This document shows positions 1 to 64,000 of a stretch of DNA of 64,000 bases, in pieces (positions within the stretch are counted from its first letter, which is position 1; every line of letters begins with the position of its first letter). The notes beneath the pieces were generated by a model. It did not search any database. It saw nothing but the letters and a program-made list of their open reading frames with translations, and was not told where the DNA came from. The DNA lies in assembly GCF_001040705.1 (NCBI RefSeq), contig NZ_CVQP01000006.1:53760-117759 (forward strand). The letters are read 5' to 3'. A program made the position numbers and the translations under genes. This DNA is from Rhodococcus sp. RD6.2. GTDB lineage: Bacteria; Actinomycetota; Actinomycetes; Mycobacteriales; Mycobacteriaceae.

Positions 1-828
1 CAGCCGGGGTGCGGCGGCCTGGTTGTTCGACGGCAGGTACGAGAGCAGGTCCTTGACGTAGTCGAGGGCGTCCTGCTCGCCGGAGGCGACGTAGTGGGCG
101 ACACCGGAGCGGGCCATGTGGGTGTGCGCGCCGCCGAGGTCTTCCATGGTGACGTCTTCACCGGTGACGGTCTTGATGACGTCGGGGCCGGTGACGAACA
201 TCTGGGAGGTCTGATCGACCATCACCACGAAGTCGGTCAGGGCCGGGGAGTAGACGTGGCCGCCGGCGGCGGGACCCATGATCAGCGAGATCTGCGGGAT
301 CACCCCGGACGCCTGGACGTTGCGGTGGAAGATCTCGCCGTACAGGCCGAGGGAGACGACACCTTCCTGGATGCGGGCGCCGGCGCCTTCGTTGATGCCG
401 ATCAGCGGGCGTCCGGTCTTGAGGGCGAGGTCCATGACCTTGACGATCTTCTCGCCGTAGATCTCGCCGAGGCTGCCGCCGAAGACGGTGGCGTCCTGGG
501 AGAACACGCACACGTCGCGGCCGTCGACGGTGCCGTAGCCGGTGACGACACCGTCGCCGGCGGGGCGGTTGTCGCCGAGACCGAAGTTCGTGGACCGGTG
601 CCGCGCCAGCGCGTCCAGTTCGACGAACGATCCCTCGTCGAGCAGCGCCTCGATGCGTTCACGGGCCGTGAGCTTGCCCTTGGCGTGCACCCGCTCCACA
701 GCGGCTTCGCCGGACGGGAAGTGTGCCTCGGCCTGGCGGCGGTGCAGATCCGCGAGCTTGCCCGCGGTGGTGTGGATATCGGGGACGTTCGACGCCGCGG
801 TGGCGGCGGACTCCTGGACGCTGGTCAT
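1..828 (-). CDS. accD5: Acyl-CoA (propionyl-/acetyl-CoA) carboxylase carboxyltransferase beta subunit, C-terminus cut by window edge
   Basis: The reading frame is open from an ATG at 828 to the left edge, giving the N-terminal 276 residues of a roughly 540-residue family. It carries the carboxyltransferase signatures [19 protein letters not shown] near residue 50, [26 protein letters not shown] near residue 105, and the oxyanion-loop region [14 protein letters not shown] and [15 protein letters not shown] further on. Known role of the family: transfer of carboxyl from biotin to acyl-CoA, supplying methylmalonyl- or malonyl-CoA for mycolate and methyl-branched lipid synthesis. It is divergent from birA, the ligase that biotinylates its partner subunit; this arrangement matches accD5-birA of mycobacteria, which is the basis for the symbol. 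The choice of AccD5 over other AccD paralogues is inference from context. Confidence 0.9.
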
Positions 829-964
829 GGGACCCGAGCTTATCGGCCGGTCGGGGAGCGGGGTCGCGGTAGGTCGGATTGCGGCGAATCGTCCAACCTA
901 AGCTACCGGCGGGTATTTCCTGTGGTCGGGGGTTCGCACATCCGCGACGCCCTACGCTCGTCGC
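829..964. promoter_or_regulatory. Divergent promoter region between accD5 and birA
   Basis: This 136-nt spacer holds no gene. On the plus strand a TACGCT box at 953-958 lies six nucleotides before the birA ATG, the spacing expected of a leaderless sigma-A promoter. No conventional ribosome-binding site precedes birA, which fits. For accD5 the sequence just upstream of the start contains no obvious AGGAGG either. No operator-like palindrome was evident. Confidence 0.45.
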
Positions 965-1807
965 ATGTACACGGACCTGAACCGGCCCCCGCTGAACGCC
1001 GACGCGCTGCGCACCGCGCTCGTGACCGGCGGTAGCGATCCGCGGGCGTTCTACTCCTCCCTCGACGTCGTCGCCGAGACCGGCTCGACGAATGCGGATC
1101 TGCTCGCCAGGTCCGTGGACAGCTCACTCGACCGCGCCGTCCTCATCGCCGAATACCAGGACCACGGCCGAGGCAGGCACTCCCGCAGCTTCGTCGCGCC
1201 GCCGCGATCGTCGGTGTCGGTGTCCGCGCTGCTGCGGATGCCGGGACTGCCGTTGGAGTCGATGGGGTGGTTCCCGCTCATGACAGGTGTCGCGGTGGTC
1301 GACGCACTGCGCACCGTCGCCGAGGTGGATGCCACGCTCAAATGGCCCAACGACATCCAGATCGGCGGGAAGAAGGTCGCAGGGATCCTCGCGGAGGTGG
1401 CCGCCACGACCCCCGCCCCCGCGGTCGTGATCGGTGTCGGACTCAACGTCACGCTGACCGAGGCGGAACTGCCCGTACCGACCGCGACGTCGCTCCAACT
1501 GGCAGGTGCCGCGACCACCGACCGCGACACGCTCGCCCGAGCACTGCTGCGGTCGCTCGCCGTGCAGTACACGGCGTGGCAGGCGGACGGATGGCGTGTC
1601 GACGGACTCGCCGCCGACTACCGCACCCGCTGCGGCACCCTGGGGCAGCGGGTGCGAGTCGAACTGCCCGGCGACACCGAACTGATCGGGACGGCGGCGG
1701 ACGTCGACCTGCAAGGACGCATCGTGGTCCGGCCGGATGGCGGCGGGGACGCGGTGGCGGTGTCGGCGGGCGACGTGACGCACCTGCGTCCGCATCCCGC
1801 GTCCTGA
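965..1807 (+). CDS. birA: Biotin--[acetyl-CoA-carboxylase] ligase
   Basis: This 280-residue protein matches the BirA/LplA catalytic fold. GRGRHSRSFVAPP at about residues 68-80 is the biotinyl-5'-AMP loop (GRGR), and KWPNDIQIGGKKVAGILAE at about 123-141 holds the catalytic lysine region. A C-terminal SH3-like BPL_C part follows (LGQRVRVELPG). There is no N-terminal helix-turn-helix, so it is a group I ligase that modifies the biotin carrier of acyl-CoA carboxylases but does not repress transcription. It acts in the cytosol. The ATG at 965 is used because a TACGCT box lies just upstream and no in-frame start precedes it. It is divergent from the carboxylase beta subunit it serves indirectly. 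Confidence 0.93.
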   Translation: MYTDLNRPPLNADALRTALVTGGSDPRAFYSSLDVVAETGSTNADLLARSVDSSLDRAVLIAEYQDHGRGRHSRSFVAPPRSSVSVSALLRMPGLPLESMGWFPLMTGVAVVDALRTVAEVDATLKWPNDIQIGGKKVAGILAEVAATTPAPAVVIGVGLNVTLTEAELPVPTATSLQLAGAATTDRDTLARALLRSLAVQYTAWQADGWRVDGLAADYRTRCGTLGQRVRVELPGDTELIGTAADVDLQGRIVVRPDGGGDAVAVSAGDVTHLRPHPAS

Positions 1808-1817
1808 CACGGCGGGT

Positions 1818-1875
1818 GCCCTGACGAAGCGAGGGGCGCGGGCCCGCAGGCCCGCACCCCTCGCTTCGTCAGGGC
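1818..1875. terminator. Bidirectional hairpin terminator between convergent genes
   Basis: A 27-nt arm (1818-1844, starting GCCCTGACGAAGCGAGGGG) is followed after a CGCA loop by its reverse complement (1849-1875) with a single mismatch. It lies between the stop of birA and the stop of the convergent membrane-protein gene. No T-run follows, as is usual for hairpins in GC-rich actinomycetes. Confidence 0.8.
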
Positions 1876-1882
1876 GACGCGA

Positions 1883-2302
1883 TCAGTACCGGTCGGTGTC
1901 CCAGGTGGTGACCGCCCAGATGACCACCACGTTCAGCGCGATGATCAGGATCGACCACAGCGGGTAGTACGGCAGCCACAAGAAGTTGGCGATGATCGAC
2001 AGTGCTGCCAGGAAGATTGCGGTGATCCGCGCCCAGGTCGCGCCGGTGAGCAGGAAGAACCCTGTCAGCGCAACGAGAATGCCGATGACGAGGTGGATCC
2101 AGCCCCAGGCGGTGACGCTGAACTCGTAGGTGTAGTTCGGGCCGAACACCAGCACATCGTCCTTCGCGAGCGCCGAGATCCCCTGGAAGATCTCCAGGAT
2201 GCCGACGGTGAGCAGAAGGATCGCGGCTGCGATGGAGGTGCCTGCAGCGAAACCCTGCTTGACGCTTCCGTCGCTCCGATTCGCCGCCGATTGGTCGGTC
2301 AT
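1883..2302 (-). CDS. Small four-helix membrane protein (DUF7144-like)
   Basis: The 139-residue protein has a short polar N-terminus (MTDQSAANRSDGSVKQ) and four hydrophobic segments, at roughly residues 20-45, 60-85, 87-107 and 112-135, separated by short loops such as the conserved-looking YEFSVTAWGWIHL. This pattern resembles the DUF7144 family of actinobacterial membrane proteins, which has no assigned function. The ATG at 2302 is chosen over an in-frame start 20 codons upstream because a GAGAGGAAG ribosome-binding site sits just before it and homology-like sequence begins there. It converges on birA and is divergent from the AI-2E transporter. Confidence 0.75.
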   Translation of the reverse strand: MTDQSAANRSDGSVKQGFAAGTSIAAAILLLTVGILEIFQGISALAKDDVLVFGPNYTYEFSVTAWGWIHLVIGILVALTGFFLLTGATWARITAIFLAALSIIANFLWLPYYPLWSILIIALNVVVIWAVTTWDTDRY

Positions 2303-2453
2303 GGCACTTCCTCTCGAGATGGGCATTCGTGGATGTGGGCTTGCGTGGACACGAGGTCGCAAATGTCCACTTGCAGTGTGTGACGTCGCGGCGAACGAAA
2401 CCTCATCCGTCGCGGGTGAGGTTCGATCGTGACGGGCACGCGACTCTCGGGAT
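2303..2453. promoter_or_regulatory. Divergent promoter region with two inverted repeats
   Basis: Between the divergent membrane-protein and AI-2E transporter genes are two inverted repeats: GTGGACA (2345-2351) with TGTCCAC (2364-2370), and AACCTCA (2399-2405) with TGAGGTT (2417-2423). Their spacers are 12 and 11 nt, about one helical turn, which suits dimeric repressor sites. No regulator gene is adjacent, so the binding protein is unknown. Confidence 0.35.
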
Positions 2454-3734
2454 GTGATGCGTCAGCGTGGAAAGTCCGGTGAGCGGGCGGTCGAAGCGCG
2501 GGAGAAGGCTGTCGCGCCGACGCCCGATACCGGACAACAGACGTGGCCCCGAGGCCTGATCGTGCTGCTCGGCATGGCCGGTGCGGTCGTCGCGATCGCG
2601 GGCGTCCAGGCGTTCTCCGGGATCCTCGGGCCTGTCTTCCTCGCGTTGATGCTGGTCGTCGCGGTGCAGCCGCTCGGAGACTGGCTGCAGCGCAAGGGTT
2701 CGTCGCGATGGGTTGCGGTCATCGCGACACTGGCTACCGTCTACGCCATCCTGATCGGGCTGATCGCCGCGCTCGCCGTCTCCGTCGCGCAGCTGGCGAC
2801 CCTGCTTCCCCAGTACGCGGACAAGGCGGACGCGCTGGTCAACGATGTGCAGGGGTGGCTCGCCGGCCTCGACATCGGATCAGACCAGGTGGACAAGGCG
2901 CTGTCGAACATCGACTTCGGCAAGCTCGTCGGACTGCTCGACGACATCCTGATGGGGTTGGTCGGAGTGTTCTCCAACCTCTTCTTCCTGCTCGCGTTGG
3001 TTCTCTTCATGGCGATGGACGCGAGTTCGTTCGGCGACCGGCTCCGGGCGGTCGCGTTCGCGCGTCCCGACATCGCCTACGCGTTCTCCTCGTTCGCCTC
3101 GGGCACCCGCAGCTACCTGGTCGTCTCGACGGTGTTCGGTCTGATCGTCGCCGTCATCGACGCGGGGGCACTGTGGGCGCTGGGGATTCCGCTTCCGATC
3201 CTGTGGGGTCTGCTGTCGTTCATCACGAACTACATCCCGAACATCGGATTCGTCATCGGAGTCATCCCGCCCGCGCTGATCGGGCTGCTGCAGGGCGGGC
3301 CGATGCTGATGCTGTGGGTGATCGTGGTCTACAGCGTGATCAACGTCCTGATCCAGTCGGTGATCCAGCCGAAGTTCGTCGGTGACGCGGTCGGTCTGTC
3401 GGTGACGGTGACCTTCCTCGCGCTGGTGTTCTGGGGCTGGGTGCTCGGTCCGTTGGGGGCGCTGCTGGCGATTCCCGCGACGCTGCTCGCCAAAGCCCTT
3501 CTGCTCGACATCGATCCGTCGACGAGGTGGGCGAACGCATTGATCTCGGGCGCCCCGCCGTCCGCGGAGGAGATGGTGACCGAGGAGCAGGCTGCCGCGG
3601 CCCGCGCGGCCGAGCTGCATGCCGAAGCGGAAGAGGGCATCGCCGCGGATGCCGCGGTCGGCGACGCAGGCGATGCGGTCACGGATGCCGGTGGCGACGA
3701 CGCCGAGGTGGGCGACTCCGACGAGACGCCGTAG
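2454..3734 (+). CDS. AI-2E family (PerM/UPF0118) transporter
   Basis: The 426-residue protein has the layout of the AI-2E exporter family: two N-terminal membrane helices (about residues 30-75), a third at 85-110, an amphipathic stretch around 120-165 (QLATLLPQYADKADALVNDV), then five further helices including the family signature GLLSFITNYIPNIGFVIGVIPPALIGLL near 250-278. The C-terminal 60 residues are hydrophilic and rich in Ala, Glu and Asp. Members export small molecules or ions; the substrate cannot be told from sequence. The first codon is GTG at 2454, directly followed by ATG at 2457, and either could be used. The next gene starts 16 nt downstream. Confidence 0.88.
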   Translation: MMRQRGKSGERAVEAREKAVAPTPDTGQQTWPRGLIVLLGMAGAVVAIAGVQAFSGILGPVFLALMLVVAVQPLGDWLQRKGSSRWVAVIATLATVYAILIGLIAALAVSVAQLATLLPQYADKADALVNDVQGWLAGLDIGSDQVDKALSNIDFGKLVGLLDDILMGLVGVFSNLFFLLALVLFMAMDASSFGDRLRAVAFARPDIAYAFSSFASGTRSYLVVSTVFGLIVAVIDAGALWALGIPLPILWGLLSFITNYIPNIGFVIGVIPPALIGLLQGGPMLMLWVIVVYSVINVLIQSVIQPKFVGDAVGLSVTVTFLALVFWGWVLGPLGALLAIPATLLAKALLLDIDPSTRWANALISGAPPSAEEMVTEEQAAAARAAELHAEAEEGIAADAAVGDAGDAVTDAGGDDAEVGDSDETP

Positions 3735-3750
3735 GTGGCACACTCCTCGC

Positions 3751-4323
3751 ATGGGCTACCCGGACGACGCGCTCGCCGCTGACGAGGAACTGCTGCTGCA
3801 CCGGCATCCGCACTGGAAGATGCTGGTGCTGCCCGCCGTCACCTTCGTCGTTGCCACCGCCGCCGCCGGGTTCCTCGGCGGACTCGCCCAGGACCGGCTC
3901 GACGGCACCGCCGGAGTGGTCGCTCTCGTCGTGGTTCTCGTCGCGTGGCTCGCGGTCGTCGGATGGCGCTGCGTCGCACCACTCGTCAGTTGGAAGTCGA
4001 CCCACTTCATCGTCACCGACCGCCGCGTCCTCGTGCGTCAGGGAGTGGTCACCCACAGCGGCATCGACATCCCGCTCGGGCGGATCAGCAACGTGCAGTT
4101 CCGGCACGGACTGATCGACCGCATGATGAGGACCGGGACGCTCGTCATCGCGTCCGCCGCCGACGACCCGCTCGAGTTCGACGACATCCCCGACGTGCAA
4201 CGCGTGCATTCGCTTCTCTACCACCAAGTGTTCGACGCCATGCAGCTCGATCACGACGACCACCGCGATGGCCCCGGGCATACCGACGGCACCGGGTCGC
4301 CGCGGCGCGGCTGGCGGGGATGA
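3751..4323 (+). CDS. PH-domain membrane protein (bPH2/YdbS-type)
   Basis: The 190-residue protein has two membrane helices (about residues 25-45 and 55-78) followed by a bacterial PH-like (DUF304) domain with the signature HFIVTDRRVLVRQGVVTHSGIDIPLGRISNVQ. Such proteins are membrane-anchored and uncharacterised. The ATG at 3751 is used because the hydrophobic N-terminus begins there; earlier in-frame starts lie inside the upstream gene. It sits 16 nt after the AI-2E transporter and probably shares its transcript. From memory Rv3278c in M. tuberculosis is the corresponding gene, also near birA. Confidence 0.82.
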   Translation: MGYPDDALAADEELLLHRHPHWKMLVLPAVTFVVATAAAGFLGGLAQDRLDGTAGVVALVVVLVAWLAVVGWRCVAPLVSWKSTHFIVTDRRVLVRQGVVTHSGIDIPLGRISNVQFRHGLIDRMMRTGTLVIASAADDPLEFDDIPDVQRVHSLLYHQVFDAMQLDHDDHRDGPGHTDGTGSPRRGWRG

Positions 4324-4394
4324 CCGGTCGCGTCCGGACAGCGCATCGCGCGGCCTGCACAGCATCTGTTCAGGTGTCTCCGTAGGGTGTACTG

Positions 4395-5072
4395 GTGACT
4401 GCCGTACTGCTTGCCGAGGACGACGACGCGATTGCTGCGCCGCTGTCGCGCGCGCTGGGACGCGAAGGCTACGACGTGACCGTCGAGGAGGCGGGGCCCG
4501 CCACCCTCGAACTCGCGCTCGGTGGCTCGTTCGACCTGCTGATCCTCGACCTCGGGCTCCCCGGAATGGACGGCCTCGAGGTGTGCAGGCAGCTGCGGGC
4601 CAACGGGTCCGAACTCGCCGTGCTGATGCTCACCGCACGCACCGACGAGGTCGATTTCGTCGTCGGTCTCGATGCGGGGGCCGACGATTACGTCGGCAAG
4701 CCCTTCCGGCTCGCCGAGCTGATGGCGCGCGTGCGGGCGCTGCTGCGTCGTCGCGGTGGCGGCGAGGACTCCACCGTGGAGGCGGGCGACATCCGGCTCG
4801 AACCCGCCGCCCGCCGAGTCCTGGTCGGGGGCACCGAGATCTCGCTCGCCAACAAGGAGTACGAACTGCTCAAGGTGCTCATGGACCATGCGGGCGAGGT
4901 GGTGTCCCGCGACGTGATCCTCCAGGAAGTGTGGGGCGACGTCGACCTGCGCGGTTCCAAGACTCTCGACATGCACATGTCCTGGTTGCGTCGCAAGATC
5001 GGCGACGAGGGCCCCATCGCGGAACGGCGCATCGTGACGGTCCGCGGCGTCGGGTTCCGACTCAACACCTGA
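4395..5072 (+). CDS. OmpR/PhoB-family response regulator
   Basis: This 225-residue protein has a receiver domain with the acidic pocket EDDD at residues 8-11, phospho-acceptor Asp52 in LILDLGLPGMDG, and Lys102 in DDYVGKPF. The C-terminal winged helix (about 130-225) contains the trans-activation-loop pattern SRDVILQEVWGDVDLRGSKTLDMH and LRRKIGD. It starts with GTG at 4395, six nucleotides after a TAGGGT box (4383-4388), so the transcript is probably leaderless. The sensor kinase gene follows 13 nt downstream and is clearly its partner. The stimulus and regulon are unknown. Confidence 0.93.
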   Translation: MTAVLLAEDDDAIAAPLSRALGREGYDVTVEEAGPATLELALGGSFDLLILDLGLPGMDGLEVCRQLRANGSELAVLMLTARTDEVDFVVGLDAGADDYVGKPFRLAELMARVRALLRRRGGGEDSTVEAGDIRLEPAARRVLVGGTEISLANKEYELLKVLMDHAGEVVSRDVILQEVWGDVDLRGSKTLDMHMSWLRRKIGDEGPIAERRIVTVRGVGFRLNT

Positions 5073-5085
5073 CCTCCACACAGTC

Positions 5086-6390
5086 GTGCGCCGCAGAATC
5101 CTGCTGTCCATCATCGCAGTCGTCCTGTTGACCGGGCTTCTGCTCGGTGTGCCGCTCACCTACACGGCGTGGCTGTGGGTCGAGGACTTCACCCGGAGTG
5201 ACCTCCAGGCGCGGCTGGACCGGATGTCGGCCGAGATCATCGCGCAGGAAGGGGAGAGCGGCGTCATCGAGGACGGACTCAATGTCGATGCGCTCCGGGT
5301 CGCCATCCCCAAGGGTGGGCGGCTGTCCGTCGTCTACCCGACCCGGGAGAGCCCGACCACCCGCATCGACATCGGTGCCGAGACGGTCGAGCGCCCACTC
5401 GTCGAGGCGATCTCGATGGGACGGTCGGGGTCGCTCCGGCTCGAGACCCCGTCGGCGTCGATGCGGACCCTGCAACAGCAGGCGGTCGGGGCGGTCGCGC
5501 TGGTCGTGCTCGCCTCGCTGGCGGCGGGCAGCGCGGTCGCGTCGGTGACCGCGCGCCGGCTCGCGGACCCGATGAAGGACGTCGCCGACCGCGCAGCTCG
5601 CCTCGCCGAAGGCGACTTCCGAACCGACACCCGCAGGCACGGCATTGCGGAACTGGACCGCGTGTCCGACGTCCTCGACTCGGCGACCGTCGAGATCGCG
5701 GGTCGCCTGCAACGCGAGCGGGCCCTCGTCGGGGACGTGTCCCACCAGCTGCGGAGCCGTCTCACCGCGGTTCGGCTGCGACTCGACGAACTGTCCGTGT
5801 ATCCCGATCCCGCCGTTGTCGACGAGGCCACCGCGGCGATGGCGCAGGTGGACCGCCTCACCGTCGCCATCGACGAACTCGTCCGCTCCTCCCGCAGCGA
5901 GGGTCGGGATCGACGGTCGCTGTCGGTGGTGACCGAACTCGGCGCCGTGGTCGCGGACTGGCAGCCCCAGTACGAGCAGGCGGGGCGCCGGTTGGTGCTG
6001 CGGGGGGAGGATGCAGTGCGGACGTCGGCGACGCCGTCGAGGCTGCGCGAAGCGGTCGCGGTTCTGATCGACAACGCCCTGATCCACGGCGCGGGGACCT
6101 GCTCCGTCGTGGTGCGGCTCGTGCCCGGAGTCGGTCCGCGCCGCGAGGCGACCGTGTGCATCGAAGTCGGCGACGAGGGGGCCGGGGTCAGCGATCAGCT
6201 CGCCCCGCACATCTTCGAGCGGGGCTTCTCGGCGGGCGGGTCGACTGGTGTCGGGCTGGCGTTGGCGCGCGCCCTGGTCGAGGCCGACGGTGGCAGGCTC
6301 GACCTGCGACGGCGCAGGCCCGCACTGTTCGCGGTCTTCCTGCCGACCGAGTACCGCGCAGATCCGGACGCCGTCACCGAACCGCGCTGA
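5086..6390 (+). CDS. Sensor histidine kinase, partner of the upstream regulator
   Basis: The 434-residue kinase has membrane helices at about residues 5-28 and 133-155 flanking a short extracytoplasmic domain, then a HAMP segment (TARRLADPMKDVADRAARLAEGDF). The phospho-acceptor is His220 in GDVSHQLRSRLTAVRLRLDEL; the usual proline of HELRTP is replaced, which is seen in some actinobacterial kinases. The ATP-binding domain has the N box (VLIDNALIHGAG), G1 (VGDEGAGV) and G2 (STGVGLALARALVEADGG). It starts with GTG and follows the response regulator closely, so the two form one operon. Confidence 0.92.
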   Translation: MRRRILLSIIAVVLLTGLLLGVPLTYTAWLWVEDFTRSDLQARLDRMSAEIIAQEGESGVIEDGLNVDALRVAIPKGGRLSVVYPTRESPTTRIDIGAETVERPLVEAISMGRSGSLRLETPSASMRTLQQQAVGAVALVVLASLAAGSAVASVTARRLADPMKDVADRAARLAEGDFRTDTRRHGIAELDRVSDVLDSATVEIAGRLQRERALVGDVSHQLRSRLTAVRLRLDELSVYPDPAVVDEATAAMAQVDRLTVAIDELVRSSRSEGRDRRSLSVVTELGAVVADWQPQYEQAGRRLVLRGEDAVRTSATPSRLREAVAVLIDNALIHGAGTCSVVVRLVPGVGPRREATVCIEVGDEGAGVSDQLAPHIFERGFSAGGSTGVGLALARALVEADGGRLDLRRRRPALFAVFLPTEYRADPDAVTEPR

Positions 6391-6413
6391 GCGCGGGGTG
6401 TCGGCGACTGGGG

Positions 6414-6953
6414 TCAGCGCCCGGCGAGCTCCTCCGGGGTCGGGTCGAAGCCCGCACCCTGCTCGTGGGTGATCTCGTCCGGGAAGGCGAACCTGCGCAG
6501 CGCCCAGAACCGGAACGCCATCTGCAACAGGTTGCCGATGATGTAGTTGAGCACGAAGTCGATGACGACGACAGTGGTGACGCTCGCGCGGTCGGCGCGG
6601 ATGTCGAAGATGTTGTTCGCGATCCACAGGGGAGCGGCGGCGATGACGACGCCGATGAGGCTGATGACGAAGAACAGGATCGCCTCGTGGTGGCGCTCGC
6701 GCCCGCCACGGTTCTTGAACGACCACTCGCGGTTCAGGACGTAGCTGAGGATCGTCGCCATGACGCCGGAGATCACCTTCGCGATGACCGGCTTCTCCTC
6801 GAGGATCGTGAGGCTGAGGCTGTAGAAGATGGCCAGGTCGAAGACCATGGTTGTGCCGCCGACGATGGCGAACTTGACGAGTTCGCGGTGACGCAGCACG
6901 ACGTCCCGTAACGGGGTGGGCACGCGGTTGAGCGCCTGATCGACGAATGACAC
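6414..6953 (-). CDS. GtrA-like membrane protein
   Basis: The 179-residue protein has four membrane helices and the GtrA signature FAIVGGTTMVFDLAIFYSL at about residues 28-46, followed by SYVLNREWSFKNRGG near residue 78-92, typical of the family. GtrA proteins are thought to help move polyprenyl-linked sugars across the membrane. The homologue in the same place in mycobacteria (Rv3277, from memory) has been linked to arabinogalactan or related glycan assembly. It converges on the histidine kinase and is divergent from purK. The cytosolic C-terminal tail, ending in PDEITHEQGAGFDPTPEELAGR, is longer than in minimal family members. Confidence 0.85.
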   Translation of the reverse strand: MSFVDQALNRVPTPLRDVVLRHRELVKFAIVGGTTMVFDLAIFYSLSLTILEEKPVIAKVISGVMATILSYVLNREWSFKNRGGRERHHEAILFFVISLIGVVIAAAPLWIANNIFDIRADRASVTTVVVIDFVLNYIIGNLLQMAFRFWALRRFAFPDEITHEQGAGFDPTPEELAGR

Positions 6954-7109
6954 GGAAGATGATTCTACGAACCCCGCCCCGTGAACCCACTATCGGACAC
7001 TCCGAACGAAGCCTGCTCTCAGGATTTCGGTGACGGGCATCACCCGTCGGGGTTCCCTCCGGTCACCTGCGCATCGGGTTGGTCGCGGGTCGTGACACCA
7101 TGGACATCC

Positions 7110-8375
7110 GTGAGCGTCGATTCCGGTTCCCAGCCCCGCCCCACGAGTCCTCGAGACGCCGGTTCCGCCCTGCCTGTGGTCGCCATGATCGGTGGTGGGC
7201 AGCTGGCGCGGATGACGCACCAGGCGGCGATCGAGCTCGGCCAGTGCCTCCGGGTGCTCTCGGGTGGTGCCGACGAGCCGGCCGCGCAGGTCAGCGCCAA
7301 CATCGTCCTCGGCAGCCACACCGACCTCGACGCCCTGCGCGCGGTCGCGGTCGGCGCTGCTGCCCTGACCTTCGACCACGAGCACGTCCCGACCGAGCAC
7401 CTCGACGTGCTGGTGTCCGAGGGCGTCAACGTGCAGCCGCCGCCGCAGGCGCTGGTCTACGCGCAGGACAAGCTGGCCATGCGCCGCAAGCTGACCGAAC
7501 TCGGAGCTCCGGTGCCCGCGTTCGCCGAGGTCACCTGGGTGGGCGACGTCGAGAAGTTCGCGAGCGAGCACGGCTGGAACATCGTGATCAAGGCGATCCG
7601 CGGCGGCTACGACGGCCGCGGTGTGTGGATGCCGTCGGATGCCGACGAGGCCGAGGCGATCGTCACCGAACAGCTCGACAAGGGTGTCGCGCTGATGGTC
7701 GAGCAGAAGGTCCCGATGCGACGCGAGCTGTCCGCGATGGTCGCGCGGTCGCCGTTCGGGCAGGGAGCGACGTGGCCCGTCGTCGAGACGGTGCAGCGGG
7801 ACGGTCAGTGCGCGGTGGTGATCGCGCCGGCTCCCGAGCTGCCGGACGCGCTCGCGGAGCAGGCCGAGGAGTTGGCACTGCGGATCTCGTCGGCGCTCGG
7901 TGCAACGGGTGCGATGGCCGTCGAGCTGTTCGAGACCGTCGACGGTGACCTGGTCGTCAACGAGTTGGCGATGCGTCCCCACAACTCGGGTCACTGGACG
8001 CAGGACGGTGCCCGTACCTCGCAGTTCGAGCAGCACCTGCGGGCGGTGCTCGACTATCCGCTGGGTGATCCCAGCCCGACCGCGCCCGTCACCGTGATGG
8101 CGAACGTGCTCGGCGCGCCCGAGGCGCCTGCGATGTCCATGGACGAGCGGCTGCACCACCTCTTCGCCCGGATGCCCGATGCGAAGGTTCACATGTACGG
8201 CAAGGGCGAGCGCAAGGACCGGAAGATCGGGCACGTGAACGTGATGGGCGCCGTCGGTGGGTCCATCGGCGACCCGGCGTACGTCGCCGCGGTCCGCGAG
8301 CGCGCGGAACGTGCGGCGCACTGGCTCTCGCATGCGGTGTGGACGGACGGCTGGGATCCGCACACCGGTAACTGA
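7110..8375 (+). CDS. purK: 5-(carboxyamino)imidazole ribonucleotide synthase
   Basis: This ATP-grasp enzyme converts AIR, ATP and bicarbonate to N5-CAIR in purine synthesis. Seen in the sequence are the N-terminal nucleotide motif [21 protein letters not shown], the ATP-grasp core [17 protein letters not shown], and [29 protein letters not shown] near residues 265-295. GTG at 7110 is chosen; it gives 421 residues, close to the usual actinobacterial length. The longer frame back to 6981 adds a low-complexity N-terminus with no support. The first residues ([15 protein letters not shown]) form an extra disordered tail. purE follows 32 nt downstream, completing the pathway step. Confidence 0.93.
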
Positions 8376-8407
8376 CGGTCCGGCGTGAATACTTCGAAGG
8401 AGATGCG

Positions 8408-8917
8408 ATGACGCAGCAGCAGGGACCCCTCGTCGGCCTCATCATGGGCAGCGACTCGGACTGGCCGACGATGGAGGCCGCCGCCGAGGCGCTCGCCGAG
8501 TTCGGTATCCGATTCGAGGTCGGCGTGGTGTCGGCGCATCGGACTCCGCAGCGGATGTTGGACTACGCGAAGGATGCCGCAGGTCGCGGAATCAAGGTGA
8601 TCATTGCGGGTGCGGGCGGCGCCGCGCATCTTCCCGGCATGGTCGCGTCGGCGACGCCGCTGCCCGTGATCGGTGTTCCGGTCCCGCTCAAGTACCTCGA
8701 CGGCATGGATTCGCTGTTGTCGATCGTGCAGATGCCCGCGGGGGTGCCGGTCGCGACGGTGTCGATCGGCGGTGCCCGCAACGCCGGTCTTCTCGCTGCG
8801 CGCATCATCGGATCGGCCGATCCGGCGGTACGCGAGGCGATGGAGCGTTTCCAGGCCGGGCTCGAGTCGATGGTCCTCGAGAAGGACGCGGCGCTGCGTG
8901 CCACGTTGATGGGCTGA
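8408..8917 (+). CDS. purE: N5-carboxyaminoimidazole ribonucleotide mutase
   Basis: The 169-residue protein is class I PurE, which converts N5-CAIR from PurK to CAIR. It carries [16 protein letters not shown] at residues 14-29 (substrate phosphate loop), VVSAHRTP (catalytic His) and the Gly/Ala-rich [17 protein letters not shown] and [15 protein letters not shown]. An AAGGAG ribosome-binding site lies eight nucleotides before the ATG. It is co-directional with purK at 32 nt and surely in the same operon. Confidence 0.95.
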
Positions 8918-9036
8918 CATTCACTCGGTGGCGTGACGTTTGCGGTGATTCGGCCGCGACGGCGGCGGGGACGGGGTTAAATTCGCGGGAAGGTTTGCGT
9001 ATCACCCTGTAACGGAACCAGCCCTGGAGTGTCGCC

Positions 9037-10161
9037 ATGCCCGCACCGCTCGACGAGTACCCGATTCACCAGACCCCCCTCTCGATGTCGCGGGTGGTGA
9101 CCAGCGACAAGAACTTCTACGACCGGTCCTACTTCAACGCATTGGACCGGGGGTCGCTCGACGCCGACGACAGTGTCTTCCTGGTGAGCGGGTTCGGTGT
9201 CTACCCGAACCTCGGTGTCACCGACGCCTTCGCCGTCGCGCGCCGAGGCGACAAGCAGTGGTCCGTGCGTTTCTCGGACGCGCTGGAAGAACGGTCGATG
9301 GACCTGAAGGTGGGAGACGGGTACCGGATCGAGGTCATCGAACCGCTGCAGAAGCTGCGGGTGATCTGCGAAGGCGACGACGCGGACGGCCTCGGTTTCG
9401 ACCTCACCTGGGAAGGCACCTGCCCGGCCGTCCAGGAACAGCCCCACCTGCTCACGAACGGTTTCCGACCGCAGATCGACGCGTCGCGGTTCGCGCAGAC
9501 CGGATCCTGGTCGGGCGTGCTGTCCCTGGGGGGTGACGATATCGCCGTCACTCCCGACACCTGGATGGGCAGCCGCGACCGATCGTGGGGAATCCGTGGC
9601 GTCGGCGACCCGGACCCGGCCGGCCGACTGGTCGATCAGGTGTCGGAGGGCTTCTGGTGGCTGTACGTGCCGCTGCGGTTCGACGGATTCTCGATCATCG
9701 TGATCATGCAGGAGACCCCGGACGGTTTCCGCACCCTCAACGACGCCACCCGTGTCTGGGACGACGGCCGGATCGAACAACTCGGTTGGCCGCGAGTCGA
9801 ATTCAAGTACGAGTCCGGTACCAGGAAGACGCTCTCCGCGACGATCAACATGACGGCGTCGGACGGCAGTCCCGTCGTCGTCGAGGTCACTCCGCGCACC
9901 GGCATCGCACTCCACGTCGGCGGCGGGTACGGCGGTGACCCGGAGTGGTCGCACGGGCAGTGGCGCGGTCGCAACTGGTCGGACCGCTCCGTCTACGACC
10001 TCACCGATCCCGCGATTGCGGGCCGAATTCCGTTCGGCGTCAGCGATTTCTCGGCTTCCGCCACGTGCAACGGAATCCCCGGCGCGGGCCTGTTCGAGCA
10101 CGCCAGCATGGGCCGCCACGACCCCACCGGCTTCGCCGACTGGTCGTCCGTGGCGCCGTAG
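9037..10161 (+). CDS. Uncharacterised 374-residue protein, possible DUF7064/CrtC-like family
   Basis: I do not recognise a function. The protein is soluble, with no signal peptide or membrane helix. It looks beta-rich, with many short Gly-, Trp- and Asp-containing segments such as DTWMGSRDRSWGIRGVGDPDP (about 178-198), GFWWLYVPLRFDGFSIIVIMQE and AVDFSASATCNG-like ends. The motif around MGSRDRSWGIR recalls the DUF7064 family and CrtC/AttH-type lipocalin-like hydratases, whose members often sit near lipid or steroid degradation genes. The gene lies alone between purE and a TetR gene and is followed by a 13-bp-stem hairpin. It is absent from the corresponding place in mycobacteria as I remember it, which suggests an accessory insertion together with the TetR gene. 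Confidence 0.55.
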   Translation: MPAPLDEYPIHQTPLSMSRVVTSDKNFYDRSYFNALDRGSLDADDSVFLVSGFGVYPNLGVTDAFAVARRGDKQWSVRFSDALEERSMDLKVGDGYRIEVIEPLQKLRVICEGDDADGLGFDLTWEGTCPAVQEQPHLLTNGFRPQIDASRFAQTGSWSGVLSLGGDDIAVTPDTWMGSRDRSWGIRGVGDPDPAGRLVDQVSEGFWWLYVPLRFDGFSIIVIMQETPDGFRTLNDATRVWDDGRIEQLGWPRVEFKYESGTRKTLSATINMTASDGSPVVVEVTPRTGIALHVGGGYGGDPEWSHGQWRGRNWSDRSVYDLTDPAIAGRIPFGVSDFSASATCNGIPGAGLFEHASMGRHDPTGFADWSSVAP

Positions 10162-10170
10162 GTGGCGCAG

Positions 10171-10206
10171 GCGCGAGTTCGGTGGCCCGAGCTACCGAAC
10201 TCGCGC
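10171..10206. terminator. Hairpin after the uncharacterised gene
   Basis: Arms GCGCGAGTTCGGT (10171-10183) and its exact reverse complement (10194-10206) enclose a 10-nt loop. It begins 10 nt after the stop codon, so a terminator is the simplest reading. Because it also lies 17 nt upstream of the TACCCT box of the TetR gene, an autoregulatory operator is a second possibility. Confidence 0.6.
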
Positions 10207-10235
10207 ACGGGCGCGCAGCGCCTACCCTGATCTCC

Positions 10236-10925
10236 ATGCTCGACGATTCCGACCGGTTCCGGCTCCACGTGGTGTCCGAGGCGCTGCGGCTGTTCTCCGC
10301 CCAGGGCTACCTGGCGACCAGCGTGGACGAGATCGCCGAGGCCGCGGGTATTTCGCGGCGAACCTTCTTCCGGCAGTTCCGTTCCAAGGAGGACGTGGTT
10401 TTCGCCGACCACGAGATCCTCCTCGAGCAGGCGTCGAGCCACCTCGCCGCCGACCACGCCGACCCGTGGAACGCGGTCTGCGAGGCAGCGATGATCGTCT
10501 TCGAGCGATTCTCGGAGTGGAACGACGTGGCGTCCCGGCGGTACGAGGTGGTGCACGAAGTCCCTGCGCTGCGGGACCGCGAGATCGTGATGAGCTACCG
10601 CTACGAACGACTGTTCGTCGAGTACCTGCGACGCGCCATCCCCGATGCCCCCGATCTGGCCGTGGTGCAGTTCGCCGCGTCGGTCATCGCCACCCACAAC
10701 TACCTCCTTCGCAGGATGGTGCGCGACGGCGCCGAAACCACGTCGCAGCAGCTGCGCGACGCACTCGCCGAGATTCGACGGGGCGCCGAGTCCGGACCGA
10801 GCCGGACCCCGTCAGTGCGCGACGACACGCGCGAAGACGATGTCGTTGTCGCGGTCTTTCCGCGGAGTACCGCCCCGAGCAGGGTGGCGGACCTGGTGCA
10901 ACGCCGTCTCGAACGGGGACACTGA
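10236..10925 (+). CDS. TetR-family transcriptional regulator
   Basis: The 229-residue protein has an N-terminal TetR helix-turn-helix, SEALRLFSAQGYLATSVDEI followed by AEAAGISRRTFFRQFRSKEDVVFAD, at about residues 12-55. The rest is a variable helical ligand-binding domain, with SYRYERLFVEYLRRAIPDAPDL typical of actinobacterial fatty-acid-type regulators. ATG at 10236 lies seven nucleotides after TACCCT (10223-10228), so it is probably leaderless. The downstream gene is fadE25, and the 149-nt gap between them holds two copies of a GGCAC-N3-GTGCC palindrome. Control of fadE25 by this protein is a reasonable inference. Confidence 0.9.
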   Translation: MLDDSDRFRLHVVSEALRLFSAQGYLATSVDEIAEAAGISRRTFFRQFRSKEDVVFADHEILLEQASSHLAADHADPWNAVCEAAMIVFERFSEWNDVASRRYEVVHEVPALRDREIVMSYRYERLFVEYLRRAIPDAPDLAVVQFAASVIATHNYLLRRMVRDGAETTSQQLRDALAEIRRGAESGPSRTPSVRDDTREDDVVVAVFPRSTAPSRVADLVQRRLERGH

Positions 10926-10936
10926 CCCTCCTTCTT

Positions 10937-11022
10937 GGCACTGGGTGCCGTGTCGTGACACTTCCAGCCCCGGGTTGCACGGTTTGGTGCGCTATGATTG
11001 CGGAAGATTGGCACTGAGTGCC
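10937..11022 (+). promoter_or_regulatory. fadE25 promoter region with two copies of a GGCAC-N3-GTGCC palindrome
   Basis: GGCACTGGGTGCC at 10937-10949 and the perfect 13-nt palindrome GGCACTGAGTGCC at 11010-11022 share a TT/AT-flanked left side (TTGGCACT, ATTGGCACT). Between them a TATGAT box at 10993-10998 is a good -10 candidate, so the second copy would lie at or just after the transcription start. Such placement is typical of repressor sites. The upstream TetR protein is the obvious candidate binder. Confidence 0.5.
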
Positions 11023-11074
11023 GCACAGTGGTGGCGCGGCGCGCCCCTCGACTTCCCATCGCAAGGAGCGACTG

Positions 11075-12232
11075 ATGGCTGGAAACCCGGACTTCGACCT
11101 GTTCAAGCTCGCCGAGGAGCACGACGAACTGCGGGCCGCTATCCGCGCGCTGTCCGAGAAGGAGATCGCGCCTTACGCGAAGGACGTCGACGAGAACTCG
11201 CGCTTCCCCGAGGAGGCCCTCAACGCTCTCGTCAGCTCCGGCTTCAACGCGATCCACGTCCCGGAGGCCTACGACGGCCAGGGCGCCGACTCCGTCGCCA
11301 CCTGCATCGTGATCGAGGAAGTGGCGCGCGTGTGCGGCTCGTCCTCGCTGATCCCCGCCGTCAACAAGCTCGGCACGATGGGCCTGATCCTCAACGGCTC
11401 CGAGGAGCTCAAGGCCAAGGTCCTGCCGGACCTCGTGAACGGTGAGATGGCGTCCTACGCGCTGTCCGAGCGTGAGGCGGGCTCCGACGCCGCCAGCATG
11501 CGCACCCGCGCCAAGGCCGACGGTGACGACTGGATCCTCAACGGCTCCAAGTGCTGGATCACCAACGGCGGCAAGTCCAGCTGGTACACCGTCATGGCCG
11601 TCACCGACGCGGACAAGGGCGCCAACGGTATCTCCGCGTTCATGGTCCACAAGGACGACGAGGGCTTCGTCGTCGGCCCCAAGGAGAAGAAGCTCGGCAT
11701 CAAGGGTTCGCCCACCGCCGAGCTGTACTTCGAGAACTGCCGCATCCCCGGCGACCGCATCATCGGCGAGCCGGGCACCGGTTTCAAGACCGCCCTGCAG
11801 ACCCTCGACCACACTCGCCCGACCATCGGCGCGCAGGCCGTCGGCCTGGCGCAGGGTGCCCTCGACGCCGCGATCGCGTACACCAAGGACCGCAAGCAGT
11901 TCGGCACCTCGATCGCCTCGTTCCAGAACACTCAGTTCATGCTCGCCGACATGGCGATGAAGATCGAGGCCGCGCGCCTCATGGTGTACACCTCGGCGGC
12001 GAAGGCCGAGCGCGGCGAGAAGAACCTCGGCTTCATCTCCGCTGCCGCCAAGTGCTTCGCATCCGACGTCGCGATGGAGGTCACCACCAACGCGGTGCAG
12101 CTGTTCGGTGGCGCCGGCTACACCACCGACTTCCCGGTCGAGCGGATGATGCGCGACGCCAAGATCACTCAGATCTACGAGGGCACCAACCAGATTCAGC
12201 GCGTCGTCATGTCGCGCGCGCTGCTCAAGTGA
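11075..12232 (+). CDS. fadE25: Acyl-CoA dehydrogenase
   Basis: This 385-residue flavoprotein oxidises acyl-CoA to trans-2-enoyl-CoA. The N-terminal helical domain is followed by the flavin-binding segment YALSEREAGSDAASMRTRA (about 127-145) and WILNGSKCWITNGG. The C-terminal signatures are QLFGGAGYTTDFPVERMMRDAKITQIYEGTNQIQR, where the Glu of YEGTNQ is the catalytic base of the short/medium-chain class. ATG at 11075 is chosen because a GCAAGGAG ribosome-binding site precedes it; an in-frame start 19 codons earlier lies inside the likely leader. Name and neighbourhood follow fadE25 of mycobacteria, next to purE-purK. A strong terminator follows 18 nt after the stop. Confidence 0.92.
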   Translation: MAGNPDFDLFKLAEEHDELRAAIRALSEKEIAPYAKDVDENSRFPEEALNALVSSGFNAIHVPEAYDGQGADSVATCIVIEEVARVCGSSSLIPAVNKLGTMGLILNGSEELKAKVLPDLVNGEMASYALSEREAGSDAASMRTRAKADGDDWILNGSKCWITNGGKSSWYTVMAVTDADKGANGISAFMVHKDDEGFVVGPKEKKLGIKGSPTAELYFENCRIPGDRIIGEPGTGFKTALQTLDHTRPTIGAQAVGLAQGALDAAIAYTKDRKQFGTSIASFQNTQFMLADMAMKIEAARLMVYTSAAKAERGEKNLGFISAAAKCFASDVAMEVTTNAVQLFGGAGYTTDFPVERMMRDAKITQIYEGTNQIQRVVMSRALLK

Positions 12233-12249
12233 GCTGACGTGTGAATCGT

Positions 12250-12283
12250 CCTGTGGCCGGTGAGCGAGCTCACCGGCCACAGG
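12250..12283 (+). terminator. Terminator of fadE25
   Basis: A perfect 15-bp stem, CCTGTGGCCGGTGAG (12250-12264) with its reverse complement (12269-12283), has a CGAG loop and starts 18 nt after the fadE25 stop. No T-run follows. The promoter of the next gene begins immediately after it. Confidence 0.8.
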
Positions 12284-12300
12284 TGTTTACGCTGGGGTCC

Positions 12301-13491
12301 ATGCCCCGATTCCCGCTGAGCGAGCGCTGGTACCGCTGGAGCGCCGGTCACATCGTCGGGATCGACCGGACCGTCGCGGCGTTCCTGGCGCTCCTCGGTG
12401 TGGCGGCGTCGGTCGGCGTCGGGTGGGTCGACGTGGTGATCGCGTTGGGACTCACGGTGCCGCTGGCCTGGCGCCGCATCCGCCCCGTCGCTTCCGCAGC
12501 GGCGGTGGCGCTGTTCTCGGTGGCGTACCTGGTCGTCACGAGTGACCAGACCAATCTCCTGCTGCCCGGTATCTGCGTGCCGGTCGCGCTGTACGCGCTC
12601 GCGGCCTACGGACCGCGGTGGGCCAGCGGATGGGGCCTGGCGGCGGCCATCCTCGGCGTGACCGCGGCGGGCTTCCGGTACTTCGGCGGCGAGGAGTCCA
12701 CCTGGCAGGCCCACGCGTTCCTGATCGCGTTCCTGATCGTGTACATCACCGCGGTGTGGGCGTTCGGCGACCTGCGCCGGGTGCGCAACCAGGAACTCGA
12801 GGGGCTCACCGAGCGGGCCCGGCTGCTCGAACTCGAACGGGCGCAGGAGGCGGAGATCGCCGCCATCAACGAGCGCACCCGGATCGCGCGGGAGATGCAC
12901 GACATCGTCGCGCACTCGCTGACCGTCGTGATCGCACAGGCCGACGGCGGCCGGTACAGCGCGGCCGCCGACCCCGCGGCGGCGGTCACGGCGCTGGAGA
13001 CCATCTCGCAGACCGGGCGGCAGGCGTTGGCGGACATGCGTGCGCTGCTGTCCGTGCTGCGGGAGGACACGCCTCGCGAGTACTCCTCGACCCCAGGGGT
13101 TTCCGACATCGACACGCTGATCGAGGAGGTTCGCAAGGGGGGCCTCACGGTGCAGCTCACCACCGACGGCGAGCGGCGCGTGCTGTCCACCGGCGCCGAG
13201 CTGACGGCGTACCGGATCGTGCAGGAATCGCTGACCAACGTGCTCAAGCACGCTGGGCCCGCGGCCAGCGTCGAGGTCACCGAGCGCTGGACCGACACCG
13301 CGCTGGAACTGACGGTCGTCGACGACGGCAGGGGAGCGTCCGGCGCCCTGGTCGCGCCCTCCGCGGGTGGGCAGGGTGTGCTCGGGATGCGTGAACGGGC
13401 CGAGCTGTACGGCGGCAGATTCGAGGCCGGACCCGCACCGGGTGGCGGCTACCGGGTGCACACCGCGCTGCCCTATTCGAGAGGTGAATGA
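12301..13491 (+). CDS. NarL/DesK-type sensor histidine kinase
   Basis: The 396-residue kinase has five or so hydrophobic segments in residues 18-160, with no sizeable external domain, so it may sense within the membrane. A short coiled segment (LTERARLLELERAQEAEIAAINERTR) leads to the HisKA_3 dimerisation motif IAREMHDIVAHSLTVVIAQADGG with His200. The ATPase domain shows AYRIVQESLTNVLKHA and GGQGVLGMRERAELYGG. ATG at 12301 lies seven nucleotides after TACGCT (12288-12293), so an earlier GTG at 12241, inside the fadE25 terminator region, is rejected. Its response regulator starts one nucleotide after the stop, and an ABC transporter follows. Confidence 0.92.
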   Translation: MPRFPLSERWYRWSAGHIVGIDRTVAAFLALLGVAASVGVGWVDVVIALGLTVPLAWRRIRPVASAAAVALFSVAYLVVTSDQTNLLLPGICVPVALYALAAYGPRWASGWGLAAAILGVTAAGFRYFGGEESTWQAHAFLIAFLIVYITAVWAFGDLRRVRNQELEGLTERARLLELERAQEAEIAAINERTRIAREMHDIVAHSLTVVIAQADGGRYSAAADPAAAVTALETISQTGRQALADMRALLSVLREDTPREYSSTPGVSDIDTLIEEVRKGGLTVQLTTDGERRVLSTGAELTAYRIVQESLTNVLKHAGPAASVEVTERWTDTALELTVVDDGRGASGALVAPSAGGQGVLGMRERAELYGGRFEAGPAPGGGYRVHTALPYSRGE

Positions 13492-13492
13492 C

Positions 13493-14188
13493 ATGACCAA
13501 TGCCGTAGCGGGTCCGATCCGGATCGCGATCGTCGACGATCAACAGCTGGTTCGAGCGGGCTTCAGGATGGTGATCGACTCCCAGCCCGACATGAGCGTC
13601 GAGGTCGAGGCCTCGGACGGCGAGCAGGCGCTGCGTGAGCTGGCGAGAGTTCCGGTCGACGTGGTCCTGATGGATGTGCAGATGCCGAACCTGGACGGCA
13701 TCGAGGCCACCCGTCGCCTGACCGCGCTGGAGCACTCGCCGAAGGTGGTGGTGCTCACGACCTTCGACAACGACGAGTACGTTGTCGCCGCGATCTCCGC
13801 TGGTGCCAGTGGCTTCCTTCTCAAGGACGCGCAGCCGGAGGACCTGCTCGCCGCGCTGCGGACCGTGTACCGAGGAGATGCTGTGATCGCCGCGCGGTCG
13901 ACCCGTCGGCTCCTCCAGCACGTGGGTCCGATGCTGGCAGGCGCGTCTACGGTCGAGCGTCCGCAACTGCCCGATGATCTGACGCCACGTGAGGTGGAGG
14001 TGCTCGCGGCGATGGCGCACGGATTGTCGAACACCGAGATCGCGGAGAAGCTCTTCGTCTCCGAGGCGACCGTGAAGACACACGTGGGCCGCGTGCTGGC
14101 CAAGACCGGATCGCGGGACCGGGTGCAGGCGGTGGTGTTCGCGTATCAGACCGGGCTGGTGCAGCCGGAGGACCTGCTGGGCGGGTAG
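13493..14188 (+). CDS. NarL/LuxR-family response regulator
   Basis: The 231-residue regulator has a receiver domain with IVDDQQLVRAGFRMVI, phospho-acceptor Asp61 in VLMDVQMPNLDGIEATRR, and Lys in GASGFLLKDAQPEDLL. The C-terminal LuxR helix-turn-helix is LTPREVEVLAAMAHGLSNTEIAEKLFVSEATVKTHV. It starts one nucleotide after the kinase stop and is preceded by GAGAGGTGA, part of which is the end of the kinase gene. The pair lies just upstream of an ABC exporter, suggesting that the transporter is its main target, as in other actinobacterial systems of this layout. Confidence 0.93.
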   Translation: MTNAVAGPIRIAIVDDQQLVRAGFRMVIDSQPDMSVEVEASDGEQALRELARVPVDVVLMDVQMPNLDGIEATRRLTALEHSPKVVVLTTFDNDEYVVAAISAGASGFLLKDAQPEDLLAALRTVYRGDAVIAARSTRRLLQHVGPMLAGASTVERPQLPDDLTPREVEVLAAMAHGLSNTEIAEKLFVSEATVKTHVGRVLAKTGSRDRVQAVVFAYQTGLVQPEDLLGG

Positions 14189-14293
14189 ACCCGGGGAATG
14201 GTGTCCCGTCCTACCCAGGTCTGACACGAGCGCCTCGAGGATCCGTCCGCACGCCGACGCGCCGAGCGGGTAGCCGTTCGTAGCGTCGAGGAC

Positions 14294-15049
14294 ATGAATG
14301 CACCCACCACCACACGAACCGCCGCGGTCCGCACCGTCGGTCTGAGCAAGAGCTACGGCGAGGGCGAGGCGGCCGTGCGCGCCCTGGACGGTGTGCACGC
14401 CGAGTTCATGGGCGCGGCCTTCACCGCGATCATGGGCCCGTCGGGGTCGGGCAAGTCCACCCTGATGCACTGCCTGGCAGGCCTCGACACGGCGACGGCG
14501 GGTCTGGTGTACCTCGGGGACACCGAGTTGACCGGGCTGAGTGACCGGGAACTGACCGAATTGCGCCGGCGCCGAATCGGGTTCGTGTTCCAGGCCTTCA
14601 ATCTCCTGCCGGTGCTCACCGCGGAGGAGAACATGCTGCTGCCGCTGCGCCTGGGCGGAGTGGACCCGGATCCGGAATGGATGGCGGAGATCGTCGGACG
14701 ACTGGGCCTCACCGAACGCCTCGGTCACCTGCCGCACGAGCTTTCCGGCGGCCAGCAGCAGCGCGTCGCGGTCGCCCGGGCACTGCTGCCCAGGCCCGAC
14801 GTCATCTTCGCCGACGAGCCGACGGGAAACCTCGATTCACGCTCGGGTACGGAGGTTCTCGAGTTGCTCCGTTCCAGTGTCCGGGAGTACGGACAGACGG
14901 TGGTGATGGTCACCCACGACCCGGTGGCGGCCTCGTACTCGGACCGCGTGGTACTGATCGCCGACGGGAAGATCGCCGGTGAGATCGAGGGTCCGACAAC
15001 GGATTCCGTGATCGAGACGATGCGCGACCTGGGTGCGCGCGCATGCTGA
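14294..15049 (+). CDS. ABC transporter ATP-binding protein (MacB/LolD type)
   Basis: The 251-residue ATPase has Walker A GPSGSGKSTL at about residues 53-62, the Q-loop FVFQAFNLLPVLTAEENM, signature LSGGQQQRVAVARALL and Walker B VIFADEPTGNLDS followed by the H-loop VTHD. The sequence is typical of the type VII mechanotransmission family that pairs with FtsX-like permeases. ATG at 14294 follows a TAGCGT box (14281-14286) by seven nucleotides. The stop codon overlaps the start of the permease gene. It would power export, or movement of lipids or peptides at the membrane; the substrate is unknown. Confidence 0.94.
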   Translation: MNAPTTTRTAAVRTVGLSKSYGEGEAAVRALDGVHAEFMGAAFTAIMGPSGSGKSTLMHCLAGLDTATAGLVYLGDTELTGLSDRELTELRRRRIGFVFQAFNLLPVLTAEENMLLPLRLGGVDPDPEWMAEIVGRLGLTERLGHLPHELSGGQQQRVAVARALLPRPDVIFADEPTGNLDSRSGTEVLELLRSSVREYGQTVVMVTHDPVAASYSDRVVLIADGKIAGEIEGPTTDSVIETMRDLGARAC

Positions 15050-17514
15050 GGTTGACGCTCGCGCAGGCCCGCGCCAACGCAGCGCGCTATGTCGCCTCCG
15101 GGTCGGCCATCCTGATCGCGGTGGCATTCGTGGTCGCGACGCTGGTACTGGGTTCGACAACCTCCGCGAGCGTGACGAATTCGCTCGCCGGGCAGTACCG
15201 GACGAGCGCCGTCGTGGTCGACGGGCTCGCGGACGCGGGGCAGGCCGCCGAGACGGCGGAGCGCGTCGCCGCGGTCCCCGGCGTACGGGCCGTGACGGTC
15301 GACGGGCAGGCTCCGGTGAAGGTCGCCGCGGCGGGTCACGGAAAGCTCTTCGGCACCGTCACCTCGCTCGCGGAGGCGCCCGACCTGCGGTGGCAGCGGC
15401 TGGCCGAGGGCCGGTTCCCGGCCGCGTCGGGGGAGATCGCGGTGGGGTCGGATTCGGGACTGTCACTGGGTGACACCGTCGCGGTGACGGTGCGCGGCGC
15501 TCGCGCAGACGAGGGCACGGAAGCGGGAACCGGTACGGCGACGGTGGTCGGCGAGATAGACCTGGCCGGGAGCGCGGAGCGGCTCGGTGGGGTGGCGGTG
15601 TACACGACCGCCGACCAGCTCCGAGCGTGGTCGGGTGATGTGGCGACACACGAGATCCGAGCGTCCGGCGACGGCGATCCGCGCGAACTTCGGGACAGCG
15701 TCGCCGCCGCGCTCGGACCGGATGTCGTGGTGCGCACCGGTGCCGAACAGGCCCAGGCGGCGTCCGCGTCGTACCTCGGCGACACCGACACCATCCGCAA
15801 CGTGCTTCTGGCCTTCGCCGCCGTCGCGGTCGTGGTGGCGGGTCTGGTCATCGCGAACACCTTCGCGGTTCTGCTCGCGGCGCGCACCCGGGAACTGGCG
15901 CTGCTGCGCTGCGTCGGCGCGACGGCCCGCCAGATTCGGCGCAGCACCCGGATCGAGGCAGTCGCCGTCGGGGTCGCGGCATCGGCCGCGGGGGTGCTCG
16001 CCGGAATCGGGCTCGCGTGGGCGGTGACCAGGGCGGCGATTGCATTCGACGCTCCGGTGCCGCTGGACACGCTCGCCGTCACTCCGACAGCGGTGCTGGC
16101 GGGCCTCGCGGTCGGGATCATCGTCACCTACCTGGCTGCGGTGGCCCCCGCCCGTGCCGCCACCCGCGTGTCACCGCTGGCGGCACTCGCGCCGGTTGAG
16201 GCAGCCGCGGAACCGGCAACGACGTCGAGGGCGCGTTTGTTCGCCGGACTCGCCGGACTCGTTGCGGGCGCTGGCGTGTTGGGCTTCGGGGTGTACGCCG
16301 AGCAGGTGATGATCGCGTGCGCCGGTGGCATCGTGACGGCGCTGGGTGTCGTCGTCCTCGGCCGGACCATCGTGCCGCCGATGGTGGCAGCGGTCGGGAG
16401 GGTGCCTGCGCGTCTGGTCGGGCCGCTGGGGGAGTTGGCGGTCGGCAATGCGTTGCGCAACCCACGCCGAACCACCGCGACCGCGACGGCGTTGCTGGTG
16501 GGAGTGACGGTGACCGCGACGATGGTGGTCGGCATCGCCACCGTGGGGGCGGCTGCTCCACGAGCGCTGGACGAGCAGTTCCCCGTCGATGTCTCCGTCG
16601 ACGCCGATGTCGCCGGCGGACTTCCTGCGAATCTCGAGCCGCGGATTCGGGATATCGACCTCGTAACCGCGGCCGCGCCCCTGCTCGGTGCCGACGTGGT
16701 CGCCGGCGACGGCACCCGGTTGGCCGTTCTCGGCGTCGACCGGGTCGACTCCGGCGCGACACTGCGGATCCCGTTGGCACTGCCCGCGGCGGGAGAGATC
16801 TCGTTGTCGCCGGAACAGGCGCGCGTGCTGGGCACCGCGGCCGGGGACACGCTGGATGTGGAGAACGCGGGCGTCCGGCGTTCCCTGAGCGTGGTGACGG
16901 GTCAGGAGGGACAGCCTGCGCTCGTCGATCGCGTCGACGCCCTCGCCCTCGCGGCAGTTCCGCAGTCGCTGTGGATCCGGCTGGCCGACGGTCTGTCGGA
17001 TCGCGATCTCGTGGCGGCACAGAATGAGATCACATCGGTGGCAGAGGAATTCGCTCCCACCGCGGAGGTGGGTGGGGCGGTGTCGATGCGTGCAGCGATC
17101 GACTCCGTTCTCGACGTCCTGCTCGTGGTGGTGATCGGACTGCTGTCGGTGGCGGTGCTGATCGCGCTGATCGGCGTCGGCAACACGATGGCGCTGTCCG
17201 TGATCGAGAGGAGACGCGAATCGGGTCTGCTGCGGTCGCTCGGCGTCACCCGGTCCGGTCTGCGGTCCGTCCTCATCTGTGAGGCAGTGCTGGTCGCAGT
17301 CGTCGCGTCCGCACTCGGTGTGGTGCTCGGGTCGGTCCTCGGCGTCGCCGGGACGGCCTCGGTGTTCGGGCTGGACAGTCTCGACCCGGGATCGGTGCCA
17401 TGGCTGCAGCTGGCGTTGATCGTGCTGGTCGGTGGCGTGGCCGGAGTCATCGCCGCGGCAGCGCCGGCCCGGAGCGCGGCCCGCGCCACCCCGGTGGAGG
17501 CGCTTGCCGTCTGA
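15043..17514 (+). CDS. FtsX-like ABC transporter permease, two-domain
   Basis: The 823-residue permease has an N-terminal helix (about 15-40), a large external domain, then three helices near 250-370 with the FtsX-type pattern FAVLLAARTRELALLRCVGATARQIRRSTRIEAVAVG. This unit is repeated in the C-terminal half: a helix near 430-445, a second external domain, and three helices from 685 to 815 with MALSVIERRRESGLLRSLGVTRSGLRSVLICEAVL. It thus holds the two permease units in one chain. The ATG at 15043 overlaps the ATPase stop, so the two are translationally coupled. The role (peptide resistance, lipoprotein or lipid export) cannot be decided. Confidence 0.92.
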   Translation: MLRLTLAQARANAARYVASGSAILIAVAFVVATLVLGSTTSASVTNSLAGQYRTSAVVVDGLADAGQAAETAERVAAVPGVRAVTVDGQAPVKVAAAGHGKLFGTVTSLAEAPDLRWQRLAEGRFPAASGEIAVGSDSGLSLGDTVAVTVRGARADEGTEAGTGTATVVGEIDLAGSAERLGGVAVYTTADQLRAWSGDVATHEIRASGDGDPRELRDSVAAALGPDVVVRTGAEQAQAASASYLGDTDTIRNVLLAFAAVAVVVAGLVIANTFAVLLAARTRELALLRCVGATARQIRRSTRIEAVAVGVAASAAGVLAGIGLAWAVTRAAIAFDAPVPLDTLAVTPTAVLAGLAVGIIVTYLAAVAPARAATRVSPLAALAPVEAAAEPATTSRARLFAGLAGLVAGAGVLGFGVYAEQVMIACAGGIVTALGVVVLGRTIVPPMVAAVGRVPARLVGPLGELAVGNALRNPRRTTATATALLVGVTVTATMVVGIATVGAAAPRALDEQFPVDVSVDADVAGGLPANLEPRIRDIDLVTAAAPLLGADVVAGDGTRLAVLGVDRVDSGATLRIPLALPAAGEISLSPEQARVLGTAAGDTLDVENAGVRRSLSVVTGQEGQPALVDRVDALALAAVPQSLWIRLADGLSDRDLVAAQNEITSVAEEFAPTAEVGGAVSMRAAIDSVLDVLLVVVIGLLSVAVLIALIGVGNTMALSVIERRRESGLLRSLGVTRSGLRSVLICEAVLVAVVASALGVVLGSVLGVAGTASVFGLDSLDPGSVPWLQLALIVLVGGVAGVIAAAAPARSAARATPVEALAV

Positions 17515-17534
17515 GCCGGTGCATTCGAAGGCTC

Positions 17535-17586
17535 CCCGTAGCCGGCCCGCACTGCGACCCTCGACGCAGTGCGGGCCGGCTACGGG
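17535..17586. terminator. Bidirectional terminator after the ABC permease
   Basis: A perfect 22-bp stem, left arm 17535-17556 (CCCGTAGCCGGCCCGCACTG...) and right arm 17565-17586, has an 8-nt loop. It lies between the permease stop and the stop of the convergent TIGR03089 gene, so it can serve both. Confidence 0.85.
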
Positions 17587-17630
17587 CGTCAGCGCGGCAA
17601 CCGCGCCCGACGACCCGTGCGCTGACGGTC

Positions 17631-18359
17631 TCAGGCGGAGCGGTGTGCGGTGATCTTCTCCGACGCGACCCGGCGCTCGGTGCGCTCGGCGTCCTGGTCC
17701 GGGTTGGTCACCTGAACCAGGGACGCACCCGCCACCAGCGCCGCGAGCAGTCCGTCGAGCAGTTCGTCGGTCGTCGCCCAGTCCGTCGTCGACAGCACAC
17801 GGTCCTCGGCCGTGAAGCCCTGGCGTGCGGCCGAGTCGCTCGCAGCGGCGAGGACGTCTGCGACGGTCCGACCGTCCAGGGCGGGCGAGTCCGCAGGCGC
17901 GGCATCGGGAGTGAACTGGTCCCCGTGTACCCGCACCGAGGTTGCGTAGTCGGTGACGCCCAGCGGCAGATTCTCCACCGGACGCCCGAACGCGTCCAGG
18001 GACAGGACGGCCACCTCCGGGGCATCGGCGGATTCGTCCAGACGGTCGGCGGTGACGAGTGCGAGATCGGCATCGGGGTCCGGCTCGAGGACCACCTCCG
18101 TCCCCGCCCACCAGCAGCCGAGCAGAACCGCCGCCGTCTGCCAGTGCGCGGGCAGCAGCACCGACACCCGCGATCCCGGCAGCAGTCCGAACTCGTCACG
18201 GATGAGGTTGGCGGTCTTCGCCGCCCAGTTCGCGAGCGTCAGGGCGGACAGTTCGATCCGGGCGCCGGACGCGTCGTCGTACCACGTCACCCGCGGGCCT
18301 GCCGGGTCCCGCTTCATGATCGGATCGAGCAGGGCCACCGTGAGGTTGGGTGCTGCCAT
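17631..18359 (-). CDS. TIGR03089-family protein (AMP-binding-like)
   Basis: The 242-residue protein resembles the N-terminal part of adenylate-forming enzymes: VTWYDDASGARIELSALTLANWAAKTANLI and LPGSRVSVLLPAHWQTAAVLLGCWWAGTEVV. It lacks the rest of the ligase, so catalysis is doubtful. This matches the actinobacterial TIGR03089 family, which is found beside the LCP gene in mycobacteria (Rv3268, from memory). ATG at 18359 is used because an AAGGAG site lies upstream and the frame further upstream is merely the antisense of the next gene. No function is established. Confidence 0.82.
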   Translation of the reverse strand: MAAPNLTVALLDPIMKRDPAGPRVTWYDDASGARIELSALTLANWAAKTANLIRDEFGLLPGSRVSVLLPAHWQTAAVLLGCWWAGTEVVLEPDPDADLALVTADRLDESADAPEVAVLSLDAFGRPVENLPLGVTDYATSVRVHGDQFTPDAAPADSPALDGRTVADVLAAASDSAARQGFTAEDRVLSTTDWATTDELLDGLLAALVAGASLVQVTNPDQDAERTERRVASEKITAHRSA

Positions 18360-18388
18360 GGCGTTGCGGTGCTCCTTCGTGGCGAAAG

Positions 18389-19969
18389 TCAGTTGACGCA
18401 CTGTGGTCCGGTGCGGCCCGCGTCGATCGGCGGACCGGGCGGGGCAGGCGTCGGGCTGGTCCCCAGGTCGAGGATGTCGGATTCCGTGTAGCCGGAGGCG
18501 GCGTCCGTTCCCGGACCGTCGTACCCGGCCGCCAGCACCACCAGCACGGTGTCGCGGGCCACGGTGGAATCCTGCACCACCGGAAGGTCGCCGAGCGCCG
18601 CGGCCACCGACTTCGCGGACTCCGACTTCGGATCGGCCGCGTGGACCTCGCTCACCGAGACCGTGTCGCCGGTGTTGTTGCCGACGGTGCCAGGGGCGTA
18701 TCCCTTCGTGGCGAGCGCGTCGGACACCCGGCCGGCGAGGCCACCGACCCCGCTGTCGTTCGCGACGTCGACGGTGACTGTCGACGGATCCACCGTCGGC
18801 TCGGATTCGGATTCGGATTCGGACTCTTCGGATTCGTTCCCGGCGAGGCCCGACACGAAGGAGCGCACCGCGGTGGGGTCGACCTGGACGATGGACTCGC
18901 CGTAGTCGGTCATCGCGTTGATGTCGACGACCGGGATCGTCTGGAACTGGACCTGCCCGCCGGCGAGATTCTGCAGTTCCTTCGCGAAACCGATGACGTC
19001 CCAGTCCTCGTCCAGCACCACCGACCGCTGGACCGCGGAACTGAGCTGACCCAGCTTCCCCGGATTGCTGAGGGTCTTGGCGCTGAGCACCTCGTGCACG
19101 AGTGAGGCCATGTAGACCTGCTGACGCACGATCCGGTCGAGGTCGCCGCGCGGCAGTCCGTGCCGTTGCCGTACGAACGACAGGGCCTGTGCGCCGCTCA
19201 GGGTCTGCTCGCCTGCGGGGAAGTTGGCTCCCGACAGGGGCTCGTCGACGGCATCGTTGAGGCACACGTCGACGCCGCCGACCGCGTCGGTGAGCAGGAC
19301 GAAGCCGAGCAACCCGATCTCCGCGTAGTGGTCGACGGTGACACCGGTCAGGTTCGCGACCGACGAGATCAGTGCCTCCCGGCCCGCCTGCGTCGCCTCC
19401 TCTTCCGCGGTGGCGTCGTCGACGCCCTCGTCGAGCAGCTTCTGCTTCTCGGTGAGCTTCGTCGCCCCGAACGCCGCGTTCACCTTCGACATCCCGATTC
19501 CGGGGACCGCTACGTAGGAGTCGCGGGGAATGGAGATGGCGGTGGCGGATTCGCCGTTGCTGGGGATGCGGACCAGCACGATGGTGTCGGTGTTGTCGGC
19601 TTCGGCCTCACCGGCCCGCAGCGAATCGAGTTCCTGCTGACTCAGCGGGTTGCCGTGTGCGTCGGTGCGACTGTCGGTGCCGACGAGGAGCAGGTCGAGG
19701 GCTCCGTCCTTCATGCCTCCGAGCCCGAGCCGGGCGGTCGCGAGGTTCGACTCGAGCGCGTCGACGCTTCGCCAGGCGATGCCCGTCACGATGAGGACGA
19801 CCGCCGCGACGGCGGCCACCACGATCTGGACGGGGCGAGTCCGCCACGTCCCGGTGGCGGCGTCAACTTGCGCCGACCCGGCTGCGGCGACCTGCGCCGA
19901 CCCGGCAGGCGTGGATCCTCTCGATCCGGCGCCTCGCGTCCCGCCCTCCGCACGTCTGCGCGGTGGCAT
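18389..19969 (-). CDS. LytR-CpsA-Psr (LCP) family cell-wall ligase with LytR_C domain
   Basis: The 526-residue protein has a disordered basic cytosolic N-terminus, one membrane helix (about residues 48-67, VQIVVAAVAAVVLIVTGIAW), then the LCP catalytic domain with LLLVGTDSRTDAHGN, SIPRDSYVAVPGIGMSKVNAAF and ALSFVRQRHGLPRGDLDR, all around the pyrophosphate-binding arginines. An acidic Ser/Glu linker (about 395-410) leads to a C-terminal LytR_C domain. LCP enzymes attach arabinogalactan to peptidoglycan outside the membrane. The start is uncertain; ATGs at 20002 and 20074 are also in frame. The neighbours rmlD and wbbL make the linker sugar of the same polymer, which supports the role. Confidence 0.9.
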   Translation of the reverse strand: MPPRRRAEGGTRGAGSRGSTPAGSAQVAAAGSAQVDAATGTWRTRPVQIVVAAVAAVVLIVTGIAWRSVDALESNLATARLGLGGMKDGALDLLLVGTDSRTDAHGNPLSQQELDSLRAGEAEADNTDTIVLVRIPSNGESATAISIPRDSYVAVPGIGMSKVNAAFGATKLTEKQKLLDEGVDDATAEEEATQAGREALISSVANLTGVTVDHYAEIGLLGFVLLTDAVGGVDVCLNDAVDEPLSGANFPAGEQTLSGAQALSFVRQRHGLPRGDLDRIVRQQVYMASLVHEVLSAKTLSNPGKLGQLSSAVQRSVVLDEDWDVIGFAKELQNLAGGQVQFQTIPVVDINAMTDYGESIVQVDPTAVRSFVSGLAGNESEESESESESEPTVDPSTVTVDVANDSGVGGLAGRVSDALATKGYAPGTVGNNTGDTVSVSEVHAADPKSESAKSVAAALGDLPVVQDSTVARDTVLVVLAAGYDGPGTDAASGYTESDILDLGTSPTPAPPGPPIDAGRTGPQCVN

Positions 19970-20118
19970 GCTGTCCGGCAAACCTCGCCCCTCACACTTC
20001 ATCGACTGCTGTGTCCCGACCCCGACGCGCGTGGTCGTCCTGTGTCTCGACCCGTCAAGGCTACTCACGAACACCCGGTGTCCCGGGGACCGCGAACCGG
20101 CGTGCCAGACTTTTCGCT

Positions 20119-20976
20119 GTGATCAACATCCTCGTGACGGGCGCCGGTGGGCAACTCGGCGGCAATCTTCTGCGACGCGACGTCCCGGGCGTGTCGATTC
20201 GCGGGCTCACCTCGTCCGACCTCGACATCACCGACGCCGACGCCGTCCGGGACGCGGTCCGGCCGGGCGATGTCGTCCTGAACTGCGCCGCCTACACGGC
20301 GGTCGACGCTGCCGAGACGGACGAGGAGGCCGCGGCGGCAGTGAACGCGACCGGACCGAGGATCCTCGCGGAGGCGTCCGCACGGGTCGGCGCGCGACTG
20401 GTCCACGTGTCCACCGACTACGTGTTCCCGGGCGACGCGTCGACGCCCTACGAGGTGGACGACGCGACCGGACCCCGCACCGCCTATGGGCGCACCAAAC
20501 TGGCGGGGGAGCGTGCGGTTCTCGCCGCCGACCCGACGGCCGTCGTGGTGCGCACCGCCTGGGTCTACACCGGAACCGGCTCCGATTTCGTCGCGACCAT
20601 GCTGCGACTGCAGCGTGAGCGAGACACCGTCTCCGTCGTCGACGACCAGGTCGGGTCGCCGACGTTCGCCGGCGACCTGGCGGTCGGACTACTCGAACTC
20701 GCGATGCGGCCGCAGATTCGTGGTGTGCTGCACGCCACGAACGCGGGTCGGGCCACCTGGTTCGAACTCGCACGGGCGGTGTTCGCCGGCGTCGGTGCCG
20801 ATCCCGAGCGGGTCCGACCGTGCACGACCGCCGACTTTCCGAGGCCGGCGCCGCGACCCGCCTACTCGGTTCTCTCGTCGGCGGCATGGGAGCGGGCCGG
20901 GCTGACGCCGCTGCGTCCGTGGCCCGACGCGCTCGCCGATGCCCTGGCGGCGCTGCCACCCGCCGCGACCGACTAG
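20119..20976 (+). CDS. rmlD: dTDP-4-dehydrorhamnose reductase
   Basis: The 285-residue short-chain reductase carries out the last step of dTDP-L-rhamnose synthesis. It has the NADPH motif ILVTGAGGQLGGNLL at residues 3-17, the catalytic region VHVSTDYVFPG with YGRTKLAGE (Tyr and Lys), and VRTAWVYTG. The GTG at 20119 is chosen because the Rossmann strand starts immediately after it; longer frames run into the divergent LCP gene. Rhamnose is required in the linker between arabinogalactan and peptidoglycan. It is followed 10 nt later by the rhamnosyltransferase gene. Confidence 0.93.
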   Translation: MINILVTGAGGQLGGNLLRRDVPGVSIRGLTSSDLDITDADAVRDAVRPGDVVLNCAAYTAVDAAETDEEAAAAVNATGPRILAEASARVGARLVHVSTDYVFPGDASTPYEVDDATGPRTAYGRTKLAGERAVLAADPTAVVVRTAWVYTGTGSDFVATMLRLQRERDTVSVVDDQVGSPTFAGDLAVGLLELAMRPQIRGVLHATNAGRATWFELARAVFAGVGADPERVRPCTTADFPRPAPRPAYSVLSSAAWERAGLTPLRPWPDALADALAALPPAATD

Positions 20977-20986
20977 GGTTGGCCGA

Positions 20987-21865
20987 GTGAGTTCGCAGCT
21001 GGCCGTGGTGACGGTGACGTATTCGCCTGGTAAACATCTCCGGGAATTCCTCGAGACCCTCGAGGTCGCCACCGACCTGTCGACGCAGGTCATCCTGGCG
21101 GACAACGGTTCCACGGACGGTGAGCCGGAGGCCGCGGCCGCCGCCAACGACAACGTCCGACTGCTCCGCACCGGCGGAAACATCGGTTATGGCGGCGCAA
21201 TCAACCGCGCGGTCGCGGAGATCGATTCCGACGCCGAGTTCGTCGTCATCGCGAACCCGGACATTCGATGGGAAGCAGGATCGATCGACGAGCTGCTGAA
21301 GGCGGCGCAGCGGTGGCCGCGCGCGGGTGCGCTCGGTCCGCTGGTGCGTGAGCCGGACGGCACCGTGTACCCGTCGGCGCGCCACGTGCCGGGACTGGTG
21401 TCCGGCGCCGGGCACGCCGTGCTCGGCACGGTGTGGCCGTCGAATCCGTGGAGCACCCGGTACCGGCAGGAGGACGAGCAGATCTCGGAGCGCTCCGTCG
21501 GGTGGCTGTCGGGGTCGTGCCTACTGGTGCGTCGCGCCGCGTTCGACTCGATCGACGGATTCGACTCCCGCTACTTCATGTACATGGAGGACGTGGACCT
21601 CGGTGACCGGCTGGGGCGAGCTGGTTGGCACAACGTCTACGTTCCGACATCGGAAGTCACCCACGCGAAAGGTCATGCGGCGGGACGGCATCCGGAACTG
21701 ATGCTCCCCGCGCACCACGCGAGCGCGTACCGGTTCCAGGCGGACCGGCATCCGCACTGGTGGCAGGCACCCCTGCGATGGGCGCTGCGCGGCGGGCTGG
21801 CAGTGCGATCGAAACTGGCCGTCGCGGCGGCAACCCGAAGCCGAGCGAACGACGAAGGGAACTGA
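20987..21865 (+). CDS. wbbL: Rhamnosyltransferase of the arabinogalactan linker (GT2)
   Basis: The 292-residue family-2 glycosyltransferase has the nucleotide-sugar region LAVVTVTYSPGKHLREFL, ADNGSTDGEPEAAAAAN, the GNIGYGGAINRAVAE segment, VVIANPDIRWEAGS (DXD-like) and the acceptor motif SGSCLLVRRAAFDSIDGFDSRYFMYMEDVDLGDRLGRAGW. In mycobacteria WbbL transfers rhamnose from dTDP-rhamnose to the decaprenyl-linked GlcNAc. GTG at 20987 is preceded by TAGGGT (20974-20979), whose TAG is the stop codon of rmlD, so an internal leaderless promoter is possible. It is followed after one nucleotide by the GDP-mannose pyrophosphorylase gene. Confidence 0.92.
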   Translation: MSSQLAVVTVTYSPGKHLREFLETLEVATDLSTQVILADNGSTDGEPEAAAAANDNVRLLRTGGNIGYGGAINRAVAEIDSDAEFVVIANPDIRWEAGSIDELLKAAQRWPRAGALGPLVREPDGTVYPSARHVPGLVSGAGHAVLGTVWPSNPWSTRYRQEDEQISERSVGWLSGSCLLVRRAAFDSIDGFDSRYFMYMEDVDLGDRLGRAGWHNVYVPTSEVTHAKGHAAGRHPELMLPAHHASAYRFQADRHPHWWQAPLRWALRGGLAVRSKLAVAAATRSRANDEGN

Positions 21866-21866
21866 C

Positions 21867-22973
21867 ATGACGGTGACGAACGACGTCCCACAGACGCCGG
21901 ATGTCCAACCGGTTGATGCGGTGATTCTGGTGGGCGGCAAGGGAACCCGGCTCCGCCCGCTGACCCTCTCGGCGCCCAAGCCGATGCTGCCGACCGCGGG
22001 GCTGCCGTTCCTGACGCACCTGCTCGCGCGCATCAAGGCTGCGGGCATCACCCACGTCGTGCTCGGCACCTCCTTCAAGGCCGAGGTCTTCGAGGAGCAC
22101 TTCGGTGACGGCAGCGAGATGGGTCTCGAGATCGAGTACGTCACCGAGACCGAGCCGCTCGGCACCGGTGGCGGCATCCGCAACGTGCTGCCGAAGTTGC
22201 GCGCCGACAACGTGATCGTGTTCAACGGCGACGTCCTCGGCGGCACCGACCTCCGCGACGTCATCGCGTCCCACGACGCCCACGCCGCCGATGTCACCCT
22301 GCACCTCGTTCGCGTGAGTGACCCGCGAGCGTTCGGATGCGTCACCACGGACGAAGACGGCCGCGTCCTGGACTTCCTGGAGAAGACGCAGGATCCGCCG
22401 ACCGACCAGATCAACGCCGGGTGCTACGTGTTCAAGCGGGAGATCATCGAGAAGATCCCGACAGGTCGACCGGTGTCGGTGGAGCGCGAGGTGTTCCCCA
22501 GCCTCCTCGCGGACGGTCGGCGGGTGTTCGGCTTCGTCGACAGCTCGTACTGGCGTGACATGGGCACGCCCGAGGATTTCGTGCGCGGCTCCTCCGACCT
22601 GGTGCGCGGCGTCGCGCCCTCGCCCGCACTCGAGGGGCAGCGCGGAGAGTCGCTGGTGCACCCCGGTGCCGGTGTCGCGCCCGGCGCCGTGCTCATCGGC
22701 GGGACGGTCGTGGGACGCGGCGCGGAGGTCGGTGCCGGTGCGCGGCTCGACGGTGCCGTGGTGTTCGACGGCGCGGTCGTCGAGGCAGGCGCCACCGTCG
22801 AACGCTCGATCATCGGTTTCGGCGCCAGGATCGGGCCGCGAGCGCTGGTGCGCGACGCAGTGATCGGTGACGGCGCGGATGTCGGCGCCCGCTGCGAGCT
22901 GCTGCGCGGGGCGCGCGTGTGGCCCGGCGTCACGCTGCCCGACGGCGGGGTTCGCTTCTCCACCGACGTCTAG
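21867..22973 (+). CDS. manC: Mannose-1-phosphate guanylyltransferase (GDP-mannose pyrophosphorylase)
   Basis: The 368-residue enzyme has the nucleotidyltransferase signature VILVGGKGTRLRPLTLSAPKPMLPTAG at residues 13-39, FNGDVLGGTDL (metal site) and a C-terminal left-handed beta-helix of hexapeptide-like repeats (GAGVAPGAVLIGGTVVGRGAEVGAGARL). It makes GDP-mannose for lipoarabinomannan, phosphatidylinositol mannosides and glycoproteins. The mycobacterial orthologue Rv3264c is called manB or manC in different sources; the biochemical name is safer than the symbol. It starts one nucleotide after wbbL. A GTP rather than another NTP preference is inferred from family and context. Confidence 0.88.
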   Translation: MTVTNDVPQTPDVQPVDAVILVGGKGTRLRPLTLSAPKPMLPTAGLPFLTHLLARIKAAGITHVVLGTSFKAEVFEEHFGDGSEMGLEIEYVTETEPLGTGGGIRNVLPKLRADNVIVFNGDVLGGTDLRDVIASHDAHAADVTLHLVRVSDPRAFGCVTTDEDGRVLDFLEKTQDPPTDQINAGCYVFKREIIEKIPTGRPVSVEREVFPSLLADGRRVFGFVDSSYWRDMGTPEDFVRGSSDLVRGVAPSPALEGQRGESLVHPGAGVAPGAVLIGGTVVGRGAEVGAGARLDGAVVFDGAVVEAGATVERSIIGFGARIGPRALVRDAVIGDGADVGARCELLRGARVWPGVTLPDGGVRFSTDV

Positions 22974-22980
22974 GGGTGTG

Positions 22981-23002
22981 GCCCGGTCCGCTGTGACCGG
23001 GC
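22981..23002 (+). terminator. Small hairpin after manC
   Basis: GCCCGGTC (22981-22988) pairs with GACCGGGC (22995-23002) around a 6-nt loop, eight nucleotides after the manC stop. It is weaker than the other hairpins in the window and lies in the 51-nt gap before the SGNH gene, so it may only attenuate. Confidence 0.4.
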
Positions 23003-23024
23003 GCACGCTGGCAGGATCGATCGA

Positions 23025-23810
23025 GTGAGTGCGATCGCCCCTGTCTTTCACCGCTACGTCGCCCTCGGCGACTCGTTCACCGAAGGGCTGGGCGATCCGG
23101 CGCCGTCGCGGCCGAACCAGCTCCGTGGCTGGGCCGACCGCGTCGCCGAGCACCTCGCCACTCGCACCGACGACTTCGCGTACGCGAACCTCGCGGTCCG
23201 GGGGAAGCTGCTCGGTCAGGTCCTCGACGACCAATTGGACGCCGCGCTGGCGATGTCGCCCGACCTGGTGACGATCTACGCGGGCGGCAACGACCTGATG
23301 CGCCCGTCCGTCGACATCGACGCTCTTGTCACCCGCTACGACGACGCCGTCGGAAAACTCACCGCTGCAGGCGCGACCGTCGCGATCTGGACCGCCTACG
23401 ACGCGGGCTGGGACGCGGTGTTCCGGGTCCTGCGGGGACGCACCGCCATCTACAACGAACTGGTCCGTGAGGTCGCCGAACGACACGGCGCGACCCTGGT
23501 CGACTTCTGGCGGTTCGACGGCTACGACGACGACCGGATGTGGGACTGGGACCGTCTCCACATGTCCACGGCCGGACACCAGCGGATGGCCGTCGAGGTA
23601 CTCGATGCGCTCGCGGTGCCCCACGACCTCACGGGGCCGGACCTCGGCGCCGCGCCCCTCCGCAGCCGCGCCGAACAGAAGAAGATCAACTCGACGTGGC
23701 GCCGCGAGTTCCTGCTGCCCTGGTTCGGTCGACGCCTGACCGGCAGGTCGTCCGGCGACGACGTCACCGCACGCAGGCCCGTCCTCGCGCCGATCTCCGC
23801 CACTGACTGA
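23025..23810 (+). CDS. SGNH/GDSL-family hydrolase
   Basis: The 261-residue protein has the SGNH block I YVALGDSFTEGLGDP at about residues 10-24 (nucleophile Ser), block III GGNDLMRPSVD (Asn), and block V WDWDRLHMSTAGHQRMA, where Asp and His complete the triad. It has no signal peptide, so it is probably cytosolic; an esterase or lipase acting on acyl groups is likely but the substrate is unknown. The C-terminal 35 residues are basic and extend beyond the usual fold. GTG at 23025 fits the start of the domain. It is co-directional with manC and ends in a palindromic element shared with a convergent gene. Confidence 0.9.
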   Translation: MSAIAPVFHRYVALGDSFTEGLGDPAPSRPNQLRGWADRVAEHLATRTDDFAYANLAVRGKLLGQVLDDQLDAALAMSPDLVTIYAGGNDLMRPSVDIDALVTRYDDAVGKLTAAGATVAIWTAYDAGWDAVFRVLRGRTAIYNELVREVAERHGATLVDFWRFDGYDDDRMWDWDRLHMSTAGHQRMAVEVLDALAVPHDLTGPDLGAAPLRSRAEQKKINSTWRREFLLPWFGRRLTGRSSGDDVTARRPVLAPISATD

Positions 23811-23843
23811 CCCACCCTGCCCCGGCCGCCCGCCCTCGATTTC

Positions 23844-23896
23844 TTCCTGAATGGCCCATTCATTCGGTCCAACTGAATGAATGGGCCATTCAGGAA
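23844..23896. repeat. Dispersed palindromic element, copy 1 (also a bidirectional terminator)
   Basis: A perfect 22-bp stem has arms 23844-23865 (TTCCTGAATGGCCCATTC...) and 23875-23896 with a 9-nt loop. It lies between the convergent SGNH and Nudix genes. Almost the same sequence recurs at 60797-60858, again between convergent genes, so it is a repeated element and not just a local hairpin. Confidence 0.8.
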
Positions 23897-23910
23897 CCGG
23901 GGCGGAGCCC

Positions 23911-24459
23911 TCAGCGCAGGCGGGCGAGGGCGACGAGGTGGTCGATCGTGTCCCGCTCGGCGGTGTCGGGGAGGGCGTCGACGGGCCACCAGCGCAGGTC
24001 GTCCGACTCGTCACTGCGGACGGGCTGGGCGCCGACCGGCGCCCACACCAGGAACCGCAGGTCGAGGTGCCGGGTCGGCTTCCCCAGTGAACAGGTGATG
24101 GGGTGGGTGTGCGCGGACAGCAATGTCGGGTCGATTCGCAGGCCGGCGATTCCCGACTCCTCGGTGGCTTCGCGCAGTGCGGCGTCGACGACGGTGTCGT
24201 CGGACGGTTCGCAGTGCCCCCCGAGCTGAATCCACCTGCCCACCTTGGGATGCAGAGTGAGCAGCACCTGCTCGGCATCCTCGGTGATCACCAGCGACGA
24301 TGCGGTGATGTGTCCCGGCTCGTGCTCGCGCAGGCACCCGCGCGGGGACGCGTCCAGGAACGCGAGCATCGTGTGCCGCAACGACTCGTCGGCCTCGTTC
24401 GGCGTCTGCCACTCCGTCAGCGCCACCCGCGCGGACGCGTGCAGGGACTGTGCGGTCAC
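23911..24459 (-). CDS. Nudix hydrolase coupled to the F420 operon
   Basis: The 182-residue protein has a Nudix fold with the box region [26 protein letters not shown] at about residues 79-104; the REATEESGI core is intact, while the first part deviates from GX5E by carrying Asp for Glu. Nudix enzymes hydrolyse nucleoside diphosphates linked to another moiety, using a metal held by the box. The GTG at 24459 overlaps the fbiB stop codon as GTGA, so translation is coupled to fbiB. That coupling suggests a role in F420 or nucleotide-cofactor metabolism, for example cleaning up by-products, but there is no direct evidence for this. Confidence 0.85.
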
Positions 24460-25823
24460 AGTTCCACCAGCAGTTCACCGGGCGTCACCGGCGGACGCGG
24501 CGTCAGCGGCTCGGTCGGATGGCCGATCGCCACCGCTCCGAGCGGCCGCCAGTCGCCGTCCAGGCCGAGTTCGGCGCGCACCACGTCCGGTGCGAAGATC
24601 GTCGACCCGATCCAGCAACTGCCGATGCCCCTGGTGGCCAGCGCGACCAGCAGGCCCTGGACCGCGGCGCCCGCGGCAACGGTGAACATGGTCTGCTCGG
24701 ACGAGGTGCGCGCGGCGTCCGGGTAGGTGTGTGCGCCGTCGGGGACGCAGAACGGGATCACCACCTCCGGTGCGTCGAACAGGATGTTGCCGCGGTCCAG
24801 GCGTGCGGTGATCGCGGCGTCGTCCAGTCCGTCGGCGGTGAGGTCGGCGCGCCACTTCTCCCGCATCGCGGTCAGCAGGCGGCTGCGCACCTCGGGAGTG
24901 CGCACCCACACGAACCGGACCGGCCGGGTGTGGTGCGGTGCGGGTGCGGTCAATGCCTCCGCGATCGAGTCGCGTATCGACTGCGGCTCGACGGGTTCCG
25001 GTGCAAAGGCGCGTATCGACCGACGGAGCAGCAGGGCCTCGCCGCGTCCCCGCTCGATCGCCTCGTTCGCGCCGAGCCAGAACAGGTCCTCCTCGCCTCG
25101 CCGGATCAGGTCCGACGCGCTGGAGCCGTCGTCGGTGAGCGCGATACCCCGCGCGACGGCGACCGGCATGCCGCCGGTCTTGCCCTTGACCAGATCGCCC
25201 GCGGCGGCGAGTTCGTCGGCGACCGCGACCGACGTCACGAGCAGTTCGTTGCCCTGGGCGTCGACCGATCCGGCGTAGCCGTGCAGGACCGGCAGCCCGG
25301 CGGACCCGATCGCGGCGTCCGTCTGTCCGTTTCGCCATGCCCGGCCCATCGTGTCCGTCACCACCACGGCGACGGTCACCCCGAGCAGGTCGTGCAGCCG
25401 TGCCCGCAGATCCCGCGCGCTCGCGTCGGGGTCCTCGGGGAGCAGGGCGAGTTCGGCCGGGTGCACGTTGGATCCGTCGATGCCGGAGGCCGCCTGCACG
25501 ATCCCGAGACGGTTCTCGGTGATGAGGGTGCGGCCCTTGCGGGCGAGCACGCGGACGGACTCCTGGTCGACGAGCACTCGGCGTGCCGCGTCCCTGGCTT
25601 CGGGGTCGGTGGGGGAGGGCACGATTCGGCCCTCGACCTTCGAGACGATCTTGCTGGTGACGATCAGCACGTCGCCGTTGCGAAGCCACGGTGCCGCGGA
25701 AGCGAGCGCTCCGGCGAGGTCGTCGCCGGGACGGAACTCGGGGAGCCCCGGAACGGGCAGGATCTCGATTCCGCCGCCCGCGCCGTGGTCACCCGCGTGC
25801 TCCGGCGCAGCGCCCTCTGTCAT
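24456..25823 (-). CDS. fbiB: Coenzyme F420:L-glutamate ligase / dehydro-F420 reductase, bifunctional
   Basis: The 455-residue protein has an N-terminal CofE-like ligase domain (about 1-250) with [35 protein letters not shown] and [20 protein letters not shown]. The C-terminal nitroreductase-like FMN domain (about 265-455) begins [12 protein letters not shown] and contains [23 protein letters not shown]. In mycobacteria FbiB adds the poly-gamma-glutamate tail and reduces dehydro-F420-0. ATG at 25823 overlaps the fbiA stop as ATGA; the long upstream extension of the frame lies in fbiA and is rejected. The presence of fbiA-fbiB implies F420-dependent enzymes in the cell. Confidence 0.95.
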
Positions 25824-26797
25824 AGGGTCACTCCGGCGAGATCCAGTGCTGCACGGGCCATTTCGGCGGTGGTGTCGGGATCGGTCATCAGGAGTGGGAC
25901 GGCGCGCACCGCCACGCCGGGCACGTCCGCGGTGTCGGTGTCGTGAATGAGCCAGCCGTCGAGGATCCCGGTTGCCGACCGCGCGCCGTAGTGTCGGCCG
26001 ACGGCCTCGGCCGACGTCTCGACGCCGATCACCTCCAGGCATTCGTCAGCCATGCCGCGCAAGGGCTTTCCGTCGATGACGGGGGAGAGGCCGATCACCT
26101 TCGCCCGGCCGGTGCGCAGTGCGCCGCGGACGCCGGGGACGGCGAGGATCGCGCCGATGCTCACCACCGGGTTCGACGGGGCGAGGAGGACCACGTCGGC
26201 CTCCTCGAGCGCTTCGACGACCCCGGGCGCCGGCTTCGCCGTGTCCGCTCCGATGTGGGCGAAGCTGTGCGTGGGGATCTGCGCGCGGTGACGTACCCAC
26301 CACTCCTGGAAGTGGATGGCGCGCTGCTCGCCGTCGTCCGGGTCGGTCACGACGACGTGCGTCTCGCTGCGGTCGTCCGTGACGGGGAGCAGTCGAACAC
26401 CTGGTTGCCACCGGTTGCACAGTGCTTCCGTGACGGCGGACAGGGGGTATCCGGTGCGCAGCATCTGCGTGCGGATGAGGTGGGTTGCGATGTCCCGGTC
26501 GCCGAGGCCGAACCAATCCGGTTTGGCGCCGTAAGCGGCCAGTTCCTCCTTGGCGTTCCAGGTTTCCCCGACGTGGCCCCATCCGCGTTCGGGGTCGATG
26601 CCGCCGCCGAGGGTGTACATGCACGTGTCGAGATCGGGGCAGATCCGCAGGCCGTGCATCCACACGTCGTCGCCCACGTTGACCACCGCGGTGATCTCGT
26701 GCTCTTCCGCTGCCGAATCGGACTGGGCGAGCAGGCTCCGCACTCCCTGGAGGAAACGCGCGCCACCGACACCACCGACCAAAACTGTGACCTTCAC
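25820..26797 (-). CDS. fbiA: 2-phospho-L-lactate/enolpyruvate transferase (F420 synthesis)
   Basis: The 325-residue protein is a CofD/FbiA family member. It starts [22 protein letters not shown] and continues with [29 protein letters not shown], the Fo-binding region, and [23 protein letters not shown]. It transfers phosphoenolpyruvate (or phospholactate) from its GDP or GTP adduct to Fo, forming dehydro-F420-0 or F420-0. GTG at 26797 follows TACCCT (minus strand, 26811-26806) by eight nucleotides, so the transcript is probably leaderless. The frame upstream of this start has no family similarity. Confidence 0.95.
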
Positions 26798-27145
26798 AGG
26801 ACAAGAGGGTAGGCGGTGCCCGGTTCGACGGGCACACCCTGTCGTGTCGGTCGGGGGGAGTGCGCCGCGCGACACGCAGTTGACGGGCCGGAACATGTGC
26901 TAGTGGCGAAATGGGATTCGGGGATGGTAAATATTCGCTCTTCCGGCTTGACCCTGCCCAGTGGTCCGTGTGTAATCACGTGTATGTCATTTCGCGGTCG
27001 CCATCCGAGAATGGATGCAGTACCGCCATTTTCGAACACGTGTTCCCTTGTGGAATTATCGGGGTGCCGCTGAATGACATTGTCGGGGAGGCAATTTCAA
27101 CAAGTCAGGTAGTTCTGCGCTATCAAAGGTGAGGAGGCGGAACGG
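26798..27145 (+). promoter_or_regulatory. Long intergenic region upstream of whiB2
   Basis: These 348 nt between divergent fbiA and whiB2 hold no gene and are clearly richer in A and T than their surroundings. A good sigma-A-type promoter for whiB2 is TTGACC at 26948-26953 with TGTAAT at 26971-26976, spaced by 17 nt. It would give a leader of about 160 nt before the whiB2 ATG. A second possible -35/-10 pair, TTGACG (26880-26885) and TAGTGG (26901-26906), has only 15 nt of spacing. A GAGGAGG ribosome-binding site lies at about 27131-27137. Confidence 0.5.
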
Positions 27146-27541
27146 ATGGCCATCCAGCACGAAGAGTCGAGTATTCGATTGAGCGCGCTTGGCAACGAAC
27201 CGCAGACCGATTCCATGGCAGGAGCAGTTGGGGGCGACTGCGGGCTCGAGGGTGAAAGCGCGAGCGATCGCCCTGTATTGAGCCTGATCACAGGCGGTTT
27301 CGACGCAATGTTCGAAGCCGTCGAGGATCAGTGGCAAGACCGTGCGCTGTGTGCGCAAACGGATCCCGAGGCGTTCTTCCCTGAAAAGGGAGGGTCGACT
27401 CGAGAGGCGAAAAGGATCTGCCTCGGATGTGAGGTTCGAGACGATTGCCTCGAATATGCGCTCGCCAACGACGAGCGATTCGGGATCTGGGGCGGACTCT
27501 CGGAAAGGGAGCGCCGCCGTCTCAAGCGGGGCATCATCTGA
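27146..27541 (+). CDS. whiB2: WhiB-family [4Fe-4S] transcriptional regulator WhiB2 (WhmD)
   Basis: The 131-residue protein has the four cluster cysteines Cys69, Cys92, Cys95 and Cys101 (spacing C-x22-C-x2-C-x5-C), the turn GIWGGLSERERR and a basic tail RRLKRGII. WhiB2 is essential for septation and division in mycobacteria and corresponds to WhiB of Streptomyces, acting with sigma factor partners. The N-terminal 55 residues are an extension like that of M. smegmatis WhmD. ATG at 27146 is supported by a GAGGAGG site. In-frame ATGs at 27215 and 27308 could give shorter forms. A terminator follows. Confidence 0.93.
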   Translation: MAIQHEESSIRLSALGNEPQTDSMAGAVGGDCGLEGESASDRPVLSLITGGFDAMFEAVEDQWQDRALCAQTDPEAFFPEKGGSTREAKRICLGCEVRDDCLEYALANDERFGIWGGLSERERRRLKRGII

Positions 27542-27584
27542 CGCGCTGAATCTCGAAGAGGTTCGGCGCGTGTGTGTTTCGGGC

Positions 27585-27639
27585 CGACTGTCATTCGATC
27601 GACCGGCACTGTATCAGGCGGTCGATCGAATGACAGTCG
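27585..27639. terminator. Bidirectional terminator after whiB2
   Basis: A perfect 21-bp stem, CGACTGTCATTCGATCGACC... (27585-27605) with its reverse complement (27619-27639), has a 13-nt loop. It lies between the convergent whiB2 and metallopeptidase-like genes. Confidence 0.85.
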
Positions 27640-27661
27640 AACACTGAAGATTCCGGGCCCG

Positions 27662-28156
27662 TCACTCGTCCTGTTCGTCTGACAGGTCGGGGTCGATGGT
27701 CTCGGGGTCCACGCCCAGGTATGTCGCCACCTGCCGGACCAATACCTCGTGGACGAGATCGACGAGGTCGTCCGGATGCTTGGCGCGCAGTTCGAGCGGC
27801 CGGCGGAACAGCACCAGCCGCGCACGGGTGGCGTTGCCGCGCCGGTCCACCCCTGCGGGCACCAGGCGGGACAGGGGCACCGGCCCCTCGGCAACCACTT
27901 CCGGCGGCCAGGTCACCGAATCGGGATCGAGTGCCCGGATCTTGGGAACCTCGTCGACCGCGATGTCGAGTTTCGTGATCCGTTCGTGCCAGCGCGTGTC
28001 GATGGGCGCGAACGCCTCGAGGACGAGCATGTCGAACTGTTCTGCCCTGCTCCGCCATGCCGGCACCCCGGGTGGGAGGACCGGCCCGCGAATCCCTCGA
28101 CCGCGACGAGCCGCAGAACGCGAGGTCAGTGGACGTCCGTGTCGGGCTCTGTGCAT
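27662..28156 (-). CDS. Metallopeptidase-family (zincin-like, PF06262-type) protein with degenerate active site
   Basis: The 164-residue protein starts with a basic segment (RHGRPLTSRSAARRGRGIRGP) and then shows the fold of small zincin-like proteins: VEAFAPIDTRW-like region, LVLFRRPLELRA, and LVDLVHEVLVRQVATYLGVDPETIDP at the C-terminus. In active members the last segment reads HExxHHFG; here only the first His and Glu remain (HEVLVRQ), so the zinc site looks lost. From memory Rv3259 is the counterpart beside whiB2. ATG at 28156 follows a TAGCAT box on the minus strand by eight nucleotides. Function unknown. Confidence 0.75.
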   Translation of the reverse strand: MHRARHGRPLTSRSAARRGRGIRGPVLPPGVPAWRSRAEQFDMLVLEAFAPIDTRWHERITKLDIAVDEVPKIRALDPDSVTWPPEVVAEGPVPLSRLVPAGVDRRGNATRARLVLFRRPLELRAKHPDDLVDLVHEVLVRQVATYLGVDPETIDPDLSDEQDE

Positions 28157-28276
28157 GGGTATCGATGCTACCGACGCCTGTCGAGGCGCACCCGTTGCGT
28201 GCTCGCCGAGCGTCGGGTGTCCGGATCCGGTGTGTCCGAGTAGGCGGGGACCGGTCGGGGCGCTACCCTCTCATTC
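28157..28276. promoter_or_regulatory. Divergent pair of leaderless-type promoters
   Basis: The 120-nt spacer has TAGCAT on the minus strand eight nucleotides before the ATG at 28156, and TACCCT on the plus strand (28264-28269) seven nucleotides before the GTG at 28277. Neither gene has a ribosome-binding site. No operator is evident. Confidence 0.45.
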
Positions 28277-28648
28277 GTGAGAGGACTGCGTCGATGCTGC
28301 CGGCCCGGATGTAAGAACCCGGCCGTTGCGACGCTGACCTACGTTTACTCGGACTCGACGGCTGTCGTCGGTCCGCTCGCCACCGTCGACGAACCGCATT
28401 CGTGGGACCTGTGCGAAGTGCACGCCTCCCGGATAACGGCACCGAAGGGCTGGGAGCTCGTCCGCTACGAGGGCGGCTTCTCCAGCTCCACCCCGGACGA
28501 GGACGACCTGACGGCGCTCGCCGAAGCAGTCCGTGAGGCGGGTCGCGGCGAGGGGGCCACCGTGGATCGCATCACGCCCCCGATCTCGACCCCGACCCGC
28601 ACCGGGCGACGTGGTCACCTGCGGGTACTGCCCGATCCCGGCAACTGA
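28277..28648 (+). CDS. DUF3499 family small protein with possible zinc-binding cysteines
   Basis: The 123-residue protein begins MRGLRRCCRPGCKNPAVATLTYVYSDS, and later has HSWDLCEVHASRITAPKGWELVRYEGG. The Cys-rich start (Cys7, Cys8, Cys12) with Cys46 and His49 could form a single metal site. This is the DUF3499 family, found next to the phosphomannomutase gene across mycolic-acid actinomycetes (Rv3258c, from memory). It has no assigned function. The C-terminal third is acidic then low in complexity. GTG at 28277 is supported by the TACCCT box. Confidence 0.82.
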   Translation: MRGLRRCCRPGCKNPAVATLTYVYSDSTAVVGPLATVDEPHSWDLCEVHASRITAPKGWELVRYEGGFSSSTPDEDDLTALAEAVREAGRGEGATVDRITPPISTPTRTGRRGHLRVLPDPGN

Positions 28649-28798
28649 GCCGACCGGCGCACCCCGCCGTGTCGGTTACCGCCGCGAACGACGCCCGGGC
28701 GGGACTCGGACCGATGGCACTAGGGTGATCCCGGAACGCCCGCAACCGGGTGGCGACCAGCGACGCTCGACTGCACAACCGAACGAGGAGAACCCGTA

Positions 28799-30175
28799 GT
28801 GGCACGAACCGCCGAATCCGTCCATGCCGTCATCAAGGCATACGACGTCCGCGGCGTCGTCGGTGAGCAACTCGACAGCGACTTCGTGCGGGACGTCGCC
28901 GGGTCGTTCGCCCGGCTCATGCGCCAGGATGGCACGCAGCAGGCATCGCGGATCGTGATCGGTCACGACATGCGGGCGTCCTCTCCGGAACTCGCGGCCG
29001 CCTTCGCCGACGGGGTCACCGCGCAGGGCCTGGACGTGGTTCTGATCGGGCTGGCGTCGACGGACCAGTTGTACTTCGCGTCGGGACTGCTCGACTGCCC
29101 CGGCGCCATGTTCACGGCCAGCCACAACCCGGCCCGCTACAACGGCATCAAGCTCTGCCGGGCCGGCGCGAAGCCGGTCGGTCAGGACACCGGGCTCGGC
29201 ACCATCACGGAGGAAGTGATCTCCGGTGTGCCGAGCCACGACGGGCCGCGTGGAACCGTCAGCGAGCAGGACGTCCTGGGCGACTACGCAGCCTTCCTCG
29301 CCGGACTGGTTGATCTCTCCGGCATCCGCAGGCTCACCGTCGCGGTCGACGCGGGTAACGGCATGGGCGGGCACACCGTGCCCGCAGTGTTCGGGCCGCT
29401 GCCGCTGAAGGTCGAGCCGCTGTACTTCGAACTCGACGGCACCTTCCCGAATCACGAGGCGAACCCGCTCGATCCGAAGAATCTGGTCGATCTGCAGGAC
29501 TTCGTTCGGACGACGGGCGCGGACATCGGCTTGGCATTCGACGGGGATGCGGATCGTTGCTTCGTGGTCGACGAGAAGGGCAACCCGGTCTCGCCTTCCG
29601 CGGTGACGGCACTCGTCGCGGAGCGTGAGTTGGCGAAGGAGCCGGGCGCCACCGTCATCCACAACCTGATCACCTCGCGCGCCGTGCCCGAACTGGTGAC
29701 CGAGCTCGGGGGCACCCCCGCCCGCACGCGCGTCGGGCACTCGTTCATCAAGCAGCAGATGGCGGAGACCGGTGCCGTGTTCGGCGGAGAACACTCCGCG
29801 CACTACTACTTCCGTGACTTCTGGGGCGCCGACTCCGGGATGCTCGCGGCGATGCACGTGCTGGCCGCACTCGGCGAACAGGACCGGCCGCTGTCGGAGA
29901 TGATGGCCGGCTACAACCGGTACGCGGCGTCGGGAGAGATCAACTCGACCGTCGCGGATGCCACGGAACGGACCGATGCGGTGCTCACCGCGTTCGCCGA
30001 CCGCACGGCGTCCGTCGATCGTCTGGACGGCGTCACGGTGGACCTCGGCGACGGTGCCTGGTTCAACCTCCGCGCGTCGAACACCGAACCCCTGCTGCGG
30101 CTCAACGTCGAAGCACGGACACCTGAGGAGGTCGACGCGCTCGTCGACGAGATCCTCGCCGTGGTGCGTGCCTGA
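28799..30175 (+). CDS. manB: Phosphomannomutase/phosphoglucomutase
   Basis: The 458-residue enzyme interconverts mannose-6-phosphate and mannose-1-phosphate. It has the catalytic phosphoserine loop MFTASHNPARYNGIK at about residues 102-116, metal loop AFDGDADRCFVVDE near 246-259, sugar-binding loop GEHSAHYYFRDF and phosphate-binding RASNTEPLLRLNVEA at the C-terminus. GTG at 28799 is preceded by ACGAGGAG. The product feeds the GDP-mannose pyrophosphorylase encoded at 21.9 kb. It is the first gene of a mannose-6-phosphate block with the TobH-like and manA genes. Confidence 0.93.
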   Translation: MARTAESVHAVIKAYDVRGVVGEQLDSDFVRDVAGSFARLMRQDGTQQASRIVIGHDMRASSPELAAAFADGVTAQGLDVVLIGLASTDQLYFASGLLDCPGAMFTASHNPARYNGIKLCRAGAKPVGQDTGLGTITEEVISGVPSHDGPRGTVSEQDVLGDYAAFLAGLVDLSGIRRLTVAVDAGNGMGGHTVPAVFGPLPLKVEPLYFELDGTFPNHEANPLDPKNLVDLQDFVRTTGADIGLAFDGDADRCFVVDEKGNPVSPSAVTALVAERELAKEPGATVIHNLITSRAVPELVTELGGTPARTRVGHSFIKQQMAETGAVFGGEHSAHYYFRDFWGADSGMLAAMHVLAALGEQDRPLSEMMAGYNRYAASGEINSTVADATERTDAVLTAFADRTASVDRLDGVTVDLGDGAWFNLRASNTEPLLRLNVEARTPEEVDALVDEILAVVRA

Positions 30176-30346
30176 CCGACCCGAGGCCCGTGGCCGGAGT
30201 ACGGAACACCCCGATCGATACGCACCGCGAACGACGGGCGTGACGAGGCGACCACACGCGCCCTCCCGGCGGTGCGAGAATGGTCGAATCGGGCAGTGTG
30301 GGTCCGGACGGTTCGACATCGGTCAGTGCGAGAAAGGCAGGTTGCC

Positions 30347-31492
30347 ATGACGGCTCCATCACCCCTTCTCGATCTCGACGACGCCGTGAGCGTCGCCGCC
30401 GCCGATACCGAGGGCGCGATGCGTGCAGCAGCACTCGGCGGCGCACAGGTCAGGTCGGTCGCCGAGGCCGTCGCCGAGGGCCTGATCGACCGCGTCAGGG
30501 ACATGCGCCCTCGCAGCGTCGTCCTCGTGACCTCGGGTGGCCGTGCCGCCCGTGCCGCCTCCGTTCTCGAGGCATCGGTCGGCCCGCACTTCGGGCTTCC
30601 GATCGTGCACGCGCCTGTGGTGCCGCCGTGGGTGGGATCACTCGACGTCGTCGTGGTGGCCGGGGACGATGCGGGCGATCCGCGGCTCGTGTCGGCCGCG
30701 GACTCCGCACTTCGCCGTGGCGCCGAACTGGTCGTCGTGGCACCCGACGAGGGCCCGCTGCGCGCGGCCGCAGCCGGACGGGGCGCGCTGCTCGCACCGC
30801 GGGTTCGCACGTCCGACCGGAACGGGTTCCTGCGCTACCTCGCGGCGGGACTCGCGGTGCTCGGAACCCTGGACGCAGGCCGGGGCGCGCCGCTGCCCGA
30901 TCTCGCGGGGCTCGCAGACGTTCTGGACGGGGAGGCGACGCGAAACCACCCGTCCGCGGAGGTGTTCCACAATCCGGCGAAGTCCCTCGCGGTTCGGTTC
31001 CAGAACCGGCGTGTGGTGGTCGCCGGGGACAGTGCGGCGACGACAGCGCTGGCCGGGCACGCGACGGACATGCTGTTGTGCGGGGCGGGGACGTCGGCGG
31101 CCGCCGCGGGGTTGTCGGACGTGCTGGCGTCGGCGGCGTTGCTCGCGGGGACCGGTGACCTGCCGCCCGGCTACGACCCGATCTTTCACGACGAGGAGTT
31201 CGACGGCCCCGTCCCCGTGACGCCTGCGCGGGTGTTCGTCCTCGCGACGGCGCAGTCGCGCACCACGACGTCGCGGCGGCTCGCGGCACTTGCGGACGCA
31301 GAGCTGGTCACGGCAGCGGCAGACGAGGAACTCGCACCGGTGGACCGATTCGGAACAGGGGACAGTGAGATGACGGGTCGGGCCGTGAGCGGTCCCGCTC
31401 AGGGGGAGCGCACCGAGATGGAGCAGTTGGCGGTACTCGCCGTCCGACTGGAGATGGCCGCCGTGTACCTGCGGTTGATCGGTGGTCGGTAG
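30347..31492 (+). CDS. TobH-like SIS/phosphoglucose-mannose isomerase-type protein
   Basis: The 381-residue protein has an N-terminal SIS-like domain (VVLVTSGGRAARAASVLEAS and LDVVVVAGDDAGDPRLVSAADSALRRGAELVVVAPDEGPL) and a C-terminal domain resembling bifunctional phosphoglucose/phosphomannose isomerases. In mycobacteria it is annotated as TobH-like (Rv3256c, from memory) and always lies between manB and manA. A sugar-phosphate-binding or isomerase role in mannose metabolism is likely from context; activity is unproven. ATG at 30347 has AGAAAGGCAGG before it. manA starts in the next nucleotide after its stop. Confidence 0.8.
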   Translation: MTAPSPLLDLDDAVSVAAADTEGAMRAAALGGAQVRSVAEAVAEGLIDRVRDMRPRSVVLVTSGGRAARAASVLEASVGPHFGLPIVHAPVVPPWVGSLDVVVVAGDDAGDPRLVSAADSALRRGAELVVVAPDEGPLRAAAAGRGALLAPRVRTSDRNGFLRYLAAGLAVLGTLDAGRGAPLPDLAGLADVLDGEATRNHPSAEVFHNPAKSLAVRFQNRRVVVAGDSAATTALAGHATDMLLCGAGTSAAAAGLSDVLASAALLAGTGDLPPGYDPIFHDEEFDGPVPVTPARVFVLATAQSRTTTSRRLAALADAELVTAAADEELAPVDRFGTGDSEMTGRAVSGPAQGERTEMEQLAVLAVRLEMAAVYLRLIGGR

Positions 31493-32713
31493 GTGCATTC
31501 ACTGCAGGGCGCGCTCCGCACCTATGCCTGGGGTTCGCGCACCGCGATCGCCGAACTGTGCGGTCGACCGGTCCCGTCCGACCATCCCGAGGCCGAGCTG
31601 TGGCTCGGTGCCCATCCGGCGAACCCGTCCCGTCTGCGGGTCGGCGACGGGACGGTGTCGCTGCTCGACCGCATCGCGGACGATCCGGCGGGTCAACTCG
31701 GACCGCGAGCACGGGCAGGGTTCGGTGACCGACTTCCGTTCCTGCTGAAACTGCTTGCGGCGGACGAAGCGTTGTCCCTGCAGGCGCACCCCAGTGCTGC
31801 GCAGGCGAAGGAAGGCTACGTGCGGGAGGAAGCCGCGGGGATACCGCGGGACTCGCCGGTGCGGAACTACCGCGACGACAGCCACAAGCCCGAGCTGGTG
31901 GTCGCACTGACACGGTTCGAGGCTCTCGCGGGGTTCCGCGATCCGCATCGCACCGTCTCGCTGCTCCGCGCGCTGGACGTGCCCGAACTCGACCACTTCA
32001 TCTCGCTGCTCGAAGGCCAACCCGACTCGTCCGGGCTGCGGGCATTGTTCACGACGTGGATCACGCTGCCACAGCCGTCGCTGGCGTCGCTGCTACCGCG
32101 AATCCTCGACGGGTGCATCCGGTACCTCGCCGGGCCAGCCGGTCCCCGCGAGTTCGCGCCCGAGGTACGGACCGTGCTCGAGCTGGGCGAGTCGTACCCC
32201 GGTGACGCGGGCGTCCTCGCATCGATCCTGCTCAACCGTGTCACGCTCGAACCGGGTCAGGGGCTCTACCTCGCTGCCGGAAACCTGCACGCGTACCTGC
32301 ACGGTCTCGGCGTCGAGGTGATGGCCAACTCCGACAACGTGCTGCGTGGTGGGCTGACGCCCAAGCACGTGGACGTGCCGGAGCTGCTGCGCGTCCTCGA
32401 CTTCGAGCCCCTGACCGGACCCGCTCGGGTCGCGACCCCGTCCTCCGACAACCAGGCCGTGTACGTGTACGACACGCCCGCACCCGAATTCGCGCTGTCC
32501 CGCATCGACCTGACCGCGGAGTCGTCGACCGCGGTACTCGGCCGGACCGGGCCGCGCATCCTGCTGTGCACCGCCGGGTCGGTCACCCTCCGCTGCGGCG
32601 ACGAGTACCTCGAATTGGCGCGGGGCGAGTCGGCGTGGATCGCTGCTTCGGATCCCCCGGTGACCGTCACCGCGCGATCCGAGGCGCAAGTGTTCAGTGC
32701 GACGGTCGGCTGA
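31493..32713 (+). CDS. manA: Mannose-6-phosphate isomerase, class I
   Basis: The 406-residue zinc enzyme interconverts fructose-6-phosphate and mannose-6-phosphate. It shows LQGALRTYAWGSRTAIAEL at the start, the metal site KLLAADEALSLQAHPSAAQA (Gln and His), and GLYLAAGNLHAYLHGLGVEVMANSDNVLRGGLTPKHVD at about 257-294, typical of type I isomerases. GTG at 31493 directly abuts the previous stop. With manB, the TobH-like gene and manC it provides the full route from fructose-6-phosphate to GDP-mannose. Confidence 0.94.
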   Translation: MHSLQGALRTYAWGSRTAIAELCGRPVPSDHPEAELWLGAHPANPSRLRVGDGTVSLLDRIADDPAGQLGPRARAGFGDRLPFLLKLLAADEALSLQAHPSAAQAKEGYVREEAAGIPRDSPVRNYRDDSHKPELVVALTRFEALAGFRDPHRTVSLLRALDVPELDHFISLLEGQPDSSGLRALFTTWITLPQPSLASLLPRILDGCIRYLAGPAGPREFAPEVRTVLELGESYPGDAGVLASILLNRVTLEPGQGLYLAAGNLHAYLHGLGVEVMANSDNVLRGGLTPKHVDVPELLRVLDFEPLTGPARVATPSSDNQAVYVYDTPAPEFALSRIDLTAESSTAVLGRTGPRILLCTAGSVTLRCGDEYLELARGESAWIAASDPPVTVTARSEAQVFSATVG

Positions 32714-32841
32714 GCCGGGCCACTTCCGGTCGGTGCGGCGAGGCGTTGCCGAATCGACGCCTGGCCCGGTTGAGGAAATTCGTGGGTGGAACGCGACCGG
32801 GCAATAGGCTCGGACCGGAACCCCAGTCGAGGAGGACTGCG

Positions 32842-34404
32842 ATGGCAGAGCACGAGGGTCCGGGCGGAGCATCCGGGCAGCAGAGCGGACGGTGGAGGGT
32901 CAAGTCGGTCGAGCAGTCGATCGCCGACACAGACGAGCCGGACAGCAAACTCCGCAAGGACCTGACCGCGTGGGATCTGACCGTCTTCGGTGTCGCGGTC
33001 GTCGTCGGCGCGGGCATCTTCACGCTCACCGCCCGGACCGCGGGCAACGTGGCCGGGCCTTCGGTGTCGCTGGCGTTCGTGCTTGCCGCCATCGCCTGCG
33101 GCCTCGCGGCGCTGTGCTACGCCGAGTTCGCGTCGACGGTGCCCGTGGCGGGCAGTGCTTACACCTTCTCGTATGCGACGTTCGGTGAGTTCGTCGCGTG
33201 GATCATCGGCTGGGACCTCATCCTCGAGTTCGCGCTCGCGGCATCCGTCGTGGCCAAGGGATGGTCGCTCTACCTCGCGGACGTCCTCGGCGTCGAGTCG
33301 ACCGTCCTGGAGATCGGCGGACACGACTTCGACTGGGGCTCGGTGCTGCTGATCGCTGCACTGACGGTGGTGCTCGCCACCGGAACGAAATTGTCGTCGC
33401 GGGTGTCCGCCGTCATCACGGGCATCAAGGTCGCGGTCGTCCTGTTGGTGATCGTCGTCGGTGCCTTCTACATCACCGGGTCGAACTACTCGCCGTACAT
33501 TCCGCCGTCCCAGCCCGGTGAAACCGGGGAGGGCATCCACCAGTCGCTGTTCTCGTTCCTGACCGGAGCGGGCGGCAGCACTTTCGGGTGGTACGGACTG
33601 CTCGCCGCGGCGTCGCTGGTGTTCTTCGCGTTCATCGGATTCGACGTCGTCGCGACAACCGCGGAGGAGACCAAGAACCCGCAGAAGGCGTTGCCCCGCG
33701 GCATCCTCGGATCGCTCGCGATCGTGACCGTGCTGTACGTGGCGGTGACGCTGGTGCTGACGGGAATGGTGAACTACACCGAACTCTCCGGGGAGGGGGC
33801 GACGCTGGCGACCGCGTTCGAGTACCACGGCATCACCTGGGCGCAGTGGGTGATCAACTTCGGTGCCCTCGCCGGCCTGACGACGGTCGTGATGGTGATG
33901 CTGCTCGGCCAGACCCGTGTCGCGTTCGCGATGTCGCGCGACGGTCTGCTGCCGCGACAGTTGGCGCACACGGGCAAGCGTGGCACCCCGGTGCGGATCA
34001 CGGTGATCGTCGGTGTCATCTCCGGAACCCTCGCCGCGTTCTTCCCGATGGGCACCCTCGAGGAAATGGTCAACATCGGCACCCTGTTCGCGTTCGTGCT
34101 GGTGTGCGTCGGCGTGGTCGTGCTGCGCCGCACCCGTCCCGACCTCGAGCGCGGGTTCCGGGTGCCGTGGGTGCCGCTCATCCCGATCCTCGCCGTCCTC
34201 GCGTGCCTGTGGCTGATGCTCAACCTGTCCGTCGAGACGTGGATCCGGTTCGTGGTGTGGATGGTGATCGGCGTCGTCGTGTACTTCGCGTACGGCCGCA
34301 GGCACTCGCTGGTCGGGAAGCGTCAGCGCCCGCAGCCGGGCCTCGCGTCGGAAGCACTCGATCACCTCGGCGGCCCCGACGAACCGAGACATCGCGGCAA
34401 GTAG
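32842..34404 (+). CDS. APC-family amino acid permease
   Basis: The 520-residue transporter has about 12-13 membrane helices. The first contains VVVGAGIFTLTARTAGNVAGPSVSLAF, the helix-1 substrate motif (GAGIF) of the cationic amino acid transporter group. EFASTVPVAGSAYTFSYATFGEFVAWIIGWDLILEFA and FFAFIGFDVVATTAEETKNPQKALPRGILGSL follow, also family signatures. The substrate is probably a basic or neutral amino acid. The GAGGAGG site before ATG 32842 fixes the start; the longer frame overlaps manA. It lies directly before the alkane operon, as in mycobacteria (Rv3253c, from memory), but a terminator separates them. Confidence 0.93.
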   Translation: MAEHEGPGGASGQQSGRWRVKSVEQSIADTDEPDSKLRKDLTAWDLTVFGVAVVVGAGIFTLTARTAGNVAGPSVSLAFVLAAIACGLAALCYAEFASTVPVAGSAYTFSYATFGEFVAWIIGWDLILEFALAASVVAKGWSLYLADVLGVESTVLEIGGHDFDWGSVLLIAALTVVLATGTKLSSRVSAVITGIKVAVVLLVIVVGAFYITGSNYSPYIPPSQPGETGEGIHQSLFSFLTGAGGSTFGWYGLLAAASLVFFAFIGFDVVATTAEETKNPQKALPRGILGSLAIVTVLYVAVTLVLTGMVNYTELSGEGATLATAFEYHGITWAQWVINFGALAGLTTVVMVMLLGQTRVAFAMSRDGLLPRQLAHTGKRGTPVRITVIVGVISGTLAAFFPMGTLEEMVNIGTLFAFVLVCVGVVVLRRTRPDLERGFRVPWVPLIPILAVLACLWLMLNLSVETWIRFVVWMVIGVVVYFAYGRRHSLVGKRQRPQPGLASEALDHLGGPDEPRHRGK

Positions 34405-34434
34405 CGCACCCGCGGTCCCTGACCCTCGATGTCA

Positions 34435-34471
34435 CCGACGGCCCCCTGGCTCACTGCCAGGGGGCCGTCGG
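34435..34471 (+). terminator. Terminator after the amino acid permease
   Basis: A perfect 16-bp stem, CCGACGGCCCCCTGGC (34435-34450) with its reverse complement (34456-34471), has a TCACT loop. It starts 31 nt after the permease stop. Confidence 0.8.
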
Positions 34472-34499
34472 CGTCTGTGCCCACGCCCGCCATCGGGTT

Positions 34500-34519
34500 T
34501 ACATATCGCGTCATATGTA
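34500..34519 (+). promoter_or_regulatory. 20-nt palindrome in the alkB promoter region, candidate AlkX operator
   Basis: TACATAT and ATATGTA are separated by CGCGTC, forming a 20-nt palindrome in an unusually AT-rich patch about 80 nt upstream of alkB. The last gene of the operon encodes a TetR protein of the type that represses alkane hydroxylase operons in Rhodococcus and Dietzia. Its binding here is an inference. The GGGAGG ribosome-binding site of alkB is at about 34588-34593. Confidence 0.5.
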
Positions 34520-34598
34520 TAGACACACGACATTGATAGGCGTACTGTCCAATCTCAAGTGGTGTGACTCACATCGACTCTTGGGTAGGGAGGCAGTG

Positions 34599-35819
34599 GT
34601 GAAGACGTACAACGCAGTGGCGGACGGGCAGACCGCCGTGCAGTGGCAGGACAGGAAGAGGCACCTGTGGCTGCTCGGACTGATCCCGCCGACGGCGGTC
34701 TTCCTGGCGACGGGCCTGGTCTGGGGACTCAACGAGCTGGGCGCGGGCGCGGTCTCGCCGGTGCTGTGGTGGATCGGCCCGATCCTCGTCTACGTGCTGC
34801 TCCCGATCCTGGACGTCTTCTTCGGGCCGGACGGGCAGAACCCGCCGGAGGAGGTGATGGAACAGCTCGAGAACGACCGCTACTACCGGTACTGCACGTA
34901 CGTCTACATCCCGTTCCAGCTCGCGAGCCTCGTGTTCGCCTGCTACCTCTGGAGCGCCGACAACCTCGCGTGGCTCGGAGTCGACGGTGGCCTGAGCCTG
35001 GTCTCGAAGATCGGGCTGGCGCTGAGCATCGGCGTCATGGGCGGCATCGGCATCAACACCGCGCACGAACTGGGGCACAAGAAGGACGACCTGGAGCGGT
35101 GGCTGTCGAAGATCACGCTGGCCCAGACCTTCTACGGGCACTTCTACATCGAGCACAACCGCGGTCACCACGTCCGTGTGTCCACCCCGGAGGACCCGGC
35201 CAGCGCCCGGTTCGGCGAGAACTTCTGGACCTTCCTGCCGCGCAGCGTCTGGGGCAGCCTGATCTCGTCCTGGGAACTCGAGAAGACCCGCATGGAGCGG
35301 CTCGGCAAGCGCACCTGGAGTATCCACAACGACGTGCTCAACGCCTGGCTCATGTCGGTCGTGCTGTACGCGGCGCTCGTCGCGGGCTTCGGCTGGGAGG
35401 TGTTGCCGTTCCTGGTGATCCAGGCGGTGTACGGGTTCTCGCTCCTCGAGACCGTCAACTACCTCGAGCACTACGGCCTGCTCCGCCAGAAGACCGCGAG
35501 CGGACGCTACGAACGCTGCGCCCCCGTGCACAGCTGGAACTCCGACCACATCTGCACCAACATCTTCCTGTACCACCTGCAGCGGCACAGCGACCACCAC
35601 GCCAATCCGACGCGGCGCTATCAGACCCTGCGCAGCATGGACGGGGCGCCGAACCTGCCCAGCGGCTACGCCAGCATGATCTCGCTCGCGTACTTCCCGC
35701 CGGTCTGGCGCCGCGTCATGGACCACCGCGTCCTCGACCACTACGACGGGGACATCACCCGGGTCAACGTCGCGCCCTCGAAGCGCGAGCGCATCTACGC
35801 GAAGTACGGGGTGGCGTGA
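34599..35819 (+). CDS. alkB: Alkane 1-monooxygenase
   Basis: The 406-residue integral membrane di-iron enzyme hydroxylates medium-chain n-alkanes at the terminal carbon. All the histidine motifs are present: HELGH at residues 156-160, HNRGHH at 186-191, NYLEHYG around 291, and LQRHSDHH at 327-334. About six hydrophobic helices place the active site at the cytosolic face. Electrons come from the rubredoxins and reductase encoded next. GTG at 34599 (or 34596, also GTG) follows GGGAGG; the longer frame is the shadow of the permease gene. The stop overlaps the next start as TGATG. Confidence 0.96.
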
Positions 35820-35986
35820 TGTCCGCGTATCGATGCCCGGTGTGCGAGTACGTCTACGACGAGACGAAAGGGGCTCCGCGAGAAGGCTTCCCGGCCGGAA
35901 CGGCGTGGGGGTCGGTGCCCGACGACTGGTGCTGCCCGGACTGTGGGGTCCGCGAGAAGATCGACTTCGAGGAGATTGCGTCATGA
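35819..35986 (+). CDS. rubA1: Rubredoxin, AlkG1-type
   Basis: The 55-residue rubredoxin has its iron ligands at Cys6, Cys9, Cys39 and Cys42 ([10 protein letters not shown] and CCPDCGVRE). After the second CxxCG it carries an extra residue with an Arg (GVREK), which is the feature of AlkG1-type rubredoxins; those tested elsewhere do not reduce AlkB efficiently. Its role in the operon is therefore unclear. ATG overlaps the alkB stop by one nucleotide, and its own stop overlaps the next start as ATGA. Confidence 0.94.
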
Positions 35987-36156
35987 AGCTCTACCGCTGC
36001 GCCCAGTGTGGATTCGAGTACGACGAGGAACTCGGCTGGCCAGAGGACGGGATCGCCCCCGGTACCCGCTGGGACGACATCCCCGACGACTGGAGCTGCC
36101 CCGACTGCGGCGCGGCCAAGGCGGACTTCGACATGGTCGAGGTCGCGCGACCGTGA
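35983..36156 (+). CDS. rubA2: Rubredoxin, AlkG2-type
   Basis: The 57-residue rubredoxin has Cys6, Cys9, Cys39 and Cys42 ([10 protein letters not shown] and SCPDCGAAK). It lacks the insertion seen in the preceding rubredoxin, so it belongs to the AlkG2 type, which passes electrons from the reductase to AlkB. It overlaps both neighbours by four nucleotides (ATGA and GTGA), so the operon is translated in strict series. Confidence 0.95.
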
Positions 36157-37397
36157 GCGCGGTGGTGATCGTCGGAAGCGGTGTCGCGGGCATCACCGCC
36201 GCAGAGACCTTGCGGACCGAGGGCTTCACGGGGTCGGTCACGGTGATCGGCGACGACCCGGCGATGCCGTACCGGCGCCCCGCTGTGTCGAAGGAACTGC
36301 TCGCCGGGTCCGTTCCGGCGGAGCGGACCTGGCTGCGCCCGGCCGGCTACTGGGCCGATCGTGAGATCGACGTCCGCACCGGGGTTGCCGCGAAGTCGGT
36401 CGACCCGGACCGTCGGGAGGTCGAACTCGGCACCGGGGAGACGCTCGGTTACGACGCCCTCCTGCTCGCGACCGGGGGTCGTGCCCGCACGATCGGGCAC
36501 GACGCGGGGGATGCGGTGTTCACGTTGCGCTCCGCGGGCGACGTGGCGGTACTGCGCGCGGCGATCGAACGCACCAACACGGTTCTGGTGGTCGGGGCAG
36601 GGCTGATCGGGTCCGAGGTCGCGGCCACCGCCCGTGGTCTCGGCGCCGAGGTCACGGTGCTCGAGACGGCGGAGCGTCCACTGCACCGGATGCTCCCACC
36701 CGTGATCGGCACGCGCTACGAAAAGCTGCACCGCGACAACGGTGTGGCGCTGCACACGTCGGTCCGGCTCGACGAGCTCGCTGCGGACGGCCGAGGCGGT
36801 GTTCGCGCTGTCGCGGAGGACGGCAGGCACTGGTCGGCGGGCGCGGCCCTCGTCGCGGTCGGCTCCGCGCCCGACACCGCCCTCGCCGAAAGGATGGGAC
36901 TGGTGGTCGACAACGGTGTCGTCGTCGACCACCGCTTCGCGACCTCCCAGCCGGGAGTGTTCGCCGCAGGTGACGTCGCGAACACTCCCAATCCCGTTCT
37001 CGGTGAACGGTTCCGCGCCGAACACTGGAACACGGCTCAGGCTCAGGGGGCGGCAGCGGCCCGTGCGATGCTCGCCGACCTCACCGGGGGTGTCGCCGAG
37101 GTGTGGCGTGAGGTGCCGTGGTGCTGGACATCCCAGTACGGGGTCAATCTGCAGGTGGCGGGGTGGCCGCGGGCGGACGACGAACTGGTCGTGCGCGGCG
37201 ACGTCGACGGTCTCGACTTCACGGCCTTCACCAGGAGAGCGGGCCGCCTGGTCGGAGCGATCACGATCGGCCGCCCGAAAGACGTTCGGGCGGCGCGGAT
37301 CCTGATCGCCGACCAGCCGACGATCGACCCGGCGGTGCTCGCCGACCCGGATGTCGACCTCACCGCACTGAGCGTGGTCCCCGTCACGGTGGGGTGA
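36153..37397 (+). CDS. rubB: Rubredoxin--NAD+ reductase (FAD-dependent)
   Basis: The 414-residue flavoprotein has the FAD motif [17 protein letters not shown] at residues 4-20, an NAD motif [28 protein letters not shown] near 146-173, and the FAD-ribityl site [13 protein letters not shown] near 268-280. It transfers electrons from NAD(P)H to the AlkG2-type rubredoxin for AlkB. GTG at 36153 overlaps the rubredoxin stop by four nucleotides. The C-terminal reductase domain ([19 protein letters not shown]) is of the ferredoxin/rubredoxin reductase type. Confidence 0.93.
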
Positions 37398-37440
37398 GTC
37401 GTCGTTGACGGCCCGGCCGGCAGGTGCGACCCTCGCGGAC

Positions 37441-38052
37441 ATGGCGTCCTCGACCCGAATCCCGTATCCGCAGGCCTCACGTGCGCTCCTGCGGGATTCG
37501 GTGCTCGACGCGATGCGGGACCTGGTGACCGAGAAGGACTGGTCCGAGGTCACCATGTCGCAGGTCGCCACCGCGGCGGGGGTGAGCAGGCAGACCGTCT
37601 ACAACGAGTTCAAGTCCCGTCCCGGGCTGGCCCAGGCCTACGCGCTGCGGCTGGTCGACCGGTTCGTCGAGGTCGTGGGCGCCGCGGTGTACCGGCATCC
37701 GGGTTCGGTACGGAAGGCCCTCGTCGACGGCTTCACCGACTTCTTCACCCTCAGTGCCGCCGATCCGCTGGTGAAGTCGCTGCTCACCGGCGAGGCCAAG
37801 CCGGACCTGCTGCGGCTTATCACCACGGACAGCGCACCGATCCTCGAGCGCGGCGCCGAACAGCTGTCGGAGACGTTTCGGCGCAGTTGGATACAGGCCG
37901 GACCTGCCGAGGCCGGGATTCTCGGCCGGGGGATCGTCCGCCTCGCCCTGAGCTACATCTCGATGCCGCCCGCCGCGCACGCCGATGTCGCCGAGGATCT
38001 GGCGGCGTTGATCGGCCCGTTCGGCGAGGAGATCACCGGGACCGGCGATTAG
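37441..38052 (+). CDS. alkX: TetR-family regulator of the alkane operon
   Basis: The 203-residue regulator has a TetR helix-turn-helix, LVTEKDWSEVTMSQVATAAG followed by VSRQTVYNEFKSRPGLAQAYA, at about residues 25-65. The ligand domain is helical and hydrophobic. Proteins of this type at the end of alkB-rub operons (AlkU/AlkX) repress the operon and are released by fatty acid products. ATG at 37441 is preferred; a TTG at 37405 would add 12 residues, and neither has a clear ribosome-binding site. The gene lies 43 nt after the reductase. The likely operator is the palindrome upstream of alkB. Confidence 0.85.
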   Translation: MASSTRIPYPQASRALLRDSVLDAMRDLVTEKDWSEVTMSQVATAAGVSRQTVYNEFKSRPGLAQAYALRLVDRFVEVVGAAVYRHPGSVRKALVDGFTDFFTLSAADPLVKSLLTGEAKPDLLRLITTDSAPILERGAEQLSETFRRSWIQAGPAEAGILGRGIVRLALSYISMPPAAHADVAEDLAALIGPFGEEITGTGD

Positions 38053-38078
38053 CCGGTATTTCGTCGGGTGCGGCTCCC

Positions 38079-38107
38079 GGTAGCCTCTACTGCAGATATC
38101 GGCTACC
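38079..38107 (+). promoter_or_regulatory. Hairpin immediately before the sahH ribosome-binding site
   Basis: GGTAGCC (38079-38085) pairs with GGCTACC (38101-38107) around a 15-nt loop. The arm ends at the AGGAGAGG site of sahH (38108-38115). It could shape translation initiation, but it does not match any SAH riboswitch consensus that I can recognise. Confidence 0.3.
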
Positions 38108-38118
38108 AGGAGAGGCAG

Positions 38119-39600
<1,482 letters not shown>

Positions 39601-39649
39601 TCGAGTGGTTCCCGCGGTCGCTCCGGCCCGCCCGCTAGGCTGGGCGACC

Positions 39650-40315
39650 GTGGGAACCCTGATCGCTCTGGAAGGACTCGACGGCGCCGGCAAGCGGACG
39701 CTGTCGAACGCCCTCGTCGCCGCCTGGCGGGCGGACGGACTGACCGTCGCCACGCTGGCCTTCCCTCGATACGGCGTCTCCGCCTGCGCCGACCTCGGTG
39801 CCGAGGCGTTGCACGGCAGACACGGGGACACCGCCGAGAGCGTCAACGCAATGGCGTTGCTGTGGGCCCTGGACCGCCGGGACGCCGCCGATGAACTCCG
39901 CGAACTCATCGCCACCCACGACATCGTGCTGCTCGACCGCTACGTCGCCTCGAACGCCGCCTACACCGCCGCCCGAAAGCACCAGAGCGCCCAGGGCCCC
40001 GAGGTCGAGTGGATCGAGGACCTCGAGTTCGGTCGCTTCGGGCTGCCGCGGCCGGACCTGCAGATCCTGCTGAAGGTGCCGGTCGCGCTGGCCGCGGACC
40101 GGGCCCGCAGGCGTGCGGGTACCGAGGCGGACCGTCAACGCGACGCCTACGAGCGCGACGGCGACCTCCAGACCCGGACCGGGGAGGTCTACGACGGGCT
40201 GACGGCACGAGCCTGGATCTCGCCGTGGACAGTGGTCGGCCCCGACGTCGACCCTGCACAACTCGCCGCCGACGTCACCAATCAGCGTCGACGGCCCTCG
40301 GAAGTGACACGATAG
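39650..40315 (+). CDS. tmk: Thymidylate kinase
   Basis: The 221-residue enzyme phosphorylates dTMP to dTDP. It has the P-loop LIALEGLDGAGKRTLSNAL at residues 4-22, the DR motif VLLDRYVASNAAYTAARK near 91-108, and a LID region with RARRRAGTEADRQRDAYERD. GTG at 39650 follows a TAGGCT box (39636-39641) by eight nucleotides and agrees with the family N-terminus. It precedes mtrA by four nucleotides, so the mtr operon may start at tmk or at its own promoter inside it. Confidence 0.93.
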   Translation: MGTLIALEGLDGAGKRTLSNALVAAWRADGLTVATLAFPRYGVSACADLGAEALHGRHGDTAESVNAMALLWALDRRDAADELRELIATHDIVLLDRYVASNAAYTAARKHQSAQGPEVEWIEDLEFGRFGLPRPDLQILLKVPVALAADRARRRAGTEADRQRDAYERDGDLQTRTGEVYDGLTARAWISPWTVVGPDVDPAQLAADVTNQRRRPSEVTR

Positions 40316-40319
40316 AGAC

Positions 40320-40997
40320 ATGAAGCCACGCATTCTGGTTGTCGACGACGACACGGCACTCGCCGAGATGCTCACCATCGTCCTTCGCGGCGAGGGCTTC
40401 GAGCCCTACGTCGTGGGCGATGGAACGCAGGCCCTGTCTGCGGTGCGGGAGATCCGTCCGGATCTGGTCCTGCTCGACCTGATGCTGCCGGGGATGAACG
40501 GCATCGACGTCTGCCGCGTACTGCGTGCCGACTCCGGTGTGCCGATCGTGATGCTGACCGCGAAGACGGACACCGTCGACGTGGTGCTCGGTCTGGAATC
40601 CGGCGCCGACGACTACGTGATGAAGCCGTTCAAACCCAAGGAATTGGTGGCGCGGGTCCGTGCGCGCCTGCGGCGCACCGAGGAGGAGCCCGCGGAACTG
40701 CTGTCCATCGCGGACATCGACATCGACGTCCCCGCTCACAAGGTGACGCGCGACGGACAGCTCATCGCCCTGACCCCGTTGGAGTTCGACCTGCTGGTGG
40801 CGCTCGCACGGAAGCCTCGCCAGGTGTTCACCCGCGAAGTCCTGCTCGAACAGGTGTGGGGGTACCGGCACGCCGCCGACACCCGCCTGGTCAACGTGCA
40901 CGTCCAGCGACTGCGCGCGAAAGTGGAACGTGACCCGGAGAATCCGCAGGTGGTACTCACGGTCAGGGGGGTCGGCTACAAGGCCGGACCGCCGTGA
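40320..40997 (+). CDS. mtrA: Two-component response regulator MtrA
   Basis: The 225-residue OmpR-family regulator has the acidic pocket VVDDD at residues 7-11, phospho-acceptor Asp53 in [13 protein letters not shown], and the Lys in [14 protein letters not shown]. The C-terminal winged helix has [33 protein letters not shown]. MtrA controls cell-wall hydrolases, division and replication genes in mycobacteria and is usually essential there. It overlaps mtrB by four nucleotides (GTGA). Identification rests on the complete tmk-mtrA-mtrB-lpqB order as well as sequence. Confidence 0.96.
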
Positions 40998-42727
40998 CCC
41001 GAAATCGCATGAGGCGCCGGATCAACGGCACGTTCACGCCGCTGCTCCGTAGATTCCGGAACACGAGCCGGGCTCTGGCGCACCTCTGGCGACGTTCCCT
41101 GCAGCTGCGGGTCGTCGTCTCGACACTCAGCCTGTCGCTGATCGTCATCACCATCCTCGGTGTCGTCCTGACCAGTCAGATCACGGACCGGCTGCTGGAG
41201 GCGAAGATCTCCGCGGCAACCGAGGAGATGGATCGTGCCCGCGGCACGGTGCAGAGCGAGCTGGCCGGGACCGACGAGTCCGCCGCGATCAGCACCCGGC
41301 TGGAGGGCGCGCGCGCCGCGTTGACGAACCGCAACTCGGACTCCGGCCCGGCGTCGGGCGCGGCGGGCACCTTCGACACGGTGTTGATCGCGGCGACGCC
41401 GGATCCGGCCGGTGAGCCGTCCGCCGGCCCGGACGATCAGATCCCGGGCAATCTGCGCGACTTCGTCTACAACGGGCAGATCAGCTACCAGTTCTCCACC
41501 GTCAGCGACCCGGACGGGTATTCCGGACCGGCACTGCTCGTGGGCAGCCCCGTGGTGGCGGACATTCCCAACCTCGAGCTGTATCTCGTGTTCCCGCTCG
41601 CGGGCGAGGACCGTAGCCTGTCGCTGATGCGCAGCACCCTGCTGATCGGCGGTGCGGTGCTGCTCGTGTTGCTCGCCGCGATCTCGTTGATCGTCGCGCG
41701 TCAGGTGGTGCTGCCGATTCGTTCCGCGTCGCGCATCGCCGAACGGTTCGCGGACGGGAAGCTTCGCGAACGCATGCCCGTTCGCGGTGAGGACGACATG
41801 GCCCGCCTCGCCATGTCGTTCAACGACATGGCGGAGTCGCTGTCGAAACAGATCGCCCAGCTCGAGGAGTTCGGCAACCTGCAGAAGCGCTTCACCTCCG
41901 ATGTCAGCCACGAGCTGCGCACACCGCTGACGACGGTGCGGATGGCGGCGGACCTGATCCACGACGGGAGCGCCGAGCTCGATCCGGCGCTGCGGAGATC
42001 GTCCGAACTCCTGGTCGCCGAGCTCGACCGCTTCGAGTCACTGCTCAACGACCTCCTCGAGATCAGCAGGCACGACGCCGGCGTCGCAGAACTCGCCGCC
42101 GAGAAGCTCGACCTGCGGATGAGTGCGCGTGCCGCGGTGTCCACGATTCGTCATCTCGCGCGTGAGACGAGCACCGAGCTGGTCCTCGACCTGCCGGAGG
42201 AGCCGGTGTTCGCGGTCGTCGACCCGCGCCGGGTCGAGCGGATCCTGCGTAACCTGCTGGCCAACGCGATCGACCACGGCGAGGGCAAGCCCGTGTTGTT
42301 GCGTCTGCGAGCCGACAGTGACGCTGCCGCTTTCATCGTCCGCGACCAGGGCATCGGCCTGCGTCCCGGGGAGGAGAAGTTGGTGTTCAACCGGTTCTGG
42401 CGGTCCGACCCGTCGCGGGTGCGCAGGTCCGGTGGCACCGGTCTCGGGTTGGCGATCAGCGTCGAGGACGCCCGTCTCCACGACGGCAGGCTCGAGGCCT
42501 GGGGCGAGCCGGGCGTCGGCGCGTGCTTCCGGTTGACGTTGCCACTGGTCCGCGGCCACAAGGTGACCAGCAGCCCGCTGCCGCTGCGCCCGCCCACGAC
42601 CAAGCGGGTCCAGGGAAAGGAACCGGACGGCTCGCATCTGCCGGACGGCGACGACGTCGAGGGTGGAGAGATGCTCGATCCCGACGAAACGGCGAGCGTT
42701 CCGATGTTGCGGGAGCGGCGGACATGA
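40994..42727 (+). CDS. mtrB: Sensor histidine kinase MtrB
   Basis: The 577-residue kinase has a basic cytosolic N-terminus, helices at about 42-62 and 216-236 flanking a 150-residue external domain, and HAMP ([23 protein letters not shown]). The HisKA motif [22 protein letters not shown] carries His306, and the ATPase boxes are [31 protein letters not shown] and [24 protein letters not shown]-terminal tail of about 60 residues ([21 protein letters not shown] onward) is typical of MtrB. It is coupled to mtrA and, by ATGA, to lpqB. Confidence 0.95.
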
Positions 42728-44490
42728 CACGGCGACCCGCGGCACTCGCCGCCGCCCTGCTCGCGGCGGTGGCGGTGCTCGCGGGGTGCGCGAGCCTGCC
42801 CGATTCGTCCACTCCACAGGCGATCGGCACCATCGACCGGGCACCGGTCAATCCGACCGTTCCCGCACCGACACCGGGCCGCGAACCCGACCTGCTGCTG
42901 CGAGATTTCTTCGGTGCCAGTACCGACCCGGCCAATGGGCACGCTGCCGCGCGTCAGTTCATGACCGAGTCCGCATCCGACGGATGGGACGACACCGAGA
43001 GCATCTCGATCGTCGACAAGGTCGACGTACTGCCGGAGTCGCGGTCGGGGGACACCGCCAGCTACACGATCCGTGCGAACAAGGTCGGCCAGCTCGACCC
43101 CGAAGGCGTGTACGAAGCCGTCGAGGGCACCTACGAGGCCACCATCCGGCTGACCCGGACGGACGGTGAGTGGCGGATCGACGAACTGCCACCCGGTGTG
43201 ACCCTGGACCGACCCCAGTTCCTCAAGACGTACCAGCGCAACTCGCTGTACTTCCTCGACCCGACGGGATCGACGACGGTTCCCGACCTACGGTGGATCT
43301 CGACCAGCCCGCAGGAGATGGCGGACCGACTGATCGAGATGCTGATCGCGGGACCGCAGCCGTCGCTCGAGGGCGCGGTGACCAATCAGCTCGACGAGGT
43401 GACGCTGAGCGAGCCGATCACCAAGACCGACGGTCGCAGCGCAGGCGTCGGCATCGGGTTCGGCGGCCTGCGGATCGAGTTCGACGGCACCTCGACGCTG
43501 GATGTCGTCAGCCGGGACCGGCTCGCCGCGCAGGTGGTGTGGACGCTGGCGAACGCGGAGATCCCGGGCCCGTACGTGCTGATGGGCGACGGAAAGCCAC
43601 TCGACGACCGGATGCCCAACGGGTGGACGACGGCGGACGTGTCGTCGTCGAATCCGGGTGCGAACGACTCCGCGTCCGTGGGCCTGCACGCGTTGCGGGA
43701 CGGAGCACTCGTCCGCGTCACCGACAGCGGCGTCGACGCGCTGCCGGGGTACTTCGGAACCGGGAACAGCCTGCGTTCGATCGCGCTGTCCCGCGACGGA
43801 CTGGTCGCGGCCGGGGTCGACGCCGCCACACGGCCGACCTCGGAGCCGCCCGCGGCGCTCATGATCGGTGAGGTGGACGGATTCGCCACGTCGGTGATCG
43901 AGGGCGCGACGTTGACGAGGCCGTCGTGGGCGTACGCGGATTCGGCGGTCTGGACGGTCGTCGACGGGTCGAAGGTGGTTCGGGTCTCTCGCGGGGCATC
44001 CGGGGAGTCCCTCGCCCAACCGGTCGACACCGCCGAGATCGCCGGGCTCGGCTCGACCATCACCGAGTTCCGCCTGTCCCGTGACGGTGTGCGAGCGGCG
44101 ATGATCGTCGACGGCAAGGTGTACGTGGTGACTCTCGTCCCGAAACCCGACGGGACCTACAAGCTGACGGGGGCGAGTCCGATCGCGGTCGGCCTCGGCA
44201 GTCCCGCGGTCGCGCTCGACTGGTCGACGGGCGACGCCGTGGTGGTGTCGCGGGCCGCGTCGGACATCCCGGTCGTGACGGTCGCCATGGACGGGTCACG
44301 CATGGACGCGCTGCCCAGCCGGAACCTGACGCCGCCGGTGACCTCGGTGGACTCGTCCGCGACGATGACGTTCGTCGCGGATGCCAGGGCGGTGTTCCAA
44401 CTGAACAGCAACGATCCGGCCGGGGACCGGTACTGGCGCGAGGTGCCGGGCCTGACCGGGGTCAAGGCGATTCCGGTGCTGCCCGGCTGA
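42724..44490 (+). CDS. lpqB: Lipoprotein LpqB
   Basis: The 588-residue protein has a lipoprotein signal with lipobox LAGC (Cys22). It is followed by the GerMN-like domain (about 60-280) and a C-terminal beta-propeller-like part with repeated [21 protein letters not shown] segments. LpqB binds MtrB outside the membrane and tunes the MtrAB response. The ATG overlaps the mtrB stop as ATGA, which confirms the three-gene unit. Length matches mycobacterial LpqB. Confidence 0.95.
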
Positions 44491-44534
44491 TCGCCTGCGG
44501 CCGGGGTGTCGGTGTCGGGGTGCACACTGCCCCC

Positions 44535-45209
44535 ATGCGGGCATTGTTGGACCTGGTTCTGCCGCGCGAGTGCGGCGGGTGTGGCGCACAGGGCGCCCTG
44601 TGGTGCCGTCGGTGTGCCGGCGTGCTGTCGGGGCGGCCCGCGCCGGTGACACCGCGAGTGGATCCGGGGGTTCCGGTGTGGGCCCTCGGCGCCCACGACG
44701 GCCCGCTGCGGTCGGCGGTCGTCGCGGCGAAGGAACGGGGCAGACGCGACCTCGCGGTTCCGTTCGGAGTCGCCGTCGCGGCAGCGGTTCGCGCGTTGCG
44801 GGAGGATGGAGAGATCGACCCTCCGGAACTCGCCGGTCTCGTCCTCGTGCCCGCCCCGAGCCGGGCCCGGGCCGCACGGTCGCGCGGCGGCGACCCGGTG
44901 CTCGCGGTGGCGGACGCGGCCTCGCATGCGTTGGCTCCGGATCCGGTCCGTGTCGAACCGGTCCTGAAATTTGCTGCGGGGGTGAGAGATTCGGTGGGAT
45001 TGTCGGCGCGGCGTCGTGTCGAGAACCTGGCGGGGCGCGTGTCGGTGCCGCCGCTGCGGGACACCGGACGGCCCGAATGCGTGCTGTTCGTCGACGACGT
45101 CCTCACCACCGGAGCGACCGCCGCGGAGTCGGTTCGGACGCTCTCTCGGGCCGGTGTTCGGGTCGACGGCGTCGTTGTGATCACCGCCGCAGGACTCGTT
45201 CCCCGGTAA
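44535..45209 (+). CDS. ComF-like phosphoribosyltransferase-domain protein
   Basis: The 224-residue protein starts with a membrane-distal zinc-finger-like segment, LVLPRECGGCGAQGALWCRRCAG (two CxxC pairs), and has a PRTase domain with VLVPAPSRARAARSRGGDPV and the PRPP loop CVLFVDDVLTTGATAAESVRTL. This is the ComF/GntX layout; ComF in Bacillus assists DNA uptake, but most homologues have no known role. ATG at 44535 is preferred over GTG at 44520. It lies between lpqB and hpf as in mycobacteria (Rv3242c, from memory). Confidence 0.88.
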   Translation: MRALLDLVLPRECGGCGAQGALWCRRCAGVLSGRPAPVTPRVDPGVPVWALGAHDGPLRSAVVAAKERGRRDLAVPFGVAVAAAVRALREDGEIDPPELAGLVLVPAPSRARAARSRGGDPVLAVADAASHALAPDPVRVEPVLKFAAGVRDSVGLSARRRVENLAGRVSVPPLRDTGRPECVLFVDDVLTTGATAAESVRTLSRAGVRVDGVVVITAAGLVPR

Positions 45210-45369
45210 TGCTGGCACTCGGCTCGAACTCGTACTAGCGTCGCCAACACAGCCGACGAAACGGGTGGGAGGTGAAAGTTCCGAACCTGACGCCGGGCGG
45301 TCCCCTTCCCGGCGTAGCTCATTCCGCCGCAGGTCAAACATTTGACTCGGCCGTATTCGGGAGGTACGC

Positions 45370-46038
45370 GTGACGACCCCTTCGACAGCATCTGCTTTCG
45401 TTCAGGACGCTGCAGAAAGCACCGGGGAATCCGAAGCCCCACGCTCCGAGATTGTGGTCAAGGGCCGCAGTGTCGAGATTCCGGACCATTTCCGGGTCTA
45501 CGTATCCGAGAAGCTCGCTCGACTCGAGCGCTTCGACCCGACGATCTACCACTTCGACGTGGAACTCCAACACGAACGCAACCGCAGACAGGCGAAGAAC
45601 TGTCAGCGCGTCGAGATCACCGCGCGAGGCAAGGGCCCCGTGGTCCGCGCCGAAGCCGCCGCCGACAGCTTCTATGCAGCCTTCGAAAGCGTGACCTCCA
45701 AACTGGAGTCGCGGCTGCGTCGGACGAAGGATCGCAGGCGCGTCCACTACGGCGACAAGACGCCGGTGTCCGTGGCTGAGGCAACCGCCGCACTCGCCGA
45801 GGACGACTCGCTCGGTATCTCGCCCGAGATCTCCCTCGATTCCGAACAGCCGGAGGGTCCCGGCCGGGTCGTGCGGACGAAGGTGCACTCCGCAGCGCCG
45901 ATGGCGGTCGACGACGCGCTCTACGAGATGGAACTCGTCGGACACGACTTCTTCCTGTTCCACGACAAGGAGACGGACCGGCCGTCGGTCGTGTACCGCC
46001 GCCACGCGTTCGACTACGGGCTCATCCGGCTCGCCTGA
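45370..46038 (+). CDS. hpf: Ribosome hibernation-promoting factor, long form
   Basis: The 222-residue protein has an N-terminal S30AE domain (IVVKGRSVEIPDHFRVYVSEKLARLERFDPTIYHFDVELQHERN, about 21-65 and on) that binds the decoding centre. A linker of about 45 residues leads to a C-terminal dimerisation domain (MAVDDALYEMELVGHDFFLFHDKETDRPSVVYRRHAFDYGLIRL). The long form makes 100S or inactive ribosomes in stationary phase or hypoxia. GTG at 45370 follows a GGGAGG site. The 160-nt gap before it holds no gene and no clear motif. Confidence 0.94.
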   Translation: MTTPSTASAFVQDAAESTGESEAPRSEIVVKGRSVEIPDHFRVYVSEKLARLERFDPTIYHFDVELQHERNRRQAKNCQRVEITARGKGPVVRAEAAADSFYAAFESVTSKLESRLRRTKDRRRVHYGDKTPVSVAEATAALAEDDSLGISPEISLDSEQPEGPGRVVRTKVHSAAPMAVDDALYEMELVGHDFFLFHDKETDRPSVVYRRHAFDYGLIRLA

Positions 46039-46163
46039 GTTCGCCGGACGCGCTCGGTGAACTCCGGGCTACACCGCCCGTACGAGCAGGGGGAGTAGTC
46101 CGGCGAACCTGAGCAACAGACAAGAATGATCGGTCGATCGACTCGATCTGCGACCGCAGCGCC

Positions 46164-46205
46164 TAACATGGGATCCGGTCGAGGGAAAACCCCTCGACCG
46201 GATCC
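46164..46205 (+). promoter_or_regulatory. Candidate secA promoter with a strong hairpin at the transcript start
   Basis: A TAACAT box at 46164-46169 is followed at once by a perfect 15-bp stem, GGATCCGGTCGAGGG (46171-46185) with its reverse complement (46191-46205), around AAAAC. If the box is used, transcription would start within the left arm. If not, the hairpin would simply end the hpf transcript. A weaker 10-bp pair (GTTCGCCGGA at 46039-46048 with 46099-46108) lies nearer the hpf stop. Confidence 0.45.
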
Positions 46206-46272
46206 CGCTGCGATGGCAGCCAGATCCACCGTGTACCGACCTGCCCGCCGAGACCCAAGGACGTTCAAACCC

Positions 46273-49146
<2,874 letters not shown>

Positions 49147-49150
49147 CCAT

Positions 49151-49170
49151 CGGCGGGTCGGAACCCGCCG
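49151..49170. terminator. Short hairpin between secA and the convergent gene
   Basis: CGGCGGGT (49151-49158) pairs with ACCCGCCG (49163-49170) around CGGA, five nucleotides after the secA stop and 22 nt before the end of the convergent gene. It can serve both. Confidence 0.6.
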
Positions 49171-49192
49171 TCGAGAGCGGGCGTGGCTCCGC

Positions 49193-49795
49193 TCAGCCGA
49201 CCTGCAGTGACGTGACCACCCATCCGGCGACGGGCGTACCCGTGTTCCGCCGGTGGGTGGTCGTCGTCGTCCTGGTCGTCCCGGCGTTCGAGCGCGGACC
49301 CGGCTCGGCCCGCTCGACCCGGCCCGCGATCGCGAACGTCCGGGGACCACGGACGTACGTACCGAAAACTTCGGCACTGTCGGGCGCGGTGTGCCGGATG
49401 TGGACCCCGCGCAATCCGGCGGCGCCGAGGCTTCGGCCGGGCATCCCGGCGCGGGTCAGTGCGGAGACGAGGTTGAGTGGAGTCGGGGCGAGCAATCCGG
49501 TCAGCCCCGACGGGTGCCTGCGTCGATCGAGGACCTCGAGGATCGAGCGGAGCACGAATTCGGTGAAGCGGCGGCAGTCCGGGTCGACGGTGGCGTGTGT
49601 GGGGAGCGCCTCGCGGTCGGGATGTGACGCGGCGGCGTGGTGCCGTGGTGTCGGGGTCCGGTGTGGCAGTCGCCGTCCCGACCGCAGGTCGGGGCGGCCG
49701 TTGCACCGGGGCGTCTCGTTGGGCCGCGGTGTGGGGGCTGCAGCCGGAGAAACCGGGGGCTCGCCGTTCGGGGCGGCGGTGACGTAACGCTTCAT
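49193..49795 (-). CDS. Rv3235-family (DUF6459-like) protein
   Basis: The 200-residue protein has a disordered N-terminal half rich in Pro, Arg and His (RPDLRSGRRLPHRTPTPRHH) and a compact C-terminal half: FTEFVLRSILEVLDRRRHPSGL, LVSALTRAGMPGR, VHIRHTAPDSAEVFGTYVRGPRTFAIAGRVER. This matches the small actinobacterial family named after Rv3235, usually located near secA. Its function is unknown. ATG at 49795 has a GAGGAGAG site. The frame upstream is antisense to the HAD region and is not supported. Confidence 0.82.
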   Translation of the reverse strand: MKRYVTAAPNGEPPVSPAAAPTPRPNETPRCNGRPDLRSGRRLPHRTPTPRHHAAASHPDREALPTHATVDPDCRRFTEFVLRSILEVLDRRRHPSGLTGLLAPTPLNLVSALTRAGMPGRSLGAAGLRGVHIRHTAPDSAEVFGTYVRGPRTFAIAGRVERAEPGPRSNAGTTRTTTTTHRRNTGTPVAGWVVTSLQVG

Positions 49796-50030
49796 TCGAC
49801 TCTCCTCGCGCCAGCGGCGCGCTCGACGGGATGTGTCCGCAGCAACTGCGGTGTGCCGTCGTACCCGAACGTCGGGTACGCGGATTCGGTCGAGCCCGGG
49901 GAGAGTCCGGGACCGCAGCGAGGATCGCACGAATTCCGTTCGCTCGCACGTCGTTCGCATGATCGACTGCGCGACCGCGATCGCCGAGCTGCGCGCCGAC
50001 GACGGCTCGGCGACGCCGTACTGTTGGATC

Positions 50031-50477
50031 GTGCACGGACTCCTGCTCGACTTCGGTGGCGTACTCGACGGGCCCGACACGGCGCCGCTGACGGATCTCG
50101 TCGCCGAACTTCGGGCGCGGGGAGTGCGGACCGCCGTGCTCAGCAACGATCCGGGTGGTCCCGGCGCGGCCTCGCTACGGAACCTCGGTGGTGGGCGCGT
50201 GGTGGACGAGGTCGTCCTGTCGGGCGACGTGGGGCTCGCCAAGCCGGACCCCCGCGTCTACCGATACTCCGCGCGCCTGCTCGGATTGGAGCCGGGGGAG
50301 TGTGTGTTCGTCGACGACCTTCGGGTGAATGTGCGTGGCGCGGTCGCCGTCGGGATGGTTGGCGTCCATCATGTGGGTGTGACCGCCACCGTCGGCGAAC
50401 TGCGGATACTGTTCGATGCCGAGGACGTCGGGAGCGCCGGGACCACCCGGAACGCACGACGCGGGCACGGGGAATGA
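50031..50477 (+). CDS. HAD-superfamily hydrolase, compact
   Basis: The 148-residue protein has HAD motif I LLLDFGGVLDGP at residues 4-15 (nucleophile Asp and general acid Asp), motif II VLSNDPG, the conserved Lys of motif III in GLAKPDPRVY, and motif IV FVDDLRVNVRGA. There is almost no cap domain, so it is a small-substrate or protein phosphatase or a degenerate member. GTG at 50031 follows TACTGT (50019-50024) by six nucleotides. An ATG at 49959 would add 24 residues unrelated to the fold. The 235-nt spacer before it, divergent from the Rv3235-like gene, shows nothing else. Confidence 0.82.
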   Translation: MHGLLLDFGGVLDGPDTAPLTDLVAELRARGVRTAVLSNDPGGPGAASLRNLGGGRVVDEVVLSGDVGLAKPDPRVYRYSARLLGLEPGECVFVDDLRVNVRGAVAVGMVGVHHVGVTATVGELRILFDAEDVGSAGTTRNARRGHGE

Positions 50478-50489
50478 CGGGGGCGGGCA

Positions 50490-51905
50490 GTGGACAGCAG
50501 GCTCACGACGCAGGACGCGTCCTTCTACTTCCTGGAGGCGGGAAGCACTCCGATGCACCTCGGGTCGCTCGCGATTCTGCGAGCCCCCGACAGCGGGTTG
50601 GACTACGAGGACCTGCTCACACACGTCGAGCGCAGGCTCTCGCTGGTCCCGCGGTATCGGCAGCGGGTGCGCGAGGTGGTGTTGGGATTGGCGAGGCCGG
50701 TGTGGGTCGACGACCGCGACTTCGACATCACCTATCACGTGCGGCGGTCGGCCCTGCCGAAGCCGGGTTCGGACGAGCAACTGCACGATCTGGTCGCACG
50801 CCTGACGTCACGCCCGCTCGACCGCAGTCGTCCGCTGTGGGAGATGTATCTGGTCGAGGGGTTGGCGGACGATCGCGTCGCGATCTTCACCAAGTCGCAT
50901 TCGGCTCTGGTGGACGGCCTACGTGCACTGGAGATCGGGCAGGTGCTGTTCGACGAGTGCGACAACCCGCGTCAGGTGCCGGACGAGTTGTGGATGCCGG
51001 GCCGGGAGCCGCGGGAGTCCGAGTTGGTGATGGGTGCACTGGCCGAGATGATCGCCAGGCCCGCGGAAGGTGTTGCCACCATCAGGCATCTGGTCGGGGA
51101 CGTCGTCGGGACGGCGACGAGTGCGGTCGGCAACGCCGCGGCACTGGTCCGGACGGCGGCAACGACGGCCCCCTCGACGCCGCTGAACGCCACCATTTCC
51201 CGCAACCGCCGGTTCGCGACCGCGAAGACGTCGCTCGAGGACTATCGGACCGTGCGTTCGAAATTCCACTGCTCCGTGAACGACGTGGTTCTGACGGTGT
51301 TGACGGGTGCCCTGCGCAACTGGCTGCTCTCGCGTGGTGAGCCGGTGACCGCGTTCTCGACGGTGCGGGCGATGGTGCCGATCGCGGTACACGTGTCGGA
51401 CGCGGACGTTGACGCGGCGGAGGATCCCGATGCGGTGCCCCAGAACTTCGACCGGCGGGCGTCGTCGCTGCTGATCGACCTTCCCGTGGGCGAGCCGAAT
51501 CCGGTGGTCCGGCTGTCCCACATCGCGCACGCGACGGAGGCGCACAGCAGGCAGAACCACACGATGACGGCGCAGACGCTGGTGCAGGTGTCGGGGACGG
51601 CTCCGCCGACGCTGCACGCCGTCGGGCTGAGGTTGGCGGCAGGACTTTCGCAGCGGATGTTCAACGTGATGATCACGAACGCTCCGGGGCCGCAGGCGCC
51701 GTTGTGCCTGGGCTCGGCGCAGCTGCTCGAGACGTACCCGGTCTCCCCACTGATCCGGAACCAGGCGTTGAGCATCGGCCTGACGTCGTACGACGGTCAC
51801 GTCTACTACGGTTTGAACGGTGACCGGGATGCGATGTCCGATGTCGACGTCATCACCGGTCTGCTGTACGAAGCGCTCGACGAGTTGTTGGAAGCCTGCC
51901 GGTAA
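50490..51905 (+). CDS. Wax ester synthase/diacylglycerol acyltransferase family protein with altered HHxxxDG motif
   Basis: The 471-residue protein has the WS/DGAT layout: SRLTTQDASFYFLEAGSTPMHLGSLAIL at the start, RPLWEMYLVEGL, the acyltransferase site, a central linker, NDVVLTVLTGALRNWL, and LPVG and ITNAPGPQAPLCLG, with SIGLTSYDGHVYYGLNGD at the end. Active enzymes have HHxxxDG; here the segment reads SHSALVDG, so the second, catalytic His is Ser. Either the enzyme is inactive or it uses another base. Such proteins make triacylglycerol or wax esters for storage. The mycobacterial counterpart region contains Rv3233c-Rv3234c (tgs3), from memory. Confidence 0.87.
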   Translation: MDSRLTTQDASFYFLEAGSTPMHLGSLAILRAPDSGLDYEDLLTHVERRLSLVPRYRQRVREVVLGLARPVWVDDRDFDITYHVRRSALPKPGSDEQLHDLVARLTSRPLDRSRPLWEMYLVEGLADDRVAIFTKSHSALVDGLRALEIGQVLFDECDNPRQVPDELWMPGREPRESELVMGALAEMIARPAEGVATIRHLVGDVVGTATSAVGNAAALVRTAATTAPSTPLNATISRNRRFATAKTSLEDYRTVRSKFHCSVNDVVLTVLTGALRNWLLSRGEPVTAFSTVRAMVPIAVHVSDADVDAAEDPDAVPQNFDRRASSLLIDLPVGEPNPVVRLSHIAHATEAHSRQNHTMTAQTLVQVSGTAPPTLHAVGLRLAAGLSQRMFNVMITNAPGPQAPLCLGSAQLLETYPVSPLIRNQALSIGLTSYDGHVYYGLNGDRDAMSDVDVITGLLYEALDELLEACR

Positions 51906-51914
51906 GGGGAGTAC

Positions 51915-52433
51915 ATGAGGGTCTACGTGCCCGCGACGATCGCGATGCTTCAGCGGCTGGTCGCCGAGGAGGAGTTGGACCCGGTGAGCCGGACCGCGTT
52001 CGCGGTGACTCCCGCGTTGCGGGAGGCGTATGCGTCCGGCGACGACGAGGAACTCGCCGAAGTCGCGATGAGCGAGGCGGCGCGCGCCTCGCTGCGTCTG
52101 CTCGCGGGCGAGGTTGGCGACGTCGAGCCGGGCGCGACCGCGCAGGTGCGCTTTCGGCGTGCGGTGATCGCCGCCGACGTCGACGAGGTGAAGGTGCGGT
52201 CGGATCTGGACGACGCTGTCGTGCGGTTGGGAGCGCCTCTCGCGTTGTCGTCGGTGGCGTCGGTGCACGTCGACCTGTCGGAGGCGGAGTCGGCGATCGA
52301 GCGAGCGGTCGGGATCGTGGATGCCGCCGATCTCGGCGACGCCGACGCCGAGTTCGTTCTCGGTGACGCGGAGGATCACGAACTGGCCTGGTACGCGACC
52401 CAGGAACTGCCGTTTCTGCTCGACCTGCTCTGA
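51915..52433 (+). CDS. DUF6912-family protein
   Basis: The 172-residue acidic soluble protein starts MRVYVPATIAMLQRLVAEEELDPVSRTAFAVTPALREAY and ends with EDHELAWYATQELPFLLDLL. It is the conserved actinobacterial family found next to the desaturase reductase gene (Rv3231c, from memory), with no assigned function. There is no signal peptide or membrane helix. A GGGGAG site lies before the ATG. It is 9 nt from the wax-synthase-like gene and probably co-transcribed with it. Confidence 0.8.
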   Translation: MRVYVPATIAMLQRLVAEEELDPVSRTAFAVTPALREAYASGDDEELAEVAMSEAARASLRLLAGEVGDVEPGATAQVRFRRAVIAADVDEVKVRSDLDDAVVRLGAPLALSSVASVHVDLSEAESAIERAVGIVDAADLGDADAEFVLGDAEDHELAWYATQELPFLLDLL

Positions 52434-52470
52434 CCCTCGCAGGGACTGCGTGACAGTATGCGCGGTCTGC

Positions 52471-52498
52471 GGGTAACCTACGGGCCCGTAGCTTCAGC
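52471..52498 (+). promoter_or_regulatory. Candidate operator in front of the desaturase reductase gene
   Basis: GTAACCTACGGG and CCGTAGCTT form an overlapping inverted repeat whose centre, CTACGGGCCCGTAG (52478-52491), is a perfect 14-nt palindrome. The same GTAACCTACGGG...CCGTA...CTT pattern occurs at 55026-55053 before the second desaturase gene. A shared repressor, most likely of the TetR type, is inferred. Confidence 0.55.
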
Positions 52499-52515
52499 GA
52501 TTGGACGGGATTTCG

Positions 52516-53631
52516 ATGGGTGTGAGGAAGTGGCTCGAGGCGCCGGCAGCGGACGTGTCGGCACCGCGACGGCCGAGTGTCAACATGCTGCGCGGGGCGG
52601 TGACCCGGGTGACCACTCCACTGTTGCCGGACGACTTCCTGCACCTGGCGAATCCGCTGTGGTCCGCGCGAGAGCTGCGCGGCAAGGTCGTCGAGGTCCG
52701 CACGGAGACCTCGGACTCGGCGACGCTCGTCATCAAGCCCGGATGGGGCTTCAACTTCGACTACCAGCCCGGTCAGTACATCGGCATCGGCATCCTCGTC
52801 GACGGGCGGTTCCACTGGCGGTCGTACTCGCTCACGTCGCCACCGAGCCGTGACCGCAAGCTGATCACCATCGCGGTCAAGGCGATGCCGGAAGGCCGGC
52901 TGTCGAGCCACCTCATCAACGGTGTTCCCGCCGGAACCGTGGTCCGGCTCGCGGCGCCGCAGGGCAACTTCTCGCTGCCGGAGCCCCCGCCGGCGAAGAT
53001 CCTGTTCCTCACCGCGGGCAGTGGCATCACTCCCGTGATGGCGATGCTCCGCTCGATGGTGCGACGCGGCACCCTGCCCGACGTCGTGCACGTGCACTCC
53101 GCTCCTACCGAGCAGGACGTCATGTTCGGCGACGAGCTGCTCGCGCTGCACGACGCCCACCCGGATTTCGTGTCGCACGTCCAGCACACCCGCAGTGGTG
53201 GCCGGTTCAAGCTCGCCGACCTCGACGAACTCTTCCCGGACTGGCGTGAGCGGCAGACCTGGGCCTGCGGCCCGATCGAGATGCTCGACGAGGTCGAGAA
53301 GAAGTGGTCCGAAGAGGGCCTCGTCGATCAGCTGCACACCGAGCGATTCACGATCTCCCGTGCCGATATGTCCGGGCAGGGCGGCACCGTCACGTTTGCG
53401 AAGTCGGGGCGGTCGGTAGAACTGGACGGCGCGACGACGGTGCTCGAAGCCGGCGAGAACCTCGGGGTGCAGATGCCGTTCGGGTGCCGCATGGGTATCT
53501 GCCAGACGTGCGTGGCGCCTCTCGTGTCGGGACACGTGCGGGACCTGCGGTCGGGCCGCGAGCACGGTGAGGGTGAGCGTGTGCAGACGTGCATCTCGGT
53601 GGCGGCGGGGGACTGCACGATCGACCTGTAG
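52516..53631 (+). CDS. NAD(P)H:ferredoxin-type oxidoreductase, electron donor to acyl-CoA desaturase
   Basis: The 371-residue protein joins an FAD/NAD(P)H reductase module and a C-terminal plant-type [2Fe-2S] domain. It has the flavin motif [10 protein letters not shown] near residue 113, the NAD(P)H site [18 protein letters not shown] and [14 protein letters not shown]. The cluster ligands are in [15 protein letters not shown] and, further on, QTCIS. In mycobacteria the homologue Rv3230c supplies electrons to the stearoyl-CoA delta-9 desaturase DesA3. ATG at 52516 is chosen over a TTG five codons earlier. Two desaturase genes follow. Confidence 0.92.
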
Positions 53632-53752
53632 CTGGGTGCAGGCGTTCGGGGTCCCGCCCCGCCACGCCCGGCCGAAACGTCCTCTACCCTTGATTCACGA
53701 GCCGCGGTGCCTCCGACGGTGACTGACGATCACATCTCGACGGAAGGCCCCG

Positions 53753-54988
53753 ATGGCCATCACGGACATCACTGAATTCGCACACCTCACCGACTCCGAC
53801 ATCGACGAACTCGGGCGGGAACTGGACAGGATCCGCCGGGACGTCGAGGAGTCCCGGGGTCAGTCCGACGCCCGGTACATCCACAACGTGATCCGCCTGC
53901 AACGCGCACTGGAGATCGGTGGGCGGGCGTTGCTGTTCGGTAGCCGCTACCGTCCCGCGTGGTTGGCGGGAACCGGAATGCTCGCCGTCGCGAAGATCGT
54001 CGAGAACATGGAGCTCGGGCACAACATCGTGCACGGGCAGTGGGACTGGATGAACGACCCGGAGATCCACTCGACCACCTGGGAGTGGGATCAGACGGGT
54101 CCGTCGTCGCAGTGGAAGCGTGCGCACAACTATTCGCACCACACGTACACGAACGTCGTCGGGATGGACGAGGACGTCCAGTTCGGCATCATCCGGATCA
54201 CACGGGACATTCCGTGGCGTCCGATCAACCTTGCCCAGCCGTTCGCGAACATCCTGCTCGCCACCACGTTCGAGTGGGGCATCGCGCTGCACGACTGGAA
54301 GGTCACCCAGAAGGCCGAACGTGCCCGCGGTGCAACGGATATCGACTACCTCCGTCGTGAGTTCGTGCGCAAGGCGACACGGCAGGTCGTCAAGGACTTC
54401 GTGCTCTTCCCCGCACTCACCGGTCCGGCGTGGCGCTCGACGTTGACCGCGAATGTGGCGGCGAACGTGATCCGGAACGTGTGGGCGCACGCGGTGATCT
54501 TCTGCGGGCACTTCCCCGACGGCGCGGAGAAGTTCACCGTCGAGGAGCACGAGAGCGAGACGAAGGCGCAGTGGTACCTGCGGCAGATGCTCGGCAGCGC
54601 GAACATCTCCGGTGGCCGCGTCATGGACTTCATGAGCGGCAATCTCAGTTACCAGATCGAGCACCACCTGTTCCCGGACCTGCCCAGCAACCGGTTGCGG
54701 GAGGTGTCGCTGCGCGTGCGGGCACTGTGCGACAAGTACGACCTGCCGTACACGACGGGCCCGCTCAGCCGGCAGTACCTGCTGTCGATGCGGACGGTGA
54801 TGAAGCTGTCGCTGCCCGATCGCTTCCTGAAGGCGACGTCGGACGATGCGCCCGAGACGTCCTCGGAGCGCAAGTTCCGGGTGCTCTCGCGGATCGGGCA
54901 GGGCGTCGCGGCTGCGGGCACCGCCGATTCGGTGTCGGGCGGTCGGGTCGGGCTCCGGTCGGCTCTGCGGTCCTTGCGGAACCGCTGA
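53753..54988 (+). CDS. Membrane fatty-acid (acyl-CoA) desaturase, first of a tandem pair
   Basis: The 411-residue di-iron desaturase has the three histidine boxes: GHNIVH at residues 89-94, HNYSHH at 125-130, and QIEHH at 301-305, the order of the acyl-CoA/acyl-lipid desaturase family. Hydrophobic segments at about 65-100 and 230-255 are interrupted as usual in this group. It is similar to DesA3 of mycobacteria. A TACCCT box lies about 70 nt upstream, so it may have its own promoter as well as read-through from the reductase gene. It is highly similar in sequence to the next gene. Confidence 0.92.
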   Translation: MAITDITEFAHLTDSDIDELGRELDRIRRDVEESRGQSDARYIHNVIRLQRALEIGGRALLFGSRYRPAWLAGTGMLAVAKIVENMELGHNIVHGQWDWMNDPEIHSTTWEWDQTGPSSQWKRAHNYSHHTYTNVVGMDEDVQFGIIRITRDIPWRPINLAQPFANILLATTFEWGIALHDWKVTQKAERARGATDIDYLRREFVRKATRQVVKDFVLFPALTGPAWRSTLTANVAANVIRNVWAHAVIFCGHFPDGAEKFTVEEHESETKAQWYLRQMLGSANISGGRVMDFMSGNLSYQIEHHLFPDLPSNRLREVSLRVRALCDKYDLPYTTGPLSRQYLLSMRTVMKLSLPDRFLKATSDDAPETSSERKFRVLSRIGQGVAAAGTADSVSGGRVGLRSALRSLRNR

Positions 54989-54996
54989 CGCCGGGG

Positions 54997-55020
54997 GTGC
55001 TGTGATTCGAATCACAGCAC
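54997..55020 (+). promoter_or_regulatory. 24-nt perfect palindrome containing a CRP/GlxR-type site
   Basis: GTGCTGTGATTC is followed directly by its reverse complement, with no loop. The centre, TGTGA-TTCGAA-TCACA (55001-55016), is an exact match to the TGTGA-N6-TCACA consensus of cAMP-binding CRP/GlxR regulators of actinomycetes. It starts eight nucleotides after the first desaturase stop and lies about 80 nt upstream of the second desaturase. It could also act as a terminator, but a loopless stem favours an operator. Confidence 0.6.
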
Positions 55021-55025
55021 AATCT

Positions 55026-55053
55026 CCGTAACCTACGGGGCCGTAACTTACGG
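55026..55053 (+). promoter_or_regulatory. Tandem 13-nt palindromes before the second desaturase
   Basis: CCGTAACCTACGG (55026-55038) and CCGTAACTTACGG (55041-55053) are separated by GG, giving a direct repeat of 15-nt period. The second is a perfect 13-nt palindrome. A TAGGGT box follows at 55054-55059, so the repeats cover the region just upstream of a -10 element, where a repressor would block the polymerase. The pattern matches the site at 52471-52498. Confidence 0.6.
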
Positions 55054-55094
55054 TAGGGTAGCCCGGTCAATGGAAGTTCTGCACCGGGAGAACG

Positions 55095-56336
55095 ATGGCT
55101 ATTTCGGACGTCAAGGAGTACGCGCACCTCACCGAGGCCGATGTCGAGGCCCTCGGTCGAGAGTTGGATGCGATTCGCCGGGACATCGAAGCGTCTCGGG
55201 GCGAACGCGACGCCAAGTACCTACGCAACACGATCCGGCTGCAGCGGTCCCTCGAGGTCGGCGGCCGCGCGGTCCTCTTCGGTAGCCGCAAGCGCCCGCT
55301 CTGGCTGCTCGGTGCGGGCATGCTCGGGGTCGCGAAGATCATCGAGAACATGGAGCTCGGGCACAACGTGATGCACGGGCAGTGGGACTGGATGAACGAT
55401 CCCGAAGTGCACTCCGCGAGCTGGGAGTGGGACGTGGTCGGGCCTTCCGCGCACTGGAAGCAGACCCACAACTATCTGCACCACAAGTACACCAACATCC
55501 TCGGCATGGACGACGACGTGGGATACGGCCTGCTGCGCGTCACCCGCGACCAGCGGTGGAAGCCGTTCAACGCGGGCAATCTCGTCTACAACACCCTGCT
55601 CGCACTGTTCTTCGAGTTCGGCATCGCCGCGCAGCACGTCGAGCTCGGCAAGGTGGCGAAGGGTCGCGACGACCGTGAGGACACCAAGCGCAAGCTGCGT
55701 GAGGTCGGCGACAAGGTGGGCAAGCAGCTCCTCAAGGACTACGTCGTGTTCCCGGCGCTCACCGGTAAGGCGTGGAAGTCCACGATGTCGGCGAACTTCA
55801 CCGCCAACGTCATCCGGAACGTGTGGACCAATGCGGTCATCTTCTGCGGACACTTCCCGGACGGTGCCGAGAAGTTCACGAAGGCCGACGTCGACACCGA
55901 GACGCAAGCCCAGTGGTACCTGCGGCAGATGCTCGGCAGCGCGAACATCTCCGGCGGCAAGGTCATGGACTTCATGACCGGCAACCTCAGCTACCAGATC
56001 GAGCACCACATCTTCCCGGACCTGCCGTCGAACCGGTACGCCGAGATCGCGGTGCGGGTGCGGGAGCTGTGCGACAAGTACGACCTGCCGTACACCACCG
56101 GTCCGTTCCTCGTGCAGTACGGAAAGTCGTGGCGCACCATCGCCAAGCTGTCGTTGCCGAACAAGTACCTGCGCGACACGGTCGACGATGCACCGGAGAC
56201 GGCGTCCGAGCACAAGTGGGCCGGCCAGGAGGCAGTCCTCAGCATCGATCCGGCGACCGGTCGGGCTCGCGGCTTACAGACCGCGATCCGGGAGTCGAAG
56301 AAGCGCAAGGGTCTGCGCAAGCTGCTCGCCCGCTAG
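55095..56336 (+). CDS. Membrane fatty-acid (acyl-CoA) desaturase, second of a tandem pair
   Basis: The 413-residue protein is a close paralogue of the preceding desaturase, with the same histidine boxes (GHNVMH at 89-94, HNYLHH at 125-130, QIEHH near 306) and nearly the same N-terminal half. It differs mostly around residues 180-215 and in the basic C-terminus (KKRKGLRKLLAR). It has its own promoter region with a CRP-type site and tandem palindromes, so the two enzymes are probably regulated differently. It would introduce double bonds into fatty acyl-CoA, using the upstream reductase. ATG at 55095 has a GGGAGAACG site. Confidence 0.92.
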   Translation: MAISDVKEYAHLTEADVEALGRELDAIRRDIEASRGERDAKYLRNTIRLQRSLEVGGRAVLFGSRKRPLWLLGAGMLGVAKIIENMELGHNVMHGQWDWMNDPEVHSASWEWDVVGPSAHWKQTHNYLHHKYTNILGMDDDVGYGLLRVTRDQRWKPFNAGNLVYNTLLALFFEFGIAAQHVELGKVAKGRDDREDTKRKLREVGDKVGKQLLKDYVVFPALTGKAWKSTMSANFTANVIRNVWTNAVIFCGHFPDGAEKFTKADVDTETQAQWYLRQMLGSANISGGKVMDFMTGNLSYQIEHHIFPDLPSNRYAEIAVRVRELCDKYDLPYTTGPFLVQYGKSWRTIAKLSLPNKYLRDTVDDAPETASEHKWAGQEAVLSIDPATGRARGLQTAIRESKKRKGLRKLLAR

Positions 56337-56380
56337 GTACCGGGACGCTGGTAGCAGGCATGTCGGCTTGAACTGAAGAC

Positions 56381-56432
56381 AACCTCGGGTTGGGATGTGA
56401 TTTGTCGAAGGTTCACATCCCAACCCGAGGTT
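56381..56432 (+). terminator. Terminator of the second desaturase
   Basis: A perfect 20-bp stem, AACCTCGGGTTGGGATGTGA (56381-56400) with its reverse complement (56413-56432), has a 12-nt loop. It starts 45 nt after the stop codon. The stretch 56433-56565 after it holds no gene that I can support. Confidence 0.85.
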
Positions 56433-56565
56433 CTCGTGTCCCATCGAAATGCCCGCACCATTCCCAGGGGAATGCTCGTCGTCGAGCGCTACCGAGTCGG
56501 CTGGCCCAAGGCTCATATGGCATCCGACAGAAGCTCATCCGCCCGCACGGCGCGTGGTAGATCGG

Positions 56566-56609
56566 CAAGCGGCGGCTCCCCGTCCGGTCAGGGTGGGGGC
56601 CGCCGCTTG
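56566..56609 (-). terminator. Terminator downstream of the 48-residue small gene
   Basis: CAAGCGGCGGC (56566-56576) pairs with 56599-56609, and the inner TCCCC/GGGGG pairs add about five more. It lies about 60 nt beyond the stop of the small minus-strand gene. Its GGCGGCTCCCC core is shared with the hairpin at 57018-57056. Confidence 0.65.
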
Positions 56610-56671
56610 TCGTCGGTCGATCAGCAGCCGTTCGGCCCCGCGGAGCGGGTTCTGGTGCCGGTGCTGCGGAC

Positions 56672-56818
56672 CTATGAGCCGTTCAGGGCTCCGAGCCCCA
56701 TCCGGGCCGTGTCCAAGCCGAGCTCCACAACCTCGCCGGCCAGGTCGAAGGCGCCGTAGATCACGCCTCCGATCTGGTTCACCAGTCCGAATGCTCCCGA
56801 TCCCAAACCATGGTTCAT
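56672..56818 (-). CDS. Small 48-residue hydrophobic peptide, possible channel-forming or mycoloylated cell-envelope protein
   Basis: The frame encodes 48 residues beginning MNHGLGSGAFGLVNQIGG and continuing VIYGAFDLAGEVVELGLDTA and RMGLGALNGS. It has no signal peptide or cysteine and is rich in Gly, Ala and Leu. Four acidic residues (Asp25, Glu29, Glu32, Asp36) spaced three or four apart would form one face of an amphipathic helix. A GAAGGG ribosome-binding site lies in front of the ATG, and a strong hairpin follows. Size and composition resemble the PorA/PorH peptides of Corynebacterium, which are secreted without signal peptides and form mycomembrane channels. I recognise no specific family. 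Confidence 0.6.
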   Translation of the reverse strand: MNHGLGSGAFGLVNQIGGVIYGAFDLAGEVVELGLDTARMGLGALNGS

Positions 56819-57017
56819 CTGTGAATCCCTTCAATTGTGGACGCTGCGGTCTCCCGAGCGCGCTCGATCATATGCACAGATTTCGCGATTCACAGGCGAT
56901 TCGGTCTCGTTCACGCCGTCGCTGATTCGGGTACCTGCCAATGTGATTGAGTCCGGTTGTTGTCGTCGGCGGCAGCCTCAAGGCCGTCGCAGGAATGTTG
57001 ACCGGCTCCCCATGCGA

Positions 57018-57056
57018 GCGGCGGCTCCCCGCCCGGGCAGGGTGGGGAGCCGCCGC
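57018..57056 (-). terminator. Hairpin downstream of the possible third small gene
   Basis: GCGGCGGCTCCCC (57018-57030) pairs perfectly with GGGGAGCCGCCGC (57044-57056) around a 13-nt loop. It starts 14 nt after the stop of the short frame at 57070 when read on the minus strand. Confidence 0.7.
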
Positions 57057-57069
57057 ACGCATGAGTTGA

Positions 57070-57147
57070 TCAGTAATCGTCCTCGGAGCCGACGGCGTTC
57101 GATGCCAGGTCGACGCTCGAGCTGAACCCGTAGACGAAGAGATACAA
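57070..57147 (-). pseudogene. Possible remnant or very short gene of the small-peptide cluster
   Basis: The frame ends ...LYLFVYGFSSSVDLASNAVGSEDDY and is followed at once by a terminator-like hairpin, as its neighbours are. Only a TTG at 57147 (25 residues) is available as a start, with no ribosome-binding site; in-frame codons further upstream have no ATG or GTG until inside the neighbouring hairpin. The patterned end (VYGF, SSSVDLAS) recalls the other two peptides. It may be a decayed copy, or a gene with an unusual start. Low confidence. Confidence 0.3.
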
Positions 57148-57248
57148 AAGTGTCGATCTTGTTACTCGCTGCCGGGATCCGCGCGACGAGGACGCGTCGC
57201 GGCTGGCGCACACTGTTGTTCCGCACGTCCTGAGTGCCGCAGGGCGTG

Positions 57249-57283
57249 GACGTTGGGCCCCGCCGACGGCAGGGCCCAACGTC
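57249..57283 (-). terminator. Terminator downstream of the 34-residue small gene
   Basis: GACGTTGGGCCC (57249-57260) pairs perfectly with GGGCCCAACGTC (57272-57283) around an 11-nt loop. It begins nine nucleotides after the stop of the small gene at 57292. Confidence 0.8.
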
Positions 57284-57291
57284 AACCCAGG

Positions 57292-57396
57292 TCAGGAACC
57301 GGCGATGGACGAACCGAGGTCCATCAGGGTTGCCAGGATGGACTTGACATCACCGAAGATGGACGAGCCCGCACCGAGGATCTGCTCCACACTCAT
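57292..57396 (-). CDS. Small 34-residue amphipathic peptide, possible cell-envelope peptide
   Basis: The frame encodes 34 residues: MSVEQILGAGSSIFGDVKSI followed by LATLMDLGSSIAGS. It has an excellent AAGGAG ribosome-binding site six nucleotides before the ATG and a strong terminator nine nucleotides after the stop, so it is very probably a real gene although far below normal cut-offs. The sequence is amphipathic with a GSSI motif repeated at residues 10-13 and 28-31. There is no signal peptide, cysteine or positive tail. It could be a porin-like, mycoloylated or toxin-like peptide. Its upstream region contains a palindrome at 57460-57473. Confidence 0.65.
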   Translation of the reverse strand: MSVEQILGAGSSIFGDVKSILATLMDLGSSIAGS

Positions 57397-57459
57397 CTGA
57401 ACTCCTTGCGTCGTGACCGGGCGACCGAGGGGCCGCTTTTCTGTCGTGACTTTCGTGAG

Positions 57460-57473
57460 CTGATTCGAATCAG
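57460..57473 (-). promoter_or_regulatory. 14-nt palindrome upstream of the 34-residue gene
   Basis: CTGATTCGAATCAG lies 63 nt upstream of the small gene start. Its central 12 nt, TGATTCGAATCA, are identical to the centre of the CRP-type palindrome in front of the second desaturase at 54997-55020. The outer bases deviate from TGTGA-N6-TCACA (CTGA and TCAG), so any CRP binding would be weak; another regulator may read the shared core. Confidence 0.45.
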
Positions 57474-57557
57474 ATTGAGCTCGTACAGCGTAAACGATGC
57501 GATCGCGAAAACGTGTCGACGGTCACAGTATCGAGTCTCAACCGTGACGCGGGCGTG

Positions 57558-58574
57558 TCACCACGCTTCGTTCGACGACAACGCGACCAGGAGTTGTCGA
57601 ACCGCGCCCGCCCGGCGCGCGGCCTGCCCCTCGAGCTGGTCGAGTGCGCACTCCGGATCGGCCGGGGGACCGAGGTGGGTGCATCCGCGCGGACAGTCCT
57701 CGATGGCTGCCGCAAGATCGGTGAAGGCGCCCATCACGTCGTCGGGGGAGATGTGCGCGAGCCCGAACGACCGGATGCCCGGGGTGTCGACGACCCAGCC
57801 ACGCGGGTCGTCCGGCGATGCGTCGTCGGGTGCGGGCAGCGGAAGCGCCACGGACTGGGTCGAGGTGTGCCTGCCCTTTCCGACTCCGGACACCACGCCG
57901 GTTGCTCGATCTGCTTCGGGGACAAGGCGATTGACGAGAGTCGACTTGCCTACGCCGGAGTGGCCGATGAGTGCCGTCACCTTTCCGGCCAGGATGCGGC
58001 GCAGAGCGTCGATCGGCTCGGACGTGCCCGCCAGGACGACCGGGACATCGAGGTCGGCGAAGGCGGCGGCGAACTCCTGATGGTCCGCGAGATCGCCCTT
58101 CGTCAGGCACAGGATCGGCTCGAGACCGCCGACGTACGCGGCGACCAGCGCCCGCTCGACGAACCCGGTCCGCGGCGGTGGATCTGCGAGCGCGACCACG
58201 ATCAGCAGCTGTGACGCGTTCGCGACAACGATCCGTTCGAAAGGGTCGGTGTCGTCCGCGGTGCGCCGCAGGACTGTCGTCCGGTCCTCCACGCGCACGA
58301 TGCGGGCGAGCGTGTCGACCCGTCCCGACACGTCCCCCACGACGCCGACGCGGTCGCCGACCACGATGGGCGTGCGACCGAGCTCGCGGGCCCGCATGGT
58401 GACGACCGGCCGGTCGGGGTCGCCGCCGAGTACGCAGCCCCAGCGCCCCCGGTCGACCGACACCACCATCGCCTCCTCGGCGTGGGCGTGGTCCGGCCGG
58501 TTCTTCGTCCGCGGGCGCGACCCTTTGCCCGGACGGATCCTTACGTCCGACTCGTCGTACTGCCGCGGGCTCAG
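57558..58574 (-). CDS. rsgA: Ribosome small-subunit-dependent GTPase A
   Basis: The 338-residue circularly permuted GTPase matures the 30S subunit. Motifs occur in the order G4 LTKGDLAD, G1 [15 protein letters not shown]2-like [16 protein letters not shown]3 [10 protein letters not shown], followed by a zinc site ([18 protein letters not shown]). The N-terminal segment [42 protein letters not shown] matches mycobacterial RsgA. No ATG, GTG or TTG lies between the aroA stop and that segment. The best start is CTG at 58574, which overlaps the aroA stop as CTGA; a GTG at 58634 inside aroA is the alternative. Confidence 0.9.
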
Positions 58575-59890
58575 GGCCGCGCCCCCGGCTCGGCGGGCTG
58601 GGACGTCACCGTCGACGCCAGCATCGTGGTCCACATGTTCTCGAAGCCCGGCAACGTCTTCGCGGTCGTGCCGACGTCGTCCACGTCGACGTCGTCGACG
58701 ACGAGCCCGACGATCGCGCCCGCTGTTGCCATGCGGTGGTCCGCGTACGAGAGCCATCGGCCACCGTGCAGCGGACGGGGCTCGATCCGCAGCCCGTCCA
58801 CCGTTTCCGTCACCGATCCGCCGAGGCCGTTGATCTCGGTGGCAAGCGCCGCGAGACGGTCGGTCTCGTGGCCCCGTAGATGGGCGATGCCGCGGAGAAC
58901 CGACGGCCCGTCCGCGAGCGCCGCCAACGCCGCGACCGTCGGGGTGAGTTCACCGATGTCGTGGAGGTCGACGTCGATTCCGCGCAGGCGGTCGGGGCCG
59001 GTCACCGTGAGCAGTGAATCCTCCAGGGAGACAGTTGCTCCCATGTCCGTGAGGATGCCGCGGAATGCGTCGCCCGGCTGCGTCGTCGACGCGGGCCACA
59101 GCGGCACGGAAACGGTGCCGCCGGTGACCGCGGCCGCCGCCAGGAACGGCGTCGCGTTCGACAGGTCCGGCTCGATCACCCAGTCGACCGGAGTGACGTT
59201 CCCCGGCAACACCTTCCACGTGTCGGCATCGCCGCTGTCGCCGGGCGTCAGGACCGTGACACCCGCGTCGCGCAACATTGCGACCGTCATGTCGATGTGG
59301 GGCATGGACGGCAGCGAACCGCCGGCGTGACGGACCGTGACGCCGTCGTCGAAGCGGGCGGCCGAGAGCAGCAGGCCGGAGACGAACTGGGACGACCCGG
59401 ACGCGTCGATCGTGACGGTCCCGCCGCGCATTCCGCTGCGGCCGGCCACGGTGAACGGAAGCCCCGTGCCGTCGATGTCCGCGCCGAGGCCCCGAAGTGC
59501 GTCGAGGATCGTCGCGAGCGGCCTGGTGCGTGCCTGCTCGTCACCGTCGAACGCGACCGGACCGTCCGCCAGGGCCGCGACGGACGGCAGGAACCGCATG
59601 ACGGTGCCCGCGAGTCCGCAGTCGACGGTCGCCGAGTGCAGCGACCCGGGGGTGACGCGCAGCGTGGTGGGGGACTCGGCCTCACTGATCGTCACACCGA
59701 GGGCCCGCAATCCGTCGATCATCAGGTCGGTGTCGCGGCTGCGCAGCGCCCCCGTGATCGTCGAGGGACCCGACGCGAGCGCGGCAAGGATCAGGGCCCG
59801 GTTGGTGATCGACTTCGACCCGGGCAGGGTCACCGTCGCATGTACGGGCGATTCGGCCAGAGGCGCTCTCCACAGACTCACGACCACCAT
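58571..59890 (-). CDS. aroA: 3-phosphoshikimate 1-carboxyvinyltransferase (EPSP synthase)
   Basis: The 439-residue enzyme joins shikimate-3-phosphate and phosphoenolpyruvate in the aromatic pathway. It has [21 protein letters not shown] at the start, [18 protein letters not shown], the substrate site [14 protein letters not shown], and [25 protein letters not shown], with [15 protein letters not shown] near the end. ATG at 59890 is used; a TACGGG box lies just upstream on the minus strand. It is divergent from the SRAP gene, and its stop overlaps the rsgA start. Confidence 0.95.
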
Positions 59891-59961
59891 CTTCCCGTAT
59901 CGGGTGGGGTACCCGTGCGGCGGCCGCGACGCATGTCGGACCGGCAGGCCAGAATGGGTGC

Positions 59962-60753
59962 ATGTGCGGGAGATATGCGACCACCGTCGACCCGGCGCTC
60001 CTCGCCGTGGACATCGACGCACTCGACGAGACCGGCTCCGCGCCGCCGCAACCGACGGAGCGGTACAACGTCGCGCCGACCGACCCCGTGCTCGCCGTCG
60101 TCGCGCGCCACGACCGAGAGCACCCCGACGCCTCACCCACCCGGCGGATCAGGCGGATGCGGTGGGGACTCGTCCCGGCCTGGGCGAAGGCCGGTGACGA
60201 CGGTGCCCCGGTCCGGTCCGCTCCACTGTTCAACGCGCGTGCCGACACCGCCGCCGACAAGCCCGCCTTCCGGGCTGCCGTCAAGACCAAGCGCGCACTG
60301 GTGCCCATGGACGGCTGGTACGAGTGGACCACCGAACCGGCGGCCGCGGGCAAGGCCGTGAAGGTGCCTCACTTCATGACGGCGACGGACGGGTCCACCC
60401 TGTTCATGGCGGGACTGTGGTCGGTGTGGCATCCGCCCGGCACCCGGCCCGGCGACGCGCCACCACTGCTCAGCTGCACGATCCTTACCACCGACTCCGT
60501 CGGCGACCTCCAGCCGGTGCACGACCGAATGCCGCTGATCCTGACCCCCGACAACTGGGACCGCTGGCTCGACCCGGACGCCGACGTCCCCGCGAGCCTG
60601 CTTGCCGCAGGCGTGTCCGAGTCCGTTGCCGCGGGAATCGAGATCCGCACCGTCTCCGACCGTGTGAACAGCGTCCGGAACGACGGCCCCGACCTCGTCG
60701 CGCCCGCGGCGCCGCCCGGTTCGGCCGTCGGGGACCAGATCAGCCTGCTCTGA
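59962..60753 (+). CDS. SRAP-domain protein (HMCES/YedK type)
   Basis: The 263-residue protein has the catalytic Cys2 (MCGRYATT), the Asn/Arg-containing [13 protein letters not shown], the [13 protein letters not shown] motif, [24 protein letters not shown], and [13 protein letters not shown] with the conserved Glu. It ends with [19 protein letters not shown], with the catalytic His. SRAP proteins cross-link to abasic sites in single-stranded DNA and protect replication forks. ATG at 59962 is fixed because Cys must be residue 2. It is divergent from aroA, with a CAGAAT box just before the start. Confidence 0.95.
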
Positions 60754-60796
60754 CCGGCGACCCGCTCCGACCGACCCGCCGCTGTTCTTCCGCCGC

Positions 60797-60858
60797 CTTA
60801 CTTCCTGAATGGCCCATTCATTCGGTCAGCCTGAATGGGTGGGCCATTCAGGAGTAAG
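60797..60858. repeat. Dispersed palindromic element, copy 2
   Basis: Arms 60797-60823 and 60833-60858 pair with one bulge and a few mismatches or G-T pairs. The left arm contains CCTGAATGGCCCATTCATTC followed by GGTC, identical over these 24 nt to copy 1 at 23844. As there, it lies between convergent genes. Confidence 0.75.
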
Positions 60859-60891
60859 TGCGGGCGGGCGGTGTGGGGCGGGGAGGTTGGG

Positions 60892-61887
60892 TCAGCCGGC
60901 GAGGGCGGTCAGGTTGCTGACCTCGGCGACCAGTTCGAGGGAGCGCAGCCACGCGGGCCGCTCGACGGCGGACGACGCGACGATCAGTTCGTCGGCGCCG
61001 GTCTGCTCGGTGAACGCGTCGAGGTAGTCGCGGACCTGCCGGGGCGTGCCGACGGCGGTGTACTTGAGCATCTGCAGTACCTGCTGGCCGGCAGGCGATT
61101 CGAGGACCATGTCGGTCTCTTCGGGAGTGAAGGTGCGGCCGCGGCCGACGAACAGCGCGACTCGGTGCCGTTTCGTCGCGGTGAAGAGGCGCTGCGCCTC
61201 GTCCTCGGTGTCGGCGGCGATGACGTTGACGGCCGCCATCACGTACGGCTCGGCCAGTTGCGCGGACGGCCGGAATTCGCGGCGGTAGATCGCGATGGCG
61301 TCGTCGAGGGCGTTGGGCGCGAAATGCGAGGCGAACGCGTAGGGCAGGCCGAGCATCGCCGCGAGCTTCGCACCGAACAGTGACGACCCGAGGATGTACA
61401 GCGGCACATCGGTGCCCTTGCCGGGCGTCGCTTCGACGCCGGGGATGCGGGACGGGCCGGTCAGGTAGCCCTGCAGTTCGAGGACGTCCTGCGGGAAGGA
61501 ATCGGCGGACGACGGGTCGCGACGCAGCGCGCGCATCGTCTGCTGGTCGCTTCCGGGCGCGCGGCCCAGCCCCAGATCGATGCGGCCCGGGTGCAGCTCG
61601 GCGAGGGTGCCGAACTGCTCGGCGATGGTCAGCGGGGAGTGGTTGGGCAGCATGACGCCGCCGGAGCCGAGACGGATGGTCTCGGTGTTCGCGGCGATGT
61701 GTGCGATGAGGACGCTGGTCGCGGACGACGCGATCGCGGGCATGTTGTGGTGCTCGGCGTACCAGATCCGGCTGTAGCCCTGACGTTCCGCGGCCTGGGC
61801 CATCTGCGTGCTGGCGAGGAGGCTGTCCCGGGAGCTTTCGCTCGCGCCGATCTGTGCCAGGTCGAGGATGGACAGTGGAACGGTCAC
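60892..61887 (-). CDS. LLM-class flavin-dependent monooxygenase (bacterial luciferase-like)
   Basis: The 331-residue protein is a single-chain luciferase-like oxidoreductase: [84 protein letters not shown] at the start, [15 protein letters not shown] and [28 protein letters not shown]. It binds FMN or, possibly, F420, since the cell makes F420; the subgroup with this [16 protein letters not shown] motif (YhbW-like) normally uses FMN. Substrate unknown. GTG at 61887 gives a typical N-terminus. It ends in the convergent palindromic element. Confidence 0.9.
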
Positions 61888-61961
61888 GACAAGCTCGCTT
61901 TCGTACGCAGGCAGATTGTTGTCAGTGGCAACGATCTGGGTTCGGTGGGTATTCCGACGAG

Positions 61962-62456
61962 TCAGCCTGCGGTGATCGGAGCGAGAACGGCGCCGGTCAG
62001 TCGGACCAGGTCGTTCGGGTCCAGGTCGATCTCCAGGCCGCGACGCCCCGCGCTGCACAGCACCCGATTCCAGTTGGTCGCCGACGCGTCGATCACCGTC
62101 GGCAACTTCTTACGCTGTCCGAGCGGGGAGATGCCTCCGAGCACATAGCCCGTGGACCGCTGCGCCTCGACCTCGTCCGCCATCACCGCTTTGCCGGACC
62201 CGAGCGCCGCCGCGGCGGCCTTCAGTGAGAGCTTCTCCGGAACCGGCAGCACCGCGACCGCGAGCTTGCCGTCGGCGGTCTTGATCACCAGCGTCTTGAA
62301 GATCTGCGCGGCGTCGAGTCCGAGCGTCGCAGCGAGCGCGTCGACCGCCTCGGTGCCGTACGAGGCGCTGCTCGGATCGTGGTCGTAGCTGTGAACCCGG
62401 TGCGGAACCTTCGCCTTGGTCAAAGCCTGGGTTGCGGGTGTCGCGGAGCCTGCCAT
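61962..62456 (-). CDS. ybaK: Cys-tRNA(Pro) deacylase YbaK/EbsC
   Basis: The 164-residue protein has the YbaK editing fold: [97 protein letters not shown], including the conserved Lys of FKTLV. It removes cysteine wrongly attached to tRNA-Pro by prolyl-tRNA synthetase. ATG at 62456 begins [10 protein letters not shown]. The 74-nt gap to the LLM gene suggests possible co-transcription. Confidence 0.93.
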
Positions 62457-62646
62457 GACCCAACACACTAGGTCGGGCGGGAACAGGCGTCGCAGGGGGA
62501 GCGTTGCACCGTGCATTGGTCCGTGTCGAGAGGAGTCGCCGGTGTCGGTGCAGTGCCTGGAGCGTCCCGCGAGTGGGGGTGCGGGTCGCGGTGTCGGAGG
62601 CGGGGTGGCGGTAGCCTGGATTTCCGACCAGAGCGAAGGGATCACC

Positions 62647-63327
62647 GTGCCCCACGACCCGAGCGAACCCCACGACAGCGGACCGGCTGATGCCGCGCCC
62701 GCGGCCGAGGAGTCCGAGGCCCAGCTGACGGAGCGTTTCGAGCGCGACGCGTTGCCGCTGCTCGACCAGCTGTACGGCGCGGCGCTGCGTATGACGCGGA
62801 ACCCGGCCGACGCCGAGGATCTGGTGCAGGAGACGTACATCAAGGCGTATTCGGCGTTCCGGTCCTTCAAGGCGGGCACCAATCTCAAGGCCTGGCTGTA
62901 CCGCATCCTGACGAACACCTACATCAACTCGTACCGCAAGAAGCAGCGTCAACCTGCGCAGTACCCGACGGACGAGATCACCGACTGGCAGTTGGCGGCG
63001 ACCGCCGAGCACACCTCACAGGGTTTGCGGTCCGCCGAGGTGGAGGCGCTGGACGCACTGCCCGACGACGACATCAAGAACGCGCTCCAGCAGTTGCCGG
63101 AGGAGTTCCGGATGGCCGTCTACTACGCGGACGTCGAGGGTTTTCCCTACAAGGAGATCGCCGACATCATGGGCACGCCTATCGGCACCGTGATGTCGCG
63201 ACTGCACCGCGGCCGCAAGCAACTGCGGGGCCTGCTCGCCGATGTGGCGCGTGAACGTGGATTCAACCGTGGTGCCGCGGAGAAGGCCGCTGCCACCGCC
63301 GGACCGGACCAGGAGGCGTCCCGGTGA
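62647..63327 (+). CDS. sigH: ECF RNA polymerase sigma factor SigH (SigR type)
   Basis: The 226-residue group IV sigma factor has region 2 ([62 protein letters not shown]) and region 4 ([49 protein letters not shown]). This exact type responds to disulfide and heat stress and drives thioredoxin and mycothiol genes. GTG at 62647 gives a length close to mycobacterial SigH; the RBS-like GAAGGG precedes it. The anti-sigma gene overlaps as GTGA. No clear GGAAT-N18-GTT autoregulatory promoter was found upstream. Confidence 0.95.
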
Positions 63328-63605
63328 GCGAGCAGAACGAATTCGAGCAGCTCGACTGCTCCGCCGTCATCGCCGATGTGTGGCTGATGCTCGACAACGA
63401 GTGTGACGAGCGCACCAGGGCACGTCTGAAGCAGCACATGGAGGACTGCGGCTCCTGCTTCGAGGCGTACGGCATCGAGGCGAAGGTCAAGTCGCTGCTG
63501 GCGCGCAAGTGCGGCGGCGAGCACGCGCCCGACAGTCTGCGGCAGCGGCTGCGAATCCAGTTGACGCAGACCACGATCGTCACGCGGGTCGATCCGGGGC
63601 AGTAG
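63324..63605 (+). CDS. rshA: Zinc-containing anti-sigma factor RshA (RsrA family)
   Basis: The 93-residue protein has the ZAS motif HMEDCGSC (His38, Cys42, Cys45) plus Cys12 and Cys27. It holds SigH under reducing conditions and releases it when the zinc-bound cysteines form a disulfide. GTG at 63324 overlaps the sigH stop by four nucleotides. The gene is followed by a strong terminator. Confidence 0.95.
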
Positions 63606-63615
63606 AGGCGTTCGC

Positions 63616-63652
63616 GACAGGGCCGGGACACGAACAGTGTCCCGGCCCTGTC
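63616..63652 (+). terminator. Terminator of sigH-rshA
   Basis: A perfect 16-bp stem, GACAGGGCCGGGACAC (63616-63631) with its reverse complement (63637-63652), has a GAACA loop. It starts 11 nt after the rshA stop. Confidence 0.85.
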
Positions 63653-63761
63653 ACGTTCCCGGCACAGTGGTCGACACGGCGGTGTCGAGAATCGGTCCGC
63701 GGCTCCGTCCCCGGTGTGAAGGCGACCAGAATGGGTCGCACCGGCATCGAGGAGAATCGTC

Positions 63762-64000
63762 ATGGCGAAGTACCTGTTGCTCAAGCATTACCGCGGCGCA
63801 CCTGCAGCGGTCAACGACGTGCCGATGGACCGGTGGACTCCGGAGGAGATTTCGGACCACATGCAGTACATGAACGATTTCGCGGCTCGGCTCGAGGAGT
63901 CCGGCGAGTTCGTCGACGGTCAGGCCCTTGCCGCCGAGGGGATGTGGGTCCGGTACGACGGCGAGGGCCGGCCTCCGGTGACCGACGGCCCGTTCGCCGA
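63762..64000 (+). CDS. YCII-related (DGPF-domain) protein, cut by the window edge
   Basis: The frame runs from ATG 63762 to the right edge with 79 complete codons. It starts MAKYLLLKHYRGAPAAVNDVP, then WTPEEISDHMQYMNDFAARLEESGEFVDGQALA and ends in DGPFAE, the signature of the YCII-like DGPF domain family. These proteins are small, of unknown function, and are often encoded beside ECF sigma factors of the SigG/ECF41 type. A GAGGAG site lies before the start. The rest lies outside the window. Confidence 0.85.
   Translation, partial: MAKYLLLKHYRGAPAAVNDVPMDRWTPEEISDHMQYMNDFAARLEESGEFVDGQALAAEGMWVRYDGEGRPPVTDGPFA

Follow-up and report, generated by a model that had tools for sequence, protein, structure and literature searches.

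In Corynebacterium glutamicum, PorA and PorH are described as proteins of 45 and 57 residues, respectively (accessible part of PMC5310785), and the PorA/PorH arrangement is that of a groEL2-ppk2 locus (accessible part of PMC5944148). PorA, PorH and ProtX are reported to have no signal sequences and to carry mycolate on Ser (available portions of PMC5310785, PMC11066868 and the preprint PMC12632848), the mycolated Ser lying among Ser, Gly and Ala (PMC11066868, same portion). ProtX, a small mycolated protein predicted to be alpha-helical (PMC5310785, PMC9671496 and PMC12632848, in the sections available), is modified on its penultimate Ser37 (PMC5310785, likewise in part). PorH and ProtX are cell-wall-bound, and adsorption of phage Cog requires ProtX, as stated by the available parts of six papers cited as a set (PMC5310785, PMC11066868, PMC5944148, PMC9233653, PMC12632848 and PMC9671496). 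The mycolate ester on Ser depends on the transferase Cmt1/MytC. Orthologues of Cmt1 are reported to be present in Rhodococcus (PMC11066868, in part); the Rhodococcus channels identified by gene are, in the accessible portion of PMC9233653, MspA-type proteins with signal peptides, and the same portion gives MspA-family porins as octamers of ~20 kDa. In the literature covered, as far as its available portions go, such tiny mycomembrane proteins are described from Corynebacterium; mycomembrane proteins of this size escape both gene finders and sequence searches. A literature search confined mostly to papers outside subscription returned no title on PorA/PorH-like peptides in Rhodococcus. An earlier remark on small-subunit channels in Rhodococcus reportedly may refer to work of 2000 on R. 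erythropolis.

We compared with these systems a region flanked by the convergent rsgA and desaturase genes in a window of 64 kb (the whole stretch of DNA that was analysed), which lies on contig C6 of a genome of 5.57 Mb that is 99.99% complete. Comparison of RsgA places this genome within Rhodococcus and close to R. triatomae (94% identity), followed by R. spelaei (89%), R. maanshanensis and R. oryzae (86% each) and R. tukisamuensis (85%). The locus contains a genuine, conserved micro-gene that has its own control element; beside it lie a decayed gene and, probably, a third gene. Its features are as follows, with the basis of assignment or folding energy in brackets:

57485..57494, minus strand: promoter-like box TTTACGCTGT, with a possible -10 element TACGCT (conservation)
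57460..57473, no strand assigned: palindrome CTGATTCGAATCAG upstream of gene 1 (conservation)
57402..57407, minus strand: ribosome site AAGGAG of gene 1 (sequence)
57292..57396, minus strand: gene 1, a conserved gene with the 34-residue product MSVEQILGAGSSIFGDVKSILATLMDLGSSIAGS (homologues, conservative change, predicted helix)
57249..57283, minus strand: hairpin after gene 1 (-40.9 kcal/mol)
57070..57153, minus strand: gene 2 remnant, the C-terminal part of a gene for a 43-residue peptide (start and 5' half missing)
57018..57056, minus strand: hairpin of the gene 2 remnant (-51.4 kcal/mol; aligns to the hairpin of R. triatomae gene 2)
56922..56929, no strand assigned: half-site CTGATTCG of the gene 1 palindrome, lying 103 nt ahead of gene 3
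56827..56832, minus strand: ribosome site GAAGGG of gene 3 (sequence)
56672..56818, minus strand: gene 3, a probable gene of 48 residues (composition filter, predicted helix)
56566..56609, minus strand: hairpin after gene 3 (-37.6 kcal/mol)

The frames and ribosome sites put forward by an earlier sequence-only reading are present at these coordinates, and its three hairpins do fold strongly. That reading had also named a conserved position in related genomes as a check, and a homologue of gene 1 was indeed found between rsgA and the fatty-acid desaturase gene in all six genus genomes searched (the window's own, R. maanshanensis, R. oryzae, R. spelaei, R. triatomae and R. tukisamuensis). The products are 34–37 residues long across the six species and share as invariant elements S2, an AGS, a GS and a further GS located at the C-terminus or at most three residues from it. 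Within a core of 26 residues, 98 of the 157 pairwise amino-acid differences are conservative (0.624), compared with 0.292 (sd 0.056) in a neutral simulation, none of whose 3000 runs reached the observed value, and with 0.10–0.385 in the other five frames of the same DNA; in this test the amino-acid classes and base frequencies were of our own choosing and the species pairs are non-independent. We regard this test as the best evidence for translation of gene 1. Insertions inside the gene preserve the reading frame. Judged from sequence comparison, gene 1 is a real, conserved small-protein gene.

The synonymous-biased change that the sequence-only reading expected is not seen in the closest species pairs. 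Between R. maanshanensis and R. oryzae, gene 1 accumulated 0.5 synonymous and 6.5 nonsynonymous changes, compared with 64 and 12 in rsgA and 52.5 and 17.5 in the desaturase gene; the nonsynonymous share of gene 1 differs from that of the two neighbours with a Fisher p of 0.0006 or 2e-5, depending on rounding. Comparison of R. spelaei with the same two species gave pN/pS values of 1.6–1.7 for gene 1, and comparison of the window with the others gave 0.47–0.68, against 0.07–0.17 for rsgA. These counts indicate a protein that changes fast in its letters while its chemistry is preserved. Positive selection was considered and set aside, as seven changes are too few to distinguish relaxed from diversifying selection. 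Likewise, high expression is not indicated by codon use, the codon index of gene 1 (0.56–0.70) being ordinary.

Structure prediction gives gene 1 a single helix spanning residues 3–33 (mean pLDDT 85.5). The hydrophobicity moment of the family peaks at 100 degrees (p = 0.0048), while that of the R. triatomae gene 1 peptide taken alone is unexceptional (p = 0.134). The window peptide is acidic, contains one Lys and has no strongly hydrophobic membrane span; judged by sequence, the peptides of 34–48 residues (below ~70) lack a basic N-terminal stretch followed by a hydrophobic core, i.e. they are signal-less. The earlier description of short, acidic, signal-less, amphipathic peptides with Ser among Gly, Ala and Ser thus holds, and single helices are predicted for them, as in PorA, PorH and ProtX. 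Pfam and NCBIfam searches with E values up to 10 gave no match for any of the three frames. In 401 genomes drawn evenly from the larger family, the gene 1 profile recovered the six genus members and five weak matches (E 0.003–0.042); the latter lie inside frames of 90–278 aa and were treated as chance, leaving no accepted gene 1 outside its own genus in this set. A profile search of the PDB returned one match, to an unrelated enzyme (E = 0.079), which was rejected.

The sequences upstream of gene 1 are conserved as well. At the ribosome site, GGAGT is kept in all six species and AAGGAG in five, R. triatomae having AGGGAG. The 13-mer CTGATTCGAATCA occurs upstream of gene 1 in all six; each genome contains one site, always before gene 1, and the backward control was found at none. 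In four of the six species the full 14-base palindrome is present, and there the site is listed on both strands. The palindrome may represent either a control site or a 5' RNA hairpin; a conserved 5' RNA structure of gene 1 was tried and rejected, as the covariation term was unfavourable in alignment folding. A TTACRCTGT box further upstream is kept in all six species, and the stretch 57485..57494 may act as a promoter, a reading based on this conservation; a scan with the sigma-70 consensus found no promoter. The 8-mer CTGATTCG ahead of gene 3 is the only occurrence in the 64 kb outside the palindrome, counting both strands, and was noticed after the fact. In the 5' untranslated region of gene 1 (57397-57460), two GTCAMGACA-like copies (GTCA, one base, GAC) are seen in all six species.

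The five other species likewise have a strong hairpin 3' of gene 1 (-44.0 to -49.9 kcal/mol in 75-base folds), and taken together the hairpins 3' of gene 1 in the six species, of R. triatomae gene 2 and of gene 3 range from -37.6 to -58.6 kcal/mol in folds of 52–75 bases. The interval 56340-57560, amounting to 1.9% of the window, holds four of its 48 strong-hairpin islands, one of which is part of an insertion-sequence-like remnant. The sequence-only reading had called the hairpins terminators; they are strong folds, but a consensus terminator scan of 55000-59000 found none and they lack a T-run, so that a terminator function can be suggested at most. It had also noted a core common to two hairpins, and those at 57018 and 56566 are in fact identical at 39 of 43 aligned positions, a similarity that we ascribe to duplication and not to three independent units. 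Its threefold unit of short frame plus terminator accordingly reduces to a single conserved gene, a remnant and an orphan.

The remnant can be recognized by comparison with R. triatomae, which carries an intact second peptide gene of 43 residues downstream of gene 1. Residues 17–43 of this peptide match 27 residues encoded in the window with 74% identity (E = 2.3e-6). At the DNA level, the window aligns as far as ~57141 with the sequence 5' of R. triatomae gene 2 and, from ~57139 on, with the C-terminal coding part of that gene, and ~190 intervening R. triatomae bases, including the start codon and ribosome site of gene 2, have no counterpart in the window. The third frame (57070-57147), which had been read as a gene with a weak start, is by this alignment the 3' remnant of a second peptide gene, and its start appeared weak because the start codon and ribosome site are missing. 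Among the 401 family genomes, gene 2 is found in two, the window genome and R. triatomae.

Gene 3 is the orphan. The window contains 131 ribosome-site-led frames of 28–80 aa, 42 of which were left out because they share their stop with a frame of >150 aa. Among the remaining 89, the composition filter was passed by exactly two, the 34- and 48-residue frames, in line with the earlier claim that they are more than chance; the filter was first run on Corynebacterium-type loci, and both window peptides were known to us when it was set. We consider it likely that the 48-residue frame is a gene, and probably one for a lineage-specific peptide of gene 1's kind. That it is instead a chance frame beside a duplicated hairpin appears rather unlikely, even though its matches look accidental: a search of the 401 genomes at E values up to 0.5 gave matches in 126 (its own included), the best of the others at 0.012, which were treated as chance, leaving no relative of the 48-mer in this set beyond what looks like chance. 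The peptide moreover contains just 2 Ser, adjoins the insertion-sequence-like remnant and is weakly similar to gene 1 sequences in five comparisons out of six (0.048–0.522 of shuffles). Against a chance origin stand, besides the filter result and the half-palindrome upstream, a predicted helix of 42 residues (5–46; mean pLDDT 88.4, from the single sequence), a codon index of 0.616, which exceeds that of short frames (0.495, sd 0.121) and falls short of that of the window's genes (0.697, sd 0.066), and similarity to R. triatomae gene 1, reached by 0.0025 and 0.003 of pattern-keeping shuffles, the best of the six comparisons.

For comparison with PorA and PorH, PPK2 was searched in ten Corynebacterium-type genomes, giving 26 matches, beside which 14 small frames in 10 loci passed the composition filter. 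Ten frames in seven loci were kept, and four in three loci (L115, L122 and L137) were dropped because they looked unlike; a GroEL-like gene lies on the other side in all six of the seven kept loci that were checked. Length, charge and helical moment of the Rhodococcus peptides are like those of these ten frames. Divergence is seen among the Corynebacterium-type peptides too (18–24% identity to the first of five), and profile comparison of the two groups by hhalign gave a probability of 5.9%. In the shuffle test, a few of 48 comparisons beat the pattern-keeping shuffles and most did not: the scores of the R. triatomae 43-mer against a 34-mer from locus L132 were reached by none of 1000 shuffles in either direction, and those of gene 1 of R. 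maanshanensis and R. oryzae by 0–4 of 1000, whereas window gene 1 is not similar to the same 34-mer (527 and 652 of 1000). Owing to these weak sequence links we say that the peptides may work like PorA/PorH, not that they are members of the family. The features in common are tiny size (34–69 aa for the frames found here), absence of a signal, an amphipathic helix, a mostly acidic character, genes that are often paired and fast-changing sequence. Unlike PorA/PorH, the Rhodococcus peptides sit between rsgA and the desaturase gene instead of at groEL2-ppk2, have no family or profile match and, in gene 1, possess their own promoter-like box and palindrome. The PorA/PorH profile proposed by the sequence-only reading therefore stands for size, predicted helix, charge and absence of a signal; the locus differs, and Pfam and NCBIfam give no match. 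No porin-like small frame was seen in the three 16-kb stretches that surround PPK2 matches in the window genome; the single frame there that passed the filter lies beside a Kdp-type gene and is presumably KdpF-like. The likeness to ProtX, by description alone and within the available parts of the sources, concerns about equal length, absence of a signal sequence and a single small helical protein; ProtX has its modified Ser near the C-terminus, and gene 1 an invariant Ser at most three residues from the end.

The best single explanation, to which we assign a probability of about one half, is that gene 1 encodes a mycomembrane protein working like Corynebacterium PorA or ProtX. Gene 1 would make an acidic amphipathic alpha-helix of 34–37 residues without a signal peptide, which would be exported by the same route as PorA and ProtX, would carry mycolate on at least one Ser of the invariant AGS, GS and near-terminal GS, and would form an oligomeric channel of the mycolate outer layer or serve there as a surface or anchor protein; 57070-57153 would then be the remnant of another peptide of this kind. 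A mycolated Ser is proposed because these invariant motifs fit the Ser among Ser, Gly and Ala described in the available part of PMC11066868. Further points in favour of this role are the conserved position in six of six genomes, the signs of selection on the protein, the amphipathic single helix, the likeness in size, charge and moment to the ten Corynebacterium-type frames, the MspA counts given below and the shuffle result of the R. triatomae 43-mer. Counted against a PorA-like role are the lack of a family match, the low hhalign probability, the dissimilarity of window gene 1 to the L132 34-mer, the unexceptional moment of R. triatomae gene 1 on its own, the lack of gene 1 outside its genus in the 401 genomes, the co-occurrence of gene 1 with many MspA stretches in four species and its ordinary codon use. 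An amphipathic helix alone does not specify a membrane, and the dedicated palindrome and conserved 5' untranslated region suggest regulated expression, both of which would suit a real small protein acting elsewhere, such as a regulator or helper of the inner membrane or of a partner protein, or an RNA-controlled toxin-like hydrophobic peptide. We regard this as possible but doubtful, considering the acidic window peptide with its one Lys and no strongly hydrophobic span, the lack of any Rfam family at gathering score in the window, which implies no known antisense RNA, and the desaturase gene, to which no tie was seen: an RsgA search of named genomes returned 60 loci, and in 27 of the 52 named loci examined rsgA and the desaturase gene are only 18–103 bp apart, leaving no room for gene 1.

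Small amphipathic helices with fast sequence change would also be expected of secreted membrane-active or surfactant-like products of the bacteriocin or modulin type. That the peptides are such products is improbable, given their net negative charge, the lack of an immunity or export gene between rsgA and the desaturase gene in the six species and the maintenance of gene 1 as a single conserved copy in place throughout the genus. It would be more surprising still if the conserved elements were RNA or DNA devices, such as barriers between the convergent rsgA and desaturase genes or a 5' RNA structure, with the peptides incidental. The strong hairpins, the highly conserved untranslated region and the low number of synonymous differences that some pairs show in gene 1 would agree with this, but protein-level conservatism far above that of other frames (0 of 3000 runs), the frame-preserving insertions and the lack of covariation support for a 5' structure argue against it.

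A mycomembrane role for gene 1 would place it at the site of action of the MspA porins of Rhodococcus, Nocardia and Mycobacterium, the mycolate outer layer, although the MspA proteins are ~20-kDa octamers with signal peptides, as described in the available part of the source, and the peptides are tiny and signal-less; Pfam detected no MspA domain in them. MspA-family matches number one each in the window genome and R. triatomae, and the stretches number 19 in R. maanshanensis, 19 in R. oryzae, 11 in R. spelaei and 10 in R. tukisamuensis, with some genes counting as two pieces. The only match in the window genome is on another contig than the peptides; it shares 88% identity with the R. triatomae match and 59–69% with one counterpart apiece in the remaining four species, with no match at E 0.001 to ten other MspA loci. 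As this single MspA has a counterpart in all species, it is the multi-copy type that is missing, and it is missing from just the two genomes that carry additional peptide genes or remnants of them. Because these two are closest relatives, they count as one event, which makes the coincidence a lead, not a proof. Gene 1 itself is no substitute for MspA, since the four other species carry many MspA stretches alongside gene 1. A speculative and fairly improbable extension is that the R. triatomae branch lost its multi-copy MspA and that tiny helical peptides of the rsgA locus took over as mycomembrane pores, which would amount to an outer-membrane channel of the PorA/PorH design outside Corynebacterium, arisen a second time or distantly related. 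A conserved, selected Rhodococcus peptide of this type, with exact coordinates in named species, allows tests of how far small helical, perhaps mycolated, proteins extend among bacteria with mycolates and of whether they can replace channels of the MspA type.

The gap between rsgA and the desaturase gene seems to be a place of repeated gene gain. At four loci from Prescottella and a relative (L028, L029, L071 and L081) it is occupied by other genes; by eye, three of these loci have a flavin-oxidoreductase-like frame there and the fourth a hydrolase-like one. At 56375-56521 the window contains a long inverted repeat with a stem of ~20 bp and a flank resembling an insertion-sequence remnant. No second copy was found in the window's genome, and Pfam gave no match to an insertion-sequence family. 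The element has matches of 73.5–74.3% on three Rhodococcus plasmids, and the one plasmid match inspected is unannotated and lies between transposase genes.
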